A stretch of 64,000 nt of DNA, from positions 372,001 through 436,000 of the forward strand of contig JAHLTZ010000016.1 in NCBI GenBank assembly GCA_025786725.1, in the 5' to 3' direction. Under the pieces are notes generated by a model. That model saw only the letters and a list, made by a program, of their open reading frames with translations, had not been told where the DNA came from and ran no database searches. The DNA is from Syncephalis fuscata (lineage: Eukaryota > Zoopagomycota > Zoopagomycetes > Zoopagales > Piptocephalidaceae). Shown here one piece after another: positions 1 through 64,000 of this stretch; the first letter of the stretch is position 1; each line of letters begins with the position of its first letter. A program made the position numbers and the translations under genes.

Positions 1-2097
1 GTAATGGACAAAGTACTTGGCTGGACGAATAAGTATAAACTTGATGCCAAACAATATCCGCGTTCTTTCCAAGGGTAAATAGGAGTGATGTTGTACATCG
101 GTAACACTAACTAGTCTGTAGAATACCGTTTGCCGCGCCACCTATTGGCGAAAACCGTTTTAAACATCCACAGCCCTTTAATGCAAGCTGGGGTGGCATT
201 AGAGCTGATGGTAGCACATATGGCAAAATACGCGATGCTACCGTCTTAGGCAATGAATGTCCACAGCCATTTCCGCCATTTTCACAAAGTGAAGACTGTC
301 TCCACCTTAATGTATATACACCATCGGCCAAACGTATCAAGGAACTTGGCGGTCGAGTTGCTGTTATGTTTTGGCTATATCCGGGCGCGTATATTGTCGG
401 CGGCTCCTATCAGTATGGCTTCTACGATGGCGCGTATTTAGCCGAGAAAAAAGACGTTATTGTAGTGACCTCGAACTATCGTATGGGACCACTTGGCTTC
501 TTGGCGGCGAGCGATGACCATGCCAATGCGGGTATTGTCGACCAGGCAAAAGCACTAGAGTGGGTTAAGCGTAATATTGCTTCATTTGGTGGCGATCCGG
601 ATAATATAACACTTTGGGGCCTAAGTGCCGGTGCTTACTCGGTGCTGATCCATATGACGTCGCCCGCCACACCGCCGGGTCTATTTCATCGGGCTATCAT
701 GCAAAGTCCACCGATTGGTCATCGCGTTCGTTCACGACATGACATAGAAGCAGAGAATATGAAATTGGCCAAGCAGATGCGCTGTAGCATTCCAGTTAGT
801 AGTGGAAATGTGATTGATATGGCTTGCCTGCAAAAAGTTTCATGGAAAGCAATCGTTGCTGCATCGGCATTATGTATCACTTATGGTACACCTGGTATTA
901 AAGAAATCACCGATGAATTCAAGGTATTTGCGCGATTAAGTTTGCATTAGCCTAGACTAATTTGTGTTTTAGTGGTGGCCATATCGTGATGGTAAAATTA
1001 TTACTGATGAACCAAGAAATCTTATTTTATCAGGTCATTACAAAGATGTACCGATCATCATTGGATCCACCAAGTAAGCGACTAGCAATAGTTTAAATGT
1101 CATTTGTTTATTCATTTGTGTTAGAGATGAAGCAGGCCTATGGAGTATGCTATTTAGCCTACCAGTTATCAAAAAGGTTATTGGCTCGCACAACGATTAT
1201 ACGGTCAAAGGGTACATGGAACGTATTACCCGAGTGTTTGGTAATTTTTCTGAACAAGTAAGTATAAGCACATTTATTTTATTAGCAATATTGAATTATT
1301 TTTTAACAAAATATGCTATTAGTATTTGGAATTGTATCCAATCAAGAAAAATGATGTGGAAATCGAGGTGGAAACATCCAACGGTGGCACTGATATTGTC
1401 TGGCGTTGCCCAATCGACCGAGTAAGTCGATAGATAACTAGATATTGTTTAATCATTAACACATTTTTCCTCAAATTAATACAATCATTAGACAATGGCT
1501 TCAATAGCAAAACGTGGCGCGACCGTATACGTGTATGAATTTTTGCAGAAAAGCAAAAAGCCATGGTTTGGTAAGCAAAAACAGTTTATTTCAGAGTTAT
1601 CTACTAATACGTTTATTACAGGAATGTGCTTGCATCGTAGCTGCCACATGGGTGATTTAGTGCAGACATGGAAAAAAGATCACAATATAGTAAGTGCTGT
1701 ATTTACATACCAATATAATGTACTAACAACGTATGTTATATAGCTTCTTGATAAAGAACAAGAGAAAATTGGTGATGATATCCAAACTTATTGGACTAAT
1801 TTTGCCAAAACTGGTATGTAACGATTTGCGTCCTAAAATGTACTATACTAATGAGCATTCAAATTACTAGGTAATCCCAACACGGATATTCCATTAAGAA
1901 ATTCGTTACAAGAATCTCGACTGAACTGGCCTCGGTTTGATGAAAATAAGCGACTTCGTTTAAATCTCGACGATCAGCTAGCGGTGACTTCCAATAAATA
2001 TGAGCATTTTTGTGAATTTTGGGTAAGTTTACTCAATACTAATTTGGCTACTTTAAACTAATAGCATTTTTAGGATAAAGCAGGTATTGACTATTAG
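1..2097 (+). CDS. Secreted-type carboxylesterase A (5' end outside window)
   Basis: This is a type-B carboxylesterase/lipase of the alpha/beta hydrolase fold, which hydrolyses carboxylic esters. The window opens inside an exon, so the N-terminus is missing. Exons read in frame at 1-74, 122-923, 973-1073, 1125-1257, 1323-1421, 1492-1570, 1622-1689, 1744-1813, 1871-2022 and 2074-2097 (TAG stop). Family landmarks are the block GIPFAAPPIGENRF, the SEDCLHLNVYTP segment, the nucleophile elbow GLSAGA (Ser codon 624-626), the acid region KDEAGLW and the histidine loop around CHMGDL. The elbow has Leu where most relatives have Glu. All ten exons join without a frame break. It is the first of three paralogues here; exon structure and many phases match carboxylesterase B just downstream, so tandem duplication is likely. 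Substrate unknown. Confidence 0.9.
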
Positions 2098-2636
2098 TCT
2101 AAACCAGCTATAATGGCCAATCGTAGCTTATTGTCTATCATATAAGCACAAGTGCTTTAACCACCCACCCATAAATAAAACAGTGCGATTTGCTTTATTG
2201 AATTGATTTGCATATATGGGTGATAAAAATGGAGTAAAAACAACGTGCGCTATGAAAGAAATTCTTTATAATGACTGAATACCAAATTGGGAGTAACCAA
2301 TACAACGGAGCTTAATTCAAAGCCACATGCGGTGCTAAAATAATTATCGAGTTACTAAATAAAGACATTATTTAATTGCAGACATCATGCGGCGCTTTCT
2401 AAACGGTGTTTGCATATAAAACCGTAAATCATAATCATAACTGGCAGGCCATGTGTTCATGTAGTGCTTTTTACACCGGAGACTTCCATTTTGAGTTGCT
2501 GTTTGGGAGATAGATTGTACCTGCGAAAATGCGTATATTAGCGGCTCGTTCGCAATTTGCCAGCCTTTTTTATTAGTACGTCTTTTCTCCATCCACCCGT
2601 TATTCTTCTATTTATTGGCGTTGCCTACGTATCAAG

Positions 2637-5130
2637 ATGCGTTCAATCAACTTTATATTATCATGCGGCCTCGCCATAATGCTAAAAACTCTTATAAACA
2701 ATAGAATCGTGCACGCTGGTATATTGCCAGAAAGCGAAAACGAAATCGACTTCAACTCTTCAACTATTGTACCAACCGAAAATGGAATTATTCGCGGATT
2801 GGCCACAAATGATCGTATGGTAGAAAGAACTGTTAAAAAAGTACTTGGTCTAGGCAAAAAGACAATTGAAGAAGAAAATAAATTACCACGGAAATTTATT
2901 GGGTAACTATATAACAACTATTGGCTATGTAGTGTACATCTAATAGCACTCACTTTCTAATGTAACTATGTAGAATTCCTTTTGCTGCGCCACCTATTGG
3001 GGAGAACAGATTTAAAAAGCCACAGCCACTAAAAAGCTGGGGCGGTATTGACCAATCGGGCAAGCCATTTGGACCAGTTTATGATGCCACTAAAGTTACA
3101 AAGGCATGCGTTCAACTAATGCCAGTTCTACTACAAGGCGAAGACTGTCTTCATCTTGACATTTACACGCCACCTATGAATAAAATACGCGAACTTGGCG
3201 GTCGGCTTTCGGTTATGGTGTGGATTTTCCCTGGTAAATTAATGAAGCTTTATTATAGCAGGTTTAGACTAACATTCAATAAATTAGGTGGATTCTTCTT
3301 TAGTAACAAAAATATGTTTGATATGTACGATGGTGCCTATCTTGCACAGACCAAAAATACAATTATCGTTTCAATTAATCACCGTTTGGGACCATTTGGA
3401 TTTATCGTATGTATTTTACTATTGAAAACTACTATTAGATGAATTAACTCATGCACCAACTATAGAGTGCAGATGGTGCTGATAAAAACGTTGGATTATT
3501 TGATCAACGGGCAGCTTTGGAGTGGATTTCACGAAACATTGCACGGTAAGCTATATTTGATTAGCAAACACGCATATTAAATTAAACTTTGCAAAACTGC
3601 ATTACCTTTATATTAATACTGTCATTTCTAGATTTGGCGGTAATCCTAATGATATCACCATTCTTGGAGAAAGCTCTGGAGCATATTCAGTATTGGCACA
3701 TATGGTATCACCGACCACACCGCCCAATCTCTTTCATAAGGCTATAGTTATGAGTTCACCTACATCTATCAATCTGCGCAAAGATGAAAGTCTGGCCGCT
3801 AGTACTCTAACTCTGGCAAAGAAAGCAAACTGTGTTGATGCTACAAATAAAACCGACATTAAATGTCTACGTGAACGTTCTTGGGCCACCATTCTTAAGG
3901 GCCACGGCAATATGCTTGTCACAGAGGAAACTAATGTATTGGTACTATCAGACCAATTTAAGGTAATATTACTATGTAGTATTAATGCCAGCAATAGATT
4001 ACTAATGCCATTAATCCTTAAGTGGTGGGCCAGTTTAGACAACGACTTTTTTGTTGAGGAAGTCTACGATAGCTTTATTAAAGGCAGCTTTCTTAAGGTT
4101 CCATTGCTTATTGGTTTAGCAAAGTAAGAAAGCTTTATTTTATTAACATTTTACTAATATCTGTGCACTATTCAGAGACGATGCAGGTTTTTTTGCAGAT
4201 TTTTATGGCAATCGTGTAACAGGTAAATTTACCGGTCTATCAAGCGACTTTACTACACAAGGATTTGCCGATCGTTTAGATCGCGCATTTCAAGATAAAC
4301 TTGCTAATGTAAACAATTATACTTGCTATCCTATTGATTATTAATAATGCATTATATCCAGGTGACCGAATACTATCCGCTGCCTACCAACGACACTGAG
4401 ACAGTGGCACGATTCTCCGATCTCATTACCGACATGCTATTCCGTTGCCCAATCAAAACAGTATGTTAAATACTAGCCAACAACGATATAATACTTATTA
4501 CGATAATTATTATTATTCAGATTTCTGATGCAATCATTAAGCATAATAGTACCGTTTATACATATGAATTAGCACAAGACCCACCACGTCCCTACAAACT
4601 AACAGGTTTTTGCCGTAACCATACGTGCCATACCTCCGATCTGCTGTATCTATGGTCACGCGGAGCAACACTATTCGACCGAGTGGTAAGCTAGATAATC
4701 TATTATTATACTATTGACTACAGTATACTAATGTCTATACAATGTATTCCAAAAGACGCTTAATTCTAAACAACGCCAACTGGCTGGCCAGCTGCAAACG
4801 TATTGGACCAACTTTGCTGCTAGCGGTAAGTTCTATGAAAACCTGTTTTGACTCGGCGCCATTGCTTATCGGCTAGTTATAGGTGATCCGAACCGTCAAA
4901 CTACATCGGATAATAAGCATTACAATAGTACCGAGACCGATTCATTGCCCATATGGCCGCCAAGTAAACTAGGCGAACACAAGCACCAAGAACTAAATGA
5001 CAAAGTACAATTTGTCACCAATTCTCGTGAACGCTATTGTGATTTATGGGTAAGTTGTTAAAATGTCTGTTATCCCTATTAATGTTTTAACACTAATGGT
5101 GACTAGGATACCATTGGTTATAATTTTTAA
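2637..5130 (+). CDS. Secreted carboxylesterase B
   Basis: A type-B carboxylesterase, probably secreted: it starts with a hydrophobic stretch (about residues 4-20) after MRSIN. Exons are 2637-2902, 2974-3233, 3288-3406, 3466-3545, 3632-3962, 4023-4123, 4176-4308, 4362-4461, 4521-4685, 4756-4825, 4883-5049 and 5107-5130 (TAA). Motifs: GIPFAAPPIGENRF, GEDCLHLDIYTP, canonical elbow GESSGA, acid region KDDAGFF and catalytic-histidine loop CHTSDL. The paired cysteines expected of the family are present. The gene lies 540 bp downstream of esterase A in the same orientation and shares its intron pattern, with extra introns inside the region that is one long exon in A. Ester substrate and function (nutrition, detoxification or lipid turnover) cannot be told from sequence. 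Confidence 0.93.
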
Positions 5131-6305
5131 TTTTATTAATGCTACACATGGCCGACATTTACTTTGACTCACATTTGGAGTCCTCAAAGCAAAGTTCGTT
5201 CCAATTGAAGTCATGCTGTTATGCACAACATAATTATAATGTTTTCTAATAAAACGTTGTTAATAAATTGATTTAAATTAAGAATATAACATACTATTTG
5301 ATTTCTTTAAAACATTTGAGGTTGATCATTGTTATTGTTGAGCATGTGTAGAAAGACCGCTCAAATAGTAATAGAAGCCATATGATTGCGATTCCATGTC
5401 ATTCCGCATTTATTGTTGTTGCATCTGAATAATCTATTCTATTTTCCAATATTCTACTATTGTATTTTGGACATATTTGTGATGTAAGATCAAGATTAAT
5501 ATAATTATTATAAAAGTTGTATATTAAACAGTCATTTCCCCTATAGCCAATCTGACTAAATAAATGACTATATATGTATATTAAAGCAATAATAAAAATA
5601 ACCAATTAATTACATTATTATACTGATAATTACACATAAAACAATTAATGTTGGATGTAATATTATACGTGTTATTGTAATGAATGAGCGTTTAATTGTG
5701 TCTAAATGTGTTAAGAAAAGATGATTAAATAGGTAAATAAATGTAACAGTCAAAGCACAATAGTTCCTTGGCACATAATAAGTTCAATTTGGTCTTTGAT
5801 CTTTATGTGTCTATTCTTGGCACTATTACATACTTGTGCGTAATATGATATATATATTTGTATTTGTATTTGTATTTGTAGTGTGAAGGGGCAATGTGCG
5901 TCAACAGAGGTCAGCTGAGCAATGGAAGAAAAACTGGACTGATTGGCTGCTTGGTTTCGATGGTGACGCCCTTCACCTTTATTAATAGCACCAAGCGCCC
6001 TATGTTCTTACTGACGCTTATTCTCTCATTTATCATTGTTGTTGCTGTTACATTCAATTGTGTTTGTACTGGCGAAACGAATTGTTCTTTTCTTTTTGCG
6101 TTTTCTGTTTCTTTTATTACAATTGCAGCTATTATTTCTTATTATTATACAATATAACAACTACTGGTAGCGTTGCTGCAGTAGACATAACTCCGCAGTA
6201 AGGGTCATTGTTTTCATCTGACGTTGTCATCATTTCCTGCTTCTACTGCCCCTTTCACTCGCTTCATTTCTTGTTGTCTTCTACTACCTTTAGTCTTGTA
6301 ACAGC
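5131..6305. other. Intergenic, with diverged repeat
   Basis: AT-rich spacer between esterase B and the LIM gene. About 5261-5480 resembles about 55810-56045 (shared blocks include CATACTATTTGATTTCTTTAA and ATTCCATGTC) with many substitutions and small gaps, so it is an old dispersed repeat. An open frame at 5894-6157 encodes a hydrophobic peptide with no recognisable family and lies in the presumed promoter/5'UTR of the LIM gene; I do not call it. An acceptor-like CTACCTTTAG at about 6284-6293 suggests a 5'UTR intron. Confidence 0.6.
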
Positions 6306-9093
6306 ATGAGATTCTGCAATCGATGTGGCGATCCAGTTAGTGGTCCCAGATGCAAGTGTGGAGGTACACCCAAAGGTAAGTTGTCTGCCACCAACGCAGT
6401 TACTGCTGTCGGAGCGGTTATGTCCAAAATGAACACTCAGCTGACTAGAAACTGTAATTATCTACAATGTAGAGGCTGAAGGAAGTGGTGGTGGTGAAGG
6501 TGTAACCACACTACGCCGCGACGTATGGTCCAGAAAGTGAGTATTTACTATGTTGACTAATAAGCCATATTAATAGTAAATGTTAGATATTTAACCAAGG
6601 GATTGGATCAACCAGTAGTAGGTCGACCCCGTTCCTCGTCGGTCAGCGATCCATCTACACCAAAATGTCCTGATTGTGGTCTACGTTTATCGCCAGTAAG
6701 TCAGTATTTATTAATAATAAGTTAATATTAATTGTTTATTAGACTGTGGATGGTGGTATGGCGTGTAGAGTATGTATTCTAAAACCTTCTAGTAAAGGTA
6801 TTTGGTAAGTTCGATTTAAATATAACAATCTAGTATCCAATATTTAATGTCTGATATCTAATCTATTTATTATTACAGTGCAGCATGTGAAAAGCCCGTT
6901 ATTCCACTAGCTGTACCGGGACAGACAGCCACTTGGGTAGAATATGGCACAAAAGTATGGCATAAGGTAATTTCTATAGTTATTAATTGTTCCAAGCTAA
7001 CTATTTAAATGTAGGATTGTTTTCGATGTCGAATATGCCGTGTAAGACTAACTAATCCCATGGTGGATTTAACCGGCCAGCCATGCTGTGAAGACTGTCT
7101 TATGGCCCAAGCAGGTGCACGTACACCAATGGATGAAGTGACACTAGAAACAGCTACTAGTGTGCCACCATCTACTTATAACAACAATAGTCGCCAACAA
7201 TCAAGTGCTTTATCCGATGGTTCTACGCTAATCAAGTCTACAGAGTCACTGGTAGAAGATAAATCACCTAAAAACCCCACATCTGCTTTCAGTGTCACTA
7301 ACAATGTGACTGGCGCAACACCTGTAACCGTGGCAGCAGTGACTGCTGTTACTGCTATACCCAAAGAAGCTTCATTGGTACCAGAGAAAAAGAAAGCTAT
7401 ATCTTCTCCTAAAGCATCACCTAAAATAGGACCATCGGAATTTGAATGTAGTGCGTGCAAACTGCCCATTACTGATGCTGGTGTACGATTGCCTAGTGGT
7501 CGATTATACCATCCACACTGCTTTACTTGTGCCGAGTGTGGCAAAGAGTTTAAACAAAGTGCATTTGTTAATTATGGTGGACGGGCTTATCATCCAGATG
7601 TAAGTTATTACAAACACGGCTTTGAATGGCATTAAATGGTGCAAGCACTTACAAATATCATTGCAATTCAGTGTACACCCAAGGCGAACGTAGAGCGGTG
7701 CAACGACTGTGGCAAGTTAATATCTGGATTTTATGTAAAAAACAATGGTGCTAGTTATCATGCCGAGGTAATATTATTAATGCGTATTTAACCAGGCTAT
7801 AGTGATTAATCTATTGATAAACATCAGTGTTTCAAATGTTCAGGATGTAAAACGGTTATTGGTCCTAAAACACCGTTTGGTGAGATTTCAGACCAGCCTT
7901 ATTGTGAGGCATGTTTAAAGGCTCGAATTACTGGCGATTTGTATCTGCCGCCGCCTATCGATTCACCATCAATGGTCAATACTACGACAACAAGAAGAGG
8001 GTCAAATGACAGAGGTGAACAAAGCAGTAATACGTCATTTGGCGTGCCAGATGCCAGTTTAATTCAACTGGATCCTTCAATGGCCCAAGATATTGGACAT
8101 GAGCCTCAATGGCATAGCACAACTAAGGTAGCAGTTACATCGCCAGTATTGGCAGCTGCAGCGGATAAAGAACCTAAAAGCACACCAGTACCTAAACCAT
8201 CATCGCCGGTATTGGCAACTGCAGCAGATAAAGAATTTAAAAGCAATCCAGTGCTTAAATCATCACCGCCACCTAGTTCTGCATCAACTTCGCCTAAAAT
8301 TGCGCCTATTCCGGTTAATGCTGCTATTGGGCGAGCCATGGGACGTTCCCAATTGTCTCCTTCTCCCTCTTCTCCGCCGAAAAATGGACGTATAGGTGTA
8401 ATCAGCACAGCGGCCGAATTGGCGTTTTCTGAAGGCGTGATGGGCGGTGCTAGAGCTATATCGCATGCACGGTCACGTAGTGCTGCATCGCCGCTTCCAC
8501 GGCCCAACACACAATCACCGACGCTATCTACTACGCCGGTTATTGCGCCAACACCGGCCAGTAATGGCTTTACTTCTGGTACATCAACGCCATACGCTTC
8601 TAGACCTGTCAGTCCACGACTACGATTTGAAGAGTCTCTCCTATCACCTAACGCGTCTAATGAGATTGCCTTGTCGCGGTCAAGTTCACGATCAAGCAAC
8701 ACGTCAGGCTGGGAGCCACGTGTGCCGCCACTTTATAACGGATCTACACCTACTACAAATAATGGATTTGTAGGTAGATCGGTAGGTACGCCCACCACCA
8801 CTACATTTGCACCATATAGCAACCAAAACGGCAATAGCGGTGGCGGTGTCGGGACCGGGTCAAGATTTTCTCAATTGGGCGGCACGGCACGCTGCTTCAA
8901 ATGCCAGGAACGATTATATGCCTCGGAAGAGGTGCCAGGCCCACGGGCCACTAAATGGCATCGTCATTGTTTGGTTTGTTTAGTATGTCGCAAACCACTC
9001 GACAGTATGGCACTGATGCGTGACGACACTGATGGGCCATACTGTCGCATGTGCTACATTAAAAAGGGCCGACGAGTTACTGCTCTCATGTAA
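6306..9093 (+). CDS. LIM-domain protein, 779 aa, four LIM domains
   Basis: A cytoplasmic or cytoskeletal adaptor made of zinc-binding LIM modules. Exons 6306-6375, 6473-6536, 6587-6695, 6743-6804, 6879-6966, 7015-7599, 7672-7767 and 7828-9093 sum to 780 codons. The N-terminus starts with short cysteine clusters (FCNRCG, RCKCGG, then CPDCG and CRVC). LIM1 is at about residues 129-190 (CAACEK to CCEDC), LIM2 at about 274-325 (FECSACK, CAECG), LIM3 at about 327-390 (CNDCG, CSGCK) and LIM4 at the C-terminus, about 718-775 (CFKCQ, CLVCRK, CRMC). A Ser/Pro/Ala/Thr-rich linker of about 320 residues separates LIM3 and LIM4, with two near-repeats of an SPVLA-AADKE motif. Zinc-ligand spacing is intact in all four. 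Fungal LIM proteins of this layout usually act in polarity or actin organisation; that role is inference. Confidence 0.93.
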
Positions 9094-9685
9094 TCTCTTT
9101 ATTTTTTTAAATTGTCGTTTCAGTCATTATATTCTAACTATAAACTATTTTATACGATTATTATAATGATTTTTATTATATTATATTTAATTATTTTGAT
9201 ATACTCGTTATTTATTGATGAACATGTTCTATGATAACAAGTAGTTTAATGTCAATTAACATTAGTATTTTAACTCATTATTCACAACACAACATACAAT
9301 TTGCTTATTATATTTAATAATATACATATTGGATATCAATGTTAATTACCAACAACAACAGCTATTACAAAAATGTAACTCGTAAATACTTGTTATTTGC
9401 AAAAATATACACAATTATATGAACTGACACATTGCGTTAATGGTTTATAATACAAAATACTAAGGTTCTATCATTAACTATGTTTATTATACAATATAAT
9501 ATTGGCAACGATTCATTTTATTCTTATTTAATTATTTGTATTATACAAAATAAAAAGTGTAGTAATTTAGTTTATCCATTAATAATATACAATCACTATT
9601 GCGTCAGCTATAAATAATGAGTTATGAAAGAAATTAAACCATTGTATTTATTATTAGATAGCACATAAGCATAAAAATACAATAT
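9094..9685. other. Convergent intergenic spacer
   Basis: An AT-rich spacer of about 590 bp between the 3' ends of the LIM gene (+) and esterase C (-). Several AATAAA/ATTAAA-like signals occur on both strands. I see no gene or structured element in it. Confidence 0.6.
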
Positions 9686-11849
9686 TTAAATTGTAGCTTT
9701 AATTCGTTCCTATAAAAATATTGATTGATTAGTAAAATATAAAATTTAAGTCTTAGCAACTTACAAGTGCGCGGCAATGATTTGCACGTGGAGATGCCAT
9801 ATCTTCGATTGTTTTATCAAGACGTAAATAAGGACCAAGTGGGCCAGTGTGTGGACTCCATGGATGTAGCTTCTCTGTTTGATCTTTTCCTACCGTAATA
9901 CTAGTAGTGGGGCCTTGATTAGGATTGCCTGTAACGGCAAAGTTGGTCATATAGCCAATCCATATATCCGACATTCGATCCAGGCTACTTGTCATGGGCA
10001 AAGAAAGCGGCATGTGCCATGTTAATACAAGATCTGAGGCATGGCATACACGTCCAGAGCAATAGCCTTTAAATAGTTATCAATAATATTAATATGGTAA
10101 TCCGCTAATTTATACAAATACTTACCAAAAGATAATGCATTCTCTTTTGATGTAAAATGATACGTATAGACTTGGCCACCGTGTTGTCTAATACTATTGG
10201 CCATCTATTGATTTATAATAAATCAGCAAGTTTTTATCGATAGAATTGTGTACAATAATTACCTGAGTAGTTGGGCAGACAAATACATAGTCGGTGAAGA
10301 GACGTGTATAAGTTTCCTTGTTGTCTGATTCGCTGCCTTGTGTTGGGTAAAATGTTTCCATCTAACGACAATAATTTCAGATGTTAGTATTTAGTAATAA
10401 AATTACTATATTGTAAGTTACCGTATTGACTGAGTTACCAAAGATACCTTTCATTGCGCTGGGGAATTTGTCTGAAGCGAATGGTGCCTTTAAGCCAAAC
10501 ACATTCATAAAGGGGAATGTCATACTAAGCACCCATAAAGCACCTTCATCCCTGTAGTATTGCTTGTTAGCAGATGACACATAAACCAGCTATTATACAA
10601 CTTACTGAGCTGAACTCATAATCACTGGTATGTTACGGTTGAAATGACCCTGCTGGAACGCAGCCAATGGATCCTCGACAATATTGTAGTTATCAATAGA
10701 TGGCCACCATGCAAATTGATCCGACATCTTTTCTGTAATAGAACGAGGACCATGGGGTGATTCCTTAATAGCCTGTAGCACTTCTTTTGCCGATTTTGAT
10801 CGCATGCAATTCATATCAATCTTGCTATATTGATTTAAGCATTTGAGTGTCTGTGCCAATTCAGTACTCGTAGCACGAATGTCATTTTGGCTTCGCATTG
10901 ACATACCCAGTGGACTTGACTGCATTATTGCACGGTGGAATAGATTTTGCGGTGTACGAGGCGATGTCATATGAATACCAATCGATGTGGCACCCGAACT
11001 TAATCCTATTAAAGTAACATTGTTGGGATCTCCGCCAAAAGCTTTAATATTACGCTTAATCCATAATAAAGCCGCTCGTTGATCTTCAATGCCGGCATTG
11101 CCGCGTACTTCTTCGCTAGCAAAAAAGCCAAATGCGTTTACACGATGATTGGCCGTTATAATAATGGCATCTTTATGATCGGTGAGGTAGCGGCCGTTAT
11201 AAACGCCAAATTCGTTGGCTCCACCAAAGTAGAAAGCACCACCAAAAATGGAGAAAATTACTGGAAATGGCTTGGCTGGATTGGCCCGGCTCGCAGGTGG
11301 AACAAACACGTTGAGATAGAGACAATCTTCGGATTGGTCGAGTGAAATGAAGAGCTGCGGACAGTCTGACTTAAATTCAATGGCATCTCGAACGCCATTC
11401 CATGCCTTCTCGATGGGCGCGGGGGACTGAAAACGCCGTGTGCCAACTGGCGGTTCCGCATAAGGAATTCTGTACATGGAAAAACAATATAGGCGTGATC
11501 AGTCATTTCTGCTATTACTGAAACGTGCTACTTACCCAGCAAATACCCGTGAGTACTGGGCAGGGTCCTTATTACGGTTTATTGGCCAAGCGAGTCGTTG
11601 TGTAGGCGATAAGTTTAAACGGCCACGTATTTGACCATGTTCAGTAGCTACTAGCAGTACATCATGATTGCTGACTTCAGAGGTCATATCTGGTAAGTTA
11701 GTGTTATTTAACTTTTTCATACGAGGCGTATCTAATGCTGGCTGCTGAGCATTGGATCGAATCTGTTCTCCAATGCTTAAATCAGCTACTGTTAGCAGCA
11801 GTAGCAATAGACTGAATTGAAACTTGCTAGTAAAATTGGAAAGCAACAT
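9686..11849 (-). CDS. Secreted carboxylesterase C, 603 aa
   Basis: Third type-B carboxylesterase. Exons on the minus strand are 11849-11536, 11469-10606, 10551-10422, 10361-10263, 10204-10126, 10066-9765 and 9709-9686, summing to 604 codons. A signal peptide with a leucine run lies at residues 1-27. Motifs: GIPYAEPPVGTRRF, SEDCLYLNVFVP, elbow GLSSGA, acid region QDEGALW and histidine loop CHASDLVLTW. The last 24-nt exon is my choice: an in-frame GTAAGT intron with TACTAAT branch site and TTTTATAG acceptor gives a C-terminus like those of A and B; reading through instead adds only VSC before a stop. It is more diverged than A and B are from each other and lies inverted to them. Substrate unknown. 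Confidence 0.93.
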
Positions 11850-13187
11850 TTTCTAAATGTTATCGTGCTTATGACTACCAATTTGGCATGAATCAATAGT
11901 AAAGCTTTAATTTGGTTATGGAAATCGTAACTAAAAATGGTATTGTTCGTTAAGACTAGTAAGACTAAATCCAGCGCTACAAAGCGAGTGAATACTAGAA
12001 TAATGAGGAGAATTGCAATAACTAAGCATTACTGTTTATTGTTATTGCTATTAAATAGCTTGATGGTTTGAAGCAACCGTGCCTTAAAGTATCGTATGAT
12101 CCTCGAGAACACTCCTTATAAGCACGTGTGATCCGCCATCTGGGCTTTATCAGCGCTATTAAACGAGTTTTTCAATATACGTTTTGAGTAGAACTATTGC
12201 AAGCCCCTTATGCCAGTAAATCCACCTATGAAGACTAATAAAATACATATATACGACCGTACTAGCCATACTACCCGTCCATAAAAGGTAGGGCACCTTT
12301 TGTGTGAGACACGGTGTGTGTGTACGTGCACGCGCGTCGCACCATTGCCTATGAGCCATAGGCTACAGCACCCATCATTTTTCGTTTGATAGCTGTTTCA
12401 TACCAATGGTATTCAAAAACACATTTCGTAAAAACAAATGAACGAGGTAAATATGCCCCGTATTTCATCTGATATAAGAACGTGGACCCGTAATTTATTA
12501 TTGATTATTTAGATAACAACACAACACCATATTTCTCTTCCTTCCAATGGAGAATCATTCATGACTGCTCATTGGTGCTAGGAGGAAACGCGTGGAAAGT
12601 GCGTTGTAGGTAAAATGAATTAACAACAACAATCATAGCTGTTTATTAACTGTGTATCGGTGAATTTATTCATAGTAATCATTACACGATATATGGTCGC
12701 TATATTGTTACGTTCACTACGATAAGCAAAGAATTTAATAGCTAACTAGTTGTGATAAAATGACTGAATAAGTAATTATGATTATCATTACTATGATTAC
12801 TACATAGATATGGAAATAACATGGAAATCAAAGCACCAGTCTAGAATGTGCTTAGTCCACACCCCTTTTTTTCACTGGCTTATTGGAACTATCTTTTTAT
12901 TATTACTGTTCAATCTTGTCTCTCTCTCTCTCTCTATCTGCACCTCGCACAGTGTTGTTAGTCGTGTTAGTGTGCTGACTTTTTCCATTTTATTGTCCGA
13001 TCTTGCTCTCTCAGCCGTTTCTCAATTTTGCGTGACATCAGTGTGTTGGCAAGCAGCGGTCTATTGGGCATCTTTCTTACCTTTACTACCTAGTACAATC
13101 TTGCAACAACAACAACAACCATAACACTTTAGCGTAACTCCTTTACTAGCCAGCTACAACCAACCAACCAACCAATACTCCTTCATC
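11850..13187. promoter_or_regulatory. Divergent promoter region, esterase C / Rab5
   Basis: About 1.3 kb between divergently transcribed genes. It holds a GT/CG-rich patch at about 12306-12341, an ACGCGT site at about 12588, a short CT run at about 12918-12938, CAA repeats at about 13103-13120 and CCAA repeats at about 13159-13174, just before the Rab5 start. A 104-codon open frame at 12810-13124 is low-complexity and sits in the presumed 5'UTR, so I do not call it. Confidence 0.5.
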
Positions 13188-14544
13188 ATGGCCGACGGTT
13201 CCTCCGTAGATAATAGTAACGTGTCGCCGGCTGTGCCGATGAAACCAGTTCAGGTTAAGCTGGTGTTGTTAGGTAAGTTATCATGATAGCGATGAGGATA
13301 TCTATACAGCTCCTACTTGCTGCTTTCTTTATTTGTATGTTTTGTTATGAGCGAAGATTCTTGGTTAAGGCTTCATCTGCCGTTAATCACCAGCTAGTAT
13401 GTTTATCTACAGTGTTCAATTGAACATAGCATAACATGCCAAGAATATAGATAGCGTTTATTTCAAATAGTTTTATCTATATTTTATCAAGTCGATAGTC
13501 TTTTAGGCTATTATACATACTGTAGCTGCTTATTAGTGACAGGTCTATACTCATAGACTCGTCTATTGTGTATGATAAGCTTGACAGTAATGACTTTGCT
13601 ATTACCGTGAACAAATTGAATACGCCAACTAAAAGTATACACCGTATTAATCATTTATAATTGTTTTTGTATTCATATAGGTGAAGCAGCTGTCGGTAAA
13701 TCCAGTTTAGTGCAACGATTTGTAAGCAATGAATTTCAAGAAAACAAAGAGCCTACTATTGGCGGTATGTCATTAATATTTATTACATTAATTACTAGCT
13801 AACTTTGGTGTATTATAGCGGCATTTTTGACGCAAAAGACATATCTTGAAGATAAAGTAATTAAATTTGAGATTTGGGACACGGCTGGTCAGGAACGTTT
13901 CCATTCATTGGCCCCAATGTACTATCGTAATGCCCAAGCGGCCGTAGTTGTCTACGATGTGACTCGTGCGGTAAATACTTAATAAGTATGCAAACAACAG
14001 TATTTACTTATGCTGCATATTAGACCTCACTAGATCGGGCCAAGTCTTGGATTAAAGAGCTGCAGCGTCAAGCCAATCCCAATATTGTTATAGCACTTGC
14101 TGGCAATAAGGTCGATTTAGTAACAGACTCAGACCAAGATGTGCATCACGAAGAGGACGTACACGACGAGGATAGACACGAAGACGGCGATGATACGCCC
14201 ACTACACGACAAGTGTCGACCGAAGAAGCTCGAGTATATGCTGATGAGGGCGGACTACTTTTCTTTGAAACATCAGCCAAGTTGGATTTAAATGTCCAAG
14301 AAATGTTTAATGAAATTGGTAAGTTAATTAGCATAACAACAACAACATTAATAATCATAATCATAATATATGTTACTAATTAATCTAATGCTGTAATATT
14401 ATATTATTAATAGCTCGAAAAATCCCCATCGAGCAGTTGATGGCCCCAAGTCGCAGTGGACGAATGAGTGGATCGAATGTCGGCCGTATTGAACTTATCG
14501 GCAATGGACAAGGTGCCAATGGTCGTGGCGGCTGTGCTTGTTAA
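13188..14544 (+). CDS. Rab5-type small GTPase, 248 aa
   Basis: The early-endosome GTPase of the Rab5/Vps21 group, controlling endocytic vesicle fusion. Exons are 13188-13272, 13681-13764, 13819-13970, 14024-14318 and 14414-14544 (249 codons). G boxes: GEAAVGKSS, the Rab5-typical PTIGAAFLTQ switch [23 protein letters not shown] and ETSAK. It ends GGCAC, a CAC-type double geranylgeranylation signal. Unusually, about 24 acidic, His-rich residues follow NKVD (the region from DSDQD to GDDTP), extending the G4-alpha4 loop; the frame stays open and both flanks are canonical, so it looks like a real insertion. The first intron is about 408 nt, very long for this region and possibly regulatory. Confidence 0.95.
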
Positions 14545-15482
14545 TTACGCACCTATTTCTTTGCACATAGGATGATCAAGTCCAACGCTCATTTCTACTA
14601 TTTTACACCGGATCATAATATACGTTTGCCCACAGGATAATAGGATAACAGTGGTGTAACTGCTAAAAATGTTATTTTGATTTACATATGTATTTCTATG
14701 ATCAACATAGAAAAATGGAAGTGCCGATTTGAGCAAATTTATTATGTGCAGTCATAACTATTAGGTTGCTTTGTGTTCTGCACATGCTCACCTTTGAGCA
14801 TTGATACATGTTGACTGATAGTGCTTTCCTTGTCACTGATGGCCTTTATATGCCTGTTCTTTCAGTATTTCTCTTACTTTCTATCTCACTCTCTTTCTAT
14901 TCTGGTCTTTACATTGTTTATCGTGCTATCATGCGATTAAGAATACATACAAAGACTACAACAATATGATTTGTATTAATGTCTACAAAAGTCTATCTTT
15001 GTCTATACCATTCATATATTAATAATGACAATACTTTAGTGGCATTATTGTTATTACTATTTCTAATGCTTTATTATTCATATAATTATGGTCGTGGGAT
15101 TGTCATTGCATATAGATATGCTTAACAATACAACTGAAACGTATAAATAGCCGATATAGATATACTATTTATGGATACATAGCTATTTAGTCATTCTACG
15201 TCTTTCTTTTTATCACATCGACTCACTGTGTTATTGCTGTACGCATATATACACACTGCACACACACTATACACACTGCACACGGAGTGAAATAGATACA
15301 CGCGTGTATGTGTGTGTACACACAGCGTATTTGTTTCAAGCGGTGTCTCACAACAGCAACTTTACGCGTTACTTTCGCTTTTCATCTTTCTCGCGTTTGG
15401 CGTTTAAATACAACGCGTTTTCCTAACTGTAGCCCGTCTAATTGCCTGATGATAGCGAGTTCTATCTATAGTTGAGATCAAC
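14545..15482. other. Intergenic, Rab5 to APSES gene
   Basis: Rab5 3' flank and APSES-gene promoter. The stretch 15240-15330 is rich in CA/TG dinucleotides, and 15296-15418 carries three ACGCGT sites, listed separately. I see no other gene. Confidence 0.6.
15296..15418. promoter_or_regulatory. Cluster of three ACGCGT (MCB-like) sites
   Basis: ACGCGT occurs at 15300-15305, 15364-15369 and 15413-15418, the last only 64 bp before the APSES start codon. The first is the core of a perfect 14-bp palindrome, ATACACGCGTGTAT (15296-15309). ACGCGT is the MluI cell-cycle box recognised by the Mbp1/Res APSES family, so this gene may regulate itself. Binding is inference. Confidence 0.5.
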
Positions 15483-18422
15483 ATGTCTGAACAACTGCCG
15501 GCCCCGCCGCAGATATTCAAGGCAACCTACTCAGGAGTGCCGGTCTATGAGATGATGTGTAATGGCATTGCTGTGATGCGCCGCCGTACCGATGCCTTTA
15601 TGAATGCTACGCAAATTCTTAAAGTAGCGCGATTTGATAAGCCAAAACGTACCCGTATTCTGGAACGTGAAGTGCAGACTGGACCACACGAAAAAGTACA
15701 AGGAGGTTATGGTAAATACCAAGGTAAGTTAATGTAATACATTATATAGACACTGCATAGATGAATGGCATATAAACTTGGCAATATGCTGTATTGCAAC
15801 GATCTATATAATATTATGTACTTGTTATTTTATTGTTTAACTGTATTGTTATATTATAATGTTATTTAGGCACTTGGGTGAATTTAGAACGTAGTATCAA
15901 CCTTGCCATGCAATATGGCGCCTATGATGATATTCAACCGTTGGTAGAATATCAACCTGAACGACATGCAAGTCCACCACCAGCTCCCAAGCATGTTGCG
16001 GCTCCGCCTGGATCACGTGAGCCAAAGATTAAACGCCCACGCGGCCGACCGCGAAAGCTACGACCAGAAATGGATGGACACACAAGTGTACTAATTACCC
16101 ATCCGGCACCCATTCGTAGATTTGCGCAAGAAGATGAATTATTGACGGAAAATGGCGAATATTTACCAACAGAACAGAGGCTTTTATTCGGTCGTAAACG
16201 GCATATCAATTATAATGAAGACGATGAAGAGGAGGAAGACTACATGCTAGGAGAAGATATGGATAAACGAGAGGTAGAATATCATCTAGAAGGAAAGCTG
16301 GTGCAGTATCAAATGCACAAGCAATACGTACAAGTGGACATGCTTGGCAACAAAGGCAACAACAACAACAACAACAACAACAACAGCAACAACAGCAACA
16401 ACAGCAACAGCAACAACAAAATCATCAACAACAACATTACCAGACACAACAACACGATGAAAAGCCAGATATTGAACTAGGTAAGTATTATAATTATTAT
16501 TGTTATTACTATATTAAACAAACTATTAATATTAATAATAAAGGAGATGGCGAAATTAGCGATGATCGGGTACATTTTGACGATGAACATTTGGAAGAGT
16601 ACGAAGAAGAAGACGAGGTGGACGAGGATGAAGAGGACGATGACGATGACGATGACGAAGTAAATATGGTGGTTGATCCTCAGCAACAACGTATAGAAGC
16701 TGGTGACTATCAAGTATCGGCGGAGAGTAGTGAACCAGAGCTTGATGATATACGAATTCGGTCAGCAGAAGAACGTCGTTTAATATGTGCCACTCACTCG
16801 CCAAGTACTAAACGGGCACAGGAATATGCTCAAATGTTATTAGCGTATTTTGGCTCTGAATCACGACAAATACCATCCTTGTTTTTGGCACCACCTGAAG
16901 ATCTTGATCTTGATATGATTATTGATGATGAAAGCCATACTGCACTGCATTGGGCAGCTGCTACAGCACGTATAAAACTTGTTCGTTTACTACTGCAACG
17001 TGGTGCATCTATGAGCTGTCTAAATGACCATGGACAGACACCATTAACACGTAGTGTATTATTTAGCAATAATTTTGATTTAAAGACATTTCCAGACTTA
17101 TTAGATGCATTACAACGAACGGTGACGGTACGCGACGACCAGGGCCGAACTGTTATGCATCACGTAGCGTTGACAGCAGGAAGTAGAGGCAAGGTGCATG
17201 CAGCACGCTACTACATGGACTGTCTACTTGAAATGCTTACACGTACGCTAAAAACCCCCAGTGCCGTTATTGATTTACAAGACAGTGAAAATGGCGACAG
17301 TGCGCTGCATATTGCGGCTCGTATTGGTAATCGCATTATGGTACGGCGTTTATTGGATGCAGGGGCCAATGTTATGCTGTATAATCACGCCAATGAGCTG
17401 GCACGTACTCTTATTTTGGATCTTGAACGTCGGCTTGCTCGTCCAGTATTAGGCGGGCCTAGTGAAGGTGATACTACCGTTGGAACACCGACTAGCAGTG
17501 ACACACGACATGATTTATCGGTATATCAGCGGCGATTATTGGCAACACGCGGTGAAACACTGCCTGTAGCACCAATGGTTGTTAGATCGTTATATGCATC
17601 AGGTCGCAGTGTATTTGGCCCGTCATTTAATCTAGCATCGCCGACCGATCAAGAAGAGGCGAATCAAGGCCGTGTACGCAGCTTCTTAATGCCACGTGTA
17701 GCAGAGATGATGGATCAGATGCGAGAAGAATGCAAGGCCGATTTGCGTACGCATCATGACCAGCTTTGTGAAACGCTCAATCTATTAACTAATGTTACTG
17801 AAAAGATTGAAGAGACACAAAAGGCTGCTACAGATTTAGAATGGCAAGATGAGGCAGTTAAAGAAGCAGAAGAAAAGGTACAAGCGCTTGAAGCGCAGCT
17901 TTATCAACTATTTGAGCGCGAAGAGAAACGCCAGTGGCGCGATATGCTTGAAGAGAAAAAGAATGGCAATGAGGCTGATAACAGTACATTACAAGATAAA
18001 TCGAATCATTATATTGATAAATTACCAGGACTGTCGCTTGTTAATGATAACGATACGGATGTAGAAGAAGATAAGGAAAATCAAAATGGTCTTAGCCATT
18101 CTGACTCTGGTAGAGCCATGGAAGAAGAAGAAAGCAATGTCCATAGTATCAACGATGAAGATGAACAGACCAGATTATTGGCACGAATTAGTGAACTTCG
18201 TGAGGCACGCAAGGCTCATTTAACACGGCTTGTGCAGCTACAAGCGATAATAGTTCATCACATCGTATAGAAGACTACAAGCAATTGATTTCCCGATGCT
18301 GTGACGTATCAGTCGACGAAGTCGATGACATGCTGGACACACTATTGGAAAACATTGAAGCTGATGATGAGTATCTTGTACCTACTGACCATCTAACACC
18401 ACCACCCTCCTCTAATACATGA
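15483..18422 (+). CDS. Mbp1/Swi6-type APSES transcription factor with ankyrin repeats
   Basis: Cell-cycle (G1/S) transcription factor of the MBF/SBF type. Exons are 15483-15723, 15870-16480 and 16544-18422. The N-terminal KilA-N/APSES DNA-binding domain (about residues 8-110) has the hallmark [18 protein letters not shown] and [14 protein letters not shown] basic AT-hook-like KRPRGRPRK follows, then an acidic stretch, ankyrin repeats ([22 protein letters not shown]) and a C-terminal coiled coil. Two breaks need notice. At about 16345-16365, before the CAA/CAG run, the upstream frame enters poly-Asn and stops exactly at the exon end, whereas the frame one base back gives poly-Gln and joins exon 3 correctly. 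At about 18240 the coiled-coil frame stops at 18270, while the -1 frame continues the family C-terminus (EDYKQLIS) to TGA at 18420-18422. With one base added at each place the total is 911 codons. Confidence 0.9.
16351..16440 (+). repeat. CAA/CAG microsatellite in APSES gene
   Basis: Tandem CAA with interspersed CAG triplets in exon 2. Depending on frame it encodes Asn/Ser or Gln; the downstream exon joins only with the Gln frame. Length variation between strains would be expected. Confidence 0.85.
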
Positions 18423-19892
18423 ATAGCAACAACGATAATAGGATGGTGGGTCAGCAAGTATAATTTTTGTATTTTTGGTTTTATTAACCGTTATTATTAT
18501 TTACTATTATTAATTGTCTCAATGACCGTATTTTTATTTGTTATAAATAAATCAATTTTGTATAATTTAGTGTATTAATTAATTGGATCATAATAATAAT
18601 ATTATTATTTATAATTGATTGGGTAAAATGAAAAGTGTGCTGATCGACGTTGTCCCATAATCAGCCATTTACTTTTCGGTAGTCAGCGTGTTACGGTGTT
18701 GACGACTGACTTTTGCTCCCCATCTTTATGCAGGGGTATACCTTTACCAGTGAAGTGACAACTGAGGTGAGGTTATTGCTGATTGAAAACTGCAACCAAT
18801 ACCCCGTCTTGACGACCTTCTGGGTCGGCAAGCAATTTTTGCCAGGTTCGTTTAGAACCTTATTATCAATAATAATAAACCAAACCAAACTAAATATCAT
18901 TAACAAATAATGGTTCTAATTTCTTTGTTTAAAAGTATTTATCCTGAAAGTAAAATAATATGGATACAAACAGCAATATTAGCTTTTTATTTTAATTTAT
19001 ACAGCAAGGCAGGTGTAGAAGCGGCAATTAAACAAAAAACAAATAGACTAAGACAAAAGAGTCAACGCCTATGATATGGCAGTTCTAGTCCTATAAAATA
19101 ATTATTTAGTGTTAGCTGTTTATGCCACTGCTAAACAATTGGTGATAACAAGATACACAGCTATTTGTATCATATAGTCATTGCTTACAAAATACATAAT
19201 TTAGTAAAACGTACTAGCACGTTGATTTTAGAAATAGCGTGCGTTTAAGATGTATATTGATAAAAGATATATAGCCATCACAGCTATTGCGCTGATAGTT
19301 GTACACATACGGCAGTATCGGCGTCGTATGAATTGCTTTACTACGCTGTGATTTTTTAGTGCTCATACTAGCGGTGTAACCTGCTATCAGCAATACAATA
19401 TAAACCAAACCATTTATTAGATTTCTGGACAACATATATAAGGTATATAAAGATAGTTGATGAATAAACATTTTATTTTAAAGGAAAGAGACATGTAGCG
19501 TAAATTATTAACTAGCAATTGACAAGCAGTGTTTATAACGATGTAATGTATAGCTATTATTATAGAAGAAATATTAAAAAAACAGCAAATAAAAGCAGTC
19601 TATACAAGTTCAGTGTGGCATAAATATATTATCACTATTCTGATATTATGTCTATATTGCTATAATAACATGATTAAGAAATACAAAATGTAGGTGGACA
19701 ATCTGTTAAGAGCACAACTAAACAGTATATTAAATTGAAATGTGTATACAAAACTCAAACTATTTTACAAGTAACTATGTTGAAATACTCGACTTTGATG
19801 TGCTCTATCTACAATTTAATGCGTCATCCTGTATAATTCAAAGGCCTCTTTTTTCACAATTAAATATTCTCCTTGTTTAGTTTATTTCTATC
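18423..19892. other. Intergenic, APSES to F-box gene
   Basis: About 1.5 kb of AT-rich DNA. AATAAA signals near 18546-18552 probably serve the APSES gene. Overlapping short open frames on both strands at about 18691-18910 and 19214-19471 have no recognisable family and no convincing start context. Nothing else seen. Confidence 0.55.
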
Positions 19893-21483
19893 ATGTCCAC
19901 ACCGAATAACGACACACTGCCAAAAACATGGCTGGCTGTTGAGATTATTCATCATATATCGCAGTTTACTAAAATTTCTGCCACGCTAGCATTGGCACGC
20001 ACTTGCAAATTGTTATATAATTACATTATCAAATGCGATTGGTTTTGGCAGAAACTATATCGGCAACACTTCCCGCGTGATATTGATACCGGTACTGACT
20101 GGCTACAGTGGCAACTGGAACAAGAGCGGAGAGAAGCAAAGAAAGTAGTCGACACTGAAAACGAAATTGCATCAAGGTTGACCTGGTTCAAACGATATGG
20201 TCGACGCGTCGAAATGGGCTTGAATTGGCAGAAAAACAAGTCAACATCTGCAGTCTATCCAAATTCTTTTATGCTAGGTAGACCGGAAAGACGAGGTATT
20301 AATCATGGTGTTGTTACCGCAAGCTGTCCTGGCTGGATTGCAATAGCAGATTGTGATCATTCTTTTATTGATTTAATTAAACTTTCAACAAAAGATGAAA
20401 TGGAAGTGCAGTCACTAAATCTGGATAAAAATTGTTTTAACAGGATTAAAAAAATAGCATTTTGTCAATGTCAGCAAGTAGATGACACCGATGAATATAT
20501 GCGTGTAATTATACATCTAAAGTACTCTAAAAGACCCTTTGATGCACTTCAGATATGGAATGCAAATAGTTGCCAGCTGCTGTATTCTATCGATCTTAAC
20601 GGTTATTGGGATGGTAAGATCATAGCGGATCTTTGTTGTTTTCCAGCTCAATAAATATGGATTTATCCAACAACTCACAGCTAATTTGCCGTACTCAGCT
20701 AGCCTATAACATTGATTCAGCAGTGCAGCCGTATGAACCTCAGTTCATCACCCTTCCAAATGCCGATAGTTTCTATGCTAACAGAATACACACGACAGAT
20801 AATAACAGTACGGTTATTATGCGATGTCGCTATAGTGAATACAAACTTGACTACCAAATAATTCGCATGCTATTAAAGCCTGATACAGGTTTGACAATGA
20901 ATGGCGATGATACGGCGCGAGCAACTACAATTGTATCAGATTGTATAACGTTCTCCAATTTCACGGACCACTGGAGTTCAGTATTGTATTCAATTGATCG
21001 CGATCGCATATTAATTATTGCAATACTCAGCTAGTCGATGATGCTTCAAGTAGCAATACATATAGCCAGAAACGCTACATTAGAGTAATATCTTTAAGCA
21101 AAGGAATCGTCTTTGAATGTAACTATCCAATAGAACATTATGAAGAATTAATTTTAATTTCGGCATATAATTTGGCCGTGTTTCACTCAATCAAACAGCC
21201 ATCGTTGGTTTTTATTTCACTACTAAATGGAGAGATTCTGCATGAAGTTGATGTGAACTTGACCAAAAATTATTATAAATTTCAGCATATTATTGATACA
21301 AAAATATTTTGTTATGCTTATCCTATTAAACGTTATTGTGTTGTTGATGCTGTAACAGGCGATACAAACATGCATCAATTTCCAATATCAGAGATATACA
21401 GCTGTAAATCTGTATTTGGTCACTTGCTATCGAAGAATAATGGAAACTACCTCATTACAAGCTTTGTGCCTGAGTTGGTTTAA
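19893..21483 (+). CDS. F-box protein with two frame breaks
   Basis: The N-terminus (MSTPNNDTLPKTWLAVEII, then a TLALARTCKLLY helix and a WFWQKLYRQHFP motif, residues about 8-60) fits an F-box, the Skp1-binding module of SCF ubiquitin ligases. The rest has beta-strand-rich segments that could form a propeller-like substrate domain. No introns. The frame breaks twice: at about 20640 (the first frame stops at 20652-20654) and at about 21020 (the second stops at 21032-21034). In each case the -1 frame is long and open and carries on in the same style to TAA at 21481-21483. One added base at each place would give 531 codons. It is either a pseudogene in early decay or an intact gene with two consensus deletions; I favour the latter because other genes here show the same -1 breaks. 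Confidence 0.7.
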
Positions 21484-22638
21484 ATTTATTGAACAATTAT
21501 GGTTAAATTGCTTTTACAACAACAATAAATTCAACAATGATTGTTGAATTGTGTAATTATTTATAAAAGATTTATTGTAGTTAGAATTAAAATATTTAAG
21601 TTTGTTCTATCTAGTTCAAAGGCTTTTTTTACTACAAATAGCTACTCTTTTTATTTAGTTTTTTTTGTATAGTGTTATACAAAATTATTTCATTTATTAT
21701 GATAGAGCTGTGGTCATTAACGATAACTAAGAAAAAATCCATTAACTAGCACACCGTATTCTGAGTACTAAGGAAAGTATTAGCAAACACTAAAGGCTAG
21801 TGTTATAAAATGCCACCTGGTCATTTAATTACAACTTTTAAAACTAAAAGTATAGAAATATCATTATTTTACTAATGATTGTCATAAAGAATTGGTAGAA
21901 ACAAATGGTCAATCCATTTAAAAACAAGTGCAATCATAAAACTTGTATCTGTGAAATAGTAGCTGCATATCAACATACTTTGTAATATGAGTTGCTAGTA
22001 CATTAACTTGATAAATAAAACTACATCAAGAAAATAAAAGAGCATAGCCACGCATGTTTTTATTGTGCCTACACTGCGACTTAGCAAGCCTCATCATGCA
22101 CTTATACTTGTGCTGATTATTACGCACGGCTTGGCATGCTATATCCGCACTGACTGTATGGCACAATAGTATTGATTTGTCATCGAGGTCAACACCAACA
22201 GACTTTGTCGACAAACAATATCTATGATGAAAATGTGAGTGACGTCTTTATTTGCACAGTATGCCACTAAGCATGCGGTGTTTGCACTCCAGTTTGCGAA
22301 CACTTAATCATGCCGTCGGCACTTTGTCGCCTGGTAAGGTTGTGCTTTACCGCGTGCAATGACATGTAAGCCTTTACTAGTTGTGTATCTCAGCACTTGA
22401 CGCTCTAATGATTTATAGCTAAATGATTAGCTGATACTATCTACTTTATAGTAGGTACATATCTATTATGGATAACACAACAATTATCATACTACATTAT
22501 AATTCATTTCTACACATATCCCCCTGTTGATAGTATATTTACAATATAATAATGTCATTGGCAATGTTTCACAAAGAATGGCTTTCTTTATTGACTCACT
22601 GTACGATCGCCATGTGATTTACCATAGATGTCTATTAA

Positions 22639-22671
22639 ACCGCGTGGGGAAGGTCTGAAAGAGCACGCGGT
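22639..22671. other. Perfect 8-bp hairpin
   Basis: ACCGCGTG at 22639-22646 pairs perfectly with CACGCGGT at 22664-22671 across a 17-nt loop. The same 8-mer motif recurs singly nearby, so this may be an inverted pair of protein-binding sites and not an RNA structure. Confidence 0.5.
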
Positions 22672-24148
22672 CCAACATGAAATTCTGCCTTGATCTTGCC
22701 TAGGCATTGCACCTTTTCATGTGACCTGCCTGATATACAACCAAATTTGTTAAAAAAGAAATTAAGCATGCATTGGCAGAGGCTAGCAAACTTGTCGCTG
22801 CCTGTTCATCAGCCAGACCAACAAAGCTTCCTTCAAGCTTGTCTTACTGCTTATCGGCCTATTCGTCTATCCGTCTATCTGCTTAAACAGCAATCACCAT
22901 GTGTACGGTCATATGAATAAATAAAGAAACTGTGTGCTCACTAAGGAATAAGCGATAGCCGGCAGACTGACTGCCAATTAACCAATTAACTGACTAATTG
23001 GCTGTTTGGTCAGCTGGCTGGCCATTGCCTGCCTACTACTTTGTTGAGACATTTTTGCTAATGCCTAATAGAAGACAAAGGAGTGTCAAACGATTATCAG
23101 CGCATGGTCGATACTTATGACTATTGTTTCATTGCCGCAATGCAGGATTGTCGGATAACAACGATCCTTTCAGACGCGTTTACTTTTTGTTTAAGTAAAT
23201 ATTCATTTGTTTTGAAATAACAAATTCCTGGATCGTCATTTATTCCCAACTACTGCGATAGTCTGTAGTTCCGGCAAATGAAGGCCAGGAAATGCATGTG
23301 TGCTGTTGGCAAGTTAGTTTATCACGCGGTAAAGCGTCCTATAAACCGGTACTTGTACCGCATGTGTTTCTCGCCATTTAGATAGAACAGCACACAGACA
23401 GATGAACATACCGATAGACACGCGGATGGACGAGTAAGCGCGTGCGGCCGAGTCGCCCCTGCAGCGTGCCTGCCATCATAGTCAATATGTGTATGTGTGT
23501 GTCGCCACCAAGCGGTTGTCTGGCATCATGCACGTGTATCAATATACTTTTTTTCATGCTGCGAACAAGTTGTTACTGGTCAACATATATAATGAGGCCA
23601 TTTACCTAGCCGCTCCTCTTATTCGACATATTGTTACTTTTTGATTATTTGCGACACTGACTCCGTGAGTCTTGCGTTTTTTAGTAAGCACTACTACTAC
23701 CACTACCACCACCAAGTTTTGGCGATCATTTTGCCTTTAAATTTTCAAGCAGCCATTTTTTGAACACAGAAAGATATCTGTGCCATTCTATTCATTCTAC
23801 AATTAGTTATTGAGAACACCTTGTGACCGGTACTATTGTAGACAATTTAGCCGAGCAAGTACGCATAGGACGTTACTACGCTTTACAACACATATTTTTG
23901 CCGTCGTTATTAATTATTTGTCGGTGTTTAAAATACGATCTTGATTTAAAACTCCGATTATTTACTCTCTAAATTATATCAAAGAAAGTAGCTTTAACGG
24001 CCGCCTTTTAGTTTATCTACGAACGAACCTTTGGAGCAATACCCTTCTGTGTGCACCAACGCGTTCTTCCATCTGCCTATTCATCACACTCTTTCTGCTT
24101 TTTGATTATAACGCACTTGTCACGTGTAGCGACTGCATAAAACTACAG

Positions 24149-24255
24149 GTAAGCGCGTGGTTCACAATTAATAGAAATACCCAGCCACCACCGTGCACGT
24201 TTGCTAACCAACATCTTTGGTTTCTTTCTCTTATCCTCTATATTTATTTGTATAG
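24149..24255 (+). other. Probable 5'UTR intron of Rho-like gene
   Basis: A GTAAGC donor at 24149 and a TTTGTATAG acceptor ending at 24255 bracket 107 nt ending 11 bases before the start codon. Inferred from splice signals only. Confidence 0.5.
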
Positions 24256-24266
24256 AACTATCAACT

Positions 24267-25109
24267 ATGGCTCGTAGAAATAATAGCGTTAGCAACAAAG
24301 CAGCACGGCTTTTCCGCCGTATAATGTCTTGCCGTCGCAGCTTCCGCCCTATTCCACGCAAGATTGTTCTTGTTGGTGACGCAGCTGTTGGCAAAACTGC
24401 TCTTCTTAGCATCCACACCGCAGGCACATTCCCCGACGTAAGTAGCGCAATATGGCTTATATCTCACTTGATTGGCTATGCTAACTTACAGATCTTTGTT
24501 GTTACTCATTTATAGGAGCATGAGCCAACCATTTTCGATAACTATCTTCAGGAAACATGGGTTGACGGCGATGCCTTTCGACTATCATTGGTAGACACTG
24601 CCGGACAAGAAGCATTGGGCGCTGTGCGCTCGCTTTCCTATGCCGAAACTCACGTCGTCATTCTTTGTTTCTCTGTGGATCGTCCCGAAACTCTGGCCAA
24701 TGCCATGACCGGTTGGTCATCTGAAATCGCCGAGCTGTGCCCTGGTGTTGCCATTCTCCTACTGGCCACCAAGTGTGACTTGCGTGAAGATCCAACTGTC
24801 GAGCGCCGTCTCGCTGCTAAGGGTCAACACCCGGTCACGTACGAAGAGGGTCTGCGTGCCGCACACCTCATGGGCGCTCAGCGCTATCTTGAGTGTTCGG
24901 CAATGCATGATATCGGCGTCAACGAAGTATTTGAGCAATCTGCTCGGGCCGCACTCGATTCGGAGCCACGCGGCGTCAATGTTATGCGCGAACAAAAGCT
25001 CCAACAACGCCGATCCCGCGGTGTCTCCCGCCGTCTTACACAGCGTCTATCGACTCGTGTATCATGGTTTGCACCACAAGGTGAAATGGATATGCGTCGT
25101 CATAGCTAA
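24267..25109 (+). CDS. Atypical Rho-family GTPase, 254 aa, no CaaX box
   Basis: Rho GTPases switch actin and polarity pathways. Exons are 24267-24437 and 24516-25109 (255 codons). The G domain starts after an Arg-rich 30-residue N-terminus: P-loop GDAAVGKT, switch I EPTIFDNYLQ, DTAGQEALGAVRSLSY, TKCDLRED (in place of TKLD), the Rho insert region near HPVTYEEG and YLECSAM. Two oddities. The position of Ras/Rac Gly12 is Ala (GDAAVGKT against the usual GDGAVGKT). The protein ends MDMRRHS with no C-terminal cysteine, so it cannot be prenylated in the usual way; Arg-rich ends could hold it at membranes. Codons ending in C are much more frequent than in neighbouring genes, suggesting strong expression or a different history. 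Confidence 0.88.
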
Positions 25110-27152
25110 ATGGTGGCTCTTAATGAGCAGAAGCTAGGCTGTACGTGTATTATAAAGTATATCTTGTAATTTCATACCTTGTGGGTGCTTGTATGCCTTT
25201 CGTCGTGCATTCGCTCTCTCTCTTGTACTCTCATTTTCCTATTTCCATGTCCTGATTTTCGTTTTGTGTTGCGATTCTTCTATTCAATATTATTATATCA
25301 ACATCACCACCATCATGTCCCTTCACCTTCATCTTCGCTAAGAATCATGTGCAATTTGCCTTGCTTCTATACCTTACGTTATCTTTTGTTTAATAAAAAC
25401 TAAATGATAACAGCTCTACAATTAAATCTGTATATCTATTGCTGACTAAGAATTATTTTATAATGTGCAGCGCATGCACGAATAGCTCCGAAATATTCCG
25501 ACTTGCATATGCAGTGTTTTTCAAAACAATTAATTCGATTCAACAATACATGCGGTTTAATCCGATAGTTGTAATGTTACTTTATTTTTGTTTGCATATA
25601 AATTTTATCTAGCTATTTAATTTGTAGTACAATATCATCATGCTATTTCTTTTATTATTCAAACAAATACAAAACATTTTTTGCAAACATGTTGCAATTT
25701 GTTACATTCAATATACTTACATCTATACTATTTTTTTCACCAATAACATTAATAGCTTAGCCGATTATTCCATTTATTCCTGTTAATTTATTACACTAAT
25801 AAATGTTTATCGTGTGTCATTTCATTTCTAACATTTAATTTTAAAGTACTTGGATTTGGGTTTATTAAATACATTAATCGCACATCATATTGTGCGTCAT
25901 TTAACATTTACAATGATTTAATATGATTTGGGCCAAATGACTACATTTAATAACATTCTATGACATATTGAATACATTCTATTGTTTATATGTTCCAATA
26001 TACTTCACTCAGTCTACTCATTGCATTATACACGCTATAACTTTAACATCGTTTTATATGCTTTCTTATCGTACATTTATTATTTCATACATCATTATAT
26101 ACTTGCATAGTCTTCCTCTATCCAAAGCTATTATTATTTTTGTTCCAACTTTATTATTAATAAATGTTGGCTAATGTCAGTCATTTGATCACGCATATAT
26201 GCTCAATCAACTTTGACATAGCTAATCGCCATTATATACTGCATATTCATTATATTGTATATCATTTTATTATCTAGTAAATATGTGCTAGTTATTGAAA
26301 ATGGTTTTTTGTTCTAGCTTTATTATTAATAGATCTCAACTCATTCATTTCATTCATTCAATAAGCTATATGTAATTGAAACTTATAACAATATAATGTA
26401 TTCAATATAGCATAAAATGATATATGATAGTATAGACATACATTGTTAATGATATACGTGAATAGAGGATATATGCATGCTAGATAATGAATCTACGATG
26501 ATGAATATTTTAAGCTTTAATGCCACTCAACACCCATCAGCATCATGCTCAATAGATTGAATGTCCAGTTCAATTGCGCAAATGTTCTTAAATATAGTCA
26601 TTTGACCACCAAATCACAGTATAATTAAATAAGCAAGATAATTATTATCCTAGATTTATTATCCTGCACGCATGCATCTTCTATCCATCCAATCGTTCCT
26701 ATTTTATATCCATATTATTCTTTTATCACATAAACATTGTATAAAAACAAACAACATCCAAGTACAGCAGCTTCTAATACGTAACATAATTGCTACGCGA
26801 CACTCTAATTATCAAATACTGCATTGTCGCTAGACGGACTTTCGTAGAAACTTTTACACGAGGTCGGTTGAGTCAACACAATATATTATATTCATATACA
26901 GATGATTATAAATGTTGCTATTTAATTAAATAAATATATTTCTCTCCTTGTATCTCATCCTGACTCATATATATCTTTCACTCACGCGTACACACTTCAT
27001 TTACTCGTCACCGCACTCTTGGTACTACAGTCGCTAGTGCTGAACCACGTCTTTTATTGCATTATTCACGTCTACGCTCTTGGTTGTGTTTGTTATTGTG
27101 TAGTTTTGTTTGGATTTCATTCATAAGACTGCATAGATCGATTGTAGACAAT
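25110..27152. other. Intergenic with dispersed repeat
   Basis: About 2 kb, very AT-rich. It contains copy 1 of a 548-bp repeat (listed separately) plus, downstream at about 26310-26600, sequence similar but diverged from about 38900-39130, so the repeat family is longer than the identical core. An ACGCGT lies at about 26986 in the AFG3 promoter. No gene called. Confidence 0.6.
25644..26191. repeat. 548-bp dispersed repeat, copy 1
   Basis: Appears identical to 38295-38842 at a constant offset of 12651 bp, with no gap that I can see. Both copies hold the same 68-codon open frame (25968-26174), which I do not consider a gene. No terminal inverted repeat or target duplication is evident. A third, strongly diverged relative lies at about 55240-55740. 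Confidence 0.9.
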
Positions 27153-29489
27153 ATGCTGCGCTCTAGCCTAGTTGAGGCGTGTAAAGCGCATCACTTGCGC
27201 CGCACTGTTATGCGTGGCTGGGTAGCTGGCAATGTGACACGATCTACACTACAATTCCAGTCGAAATCGATACGTTCGTTTGCTTCGATCAAGGATGATT
27301 CGTCGCCGAAAAATACACCAGAAGACAAGCCGTCGGACGACGCGACCAAGGAGAAAAGTGACGCGAATGGTGCGCAGCAACCACCCAAAGAGCCGACGCC
27401 AAAGTATATACCTAAAGGCTTTGAGGGATTCTTTGGACAAGGTGAACGTACTGGCTCTAGCCAACGAGCTGGCCAGGATAAACAAGCCGAGGACCGAGCA
27501 CGACAATCGACGGGCGGTATGCCTCGTCCGCCTAATCTTACACCACCTGATCCATTTAAGATTAACGTAGGCACTATATTACCAATTCTACTTGCCGGCT
27601 ACATCTTTTATCGTTTGCAAATCGACAACGATAATGCCAAGGACATTACATGGCAAGAGTTCCGAGCTTCATTGCTTGACAAGGGACTTGTCTCGCGACT
27701 TGAGATCATTAATCGGAGCCGTGTTCGTGTTCGACTGCATTCAGATGCATTGAATACAGTTGGTCCGCATCCAGCCACCTATTACTTTAATATTGGCTCA
27801 GTAGATGCGTTTGAGCGACAAATGGAAGAAGCGCAACGTGAGCTGCAAATACCGACTAATGAGCGTATTCCTGTCTCTTATATCGATGAAATGAGCATTG
27901 CTGGTACACTACTTCACTTTGCACCAACACTGCTATTGGCAGGCGCGCTAATCTATTTAACACGGCGTGCTGGCGCTGGTGGCGGTAAACAGGGCATTTT
28001 CGGAATTGGCAAGTCGCGTGCAAAGCTGTTTAATCAAGAAACGGATATTAAGGTGAAGTTCAAGGATGTAGCTGGTATGGACGAAGCAAAAGAAGAAATT
28101 ATGGAGTTTGTAAAGTTTCTTAAAGATCCAGGAGCCTATGAACGTTTAGGCGCCAAGATTCCAAAAGGCGCCATTCTAAGTGGACCACCTGGCACTGGTA
28201 AAACACTACTAGCCAAAGCAACGGCTGGTGAGGCTGGCGTACCTTTCCTAAGCGTAAGCGGATCCGAGTTTGTTGAAATGTTTGTTGGCGTGGGTGCATC
28301 GCGTGTACGTGATCTGTTTTCTAATGCAAAAAAACATGCACCTTGCATTATTTTTGTTGATGAAATTGATGCTATTGGTAAATCGCGTGGTAATACTGGC
28401 CAGTATGGCGGCGGTAATGATGAGCGTGAAAGTACGCTTAATCAGCTGCTTGTTGAGATGGATGGCTTCAATTCAGATGACCATGTTGTTGTGCTAGCTG
28501 GTACGAATCGACCTGATGTACTTGATTCGGCGCTGATGCGACCAGGTCGATTTGATCGACATATTGCCATCGATCGACCAGATATTGGTGGACGTAGTGC
28601 AATCTTCCTTGTCCATTTGAAGCCAATTAAGACTTCAGTGGATCGTGTACGCTTGGCCAATCGACTCTCCGCCATGACACCTGGCTTTAGTGGAGCCGAC
28701 ATTCATAATGTATGCAACGAAGCTGCACTTATTGCAGCACGTCAACTAGCAAACGAGGTCGAAGAAAAGCACTTTGAGCAAGCAATCGAGCGTGTTATTG
28801 CTGGACTGGAGAAGAAGTCGCGTGTTCTATCACCAGAAGAAAAGAAAACAGTTGCATATCATGAAGCAGGCCATGCCGTGGCTGGCTGGTTCCTACGCCA
28901 CGCCGACCCACTGCTTAAAGTTTCAATTATTCCACGCGGTATTGGTGCACTTGGTTATGCACAGTATTTGCCTAAAGACCAATATCTTTATTCGACACAC
29001 CAGCTGCTCGATAGAATGTGCATGACATTAGGCGGCCGTGTATCAGAGGAGATCTTTTTTGAAACAATTACTACAGGTGCACACGATGATCTACAAAAGG
29101 TTACGAAGATGGCCTATGCCCAAGTAGTAGCCTATGGTATGAACGAACGTATTGGTAACATCAGCTACCAAGGACCAAACGATGGTCGAGAGCCACAATT
29201 CCAGAAGCCTTACTCTGAGGAAACGGGTCGTATAATTGACGAAGAAGTACGAAAAATGGTATTGAATGCGCATAAACGTACTAAGGACTTGTTGACGGAA
29301 AAGCGAGCTGAAGTTGAATCAGTTGCACAACGTCTACTTACGAAAGAGGTACTAAGTCGCGAGGATATGATCGAGCTACTTGGTAAACGACCATTCCCCG
29401 AGAAGGCCCAATACGAAGAATACTTTGATGGCATGTCACAAAAGAATGGTAACAATGCTGCAGAAGAAAAAGATACCAAGTCTACATAA
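27153..29489 (+). CDS. AFG3: Mitochondrial m-AAA protease subunit, 778 aa
   Basis: An FtsH-type ATP-dependent zinc metalloprotease of the inner mitochondrial membrane (AFG3/Yta10-Yta12 group) that degrades misfolded membrane proteins and processes mitochondrial precursors. No introns. I start at ATG 27153 because [19 protein letters not shown] looks like a presequence; the open frame extends upstream without ATG. Order: presequence, charged region, TM1 ([12 protein letters not shown]), intermembrane domain, TM2 ([15 protein letters not shown]), AAA module with Walker A GPPGTGKT, Walker [13 protein letters not shown] and second-region-of-homology MRPGRFDR, then protease site HEAGH with the downstream Asp of HDDLQK. 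All catalytic residues are present. Whether it is the AFG3 or RCA1 paralogue I cannot decide. Confidence 0.95.
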
Positions 29490-30394
29490 ATATTTTATAA
29501 TTACATCATATTCTAATTATATTTCGATGCCATCATTTATTTCTATTTACGTTGATCTTAATAGATTAAAAGCGTTACATTTTCAGTAGTAAATCATCAT
29601 CAGTTTCTAATACTGAGATGTATATTTTATTAATGCAATTTAATGCTAATTAAGTTAATTTAAATGAAGTCAGCAGTACAGTACAATATATTCAATATCT
29701 GTGGATAACAGACTATTAAGTAGATGAATAATTGTAGCAAATATTATATTGTATATGATAACAACAATGGATCAATAGAGAATAATACATACATGAGTGT
29801 TTATTCTATTGTTTGGATTTCCAACATAAGTATACAGTAATAATATATTTACCATATCAATAAAGAGGTAATAATAGTATCATTTGTATGTTACTAAACG
29901 TTTATTATTATCATAAAGTCACAGTAGTAAATTAACAATTGTGTATATAAATTATTATTAATATATGTCCACGTTAAATATTTTATATTTCAATACTGCT
30001 GAGTCCATTTATAATATCTATAAATTACTGTTAGTAATGTTGTTATTGTTAATAACTAGCAGGATTAGGATTAGGATTATTGCTAGTTGTGTATGTACGT
30101 TTAATATCTCTTTTTATTTCCACTAATAGTTGTACAACTAACATTGATTAAGTCGCGGATCTATAAATCGAATATCGTTAATAAAAAATATGACGATAAA
30201 ACGAACACAACTAAAGACGACCGGCGTCATTGTAAATTGTAGACTACAAGTTTCAAATTGTAAAGAAACATCACACAAGTCACAACCGTTGTGTCATTGT
30301 TTGATGGAAATAAAACAAACCAATAAAATAAAATGTATCAACTATTACTTTGCAGTAATGGCATGATTAGTACCATTTGGTTGCAAAATTAATA
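29490..30394. other. Convergent intergenic spacer
   Basis: About 900 bp of AT-rich DNA between the 3' ends of the AFG3-type gene and the Gln-rich gene. A short AGGATTAGGATTAGGATT triplet-like repeat lies at about 30060-30078. No gene seen. Confidence 0.55.
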
Positions 30395-30964
30395 TTAATG
30401 ATTGGTGTTATAACCATTTCCATAAGCTGAAGGCATCACTGCTTGTTGTGGCTGTGGCTGCCGTTGCTGTGGCTGTTGCTGCTGTTGTTGTGGCTGTTGC
30501 TGCTGTTGTTGTGGCTGTTGCTGCTGTTGTTGTGGCTGTTGCTGCTGTTGTTGTGGCTGCTGCTGTTGCTTCTGTTGCTGCTGCTGCTGCTGCTGTTGTT
30601 GTGGCTGCTGCTGTTGCTTCTGTTGCTGCTGCTGCTGCTGCTGCTGTTGCTGTTGCTGTTGTGGAGAAAAAGCAGAGGATGAAGTAAGGGGAATGGCAGC
30701 CTTTATTTTAAGAAGCTTTTCTAGTTGCTCCTCCAAACTACCTGCTGGTGGTTCAGGCGTCTGCGAAGGCTGTTGCTTTTCCTGATTAGCTGGAGCATCC
30801 ACGATAACGCTCTCATAGCCTGAACCGCCCTCTTTAATACCTGTTGAATTCAACGGCAAACGAATTTGGGGATTATCCACAGGTCTCATGGCTACTGGAC
30901 CAACAAACACAGCAGCCCACAATAGACCAGCACAGTACACTTTGAACAGAGTCGAAGATTGCAT
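30395..30964 (-). CDS. Secreted Gln-rich protein, 189 aa
   Basis: No known family. A signal peptide (residues 1 to about 25: MQSSTLFKVYCAGLLWAAVF and on to VAMR) is followed by about 85 ordinary residues with a short Leu/Lys helix (LEEQLEKLLKIKAAI), then a long run of glutamines broken by Lys and Pro, ending in a PQQQQQQ heptad repeated about five times, and a short tail AYGNGYNTNH. The heptads correspond to 21-bp DNA repeats. The complementary strand is also open over the repeat, but that is an effect of the triplet run. It could be a cell-wall or adhesive protein; function unknown. A 5'UTR intron is likely upstream. Confidence 0.75.
   Translation of the reverse strand: MQSSTLFKVYCAGLLWAAVFVGPVAMRPVDNPQIRLPLNSTGIKEGGSGYESVIVDAPANQEKQQPSQTPEPPAGSLEEQLEKLLKIKAAIPLTSSSAFSPQQQQQQQQQQQQQQKQQQQPQQQQQQQQQQKQQQQPQQQQQQPQQQQQQPQQQQQQPQQQQQQPQQRQPQPQQAVMPSAYGNGYNTNH
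30443..30662. repeat. CAG/CAA triplet repeat with 21-bp periodicity
   Basis: Purely triplet-based low-complexity tract encoding poly-Gln on the minus strand. The 5' two thirds of the + strand tract repeats a 21-bp unit that encodes PQQQQQQ. Confidence 0.9.
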
Positions 30965-31004
30965 TGTAGATATAGTATAATTATTCCTAGGCGATTAAAC
31001 AATA

Positions 31005-31171
31005 CTATTTGATTGAAGAAGAAAAGGAGAAGGAACGAGACTGGCGGTTAGGCTTTAGTAGATAGACACGAAAGAAAGGAGAAAACGATACGGCAGATAG
31101 CGGAGTATCAAGTAAGAAATATAGTGTTGTTAAAGGCAAATGGATAAACGCACAAACACATGCGTACTTAC
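31005..31171 (-). other. Probable 5'UTR intron of Gln-rich gene
   Basis: On the minus strand a GTAAGTACGC donor at 31171 and an AAATAG acceptor ending at 31005 bracket 167 nt containing a CTACTAAAG branch-like site. It lies 40 bp upstream of the start codon. Inferred from signals only. Confidence 0.5.
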
Positions 31172-32279
31172 CAAAATAACTATAATAATGCTCAGCGAAG
31201 AACTACCGTTTCAAACGGATATGTAAAAAACTGCAGTGGCAATTAGAAGCCGAGTAAGAATAAGAACACTACAGTAGTGGAATAGCACGAGAATGTGGCA
31301 AAGTTGGCAAGAAAACAGGCACGTCAACAGCATCACATTTTATGGGCCATCCATATCTATCCGCTACTATGAAAGAGCTGAGGTCTCAAAACAACAGTGC
31401 ATGTTTTGGCAGCATGCATAAAAGGCGGCCCCGTATTCCCTTTACTAGGCAAAAGAATCACGTGATGTTTTGGAGCTATTGCGGAGGATGGTGAGCTCGC
31501 ACAGTCTTCATACAGTGGTACCGTACACGACTCGTATGCGGACAGGCATATTGTGCAGGGTTTGTTTTCGTATTCCGTCGTTAAACTGCAGATTGGCAAT
31601 TGTACTAAGGTCATAAAAAAACTAGTGAAAATTAGCGACGCTATTCAAATGGTTTGAAGTATTGCGTGTTCTGCCAAGTTTTTTGTTATATTTTATTCGA
31701 CAAACAGGTGAAGCATTCGGTTGCACCAGCACGTTTAATGCCATTATCCTTTTTTTATTGCATTAGTGGATTGCATTGAGTAGTCGATAACTGACACGGT
31801 AATAGAATACCACCGATAAATGTCCAAGTCTTGGCACTAATTAGTAAAATGGCATTGTATTGTGCAAATCGCTCAACTTAGCCAAAATACCAGAATTGCT
31901 ATCCAGTTGTTAACTACTATCTATTAAGCATGAATTAAATTGCACATGGTTATTCATTTTACCTTTAACACATGTATACTTCTGGTTTATTGTTCAAAAT
32001 ATGTCAATTATTGTGTATTAAGACTCAAGTCATCAATTGGCAGTAAACGTGTTGATCTAAACTTATGGCATGCTCTTACTGTTGATTATAGATCTATAAA
32101 TTAACGCACTTACACTGTAACAGAAATACACTTGTATTATTGGTAAGGTGATGTTAAAAATAGGAGTAAACAATGATCTAATTTTAGCAGTGTCAGGTAT
32201 TGCGTATTATCTGTATTGAGACAATAATCGACACAATGGCTCTACCCCTTAGTTTATTTGTTTTGTTATTTTTACAGTC
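31172..32279. other. Divergent intergenic region
   Basis: About 1.1 kb between the Gln-rich gene (-) and the HhH-like gene (+). An 85-codon minus-strand frame (31357-31614) with several Cys has no family match and no splice support, so I do not call it. An acceptor-like TTATTTTTACAG ends 2 bp before the HhH-gene start codon, so a 5'UTR intron is likely. Confidence 0.5.
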
Positions 32280-33261
32280 ATGACAATAGCTACAGCAAGT
32301 GCATTGTTTCGCAGTAACAATTCGTCTCGTTGGCGTGCAGCCTTGGACGATTATTCTCGTGCTATTCGTAGCATGTCTGAAGCTAAAGAGAGGCCAAGTT
32401 CGGCGACAGCTAGAGAACAAGCTGGCCAAGCTATCGCATCGGCTGTTGCAACCACAAGAGCTAAAAAAACATCCAAGGGGAAAAGGCAAAAAGAGGAAAC
32501 AGCAAATTTGCTTCAACTAGATCGGTGGTATCAAAATGAGTTACCACAAGTTTTACGAGAGCGAGAACCAGCATATATGGAATATGACGAGTTAGTAAAG
32601 CTATTGAATTGGAAACTTAATGTAAGGGGATACTATCGAGGGCAATCCATTGTACTAACATCGTAATTTTCTATAAAGAGAGGCAAGTTCAGGCCTCGTC
32701 TTATAACTCTGATCAAATCTAATAAGCCAGCCGATGTACAAAAAGCAACCTCTAAAGCATTCGCACTATTCGCTACACTGGCTACTGACGAGCAAAGTGG
32801 TTCAGACGAAGATAGTAAAGAGTCGTTTCATATGAAAGAAGAGCGCGTGCTTGCCGAAGCTTTGAAAGATTTGTGTACACTACATGGTGTTGGACCAGCT
32901 ACTGCGTCGGCCATTTTGGCCGCTTATGATAGCGATATTGCGCACAACGAATATGACCAAGTAGGATAGCTAAAGTTATTACTATTTTATGATTACTAAG
33001 ACCAGTTTGCTAATTTAAAAGCCTGAAGATTCTTCTGGACAAGGTCGGGTCCCATTTATGGCAGATGAAGCTATAGAGGCAATACCTGAAGTGCCATCAG
33101 GTCGATATACTGCACCTGTATATCTGCGGCTATTTCGGGCTTTACGCGACAAAGCAGTGGAACTGAATGGCAGCGCAGAGAATGAAGCATCCGTTTCTTT
33201 CCATTGGTCGGCACGCAAAGTGGAGATTGCTCTTTGGGCCGCAGCAGTTTCAAATGTCTAA
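32280..33261 (+). CDS. Conserved HhH-like protein, 287 aa, function unknown
   Basis: Exons are 32280-32621, 32679-32960 and 33022-33261 (288 codons). I recognise a conserved eukaryotic family that I cannot name: a Lys-rich N-terminal part, then DRWYQNELPQVL, YDELVKLLNWKL, RGKFRPRLITLI and a helix-hairpin-helix-like LHGVGPATASAILAAY at about residues 191-206, then PFMADEAIEAI and a C-terminal segment ending IALWAAA. The GVGPATAS hairpin resembles those of DNA glycosylases and other non-specific DNA binders, but no catalytic Lys/Asp pair is evident in the usual place. All three exons join in phase 0. A nuclear, DNA-associated role is inference. Confidence 0.85.
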
Positions 33262-33664
33262 ATGCTTACGTATAATATAGTTGAATTAAGCCCCAATCAG
33301 AAGTATATCTATTTGAGCATTTGCAGATATTAGGCAGTTGCATTGCTAAATATGTAATTGCGTGAATAGTATGAGAAAACAGAGAGTTTAGACAAATATA
33401 ATAATTTATTGGCTTTTAAAAGCACTAGTATTAAGCTATAATAAATCCAGTATCTTGATACATTCTATTGCTATTAAAAATGTATAACTTTAATTGAAAC
33501 TTTACAATACTAGCTTATCATTACAATCTAATAAGTTGCTAATACTAAATATCGGAATTTGTATTTATTTATAGCATTTCCATAGAATACCAAGTTTAAA
33601 TCCCGCTTATAAACAAGAATAGAATTTACACATTTATTAGCCAGTAGATGGATGTTCATTCGGC
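33262..33664. other. Intergenic
   Basis: About 400 bp of AT-rich spacer between the HhH-like gene and the TATA box of the small secreted gene. Nothing recognisable. Confidence 0.55.
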
Positions 33665-33672
33665 TATAAAAA
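33665..33672 (+). promoter_or_regulatory. TATA box of small secreted gene
   Basis: TATAAAAA lies 154 bp before the ATG of the 52-residue secreted protein. The clear TATA box supports that this short frame is a transcribed gene. Confidence 0.55.
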
Positions 33673-33818
33673 CCCGTTGGTTTTGCCTACTAACTTAGTG
33701 TTATCATCAGCAACATTTTGAATTCCTTTTTTCGTTTAATCCAAATTCTCAAAGACATCACAGGTCGTGGCCATTTTCTGTTATTTTTGTTAAAGCAGCT
33801 AAATCTTTCTCTGTCACC

Positions 33819-33977
33819 ATGAAAAGTTTTATTGCCAAAGTCGGTTTATTCAGCGTATTAGTGGTGATGACCATGCTTAGTCTTCAGGCTGACCAGCACG
33901 CGCTAGCCAGACCTAGCGACGAAGACGTCGTAGGTGCTATAGGGGATGGCTATTCAATTGAAAGAACGAAAGAATAG
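33819..33977 (+). CDS. Small secreted protein, 52 aa
   Basis: A single-exon frame beginning MKSFIAKVGLFSVLVVMTML with a clean signal peptide (cleavage probably after an Ala near residues 24-30), then an acidic tail with DEDVVGAIGDG and the end ERTKE. No cysteines and no known family. It has a TATA box and the Lys start plus hydrophobic core also seen in the microexon gene at 57.7 kb, but no sequence homology beyond signal-peptide character. It may be a secreted effector-like or signalling peptide precursor. The frame is short, so a spliced alternative cannot be excluded. Confidence 0.6.
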   Translation: MKSFIAKVGLFSVLVVMTMLSLQADQHALARPSDEDVVGAIGDGYSIERTKE

Positions 33978-35114
33978 CTCATAGGAAAACACGTTGATAA
34001 TTTCAAACCAATCTTCGATGCGTTGGACCTCAATTAAACATGAATTTATATATGAAAAGAATTCGATTAATCATGTATCAGCATCCAAATAGGTGTTTAT
34101 TGATATCAATAAAATGCGGGTCATTTAAAGTTTAAATAGGTGTACTATGATTCTGTGGCCATTAGTTGGATAGCATTCTTTAATTTGTTTTACTTGTATT
34201 TGCTCATCCAAGTTATTGGGTAGCTACTTTATCTTTCATAGTATGTTTATACTACTTTTCGTTTATTTGGCGAGTTTGACTGTCATGGTTTTATGTAAAC
34301 CAATCTATAAGCACTAGATGAAAATAATTTAAAATAATAGTACAAATAGACTATTATTTTATTAATATTATTATAAATGCTAGTCAATTTCTAGGTATAA
34401 GTACTATAATATGGCTAGTTAATAACATTATACAATTGCTATGTTTGTATTTTCTATTCTATCTACTATAATGTTACTGATCTATCTTTATTATTGACAA
34501 GACAATGGCAGTATTAACTATATGTTATTGATGGTTATTTGTCATAAAACCACTTGTATTTGACCAGTATGAATATACAACGAGAAAGTATAAACGGCAC
34601 TATTGAAATTTTAATGCAATTAATGTAATGAAATACTGTTTAACTACTGCTTTAAAATGTTTAAATGTAAAATAATAATCATTGTAAACAGCTTAAAACA
34701 TTAAATATTTGCTTGATACTTTAATGATATTTACATTACTAAATATGGTAATGTAAATTAATTAGAATTTTACATTTCTGTACTTTAAATGAATATTTTT
34801 TATCAATATTACTGGTACATTACTATTAAGACACTATAACTTACTACAAATAATAGGCTTTTTGCTGAGATTGAATGATTTTTTACTGTTTAGTATTAGA
34901 ATACAGAAAGGCTGTTTTGATTTAAAAACTTTTTCAAATGCTCAAAATAAAACCAACTTTTAGCAATATAAAGAATAAATAACCAACACAGTAGCCCAAA
35001 TGATATTGCTTAAAAACTGATCTATGCAAAATTAAATAGATTGCTTGTAATTTATGTAAATAATTTAGGTAATCTAAGCAATGTAAATATGTCTATATTA
35101 ATACTTCATTGTAG
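33978..35114. other. Convergent intergenic spacer
   Basis: About 1.1 kb of very AT-rich DNA between the small secreted gene and the 3' end of the subtilisin gene. No coding or structured element seen. Confidence 0.6.
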
Positions 35115-37735
35115 TTAAACTTTAGAAATATCAATCATAATATTAGGTGAGCGCCAAATGTCATAATCGCTATCCAATGCGATATTTCCGTATGGACGAA
35201 GTACCATTAACTCAAAGTAGTAAACTCCATTTGTAAGATTAATACTTTTGAGCGTCTTTTCGTCTACAGCTGCATTATTATGCCATTCAAAAGATTTTTC
35301 AGCACCAAACATAAGCTGTCTTCGAGAAATGTTGTTTTGGAAAGACCTAGGAATGGCACCGACTGCTTTCTTGGTAGCAGCATCATATATACGTGCTTTC
35401 GCATGTAGGCTAGGATATTCAATATCATATGATACAGTGATGAATTCATAACCAGTCATTACATAGGGCGTTTCCGTGTCTTCTGGTGGAATTTGTTGCT
35501 TTGTTAGTCTATTAGTCATTTCAATGGTAGGATCCTGCTTTAGAACGTGTATATCGCTTAAACGTCCTTTAATACCAAGATATGGTACATATATGGCATC
35601 GCTTGATGGCGTATTGTTTGAGTTTGTAGCCGGATCAAATACAATATAACCTGAATATACCCACTTCTCAGCTTCAGGCAACGTACTGGGTGGTGTAATT
35701 AGCACATCAATGCTGCCGATTTGACCGGCCGCAATTTTTACATGACTCGCTGAAAAGCTAACACTGGCTGGCGCGTCACGCGTCTCAGGCTGGAACATTG
35801 CTGTGCCATCGGCATTAAACCCGCATGCCGATACGGCTGGAACGTGGGTAACGGCGTAGACGCGATCGGAGCTTGACAAATTGGTAATACGCACAGTTCG
35901 ATTGCGTGCGTCACCATTGTGATTATCAGGATATTGCGTGTCGTTAAGAGCAAGCCGTGATGGCGTAACAAGCGTGGTGCCAAAAATGGCACGTTCGACA
36001 TTAATCATGCCAGCACCTTGAAGTGCAACCGAACTAGTAAGAGTGTTGTCGTTGACTTCAGTGGTAGGACGGGCAGTGTTTTGGAATAACTGGTGTAAAC
36101 GAGTACGATCAACCTTTTGAGCAGTATTGATCGATTTGTTGTCGATACCATTAACTTGCAAATAAAGCGCAATGGATCCGGCAACATATGGAGAAGACAT
36201 TGATGTGCCGCTCATCATGCCGTATTTACCCATTGTCAACGGCATGGCTGAGTAAATATAGCCACCGGGACCACCAATATCTGGCTTGATTTCGGCTCTG
36301 GAGCCAGGTCCCCATGCTGAAAAATCGGATAAGCGGCCTCCTGTAGACACCTCTACCGTAGCATGTTTATCAAACGAAACCTTCTGGTTTGGATTGCTTG
36401 CCAGACCTCTGACGATTGCTTCACCACTTGACTGTCCGATACCCAGTACAAGAATTTTTGCATTCGACACATTTAGATAGCTCACAGGGCCTGACATGTT
36501 TTCATATATGATCACGGCAGCAGCGCCAGCCTTTTCGGCATTTGAAACTTTAATATCGGGAGTACAATAGCCTTGTTTGATTAGTACAACTTTTCTATTT
36601 ACTTCATAGCCAAATGGCTTGCATCCCAATATATTGTTGGCGGGGCCGGCCACAACAATATCTGTGGCACTTATTTTCAAAGGGTCCATCTCGTTGTGTA
36701 GTTTATACGCAAATGTGGTATCGATTGCCGAACTAAGAGCCAGTGCAGGCACCGGATACTTGAAGTTATCAAGCGATGCGACTGAAAAAGCGCTAGGTGC
36801 AACAGAAGGAGTACTGACCTCCCAGAGACCGATATATCCCGTGTTGCCAGCCGATGCTACAACAATCAAGCCCTTCTGTGCAAGTATTTCGGCCAAAATA
36901 GCGCTACCAGACTGAGCCCAACTATTGGGATTAATAATTGATAGATTGACAATGTCCATACCGTCAGTGTAGGCACGATCCAATGCGCCATTAATAGCAT
37001 CGTTTGATGCAAAATTGCTGCAGTCAAGTACTCTATAGGCGCCAAATGTAACTTCTGGAGTAACGCCAATAAGTACTTCGTCACGGGCACCAATAATACC
37101 GGCCACGTGTGTGCCATGGCCAAGACATGTGTCGCGAGGATCGGCATCCTGAACAATACTATTTGCTGTGCCATCGTGTTTATCGCCAACAAAGTCCCAT
37201 CCGTAGGCGACACGACAGTCTGGACCAAAGCAGCCTCCTAAGGCTGGGTGCATGTAATCGATGCCGCTGTCAATAACACCAACCTTAACACCTTTGCCGT
37301 AGGTCTTATATTTTTTGTGCATCACATCCACGCCCGTCATACCATGCGAGTATGGTATTGGATTGTCTTCTTTTAATTTTTGCCGTTTAACAACTGGTCC
37401 GGCTATTTGGTTGATTGGCCAAATTGTTTTACGCCAGACACATTTTCAATAAATTTAAGGTTTTTGCTATCAGTATCAAAACTAATGGCGTTCATAGTAG
37501 CGGTAAGTGAATAGCGCACGCGGAAATTGATGTTTAGCTTTGTCAAGCTATCACGGAACGCAGCCTGCTGAGTAGCATCGTCGAGTTGAATCATAAAAGC
37601 ATTATCGAGTTTTCTAATTTTTGCAGCTGGCGCGGATGCAGTAGGAGATTGGCTTGAGACGCGCGCTCTTACTTGAGCCAACGCGCCATTTGCGGTAAAT
37701 GCCAGCAATAAAGCGGCTAAAAGAGTAGGTTTCAT
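35115..37735 (-). CDS. Secreted subtilisin-like serine protease with PA domain
   Basis: An extracellular endopeptidase of family S8. Signal peptide MKPTLLAALLLAFTANGALA, inhibitor-like propeptide (about residues 20-120), then the catalytic domain: Asp in VIDSGIDYMHP, His in GHGTHVAGIIGA, oxyanion Asn in ASAGNTG and Ser in GTSMSSPYVAG. A protease-associated (PA) insert sits between His and Ser (VVLIKQGYC to AAAVIIYEN), and a C-terminal Fn3-like beta domain follows. This layout matches the large fungal/bacterial S8A group with PA domain. The frame breaks once at about 37425, at the propeptide end: the upstream frame stops at 37403-37405, and the -1 frame gives IWPINQIAGPVVKRQ, the expected propeptide-catalytic junction. 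One added base, most simply in an A4 run, gives 874 codons. Confidence 0.9.
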
Positions 37736-39395
37736 TGGATAATTGGGTTGATCTATATTGTTATCAAATAACCAAAATGCGAATATAGCAGATTATTGGA
37801 AATTGTAATGCTAAAACGAATTGCTACTAGATAGCATATGATTGTGTATGAGTTGTATTGTACATAATTCAAGCAAAAAAAATGCGATGCTTATATAGGA
37901 TCAACAGTCTCAATATTACTCCTGGTAGTTGGAAAATAAGCCGATTATTTACAAACAGGTCGTACCTCGACCATTTTACAACAAAATCTTGGTAGCTTAT
38001 GTCCATAAAGTCCTTGATTTTTATAATATAGAGGCCTATTTTTTATATCAAACAGCTTCACTCATCAAGTGTTTCATCTATTGCATTAAGAATTGTTTTA
38101 GCCACGTTTATAAATGTGCTGTTTGCAGAGTGGATAACAACAAGTAGGTATATATCTTGTATACGCCCTAATCAAGGCCTTGATTAGAAATAAAAAGATA
38201 TTATTGTAGTGAATTATAGTATTTCCATAAAATAAAGGCAAGAATTATATAATTTATAACTAATATGGTAACAATTGCAGTATATTGCTGCTGTTATTTC
38301 TTTTATTATTCAAACAAATACAAAACATTTTTTGCAAACATGTTGCAATTTGTTACATTCAATATACTTACATCTATACTATTTTTTTCACCAATAACAT
38401 TAATAGCTTAGCCGATTATTCCATTTATTCCTGTTAATTTATTACACTAATAAATGTTTATCGTGTGTCATTTCATTTCTAACATTTAATTTTAAAGTAC
38501 TTGGATTTGGGTTTATTAAATACATTAATCGCACATCATATTGTGCGTCATTTAACATTTACAATGATTTAATATGATTTGGGCCAAATGACTACATTTA
38601 ATAACATTCTATGACATATTGAATACATTCTATTGTTTATATGTTCCAATATACTTCACTCAGTCTACTCATTGCATTATACACGCTATAACTTTAACAT
38701 CGTTTTATATGCTTTCTTATCGTACATTTATTATTTCATACATCATTATATACTTGCATAGTCTTCCTCTATCCAAAGCTATTATTATTTTTGTTCCAAC
38801 TTTATTATTAATAAATGTTGGCTAATGTCAGTCATTTGATCATGCATATACACACTATAAGCCCAATACTGTTAATTGTATATAGTTCTATTATAACGAC
38901 TGCATAATATTAAACTGTTGTCAATTTAAATTTAGCTTTTATTATAAACTTTATTTTATAAGTGTACAATGATAATGATATAATTGGATAAAGGATGTAT
39001 GCATACTGGATAATAAATCTATGATGCTGTGTATTTGGATTATAGATGTCACTTACCACCCACCATCATGTTCAGTGGAACGGATTTGTGGTTCAACTAC
39101 GCGAATGTTGTTAATGTTAGCAGTTAATTCCCAAATTACATCAAGTTGCTTAATATAAATTTAATGATATTGACAAAAATAAACAAATTGATTTATTATT
39201 TACTGAATAGTGTGAGTATAGCTTTATTAAATGCAGCTGAAATATATTACTATTTGCAAAATATTGCTATAATAAGTGTATGCAATTATACTAATTAACG
39301 AAAACCATATTTATTCAAACCATTGATTTAAAGCTATAGAGATAAAGAGAGGGATGGCATCGCTTGTCTCTAATACCAATCATTACAATTAGTAA
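37736..39395. other. Intergenic with dispersed repeat
   Basis: Promoter of the subtilisin gene and 3' flank of the C2-EMAP gene. It contains copy 2 of the 548-bp repeat (separate entry) and a diverged continuation to about 39130. No gene called. Confidence 0.6.
38295..38842. repeat. 548-bp dispersed repeat, copy 2
   Basis: Appears identical to 25644-26191, same orientation, and carries the same 68-codon open frame (38619-38825). Perfect identity over AT-rich noncoding DNA means recent duplication or ongoing gene conversion. Confidence 0.9.
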
Positions 39396-42100
39396 TTAAG
39401 CTTTGGGTACAATTTTCCATTGGAGCAACGTGCCGTCAAGACCACCGACGGACACGGCCCATTGATTGTCGGCAGTAAAACCAACGGCTGTTACATGAGA
39501 AGCATGGCCACGGTATTTCTGGCTGGGCATCTTCTCTTGGTAGCATGGATAGGTGTGCAAACCAACTTGACTAAAGTCATTACCGCTAATAAGCAAGTTG
39601 CGATCGGCATTACGGGAAACGGCATTGATATCACGGCCGTGCATGCCTGGCTCCCAAATACCAACAGTTGGCCAAGCCATGGTTAACTCAAAGCTTTCCC
39701 AGTCGGTATCACTCATATCGGATGATTTGGTAATTTGTTCGCAAGAAGGAATGGACCAGAAAAGCAGTTCGTGTTCCATGCTATTTGTTTGCAAATACTT
39801 GCTATCCGCTGACCAATCTAGATGAATGACATGGCTTGAATGGCCACTGCACACACCAACCAATTTCCAGTTCGATGTATCATAGACACCAACGCCATTG
39901 TCGTCCTTGACCCCGCCTACTGCTAGATACTTGCCGTCGGGCGAGTATTTTAGCGGATGTTCAACGTCAGTTGAGCGGCCACCTTCCTCATGAAGCTCGC
40001 GTTGTGGAATTAATTGGTTTGCTTCAACAATAAATACATGGTCAGAAGTTGCACCAATAGCTACTTGATTACCAGATGGATGGTAGGCACAAGTACGTAG
40101 TGGACGGTCAAGCTGCAAACTAATCATTGGGTGGCGGTTCTCCAAATCCCAGCGAATAACACGCATATCTTCTGATACGGTAATACATTCAGGTGCTTCT
40201 GGATGCATGGCAAGGCCCCATACTTCAGCGTTATTCACCGTGCTATGTGCTTCAACTAGACGACGAGCCTCAGCATTGCCTTCGTTGGCTAGAATAGCAT
40301 CCATGCCACGGAGGACCATTATACTCGAGTCATCGTAGCCAATAGCCACTTGATTGCCATCCCAGCTAATGGCCCGAATAGCCGTATTGCTGCTAGTGTC
40401 ATGGTAGGCCACACGTGGCTTAGCTCCGGCCACGTGCAGTACAAGACGACCATCTTTACCACCGGTCAAGATGCCAACACCAGCTCTAGCAGCTGTGGCA
40501 AATACTGAGCCTTCATGAGCCTTTTCGGCTACGCTAATAACCTTATGGGAGTCTAGGCTCCAGGTGTAGATGTCACCGTTGTGGCAGCCAGTAACAACCG
40601 TCTTATCGTCGACAAAGGTTGCACTAAGCAGTGGCTGGATCTCACCAAGCTTGCCGAATATACCTTTACGTGCATCAAGCGTGTTGGCCACTGGATCGTA
40701 GGTCCAAAACTTGATATGCTTCACACCAACTGTAATAAATGTATGTGGATCCGTTGGATGGAATACAAGTTCTAGTACCTTGTCGGAATGGCCAGGAACA
40801 CTGCACAATGGCTCACCACCCTTGCGCCAGTCAAAGATCGACACCTATACGAATATTAGTAGGTAATTAACAGCAAGTTGTTTACTTACCATATGAGTAC
40901 TGTCAGAGCCAACGGCAGCAATATACTTGCCCTCGCCAGCTGAGAAAGCCATAGAAACAACACCAGCCATATTAGGCACACAGGTCAGCGAGGCAACAGT
41001 CTCGCCAGGCTTCTCAACTTCCCAGACCTTAATGAACACTTGCTTGTTATTGTTGTTGTAGACAGTGGCCTGATCACCCGTAGCAACGTATTTGTTGGAT
41101 GGATCAGTGGCCAATGATAGAATTTCAGCTGATTCATGGCCTTGGTAAATCGTTTGGCTATTACGAGCCATACTATGCACAATACCGAGCGAGGCTGTGT
41201 GGTAGATGACATTGTTGGTGCTTGTGATCAAACGAACATTGTTACGACAGTTACGTGCCCGGTAGCCATAGGCATGGGATAGCTGAAGTTCAGCTGCTGG
41301 TTCAGCCTTGACCGAAGTTGGATCAAAGGTTGATGGAGGGAAAATGGCACCAGCCCATGGACGTACAGCCTGTTGAAGCATAAATATAAATGACGTTATT
41401 AATGATGTTATTAAAACTTACACTAAAGTTTACTCCAGCTGCATAAGCTTCTCCTTTAAGCTTTTCTAATAAAATAATAGACTATTAGTATCAATTAATT
41501 TCATATTACCACTTAGCCTACCTGGTGATTCATGAGTCAATTTTAATGAAATACGAATATCGCCCTATTAACATTATTGTGTTAATATAACAATGCATTG
41601 TTATTGCTATATCCACTTACACTGCCACCATTTAATGGATACCATTCATCTTTCTCTTCGTCAATTTTAAGAGAGGAGAGATCAATAGACAAGTTGCCAA
41701 GAAAGTCGTCTGGTAGACCATAGTCATAATCGTAGACTTGAATATCCAGCTAATTGTATAGCTTGTAAGTATAAAGCGTTATTGTATAGCTATACGAGTC
41801 TTACCTCTTGCCCTTCAATATCGTCACCTGGCAAACGGAAGGCCTCGTTCCAACGTGGATCCAAAGAACGCTTGATGATACGGGAACGATGGTGACGTTT
41901 ACCAAGTCGGCAAACAACATATGGATCCGATGCACCTATCAATAATATAGACATGTTAGCATTGCTGTTCACTAAAAAGTCATAATAGTAATGGCACCAG
42001 CATACTTACCAGTGTCTTCGTCACGTGCATCTAAACTACGCGCCTCGTGCAATTTAACATGCAACTGAAGAGGTAGCTTTGACGAGTCATTAATGGTCAT
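39396..42100 (-). CDS. C2 domain fused to EMAP-like (HELP + WD40) protein, 788 aa
   Basis: Exons on the minus strand are 42100-42010, 41935-41805, 41749-41621, 41564-41522, 41465-41422, 41369-40890 and 40844-39396; they sum to exactly 789 codons. Residues 1 to about 135 are a C2 domain (LPLQLHVKLHEARSLDA, SDPYVVCRLGK, LDPRWNEAFRLP, DYDYGLPDDFLGNLSIDL, GDIRISLKL). Then comes PWAGAIFPP, the HELP motif (LSHAYGYRARNCRNNV) and a double WD40 propeller typical of EMAP-like (EML) microtubule proteins, ending MHGRDINAVSRNAD, GHASHVTAVGF and LLQWKIV. EML proteins bind microtubules; C2 domains bind membranes or protein partners, often with calcium. The joining introns keep frame with good signals. The alternative is two genes, with the second starting at Met 41381. 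Confidence 0.88.
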
Positions 42101-42616
42101 TTTGTTAACGGCAAATGTACTTGCTAGTTATAAACAAAGAATAAACAAAAAGCAGCAGCAAGAGCAGTAGCAGTAGAAGCAGCAGTAGAAGCAGTAGTAG
42201 TAGATGACTGAGAAAGAATCAATAGACACTGGCTGTTACTTCTCTATTAGAGCGGTCTACCATCTAGGTCGGCTTTTATATTGGATCCTAGCTCCGTCAT
42301 CTCGGCTATCTACCTAATTGGCACACCGTCCACGCCTGCATCCGTCCATTTTAATTCGCCCCCAAACAATGCATGGTTGGTTGGACAAGTACGTCACGCA
42401 TGGCACAAATTCTGAAATAGACACCAGTACTGATGACGTGGAATAGAACAACAATGGCCATGCCACTACAGGTTAATGCAAGTCGGGCTAGGCACCAGTA
42501 TAATGGCAACGAATCAACCATTAGTCACATTCATATTATACCTAATAGAACATATAATAATAATAATGGTACTAGTTTATTTGAATATTACAATGATATA
42601 TCAATTCAATTTAATC

Positions 42617-45600
42617 TTATGAATTAGACGTGGTTTCTGGCGACGTAGGATCCACATCTAGAAAGGGTACATGTGTTATGGTAACTGAGGGTGGGGTCAT
42701 GGCACTGTAAACTGAAGCCGAATCCGCTAGCGTGTGATCAGCCGTATGGATATGCTGACTGTTATTATCATTGATTGATAAACTAACAAAACTTGAAAAA
42801 AAGCTTTGGTTTCGAGTAAGTGAAGTTAGAGCAATTGATGATCCTTTTCCACTAATATCAGATCGAGCTACTGAATAAATACTAGATGCACCGCCCGTAA
42901 TAATACGTGGACGCACAAGTGTCTCGGCCCGACTATCAGATCGTTCATGACGTATTGTATCATGCCCACTCATCATACTCTCTGTATCAGCGGTCCAAGT
43001 AGCTTCACTTAGAATGGATGTGCTATCGGCCGTGGTCATCATCGTACGACGACGTGGATTACCCGACGTGGTGGATTTCGATACATGTGGCGCATCATGA
43101 TCACCATCTATCGTGGTAATATCCGGTGGTGTATTAACAAATACACGTATTTGACCGGCATAATCGCCACTAACAATAATGCACGCAGCAGCCAATGCTT
43201 GTTTGGAACTTGCATCCGATAATAGCTGTTTAGTACGCATAGGTGCAATCACCGCCGTAGTTACAACATTATCATGGGCTATTAATTGGCATATAGTTGT
43301 ATTAATCATGCTATTCATTGTTGTTATAAATTCAACTTACCATGAAATTGTTCATAAGGTGGATTGGGTTGCCGTCTTAGCCAGCGCCAATCTCCATTAC
43401 CCGGCGATGAATTGGACGAGTTATTAGTGCTGGTAGAGGATACTGATCGACTTGTAAGACTGCCATCCATAGCATCCCATACATAAATATTACGATCCTC
43501 GGATCCACAAATAACAAAGCGGCCATCGTCGCTATAACACATTAATTAGTGTATGGATCAAGAGTAAACAACGATCTATTTACCTAAAAGTGGCTCTAAT
43601 TTGGCTATTAACGTTGCGTAAACCTTTGAATCTTCTTTCTAATGACATATCACGTAGATTGTATAATCGAATACGTGAATCATTCGAAGTAATAAGCATC
43701 TAATTAACATAGTATTAATACTAATGATAATATATATATGTATATATGTATATATAGTAATTACCTTATCTTCACCCGCTGCTAATCCAGGCATGGCTTG
43801 AATGCCTGTAATTTTTTTACCACGTCCACTTTTACCACGAGATTTAACAAGTATTTGTGTATGATATTTAAGACCCGACTATAATAATGTTAATAAACAA
43901 TCTAGCTAACATTGTATAATCACTTACTGATACACGATAAAAAATACAATTGCCACTATAACTGCCAGCTGCACACATTCTACCATCAGCAGTGAATCCC
44001 ACCGCTGTACACACTTCTCCATTTGGAATTTCTTGCCAATATTTGGCTCTCTTTTCTGGAATACTCCATAGTCGCAATTTACTATCCATACAACCTGATA
44101 AAAAAAGTCGTTCATCCTATAAATTAATATTAGTTTAATTAATATAAATGAATATAAATAAATATAAATATTTACCTTGGGATGGAATACAACAGAAGTA
44201 ACAAAATCAGGATGTTTAAATGTGTATAAACATTCATCACGTGTTACATGCCATAATCTAATAACAAGTAAAAAGTAATAATATTAGATATTAACACAAT
44301 AACATATCAATTACTAATACTTACTTGACAGTTTTATCCATAGATGAGGAAAGTAAAAAGTTGTTCTATATAAATACAGATTCCTATTAATACTATTACC
44401 ATCACTTTTGTTGATACCTTACCTTAGACCATGCTAGTTCTAATACATCATTTTGATGACCTATCCATGTTCTCATAGGTCGTGAACAGAATATTTCTTT
44501 ACGAGCTGAAAAGTCAGATAGTACATGTCGTGGTCGGTGTCTATCTGTTTTATTTGTCTCGGCAGTGGCCAAACACCAAACACGTACAATGTGATCCTGT
44601 CCACTTGCTGCCAAATATCGACCACATCGACTAATTTGCAGTGCCCATACACCACGGCCTGATGTACTATTGGGTGTATTACTGACATCCAATTTGGATT
44701 CCACTGGATCTGTTTGTAATTCTTGCATTTTAACCAGTCTACGTAAATAGACATCCCGCTTATGACGGGCCCGGATCTATCAATAGACTATTAGCTATAA
44801 CTATTATACAACTATTATATTATAATGCTACCTTTATATAGGAAATAGATTTATCGGTGGATCGGCCATTATTCGCAGTGTTACTATGTGAAATAGAAGG
44901 TGATCTTGGAGATGATGACCCATCACTAGAGCCGGAATGCTTTGAGCGTAGTCCTCTCATACGGGCAAATAAAGATCGGTTTCTATATCCATTATATAAA
45001 TATTGCTATATATATTAATATATAATAGACACGCTTTAATTACCTTTTATGTATAGGCGCGGCATTTATTGGTGGCGTCTTTACTGTTTCTTTCTCTTCC
45101 ACTACCGGTGAAGTAGATCGACCCGATGAATTGATTAATCGAGGTGAAGCCAGTTCACTTGCCTCTTCAACTTGATCCAATCGCACTAGTTCGCCTGTAT
45201 CTAAATTACGAACTAGAATCGACGAAGATGCCACTTCGTCAGGAGTGGAGTGTTCACCCGATTCACTAGCTATAATGGATAAATTGGTAGATGACATGTT
45301 ATTACTCGTAAATCGTTCATCAACATATTCAGCTATCGTATTAAATATACATATTAATTACAACATTACTAATTAACTAACCACATACCTTGCCACATAG
45401 CAAGATTAATCGATTGCACATCTATACTACGTCTACCGATAGGTGGCGCCAACGTTTGAGCATCACACGACAATCGACTGTTATGTTGCCGTTTCATATC
45501 ACTGGTCAACTCGTCAATACTTAATGCAGATCGTGTCTTTGATCGATTGTTAGCCGACCCCTTGACATTGGATGATAAATCAGGCATAATAGACATTGTA

Positions 45601-46445
45601 GATTTGGCCGTCTGGAATGCATCATGGCCTTTACTTTTTATGCCTGAATGTGTACTAAGTATACTTTTACGATCAGCGTGGATGTCATCGTCATCGTCGT
45701 CACCAACTAAATGCCCAACTGCCCGGTCACCTGGCAATTCAATGCTACGTCTTCTACCTATAATATTCTCTTCAGCTGCCAAATCTAGAGCACACAGTGT
45801 CACTCCCCGTTGACTGCCACTAGGCTGTGATGGATTACTGGCCTCTGTCATACAAGTAGCCGCACGGGTCAATCGACGGGAACTAACCCGCTGCGCCGCA
45901 CTACGTCGTGGCAGTGTCGCGCCCGATGTCATCAATGTAGTGGCACTTGGCCCCGTCAAGCCCGCATATTGATTGGCCGGTGCTGTCTTTGCCCGAGGCA
46001 ATGTAGCAGGTGGCTGACGTGGAATAATCACCGTTGGCACTTCATCGCTTGAATCGTCGTTAGTAACACTCGTTATTGACAAGTCAGGTACATCAATGCT
46101 GTCCACATTCATGCTCGTCTCGTCACCTTCCGCGGTAGCAAACGTGACAATAGACGAGGAAGATGACACAGGTGGCAGTATAGTCTGCGTTGTTAGTAAA
46201 TTCACTGTTGGTAGCAACGCCGTTTCAGTTACGGGCGGCTTGAATGCGTCCGGCATTGTTTGTCGAGTACGACGTGCCTGTTTTATGGCTACGCGTTCAA
46301 GTACGCGATCGACATCCGATGACAGCGGTGTCTCGGAGAAGCGTACTGATTGTCGGTTACCATCTGGGTCATACATTGCATCGTGTGCATCAAAGAAGGC
46401 ATTGTTATCCGCCTCGGAATCACTAGTATCTGATGAATGACTCAT
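42617..46445 (-). CDS. WDR44-like WD40 protein, 1081 aa (Rab11-effector type)
   Basis: Exons on the minus strand are 46445-45389, 45332-45044, 44982-44832, 44776-44423, 44365-44325, 44257-44176, 44116-43928, 43878-43765, 43699-43584, 43531-43341 and 43278-42617; they sum to 1082 codons. The N-terminal third is Ser/Thr-rich and disordered, with an acidic patch. The propeller core carries WDR44 signatures: GVWALQISRCGRYLAASGQD, FLLSSSMDKTVKLWHV, LFLSGCMDSKLRLWSIP, SGLKYHTQILVKS, GRGKKITGIQAMPG, LITSNDSRIRLYNLRD and ICGSEDRNIYVWD. The C-terminal tail is Ser/Thr-rich. WDR44 family members bind Rab11 and act in recycling or secretory traffic; function here is by homology. Confidence 0.92.
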
Positions 46446-47186
46446 AATGAACCTATTTGTTCATCGATTGTATTTTAGTTGTAGAAGAATGCGTGTATGC
46501 TTAATATGGCGTGGTACTTTGTAAATAAAAAAAGGGAAGCACCATCGGCAACTAGGTTAGGAATGCACGCGCAAATATTATCTCTTGGCACTAGTTGAGG
46601 CGACAAGTGCAGATGTCTGTACTAATCACTTTGTAAACGAGTTGAAGCGTACAAGAACAAATAAGCCAATAATATGGCGGCTATTTAATAAAGAATAAAA
46701 ACGCAGTGTTCAACGGTTCGTGATGTAGTATGAAAAATAGTAAGAGTATAGATGTGCATGCGGAGTTCAACGAAATATGAGTGTATTCGCCCTGGAGCCA
46801 CGTGACATAGAAGGCACAATAGTGTGAGCGATGGAGTTATGGTTAAAGCGATTTTAAATATAAGAAGCGCCGTACAAAAGAATGCGGGGAATATAGATCA
46901 ATGGCGGAGAACAAAGCGTAGCTATTTGGTATAGCAGATGGTAACTAGATAGTGCATTGTTTGATATTTGAAACAATAACAAAGGCACAAAGTTATTTGC
47001 TGAACAATGTAATCTATTATAAGACAAGACTGTTTGTAATAACAGAAGTAATAATAACGAGGTCACCTTTGCTATTATTACTATGAGAATAAAGAGTAAT
47101 TTAGTACATTGGATTGTATAACACACACGGTTACACCAATAGACGGTATATCAAAAACAATCGTTTATTTTAAGAGTAAGATATAA
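46446..47186. other. Intergenic, WDR44-like promoter
   Basis: About 740 bp between the WDR44-like start and the 3' end of the membrane protein. A 90-codon hydrophobic minus-strand frame (46854-47126) has no family signal and I do not call it. Confidence 0.55.
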
Positions 47187-48584
47187 TTAGGATGGCATAC
47201 TACACCCACCGGTAAATGGGCAGGGATATCGAGAATATATGATAAGTAGAGGTGTACGGCGCATTGCATAGCCAATGTTGAAAAGAATGCCGTAGAACGT
47301 GACGAGTACAGAGAATCCCGTGGTGGTCACGGGAATCACATACCGTATGATACTGAACAGTATGACCAATACAGTAATGAATAGTTGGTATTTTTGTGTA
47401 TGTAACAGCTGGCCGAGTCTTTCAAATGGATCGTCATTATCTGTAGCGGCGCCTCTTTGTGGCAATGCAGAGAGCAGTGAATAGGGTAGAGGCATTGTAT
47501 GACTTGTTCTAGCTGATCCACCCTCCTTATGTCTAACTCTCTCACTATCACTATTCGCGTTATTGGCTTCTTGTGGCGAATAGTAGCCGTATTTATCAAT
47601 TTCAAATTCTATGGTAAATAGGCGATCTTTAGGTGGAGGGGCCAAGTGGGATCTAGATCCCTTTGGTTCATGATGACCATCGGCACCTGATAACTGTGAC
47701 TCTGGTGCTTCATGGCGAGAACAATCAACTGAGGGGCGTAATAGTAGCCGAAGTGAATGAATAGCAATAGAATAGGCGACTATATCAACGCTTAAATACA
47801 CTAAAGCCGCATAATGAACAAAGTGTTCAAGTGGGACTGACGACCATAAAGGCCAGCAGGTACGTTGGCCTACAATCAGCCATATAAATACTGTATAAAT
47901 ACTTAACAAGGCTATTAATACAATAAACACAGCCTGTAACCGTGGGTGACGATGTCGTTTTACAATAGACTCTTCAGCCGATGCAGAAGAAGAAGAAGCG
48001 AATTTAGTGATCATCGTTGGATAGCCATGTCCATACGGTGACCGTGGATGTTGTTGAGCATGAATATGAGCAGTAGCAGGTTCAGTGTGAAGTAAATAAT
48101 CGTTAATATAAAGTGATACACGAATAAGTTTTTGTGTGTGCCATAATGATAATGCAGTCATCAAACACTGAAATGTAAATTGTAATGCTTGGCCTACACT
48201 GCCACCACATCCCTTATAATTTTCGAGACTAGCTAGTAGCGATAGATCAGCAAGTGGATAATAATCAACAGCTAGACAAACTAGCGATGCTATTTGTATA
48301 ACAGTCGTTATTTGATAGATAACTCTATACACTTGACTAGTAAACCGAACAGTAGACACCGGTTTGTTACAAAACGTCCATGTCCACAAATAGAGCTCGA
48401 ACAACAAGAATAGGATAATTAACGGTAAACATAATAGAATAGTAAAGTAAGTCATTATTAATCGTTCTTCCGTCCAATTAATAATAATAATATTATGTTG
48501 ATTAGTCAACCGTTTAAAAGAGATAACCAATGCGGTCAAAAGAAACAATAATACAGTAATGGCGGCGATAATAAACATGGGCAT
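47187..48584 (-). CDS. Multi-pass membrane protein, 465 aa, unknown
   Basis: Single exon. Hydrophobic segments lie at about residues 3-24, 45-70, 86-108, 130-150 (weaker), 217-240, 257-278, 400-418 and 420-442, giving seven or eight membrane spans. Two hydrophilic loops stand out: about 160-210 (His/Ser-rich, with AHIHAQQHPRSPYGHG) and about 285-395 (Ser/Glu/Arg-rich). The N-terminus MPMFIIAAITVLLFLLTALV could be the first span or a signal anchor. The topology resembles G-protein-coupled receptors with a long third intracellular loop, but I see no diagnostic receptor motif, so the function stays open. The gene is packed 347 bp downstream of the N-acetylglutamate synthase gene on the same strand. 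Confidence 0.8.
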   Translation of the reverse strand: MPMFIIAAITVLLFLLTALVISFKRLTNQHNIIIINWTEERLIMTYFTILLCLPLIILFLLFELYLWTWTFCNKPVSTVRFTSQVYRVIYQITTVIQIASLVCLAVDYYPLADLSLLASLENYKGCGGSVGQALQFTFQCLMTALSLWHTQKLIRVSLYINDYLLHTEPATAHIHAQQHPRSPYGHGYPTMITKFASSSSASAEESIVKRHRHPRLQAVFIVLIALLSIYTVFIWLIVGQRTCWPLWSSVPLEHFVHYAALVYLSVDIVAYSIAIHSLRLLLRPSVDCSRHEAPESQLSGADGHHEPKGSRSHLAPPPKDRLFTIEFEIDKYGYYSPQEANNANSDSERVRHKEGGSARTSHTMPLPYSLLSALPQRGAATDNDDPFERLGQLLHTQKYQLFITVLVILFSIIRYVIPVTTTGFSVLVTFYGILFNIGYAMRRTPLLIIYSRYPCPFTGGCSMPS

Positions 48585-48931
48585 TTAAAGAAAATGGACA
48601 GCACATGGTACTTTTAATGATGGTGCATGCGGCATGCTGAATAACAGGATGGAGCATGTGCATGATTTTTATGGATGTGTTCAAGTTTGCTGGTTTGGTT
48701 ACTACATACATTGTGTGTGTGTGTGTGTATATTTATTGTCTAGACACCTGATGTGTGGTGTTTTAAGGCAGTCAGGTTATTTCTACGTAGAATTAATATA
48801 GGCTTGAACAATTGCATATTTATGACGATTTGATATTATAAATGTAATTATTGTTTGGTTTTGATGTAATTAATTTGATTGATTTGATGGAGTTATTTGA
48901 CACTATTTTAATTAACTTTTTATTAATCTTT
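48585..48931. other. Short intergenic spacer with TG repeat
   Basis: Between the stop of the N-acetylglutamate synthase gene and the start of the membrane protein gene, both on the minus strand. It includes a (TG)n run at about 48712-48728. No gene. Confidence 0.6.
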
Positions 48932-50847
48932 TTATTGAAATGAAGGTGGGACAGCACGAGCAATAGCTTCATAGGCTGCCATAGATTGAGTAGTAGTACG
49001 TCCGGTTAGATGATACCAAAAGGCCACCCAATGTGTATTACTTACTCGTAAATGGCCATTCGCTCGATCAAAATACCTATTTATTATTTATATATACACT
49101 TGTTAATAAACATGATTGTAATACCTGTCTAATTAGCTTACCATCCATTGACGCCATTATCATTACGACTGCGCCATGTTACTATGGGGTAGATACGCTG
49201 CATGCGGTGCCATACAATATCCGCTACACCAAGTCCTTGACTACGTGGACTTACGGCAAACTTATCTAGATAAGTCATCGTGGTGGGTAATGGCGCTGTT
49301 AGACCGGTGGGCTCTTCAGTCATAATGGCTGCTCCCTGGTAATCACCGGCTACGATCGTGCCCGTATGGTATTGGCCAAGTCGTTGCCAATATTTATCAG
49401 CGGCCAACTTTCTACCAAATGATTGTTCAAGTAATTCAAATAGTGCAGGTCGATCAAGATTATCCCGTGATGCATAAAATTGCAGCTTCATGCCTCGACG
49501 TAATACGGTATAATTGGCTCGTGCATCTTTAGGTTGATGGCCACTTGATAGATGGCTAAGTCCAAGCGCTGTGCTGGCATCCAAGGTAGGTGGCGATAAA
49601 TGGGTAGCAATGCGTGGCTTTAGCGCCTCCGGTAATGATGGGGACCATTCTGGCTTGTCGGTAATAGCATTGGATAGAATGGCCGATGAGCTTTGAATGG
49701 CCACGGCCAATGCTGATGCGGTACCTGGTAGATGGGCGAGTGTATGCTCGGCCAGCCATAAAGTACGATTATGTACTGCTTTATGAGGCCCTGTTAACGA
49801 TGCTCGTATGGATGCGGCCTCGTCCTCAATATTAATAAGTGCATGTCGTGGTAGCCCTCCACATTCGTTAATAAGTACAAGTTTATGAAGAGACAGCATG
49901 GCTGATTGGGTCCTTGATCCAGTATGGCTGCTTGACGTGCCACGGCAATTAGCGTGGCATCCGCCGTGATGGCCTGTCTTCGACCATCAGTAGAAGTGGC
50001 GCAAGGAGCCACTAAAGGAATTTGATTTAATGCAATGGCTGATTTAATTGGTGTAATATCGACTGCAAGCTGTTTTGCCTCGAGTGTTGCTTGAGTCGCT
50101 CTACTACAGAAATCTTCTATAGCAAGTGGACTTCCTGCCACTGTAAAGCACCGGCAAATATCGGTCGAGCACGGCCGCCCACATCATCTATCATCTCGGC
50201 AAAACTAGATGTCATTGATTGTATGCGTTCTCGCTGCTGATCACTCAATACTCGCTGTCCACTTTTAGTATCGAGGCCATCAATATCATCCATAACGACA
50301 ATAGGACAAATGCCTAATCGTTGTAGGCGTAGTAGAGCCCGTGCTATACCACGACATTCATCTTTATTAGAAACGACTGCGCCAGGCACCAGTACTAAGG
50401 CACTAACATTCGTCCTGCCACTTAGTAAACGCTCCACTGGATCTGGCTGACGAGTGGCGGTGACCAATTTGGGCACTGTTGGTTGATTTGACGGCTCTTC
50501 AAGTCGTCGAAGAAAGTGACGTGCCTCTCGTTTACTAGGCAAAGCGCTTAACACGCTATAGATAAGTTCCTAGCCAATAAACAGCTTATTTAATATGTAT
50601 TTAGTATTAATACTATATTTTGTAAATTTACCCGCTTTTCCAACACATCATCCTGGCGATTACGCGCCCGCACTCCATAACGCCGCTATAATACACATAA
50701 GCATAAGTAGTAGCAAGCAATAGTGGGCAATGCCGACATACATACACCGTTCACCCCTTGGCAAATACCACCGAGACAGTATCGAGTCGGTGGTGTCAGA
50801 TGGTAGAGCAACACTGGACGTATCAATCGTGTAAAAGATGCTGGCAT
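48932..50847 (-). CDS. ARG2: N-acetylglutamate synthase, mitochondrial (Arg2 type)
   Basis: Makes N-acetylglutamate from glutamate and acetyl-CoA, the first step of arginine synthesis, in mitochondria. Exons on the minus strand are 50847-50746, 50685-50632, 50569-49142 and 49076-48932. The presequence begins MPASFTRLIRPVLLYHL. The amino-acid-kinase-like domain includes SALVLVPGAV, GICPIVVMDDID, GGRARPIFAGAL and LVLINECGGLPR. The C-terminal acetyltransferase domain includes LDKFAVSPRSQGLGVAD, TWRSRNDNGVNGWYFDRANG and WVAFWYHLTG. The frame breaks twice in exon 3: at about 50140 (stop reached at 50117-50119) and about 49900 (stop reached at 49794-49796). The -1 frame continues the conserved protein each time. 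One added base at each gives 577 codons. Confidence 0.9.
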
Positions 50848-51050
50848 TAGAGAAAAGAACTATAAATTTAATTGACACTGATCAAATCATAAATTAAATC
50901 GCCTAGTAACAACAACGCATTGTTTTTATTACGTCTTTGATTTTTCCTTCTCGTTGTCGCTGTCTCTTCCCTTACTCTTGGCTTCTTTCGTGTATCCAAC
51001 TCATCCATTTACGCTGTTAACTACTTAAAGCACTGCTTATCAACGCTGCC

Positions 51051-51812
51051 ATGGCCGTCCTACATATCGGTAAGTTGATGGATGCGGCCTTACTACTCTA
51101 TTATTAGTATTATTTAGAAACTTGCACTAACACCGTTACTATATGCTATAACTATAGTATTGCTCAAGTTCAAGCCAGAGGCCACAACCTCGGAACGTCA
51201 TGACATTCTACAGGATATCAATACACTATCAGCCATTCCTTGTGTGCGTGGCATCCAATTTGGTGAAAACTTCACTCAACGTAGTCAAGGCTACACGCAC
51301 GGTAAGTAAGCGGTTACCATGCCGCTATGCATGCATTCTTGTATATTCATACGTTGTGTATGCAAACGTATACATATGCTTTTCTTATAATATGGCACGT
51401 GTGTGGTCATACGATCATATTGTGAAGCGCAATTGTATGACTAATTGATGGGAACTAATGACGTTTATTGAATCGCCGACAATACATCTGACAATACATC
51501 TGACAATACTAACGATGACACTGATAGCTTTGGTAGTCCAATTGGAACAAAAAGAGGTAACACGTCATTTTGTGCTACAATAATATCGAGCATATACTTA
51601 CTATATTTAGGATGTTATGGCATATGCTGTCCACCCACTCCATCAAGCATTTGTGGCCAGATTAAGCCCATTGACCGAGTGTAAGTGATTGAATAGAATA
51701 ATAATAATAATAATAATAACACTAAATACTTACGCCGCTATCATTATTGATCATAGCATTACTCGCTGTAGATTTCGAAAATGAATCGGCTGCACCGGCT
51801 GCTTCCATTTAA
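51051..51812 (+). CDS. Dabb-domain (stress-responsive A/B barrel) protein, 105 aa
   Basis: Five exons, three of them very short: 51051-51069 (19 nt), 51158-51301, 51528-51556 (29 nt), 51611-51680 and 51757-51812; the sum is 106 codons with a consistent frame. The fold is the dimeric ferredoxin-like Dabb barrel: MAVLHIVLLKFKP, IPCVRGIQFGENFTQRSQGYTHALVV (shown here as one conserved stretch split by an intron after the histidine) and AYAVHPLHQAFV. Short Dabb proteins are found across fungi and plants; some bind or transform small polyketides and others are stress-induced. The third exon is supported by a TACTAAC branch site 18 bp upstream. Its intron 2 contains three copies of TGACAATAC. Exact role unknown. 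Confidence 0.85.
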
Positions 51813-51911
51813 AAAATAAAACTTGATCCAATTCTACACACTTCAGATGAAACATTATGCTAAAACGTTTATTTAATATCTTGTGTAAAAATATTTGTGT
51901 TTGCTTCGTAT

Positions 51912-54900
51912 TTATTTGGCAGAGGCATAGGTTAGGAACCAGCCAGCCAATGTGGCAAATCCAATAGTCTCCGCTTCCATGCCATCAAGAGCGTGTCCAT
52001 TATTAGAATACATATGGCATCTGTTATAAATGTTATTATGCAATAAATGAATAATAATTGACTACTTACTGAATAACGCCTTTGCCAAGACCACGCACAG
52101 CATGTACCCAACCAAGCCCTTCGCTGTGTGGGACGCGTTGATCATTATCACCAAGCATCATTAATGTTGGAGTAATCACTTTTGCAACGTTACTAATAGG
52201 TGACATCGAAAAGGCTTGTTCATATTGCTTGGGTGTCATTACCGGTGGACGGTTAAAGTCATAGGCTGCACCCATTTCTGAGAAGCACCTATAATAAAGG
52301 CGGATGGTAATTAGAGTAGCTATATAAGTGATTAACAAAAAGACTAACCAATCAGGAATATCGGTACTAAATGACATAGCACCAACATTAATGGCTGGAT
52401 TACGCATAACACAAGCCTGATAAAAATCCTATAAATTTGTCTTAGTATTAATTAGTATTATATAGATAAACTGTTACTTACTGGATATTGGCCAATAAGA
52501 TGAGCCGAGGTAAATCCACCATGTGAACCTCCCATTACAGATACACGCTTAGTATCATATCTTCCAGTCTCTAGTAGTTTTTCTGCCATATACTATATAT
52601 ATATATACACACAATTAGATATAACATTATATATCTTGGATAGTAATAATAAATTACCTGAGTATCCTCAATTTCAATGCTGCCTATTTTGCCAATTAAT
52701 GAATGAATTGATTTATTACCATAGCCAGTAGATCCACGATAATTAACTAAAGTAAAATAGATTAATTATGACAGTATGCAATAGATATAAAACTACTTAC
52801 CCATAGCTACCGAGAATCCAAGAGAGGCAAGAGCCACGGTCATGGCAGAGAAATTTGTTGTATTGACCCCATGTGGCCCACCTGTTATAAACAGTTTAAT
52901 ACATAATAGTTAATTAACTAATTTGTTAGTTACTAATTATTTACCGTGTGGGAACATAATAAGAGGCGGTTTATCACCACGAGCCACGGTCTTTGACTGT
53001 TCAATGTGATCAGCTGGCTCCACGAGAATAACATCAATGCCATAATAGCGTTCAGGGAAAGCAACACTGCTGTATTTAATAGTTTTTAAATATTTTGCCG
53101 CTTTTCATTATGTTATCAGAAATGTGCATTAATCATTTAAGCTGTTATTTACCATCTTCAGAATGTGGTCGATGAATTTTGGTCCAATCCATTGCAGGTT
53201 GATCCTTGACTGTAAAAGTGCCCACATACTAATTATTATTAATTTAATTCATCATCTGCTTATTAATTTTACAAATACTTACTAAATCATTTACTTTAAC
53301 TGGCGATGAGCTAACGGCCAGTATTTTGTCGTTAATAGCACCGAGAACTGACCAAGAAGTCAATAGATCTAGAACTAATTAGATCGACATTTATTTATTT
53401 AATACCACAGCTTACTATTGGTCAACCGTGTTACATGGCCTGTGCCATAATGAATGGCAATAATAGCCTAGTTTATAATATTAATCAATAATTACGAATA
53501 ACTAATTGAATTAAAGCGCTAATTACCGTTTGATACCGCCAGGTTGTGGCTGTAATAAGATAGTCTTCGTTTGATTGACGTATCCAGCACTTGGACGGCA
53601 GACTTAACATGTACAATCCAGTGAATTCGCTATTATGTGGCTCTTCAACTGCATCAACCCAAACAGTTGTCTCGCTTGATGTCAAATGATACTAATTACC
53701 TATGTTAACATTGTATACATTTATAGCTACTACTACACTTTTACCTTCATAAGACGGGAACAGGCAGCATGAGGCCCGGCCAATGGATGTTCCAGGTATA
53801 TCTACTAATGTGTTATTGCTTTGATATCTATAGATTAATGATACACGTACAACTGAATGGCCATCAGGAGATAGACGTGGCGATCGAACGGTAGCTTTAT
53901 CCGAGCTAACAGCCTCTGTACTAATATTTAATAAATATATTTTATTATCTAAATCACTTACCCAATTCACTTCCATCTAGACGGCACCGGAAAATACGAG
54001 CACTAATCAAATTAGAGTACAAGTATACAGAATGTACAATAAATACTTACGGGCGATTTAGACAGGCATACATACCAAATTTACGGGGATAGGCTATATA
54101 ACCTGTAAAGTATATCCATTGGCCATCTTGTGTAAATAAAGGCTGGATAACCAATGTAACTAAAGCGTTAATTAAATAAAACCATCTTACCTGGCCCGGA
54201 CCGATATCATTACGATTAATATCAATGATGGAGACAACATCAGTATTTAAATCCACTAATACTAAACAAGACTGGATTCTTTTGTCAAATTTCTCTCCCC
54301 ACGTTTGTTGATATTCAAATTTCTAGTCTACTAGTTAACAATGATTCAAATATCTACAATTCATTAATACATACCTTTCTATCATCAGTAGTAGCTTTCT
54401 TCTCAGCAATATACATAAGCTTTGAGGAGTCAGCCGACCATTCCAATGAACCGAATGTATCAACTAATTATACGTTATTAATTGAAGCAACTGGTAGATT
54501 TTGGTTTAGCTATTTACCATCATTGTAAAAATCATCGTGCTGTTCTGTAACTTCAATATTTTTAACCAATTGACCCGATTGCCATACCTAACAGTTATGT
54601 TAATTGTTGTCCATTAATACATTAGCTATAGCTGTATTTGATTACTTCAATAAATCGACGAGTTTTTTCCTCCTTATCCTTTGAACTACGTAAAATCGCA
54701 ATACGTTTTGTTTTGCTACATTTATTTTGTTGCGCAATTTCCGTACTTTCAATCGGTACAGTCTCTGAAAGTACTCTTATTGAACCACTTTGCTCTTCTT
54801 GCACTGCAATATTCATAGAAATACTACGTTTAATATTGCGTTTCAAGTCACGCTGTGAAAGCACCAATTGAACGTCTAAACTGCTGATAAGCTGATGCAG

Positions 54901-55063
54901 TTATATAATGATATGGCCTACCTAATATGTCGTCAGCAAGACCTGGTTGAATAGCGCCACTCTTGTAGGTTGCGACATTGGCCAGTGCAGCATAATGACC
55001 TTGGACTGCCTTAAGCCATTCCGGCGTCTCCTGCTGGGCGTATTCTTTTTGGTTAGATGACAT
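51912..55063 (-). CDS. Acylaminoacyl-peptidase (S9C prolyl-oligopeptidase family)
   Basis: Removes N-acylated amino acids from peptides (APEH group), in the cytosol. About 19-20 short exons on the minus strand. The first ones are 55063-54922, 54875-54646, 54587-54518, 54463-54375, 54322-54191, 54142-54051, 54002-53962, 53915-53851, 53801-53745, 53691-53527, 53467-53416, 53374-53283 and 53228-53153; the last is 52020-51912. An N-terminal beta-propeller (FGSLEWSADSSKLMYIAEKK, SPRLSPDGHSV, FTGLYMLSLPSKCW) precedes the alpha/beta hydrolase: PHGGPHG, NYRGSTGYG, nucleophile GGSHGG, acid LGDNDQRVP and histidine NNGHALDG. One donor is GTTAGT after DIPDW. One apparent -1 break lies at about 53066, at the start of the exon encoding FPERYYGIDVILVEP; elsewhere all exons join in frame. 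Confidence 0.9.
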
Positions 55064-56548
55064 ACTACAAAGTAATAATGAAGAGAACCGGCAAATGTTA
55101 AGGCAAAATAGAACAAAAGTATTGAATATCGCTATAGTTGCCCCAACGAACTCTCATTTATTCTATGGATATGACGTAGTCTGAACCTGGCATTGCCATT
55201 ATTGGTCCTACCATTAATTAAAACTGTACATTAAACAATTTACTAGTCATTTAATGTGATTTGTTTGTTAATTAACTACATTTAATAGCATTCGGATTCG
55301 GATTTATTAGCTTGGGTGAGACAACGGCCCATAGGACCTAACCGCGTATTTGCAGTATTTGCCTGCCATCCCTACTACATTTAATAGCATTCAATCTATT
55401 AAACATGAAACTATGGGTAATTGACATCAGGTCCAAAATACTCATCATCGTAGATTTATTATCCAGTATATATATCGTTCTTATACTATTCCATACTACT
55501 GTATATCATTCTATAATATATCAGACACATTTTATTGTTTATATGCGGCAATATACTTCACCCATTTCACTTATTATGTTATATGCACTATAATTTGAAC
55601 ATTGCTAATCTCGCTTGATACTGCGTATTCATTATAATGTTTATCATTTTATTATATATTGGCTATACGCTGTCTATAGTTGTTGTCGGTATGGCTCCAA
55701 CTATTTTATTAATAAACATTGACATATTGCACTTAGTTTGTTTCCTGAGTTATATTGGTATAACAAATAATATAAATATGAACAGAGTTATGTTTTATTA
55801 AGATTATATTAATAAATTTGATTTAAATAAATAATGTAACATACTATTTGATTTCTTTAAGACATTTAAGACTGATTGTTATTGTTGTTGGTCATGTTTA
55901 GAAAGATCGATAGAATATTAATAAAAGCCATTGATCGCAATTCCATGTCGTTCCGCTGTTGTTATTGCTGTTACTACAACAATGTGGTTTCTTACGTCTA
56001 AATGATCTTTTTTATTTTTTTATTTTCTAATATTGTATTATGGCAGATTTAAGATATAAAATACTCGTCTATGGTGACAAAAAGGTAGGACGACTAGCAT
56101 TTCCGATGTTCATCATTGTCTTGAGCATTCTTGGTATTAACTTGTAGACGCAGATGCTTTGCCGACCATTGATGAAGCAAATCTGCCTCCACCATATGCA
56201 ACAATGATAGGTTGAGTGTCTTCACCAGAAAGATCTTGGGGCGACAGTTGTAACCAGAAGATACGACATGCCGTTGAGGTTACTTGAAGAGATGTTAGTG
56301 TAAAATAAGAGAAGTAAAAACTAGGGATTGAATACTGCTCTTGTAAATATTTATTCGTACAAACAACTATAATTATAAATTATAGCGACAATAATAAGCT
56401 ATTTAATTACTAAACTTATTTATTCAATTTTATTTACATCTCTCTGTTTTTTGTGCGTTATTTCGGTTTAACGTTGCTGCTGTTCTGATCGCATTAGCAA
56501 CAGCCAACTTTTTGGTAAAAACAGTCCAGCTTAGCATAGCTATAATAA
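55064..56548. other. Intergenic with diverged dispersed repeats
   Basis: About 1.5 kb. Stretch 55240-55740 is a diverged relative of the 548-bp repeat (shared pieces include TTGTTTATATG and AATATACTTCAC). About 55810-56045 resembles 5261-5480. A peptide-like open stretch at about 56152-56218 follows an acceptor-like TTAACTTGTAG but has no matching upstream exon, so I do not call a gene. Confidence 0.6.
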
Positions 56549-57604
56549 TTTGCTATAAGCCAAATCAGTAAGTCCTTGAGGTACCAATTATTTTTCATTG
56601 GTTTTTTGCTTTAGTTTGTTTTTTTGTATTCTATCTTGCTTAATTTGTCAAAAGTGGTTTCAGAAATGTGGGCAGAACTTAGGCCTTAGATGATTACCGG
56701 CTGATATGCAATCCACAGCCACTATGCATTCGAAATTACTGGTAATTGTTTAATGCTTTCTATTGGGTCTAGCTAGTGTCTGCATATTGCATTGCGTGTA
56801 GTTTAGCCGATGCAATTTAGTCTACACCTGAAAACTGGTGACGAAAATGACCTGTTGGAATGTTTCATTGCTCAAATGCTGTGATGCATCACCCTACAAA
56901 TAGTACTTATTGTATAGTCAATTGCAAATAATTTAGATGAGCCGCCATTTAAATGATGGTAGTTGCGCAGCATGTAGTATGGTATGCCTGGATGTGATGC
57001 ATTGTGAATTCAAAGCAATAATTACCCCCCCCATAACAATGGGCATAGTGTCGAATGAAATGTATACATGTGCCAATCAACACACTTTATAATTTAAAAA
57101 TTATGGCTGGCCTATGTATGGCAATAAAACCTGTATAAAATACCAATTTGATATATTAAACTTGTTTTTGCATCAGTGTTGCGTGCTATTCTGTATGCAA
57201 CAGATATTGAGGACTAAATCGGTAGAAATGGCAGCAAAGACTTCATTATCGTTTTTACCAAATAGTTAAATCGTGTAACAAAAAATTCAGGCTAATATGC
57301 CTATTTTTATCCCATAGTACTGGATTACGAACATTGTTACACCATTCGTGTAAATAACTAGCAGATTGAAGTAAAGACCGGGCAAGTTAAAATCAGGACC
57401 AAACAGGTTAAAACCAAGGCTGAGATACATATTATTACGCCATGAATCTATTGGTACATGTGCACCTCAACCACTGTTTGGATTGTTTTATTGGTTCATA
57501 TTACACATCAATGGTATATATCGTATACTACAGTATACTAGCATTTCAACAAGATTATAAGTTTAAATAGCCCACAAAATATACACAACCAACTGCAATA
57601 TCAT
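56549..57604. repeat. Promoter-side direct repeat, copy 1 (about 1.06 kb)
   Basis: Repeated at 62943-64000, same orientation, 6394 bp away. The only difference I see is the length of a C run (8 here at about 57025-57032, 10 in copy 2). The segment ends, as far as the window shows, inside the 5'UTR/promoter of the microexon gene, including its TATA-like box. Confidence 0.93.
57556..57561 (+). promoter_or_regulatory. TATA-like box of microexon gene
   Basis: TATAAG 151 bp before the start codon, within the duplicated promoter segment. The same box recurs at 63952-63957 in copy 2. Confidence 0.45.
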
Positions 57605-57706
57605 CATCACGCTCTACTTCTTGCTAAACACGCACTATTCACCACTTTACACCAACCACACTCTACTATCTCTTTTATTTGTTTGTCTTAACAAATCAAT
57701 ATTACC

Positions 57707-60700
57707 ATGAAGCTTTCTATTGCCGCCGTTTGCACCATTGTCGTGGCTATCATGGCCAGTACAGCCATGGTAGATGCTAAACCAGCCTTAGTTCGCCGTG
57801 GTGGTATGTTGCAATAACAATAAATATACCATAATATTTTGTTTACTAACAGTATTTCTAACTAATGATTATAATAGCCAGTAGGTTGTATTATATACTA
57901 CTTGACTATAAATTAACTATATTATTGATTGATTGTACCGTTTATTTAATATTAATAGAGGGTAAGTTGTACTATATATTGCTTAACTATACATTAACTA
58001 TGTGCCATATACTGTATCTATCAACAATTTGATATTGATAGAATGTAAGTTGTATTGTATATCAATTGATTACTTACTAATTATATACTATGTACTGCGT
58101 GCATCAATGACTTAATACTAATAGGCAGTAAGTGATATTGTATATTGATGATATAAATTAATCATACTATGTATCGTGTGTATCAACAACTCAATGACAT
58201 AGATGGTAAAGTGTATCGTGTATTAAATGACTATGAACTAATTTTATACCATGCACCGTGTATATTAACAACTTGATACTAATAGCATGTAAGTTATATT
58301 GCATATCACTTGATAATTGCCTAATCATATATTATGTGTTGTATGTATCAATAACTTCATACTAATAGGCAGTAAGTAGCATTGTATGTGCTGATTTATA
58401 AATTAATTATGTGTCATGCACTGTGTGTATCAATAATTTGATGAAATAGTGGGCAAGTAATATTGCATATTAACTGACTATGCACTAATTATATACTGTG
58501 TACTGTGTGTGTATCGACAATTCAATGCAATAGCTAGTAAGTAGCATTGTATATTAACTAATTACTCACTAATTATATCCATGTACTGTGTGCATCAATA
58601 AATATTAATAGAATGTAAGTAGCATTGTATATTAATCGACTATACACTAATCACATGCTATTTACTGATTGAACTGATTATTTAATATTAACAGGCAGTA
58701 AGTTGTATTGTATATTAATGAACTATACATTAACTATACTATTTACTGATTGAAATGATGTTTAATATTAATAGAGAGTATGTTGTATTGTATATTAACT
58801 GATTACTCACTAATCATATGCGATTTATTAATTGTACTTATTGTTTAATCTTAATAGGCGGTAAGTTGTATTGTATATTAACTAACTATAAGCTAACAAT
58901 AATATGTGCTAATTGTGCTAACTATTTAATATTAATAGACAGTAAGTGGCATTTTGTGTTAATTAGCTATACATTAACTGCTATTTGCTGATTGTATTAA
59001 TTATTAATATCAATAGACAGTAAGTAGTATTGTATATTGACTGAATATACATTAACTATAATATTTACTGATGATATTAATTATTTAATATTAATAGTTT
59101 GTAAGTGATATTGTGTATTAATTAACTACATTAGCTATGTTATTTACTAATTGTACTAATTATTTAATATTAATAGTTAGTAAGTGGTATTGTGTATTAC
59201 TTGACTATACACTAATCACATGCTATTTATTGATTGTACCAATTATTTAATATTAATAGGATGTAAGTTGTATTGTATATTAATTGGCTGCATTAACTAT
59301 GCTATTTACTGATTGTATCGATTATTTAATATTAATAGATGGTAAGTTGTATTGTGTACTAATTAATTACTCACTAATCACGTGCTATTTATTGATTGTA
59401 CTTATTGTTTGATATTAATAGGCGGTAAGTTGTATTTTATAATAATTAATTATACATTGACTATACTATTTATTGACGGTACCAATTATTTAATATTGAT
59501 AGAGGGTAAGTGGTATTGTATACCAATGAACTATACACTAATTATATGCTGTTTGTTGATTGTACTGATTATTTAATATTAACAGGCCGTAAGTTGTATT
59601 GTATATTAATTGACTATACATTAATTATTTATTTATGATTGAAATGATGTTTAATATTAATAGGCGGTAAGTAATATTGCATATTAGTTAACAATATATT
59701 AACTATGCTATTTATTGATTGCACCGATTATTTGTTATTAATAGTTGGTAAGTTGTATTGTATATTAACTAACTATAAGCTAACAATAATATTTACTAAT
59801 TATGCTAATTATTTAATATTAATAGACAGTAAGTGGCATTTTGTGTTAATTAGCTATACATTAACTGCTATTTGCTGATTGTATTAATTATTAATATCAA
59901 TAGACAGTAAGTAGTATTGTATATTGACTGAATATACATTAACTATAATATTTACTGATGATATTAATTATTTAATATTAATAGTTTGTAAGTTGTATTG
60001 CGTATTAACTGATTATACATTAACTATATTATTTGCTAATTGTACCAACTGTTTAATATTAATAGGCGTAAGTAGTATTGTATATCAATGAACTATACAC
60101 TAACAATAATATTTACTAATTGTACTAATTATTTAATATTAATAGGCCGTAAGTTGTATTGTGTATTAACTAACTATACATTAACAATACTATTTAATGA
60201 TTGTACCGATTATTTGATATTAATAGAAGGTAAGTGGTATTGTGTATTAACTAACTATACATTAACAATACTATTTAATGATTGTACCAATTATTTAATA
60301 TTGATAGGGGGTAAGTGGTATTGTATATTAATGAACTATACACTAACAATGATATTTACTGATTGTACCGATTATTTAATATTGATAGATGGTAAGTGAC
60401 AGTGTGCATTAACTAACTATACATTAGCAATAATATTTACTGATTGTACCGATTATTTAATATTAATAGGCAGTAAGTTGTATTGTATATTAATAAACTA
60501 TACACTAACAATGATATTTATTTATTGCATCGATTATTTAATATTAACAGTTTGTAAGTTATATTTTATATTAGTTGTTTATATATTGACTATGCTATTA
60601 CTAATTGTACCGATTATTTAATAACAATAGCGAGTAAGTTGTATTGTATATTAATCCTACTATTTACTGATTATACTAATTATTTAATATTAATAGCCTG

Positions 60701-61260
60701 TAAGTTTATTGTATATTAGTTGATATACATTAACTATGTTATTCACTGATTGTATTAATTATTTAATATTAATAGTTTGTAAGTGACATTGTATATTAAC
60801 TGACTATACATTAACTATGTTATTTACTAATTGTGCTGATTGTTTAATATTAATAGGCAGTAAGTTTTATTTTATATTAATTAACTATACATTAACTATA
60901 CTATTTACTAATTGTACTGATTGTTTAATATTAATAGGCAGTAAGTTTTATTTTATATTAATTAACTATACATTAACTATACTATTTACTGATTGTACTG
61001 CTTATTTATTATTAATAGGCAGTAAGTTTTATTTTATATTAATTAACTATACACTAATCACATGCTATTTATTGATTATACCAATTATTTAATATTAATA
61101 GAATGTAAGTTGTATTTTATATTAATTGGCTGCATTAACTATGCTATTTACTAATTGTACTAATTATTTATTATTAATAGGCAGTAAGTAGCATTGTGCA
61201 TTGATGGCTTATACATTAATTATATGGCATATAATATCTTTATTCGTAAATACAGCATAA
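57707..61260 (+). CDS. Secreted Cys-rich peptide encoded by 42 one-codon microexons
   Basis: Exon 1 (57707-57803) encodes a signal peptide (MKLSIAAVCTIVVAIMAST, cleavage probably after VDA) and KPALVRRG, ending in phase 1 before GTATGT. Then come 42 microexons, 41 of 3 nt and one of 2 nt (60066-60067). Each follows an AG acceptor and precedes a donor: GTAAGT in 38, GTAGGT, GTAAAG, GCAAGT and GTATGT in one each. The last acceptor (TACAG, ending 61255) gives CA then stop TAA 61258-61260. If the 2-nt unit is read as 3 nt, phase 1 is open throughout: about 75 residues with six cysteines in the mature part, spaced C-x2-C-x3-C-x16-C-x9-C-x3-C. Skipping that unit gives one residue fewer in the same frame. 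Taken literally it shifts frame, leaves four cysteines and runs to TGA 61352-61354. Function unknown; a secreted effector, antimicrobial or signalling peptide are all possible. Confidence 0.72.
57804..61255 (+). repeat. Tandem array of about 81-bp intron + microexon units
   Basis: Microexon starts: 57878, 57959, 58042, 58125, 58203, 58286, 58369, 58450, 58534, 58612, 58695, 58775, 58858, 58939, 59017, 59098, 59177, 59260, 59339, 59422, 59503, 59586, 59664, 59745, 59826, 59904, 59985, 60066, 60146, 60227, 60308, 60389, 60470, 60551, 60631, 60697, 60776, 60857, 60938, 61019, 61102, 61181. Spacing is 78-84 bp, with one 66. Each unit reads donor, TTGTATTGTATATTAA-like, CTATACATTAACTA-like, then TGATTGTACTAATTATTTAA-like with a branch site, then TATTAATAG. 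Triplet contents: GCA 8, ACA 4, TTT 4, AAT 3, ATG 3, GCG 3, AGG 2, GCC 2, twelve others once each, and one 2-nt GC. Flanks are conserved while the triplets vary. Open frames seen across the array are by-products of the near multiple-of-3 period. Confidence 0.95.
58861..59106 (+). repeat. Three-unit block duplicated within the array
   Basis: This block, with microexons ACA, ACA, TTT, is nearly identical to 59748-59993 at an offset of 887 bp, much closer than neighbouring units are to each other. It shows the array grows or rearranges by duplication of several units at once. Confidence 0.85.
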
Positions 61261-62942
61261 TCAATGGTTTCAAGACATTAGCATTGGTGGTGCAATCAAG
61301 CCACTATTCCAATACACTTTAGGTATATATTCGGTGAAAAGCAAGACCATTTGACAACTACGCCGTCCTGTCTATCCATATATCAAGTTTTGGCCAATGC
61401 TCCGGTTTATCCAGTCTTTAATTAATGGAATCATTATTTTATCAACAAACTTGCATATAGCTGTTCCTATTCAGCTGTCCAAGTTTATAGTAATAAACTT
61501 ATGGTTTCATCTTAACTGTATACAATCAAATTGCTATATCTATAACCATGTTCTATTTGCATCCAATAATGGCAATTATTGATCGAATAGTTAAATTAAC
61601 AAAAGACATGTACAATTATATTGTATTAGCCATAAGCATAGGATGGTATGAATATGGTAATGTTAAATGTGAATATTGTAGTAATGTATATTAGCAATAA
61701 AGTTGACTGTGCTTAGTTGTAAATATACCATGGGTAGTAACAAATCTATCACTATCATATGATGAAATGATGTTGTACTGATATTGATATAAAAATAATT
61801 TTTGATTGTTAACAACCTAGCACTACATTGTGACAGCTAGCAACTTAATGGCTACCGTCTTGTTTACGCTTACTTCTATCACCTAAGCACTAGCGACTAC
61901 TAATTAATCGCTTATATTAATATAACATGAACCTGATGCTATTATAAAATAAGCAATAAATAATTCTTCTTTTAATTATTGATTACCACAGTTAAGCTTT
62001 TCACAACTAAATAACATTTGTAACTAAAGCAGAGAAAAGAATATAGAACCAAAGATATAGATATGTTTATTATAATGCCAATAAAGCTAGTGTTTTATAG
62101 TAAATACTGTTGTTAATAGAATTTAAACTTTGTCCATATGGTTGATCATATGTCAGTAAATAACAAGTATCTACTGGTTATGTCCCTGTATAAATGTTTA
62201 TGATTGTTAGTACTAGTATTTAATATATTCCTGTTGCGGCTATTTATATGTTATCGTTAGCATGCTGTTCAATTACATGGTAGATGTCATGGATCAATCG
62301 CATGGTGAATAATCATGGCCATAATACCGTAATTCAATACCGTAATGACATGCTGCTATTTTTATTGTCAAGTAAATTAAACAGATAACTGACGTTATAG
62401 CAATAAAACTGATATCTGATTAGTACAATATCTAATATTGGATTACTACGCATTTACACATAGTATAAACTATATATTTTATAGTAAAAATGGTGTCGAT
62501 ACTACTTTACTATTTACTTTAGCTGTATATGCTTTTATGAAACAAACGGCTGATATAAATGATTTTGAACACGCATTTCAATTTAATAAATAAATATTTC
62601 CTTTTCTCCTGTTTAATAATTTAAAACAGCATGAAATCATTACTTATGATATTTAACTATATGAATTCTCATTTTAGCTGGTCAACGACCTCATGGGTAA
62701 ACATTTGTTGACAATATCCTCCACTATTGTCTAATTTTTCCTTATTCATTTACCCTCTCCTCAATACTCCCCTTGTACAATCTAAAACATAACAGTATGT
62801 GTGCATTGTGCAGTTTTATTAAATGCTATGCATAATATTTTTTGTTTTCATGCGTTACTTTCGTTTAGCACTATCGTTCTAGCTGTATCATCAATAGTTG
62901 GATTGTTGCTAAACTCAGTCTAAAATGGTATGACGGTAATAG
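61261..62942. other. 3' flank of microexon gene
   Basis: About 1.7 kb of AT-rich DNA before the promoter repeat returns. It includes a 32-codon extension open from the last acceptor to TGA 61352-61354, and an isolated exon-like element at 62678-62696 (CTCATTTTAG acceptor, 19 nt, GTAA donor). No other gene seen. Confidence 0.5.
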
Positions 62943-64000
62943 TTTGCTATAAGCCAAATCAGTAAGTCCTTGAGGTACCAATTATTTTTCATTGGTTTTT
63001 TGCTTTAGTTTGTTTTTTTGTATTCTATCTTGCTTAATTTGTCAAAAGTGGTTTCAGAAATGTGGGCAGAACTTAGGCCTTAGATGATTACCGGCTGATA
63101 TGCAATCCACAGCCACTATGCATTCGAAATTACTGGTAATTGTTTAATGCTTTCTATTGGGTCTAGCTAGTGTCTGCATATTGCATTGCGTGTAGTTTAG
63201 CCGATGCAATTTAGTCTACACCTGAAAACTGGTGACGAAAATGACCTGTTGGAATGTTTCATTGCTCAAATGCTGTGATGCATCACCCTACAAATAGTAC
63301 TTATTGTATAGTCAATTGCAAATAATTTAGATGAGCCGCCATTTAAATGATGGTAGTTGCGCAGCATGTAGTATGGTATGCCTGGATGTGATGCATTGTG
63401 AATTCAAAGCAATAATTACCCCCCCCCCATAACAATGGGCATAGTGTCGAATGAAATGTATACATGTGCCAATCAACACACTTTATAATTTAAAAATTAT
63501 GGCTGGCCTATGTATGGCAATAAAACCTGTATAAAATACCAATTTGATATATTAAACTTGTTTTTGCATCAGTGTTGCGTGCTATTCTGTATGCAACAGA
63601 TATTGAGGACTAAATCGGTAGAAATGGCAGCAAAGACTTCATTATCGTTTTTACCAAATAGTTAAATCGTGTAACAAAAAATTCAGGCTAATATGCCTAT
63701 TTTTATCCCATAGTACTGGATTACGAACATTGTTACACCATTCGTGTAAATAACTAGCAGATTGAAGTAAAGACCGGGCAAGTTAAAATCAGGACCAAAC
63801 AGGTTAAAACCAAGGCTGAGATACATATTATTACGCCATGAATCTATTGGTACATGTGCACCTCAACCACTGTTTGGATTGTTTTATTGGTTCATATTAC
63901 ACATCAATGGTATATATCGTATACTACAGTATACTAGCATTTCAACAAGATTATAAGTTTAAATAGCCCACAAAATATACACAACCAACTGCAATATCAT
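62943..64000. repeat. Promoter-side direct repeat, copy 2 (cut by window end)
   Basis: Matches 56549-57604 apart from a longer C run (10 C at about 63419-63428). The window ends about 100 bp before the position of the start codon in copy 1, so a second microexon gene probably begins just outside. Confidence 0.93.

Follow-up and report, generated by a model that had tools for sequence, protein, structure and literature searches.

Tandem arrays of three-nucleotide exons predicted to encode secreted, cysteine-rich peptides in the fungus Syncephalis fuscata

Schistosome micro-exon genes (MEGs) make secreted, variable proteins from many short in-frame exons of about 6–36 nt, and their introns are not known to form a tandem repeat. 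The exons of aphid bicycle genes are small but not of one codon each, and the proteins carry CYC motifs. Bicycle genes are a large family of putative effectors that evolves fast; their internal exons are small and very numerous, nearly all begin at codon position 2, and a conserved bicycle-related gene has more than 100 microexons (PMC9168663). A 1-nt exon is spliced into the Arabidopsis APC11 transcript, for which a model of intron definition with recursive splicing, the two introns being taken out in turn, was put forward (PMC4674806), and Drosophila homothorax has a 3-bp exon (PMC7392893); exons as small as 1–3 nt can therefore be included in a transcript. The intronic ratchet points of recursive splicing combine an acceptor and a donor and permit stepwise removal of an intron (PMC8605326). 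Here we describe a gene of Syncephalis fuscata (Zoopagomycota, family Piptocephalidaceae) in which dozens of predicted exons, as a rule of 3 nt, follow one another between homologous introns, and the large family to which this gene belongs.

The gene lies towards the end of the window, by which we mean the whole stretch of 64,000 nucleotides that was analysed; its parts are listed in Table 1. A sequence-only reading of this DNA had reported 42 consecutive units, each an acceptor followed by 3 nt (once 2) and then a donor, GTAAGT in 38 of the 42. Our recount returned the same figures; the exon-1 donor begins at 57804 and the last acceptor ends at 61255, the outer limits given in that reading. 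The remaining four donors are GTAGGT, GTAAAG, GCAAGT and GTATGT, and the spacing of units ranges from 66 to 84 nt, with 81 the commonest value. The intron after unit 14 is identical to that after unit 25, and the intron after unit 15 to that after unit 26; a block of units has therefore been duplicated within the array. Forty-one units are 3 nt long and one, at 60066, has 2 nt. Over the first 27 units the phase of the family is kept, and the predicted peptide begins AKECNACMAKC (compare AQECEDCVHIC in an intronless relative); the joined reading of this array covers these 27 units. Whether the TAA of the last exon is in frame depends on the 2-nt unit. The window copy may be a damaged member of the family, or it may leave the 2-nt unit unused; that unit may be a mutation, a sequencing error or simply not a functional one.

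Table 1. Parts of the array gene in the window and of its surroundings (window coordinates)
Feature	Position	Strand	Remark
Exon 1, 97 nt: predicted signal peptide and pro-region MKLSIAAVCTIVVAIMASTAMVDAKPALVRRG with dibasic RR; ends in phase 1	57707..57803	+	
Intron 1, 74 nt, donor GTATGT, differing from the array donors	57804..57877	+	
Microexon array of 42 units with homologous introns of about 78 nt between them (GTAAGT...AATAG); predicted to code for the mature peptide	57878..61183	+	
Unit 28, the sole 2-nt unit (AATAG GC GTAAGT); shifts the downstream phase if included	60066..60067	+	
Units 14–15 with the following introns: internal duplication, first copy	58942..59097	+	same intron sequences as in the second copy
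Introns after units 25 and 26: internal duplication, second copy	59829..59984	+	
Start of last exon: two bases and TAA; context as at the stop of most intronless paralogs	61256..61260	+	
Conserved 3' motif of the family, TTTAGGTATATATTCGG	61318..61334	+	162 places (reversed control: 2)
Upstream region of the next tandem copy, near-identical to that preceding exon 1 of the window gene	62943..64000	+	99.7%, 1166 bases

The introns that separate the units are short and AT-rich. In eight arrays we collected 228 of them, the set being restricted to 55–95 nt; they measure 63–90 nt (median 78) and have a GC content of 24%. The donor is GTAAGT in 188 and GCAAGT in 10, and 167 have the acceptor TAATAG. 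All 228 show the GT or GC donor and the AG acceptor of spliceosomal introns, but this is so by construction, because a model of donor and acceptor served to find them. The donor motif of the first intron, GTATGTTGCAAT, occurs at 116 places in the genome and at one in the reversed control.

The length of the exons is constrained genome-wide. Over the whole 28.95-Mb assembly the strict unit AATAG-NNN-GTAAGT is found 3183 times on the two strands (1400 + 1783), against 28 (11 + 17) for the pattern read backwards. On both strands together, units with two nucleotides between the signals (59 versus 58 in the control) or four (54 versus 50) equal the control, so frame-breaking lengths are at background, while units with six are in slight excess genome-wide (38 versus 19 in the reversed control). 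Pairs of strict 3-nt units with 55–80 nt between them number 1827 in the genome and zero in the control. A chain search through ten array stretches, two of them near duplicates, in which exon lengths of 0–12 nt were allowed and none was favoured, returned 3 nt for 246 of 258 units, and thus not the several-codon size (6–36 nt) of schistosome MEG exons; the others were 2 nt (two units), 6 nt (three), 7 nt (four), 9 nt (one) and 10 nt (two). In the 7- and 10-nt calls a weaker donor sits after 3 nt, and these six units were reset by hand to 3 nt (one in array L011, two in L012, two in L030 and one in L037). Some arrays do contain longer exons: 15 nt in L014, 9 nt in L037 and 6 nt in L009 and L012, the exon of L014 having been missed by the chain search and placed by eye together with one GAG unit. 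The excess of 6-nt units and these exons of 6, 9 and 15 nt make 3 nt the rule but not a law. The largest array among those read, L030, has 49 units.

A neutral satellite would be expected to vary throughout its unit and to show indels of any size, which is not what we found. The sequence-only reading had already set this repeat apart from such a satellite, and the distinction is upheld by the genome-wide constraint to 3 nt and by a variation that is not spread over the unit. Its picture of a single array of 3-nt inserts has to be widened: three nucleotides are indeed the rule, but the array belongs to a large family and not to one gene, and some of the exons are longer.

The reading phase is fixed by exon 1. 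Where a listed GTATGTTGCAAT donor (100 of the 116 places) stands directly behind a listed exon-1 match, the length of exon 1 is 1 mod 3 in 50 of 50 genes, namely 94 nt in 30 (for one of these the length was corrected from 91, its match beginning at residue 2) and 97 nt in 20; the other 50 of these 100 donors have no listed exon-1 match in front of them. The same phase-1 end is present in all ten array stretches that were read. The final base of exon 1 opens a codon. A triplet then adds positions 2 and 3 of the codon already begun and position 1 of the one after it, and the internal exons thus begin at codon position 2, like those of bicycle genes. Read in phase 1, the arrays give cysteine-rich peptides: the 49 units of L030 yield ERYRFCNMDPFSCGLACNNPSRGGDNGHQICTDCTYSECMEKCKTYCEK, and the tandem copy of the window gene yields AGPECDACITKCLESVCQSDRNPYCHLYNREFCRISQRKCQSVC. 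Phase 0 contains no cysteine in any of the seven sets, and phase 2 contains 0–3, with stops in all five sets of more than six units. Freedom from stops was dropped as a criterion for the phase, since L030, L009, L037 and window units 1–27 are open in phase 0 as well, and openness alone has no power to decide.

Further evidence comes from the codons that form only when two units are joined across an intron. Six arrays were pooled (L030, L012, L009, window units 1–27, L037 and L027); left out were L011, which is interrupted, L013 and L014, which are near duplicates with a 15-nt exon and a GAG unit missed by the chain search, L026, a close copy of L030 of which a shortened stretch was read, and the window units beyond the 27th. 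The 180 intron-spanning codons of this pool include no stop, compared with 8.4 under shuffled unit order, and 31 cysteines, compared with 16.5 (sd 2.9); neither result was reached in any of 20000 shuffles. Applied to single arrays, the cysteine test gives modest results, with P between 0.008 and 0.16 in the five longer sets and 0.16 for the window array. Whereas the joined-sequence tests cover few arrays, the genome-wide tests are counts. Among the 1827 unit pairs the first triplet ends in T in 567 and the second starts with AA or AG in 236; 73.2 cross-intron TAA or TAG codons, the only stops that were counted, are expected, and 4 are observed. The nominal Poisson P of 2e–26 is too small, because arrays are duplicated in the genome and the pairs are not independent, and it is the 18-fold depletion that counts.

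At least 150 relatives of exon 1 are present in the genome; this is a lower bound, as 150 of 330 candidates were scored and all 150 were matches. With one mismatch allowed in the search for the 3' motif (Table 1), and with 100 of the 162 motif places used, 64 of the 150 exon-1 matches have a listed motif at most 6 kb away. Their distances from exon 1 to the motif fall into two groups, five at 255–287 bases and 59 at 1050–5077, with none between. All five short-distance genes were read and are intronless, and the seven of the 59 long-distance genes that were read are all arrays (the window gene, its copy, L011, L012, L013, L014 and L030). The array of L011 is broken by an insertion. Judged from its DNA, this is a microexon-rich family of putatively secreted products, in which numerous in-frame microexons, all of the same phase, come after a signal peptide. 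The signal sequence was recognized by eye and the dibasic RR closes exon 1, and the mature part would therefore be encoded by the array. None of eight family peptides (three from spliced arrays, five from intronless genes) reaches the Pfam gathering score; one peptide alone has a weak match, to PF01826 (TIL), at 15.6 bits versus a cutoff of 24.5. A protein search with an intronless member of 71 aa found at least five annotated relatives, all from Syncephalis fuscata, one of which is the L033 protein.

Several intronless relatives carry the same exon 1 and continue directly, as uninterrupted DNA, into a short and mostly cysteine-rich peptide. Spliced in silico, the array of L037 gives GACKCQDEDGNCTSC from 16 microexons, including one whose length of 3 nt was assigned by hand, and the intronless L025 reads GACKCRDDDGYCTSC; the match scores 79, with a maximum of 45 in 500 shuffles. 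At the DNA level 37 of 45 bases are identical in this pair, and six of the eight differences fall at codon position 3. Array L014, with its 15-nt exon among the 3-nt ones, reads RRAVAPLAKR where the intronless L033 reads RRAVEPLAKR, and 27 of 31 bases agree across the joints by hand count. L012 and L009 match the intronless group with the pattern CxxCxxxC above all 500 shuffles, L009 only narrowly (51 versus 50). For L030, L014 and window units 1–27 the score was equalled by 23, 14 and 29 of 500 shuffles respectively; the matches of L030 and L014 are, each alone, only suggestive, and the window array taken alone is weak evidence of coding.

Many genes of the two kinds also share their surroundings. 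Most of the intronless genes read end at a TAA whose sequence context is that of the start of the last exon in array genes; L020 reads past this shared TAA. Among the array genes whose ends were resolved, the window gene, the tandem copy and L013/L014 have a last exon of 2 nt and TAA, and L012 and L030 gain their stop where the array meets the last exon (in L030 as judged by eye). Ahead of the start codon, the alignment with the window gene extends over 461–626 bases in 7 of 10 intronless genes, and over only 76–239 in the other three (L023, L025, L031). Beyond the 3' motif, 9 of the 10 can be aligned over 196–905 bases, L025 being without the motif; L020, L022 and L031 align there to an array gene, over 621–905 bases. 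Simple retroposition to new sites fits poorly as the origin of the intronless genes, given flanks that are common to array genes. An intronless gene might instead have received its introns codon by codon, but this would call for many independent phase-1 insertions. The order that we prefer and infer is that the array came first and that intronless paralogs derived from spliced mRNA, with loss of the introns through cDNA.

Comparison of the window gene with its tandem copy tells how the arrays change. The flanks of the two are almost the same (99.7% upstream over 1166 bases and 98.3% downstream over 414), while the arrays are about 81% identical. Within the arrays the triplets are 43.2% identical (125 aligned bases), the AG and GTAAGT signals 98.2% (330 bases) and the intron interiors 83.8% (2802 bases), which agrees with the earlier statement that the triplets are hypervariable and the splice signals conserved. 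The arrays of L011 and L012, two genes whose flanks agree to about 97%, differ by whole units. With variable triplets, preserved splice sites and differences of whole units, the peptide thus shifts fast and by whole residues while the splice signals stay. Units would be gained, lost and swapped by recombination, and the peptide would lengthen or change with its frame kept.

Our analysis establishes, at the level of sequence, the architecture, the exact 3-nt constraint, the phase of exon 1, the avoidance of stops across introns and the existence of intronless paralogs of the spliced form. The last three, together with the enrichment in cysteine, speak for the original proposal that the array is spliced to spell a peptide; this proposal needs correction in that the triplets straddle codons and are not codons themselves. 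We consider it highly probable (about 0.92) that the array forms the coding body of a gene whose product is a small secreted, cysteine-rich peptide. Exon 1 would supply the signal peptide and the dibasic cleavage site, and would be followed by dozens of 3-nt exons, each flanked by short introns of one family. Being in phase 1, these introns would split every codon of the array after its first base, so that each exon adds one residue, and the stop codon would come from the last exon or from its joint with the array. The introns probably leave in succession, through ordinary intron-defined splicing, so that each short exon, once joined, becomes the tail of a lengthening exon, much as in the model put forward for the 1-nt exon of APC11 (PMC4674806). 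Stepwise removal is the likeliest course because a donor 3 nt behind an acceptor is hardly usable before the upstream intron is gone. An exon of 3 nt has no space for exon signals.

Other readings of the same DNA have to be weighed against this one. The repeat might be no more than satellite-like filling of one long intron; exon 1 would then be joined to the last exon, and the sites in between would be decoys or recursive-splicing points from which no bases remain. The array does repeat in tandem at intervals of about 81 nt, its adjacent AG and GT resemble ratchet points, and in the window gene exon 1 joined to the last exon would meet a phase-1 stop at once, all of which suits a non-coding filling. 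Such a filling leaves unexplained, however, why 3183 units have 3 nt when 2 and 4 nt are at background, why cross-intron stops are scarce, why the cysteines are ordered as they are and why intronless paralogs encode the same peptides, and we regard it as barely credible. It is also very improbable that the array genes are mostly relics, spliced in an ancestor and now decaying, with the intronless genes as the living members. Signs of decay do exist in the 2-nt unit of the window copy, the insertion in L011 and the four joints that form stops; but decay should not leave 2- and 4-nt units at background throughout the genome, hold TAA and TAG joints to 4 where 73 are expected, or produce tandem copies whose splice sites are 98% identical and whose triplets are 43% identical. 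Most arrays appear to be still under constraint.

A third possibility accepts that the units are spliced but sees the product in a set of isoforms, beyond the full-length peptide alone, with units skipped in varying combinations. Removal of a single unit keeps the frame and, the normal end stop excluded, creates a stop in only 2 of 49 cases in L030, 2 of 34 in L012, 2 of 42 in L009 and 3 of 28 in L037. Yet with 3-nt exons in-frame skipping needs no selection, shuffled stop-free arrays behave alike (0.049–0.097 per skip), and the cysteine patterns fit the full-length intronless paralogs; we think this reading unlikely. Alternative splicing as the purpose of the arrays was set aside, as it is not separable from a side effect.

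If the array is indeed the coding body of the gene, its products invite a biological interpretation. Syncephalis species are parasites of other fungi, and since the peptides are predicted to be secreted, cysteine-rich and fast-changing in a fungus that attacks fungi, they may be effectors or antifungal toxins directed against fungal hosts. Going further, and somewhat short of an even bet, the intron satellite could be a codon-by-codon writing system in which every residue of the mature peptide has a 3-nt exon to itself, all in one phase, and residues are duplicated, deleted, converted between genes or skipped in splicing with the frame kept, and which, with probably more than 50 such genes in one genome, would act as a generator of secreted-peptide diversity in an arms race of fungus on fungus. 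Should RNA confirm the splicing, the family would be a limit case of the split gene, with almost every codon of the mature part broken by an intron, dozens of them in series and in a large family; it would put to the test the minimal size of exons in series and the obligatory order of splicing. The arrays would also allow the evolution of coding sequence to be studied where each residue is a separate unit of recombination. Genes of this kind are easily missed, as is seen from the at least five annotated relatives against at least 150 exon-1 matches, and similar ones may lie hidden elsewhere.

A search of open-licence PMC literature by titles and the beginnings of abstracts gave, among the papers listed, no report of microexons in Syncephalis or of arrays of 3-nt exons. 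We know of no gene organisation this extreme; to our knowledge neither bicycle genes nor MEGs have runs of one-codon exons or tandem-repeat introns. For these reasons we regard the architecture as one of a new kind, although every one of its components is known already: short introns, tiny exons and variable secreted peptides. Schistosome MEGs resemble the S. fuscata arrays in their secreted, variable products, and differ in having longer exons and introns that are not known to be repeats. Nearest in style, when likened by gene structure, are the bicycle genes, with their putative effectors, tiny exons and starts at codon position 2; these belong to aphids and, in the part of their description available to us, come with no mention of tandem homologous introns (PMC9168663), whereas the S. 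fuscata arrays belong to a fungus and have such introns. Ratchet points leave no coding bases behind, and the S. fuscata units leave 3 nt each. In the accounts of APC11 and homothorax that we cite, a lone tiny exon sits in an ordinary gene, while in S. fuscata dozens of them follow in series and would make up the whole mature peptide.

Two pairs of array genes, in which runs of predicted 3-nt microexons are separated by short homologous introns, lie on contig C1 and belong to the same family as the gene in the window. Members of the pair L011 and L012 have flanks that are ∼97% identical and differ from each other in some units. L013 and L014 share one and the same set of 13 triplets. The L011 array is interrupted by an insertion that has the direct repeat AGTAATATTGTATATTA on both sides. 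The insertion carries poly-T at one of its ends and, close to the opposite end, a B-box-like GGTTTGAACC. By these sequence features it resembles a reverse-oriented tRNA-derived SINE; a scan with ARAGORN found no tRNA within the insertion.

Coordinates of the array-gene pairs, the insertion and other features of the window
Feature	Location	Strand	Remark
Array genes L011, L012	C1:475k and C1:532k	opposite	pair
Array genes L013, L014	C1:575k and C1:610k	opposite	pair
Insertion	L011 7518-7924		∼407 bp, inside an array intron
Duplicated segment	window 25641-26199 and 38292-38850		559 bp, two copies, 99.6% identity
U4 spliceosomal RNA gene	window 18722-18858	+	
Protein with both EML-type (echinoderm microtubule-associated protein) beta-propellers	window 39396-40844	-	

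Pattern matches point to more candidate arrays at C2:519736-522460, from C2:537396 onward and at C19:3371-8207; their introns seem unlike the others, and the one on C19 is a repeat. A dibasic site, PLAKR, follows the RR in L014, in the intronless C1 member L033 and at another family locus, L029, and members carrying it occur in both intronless and array form.
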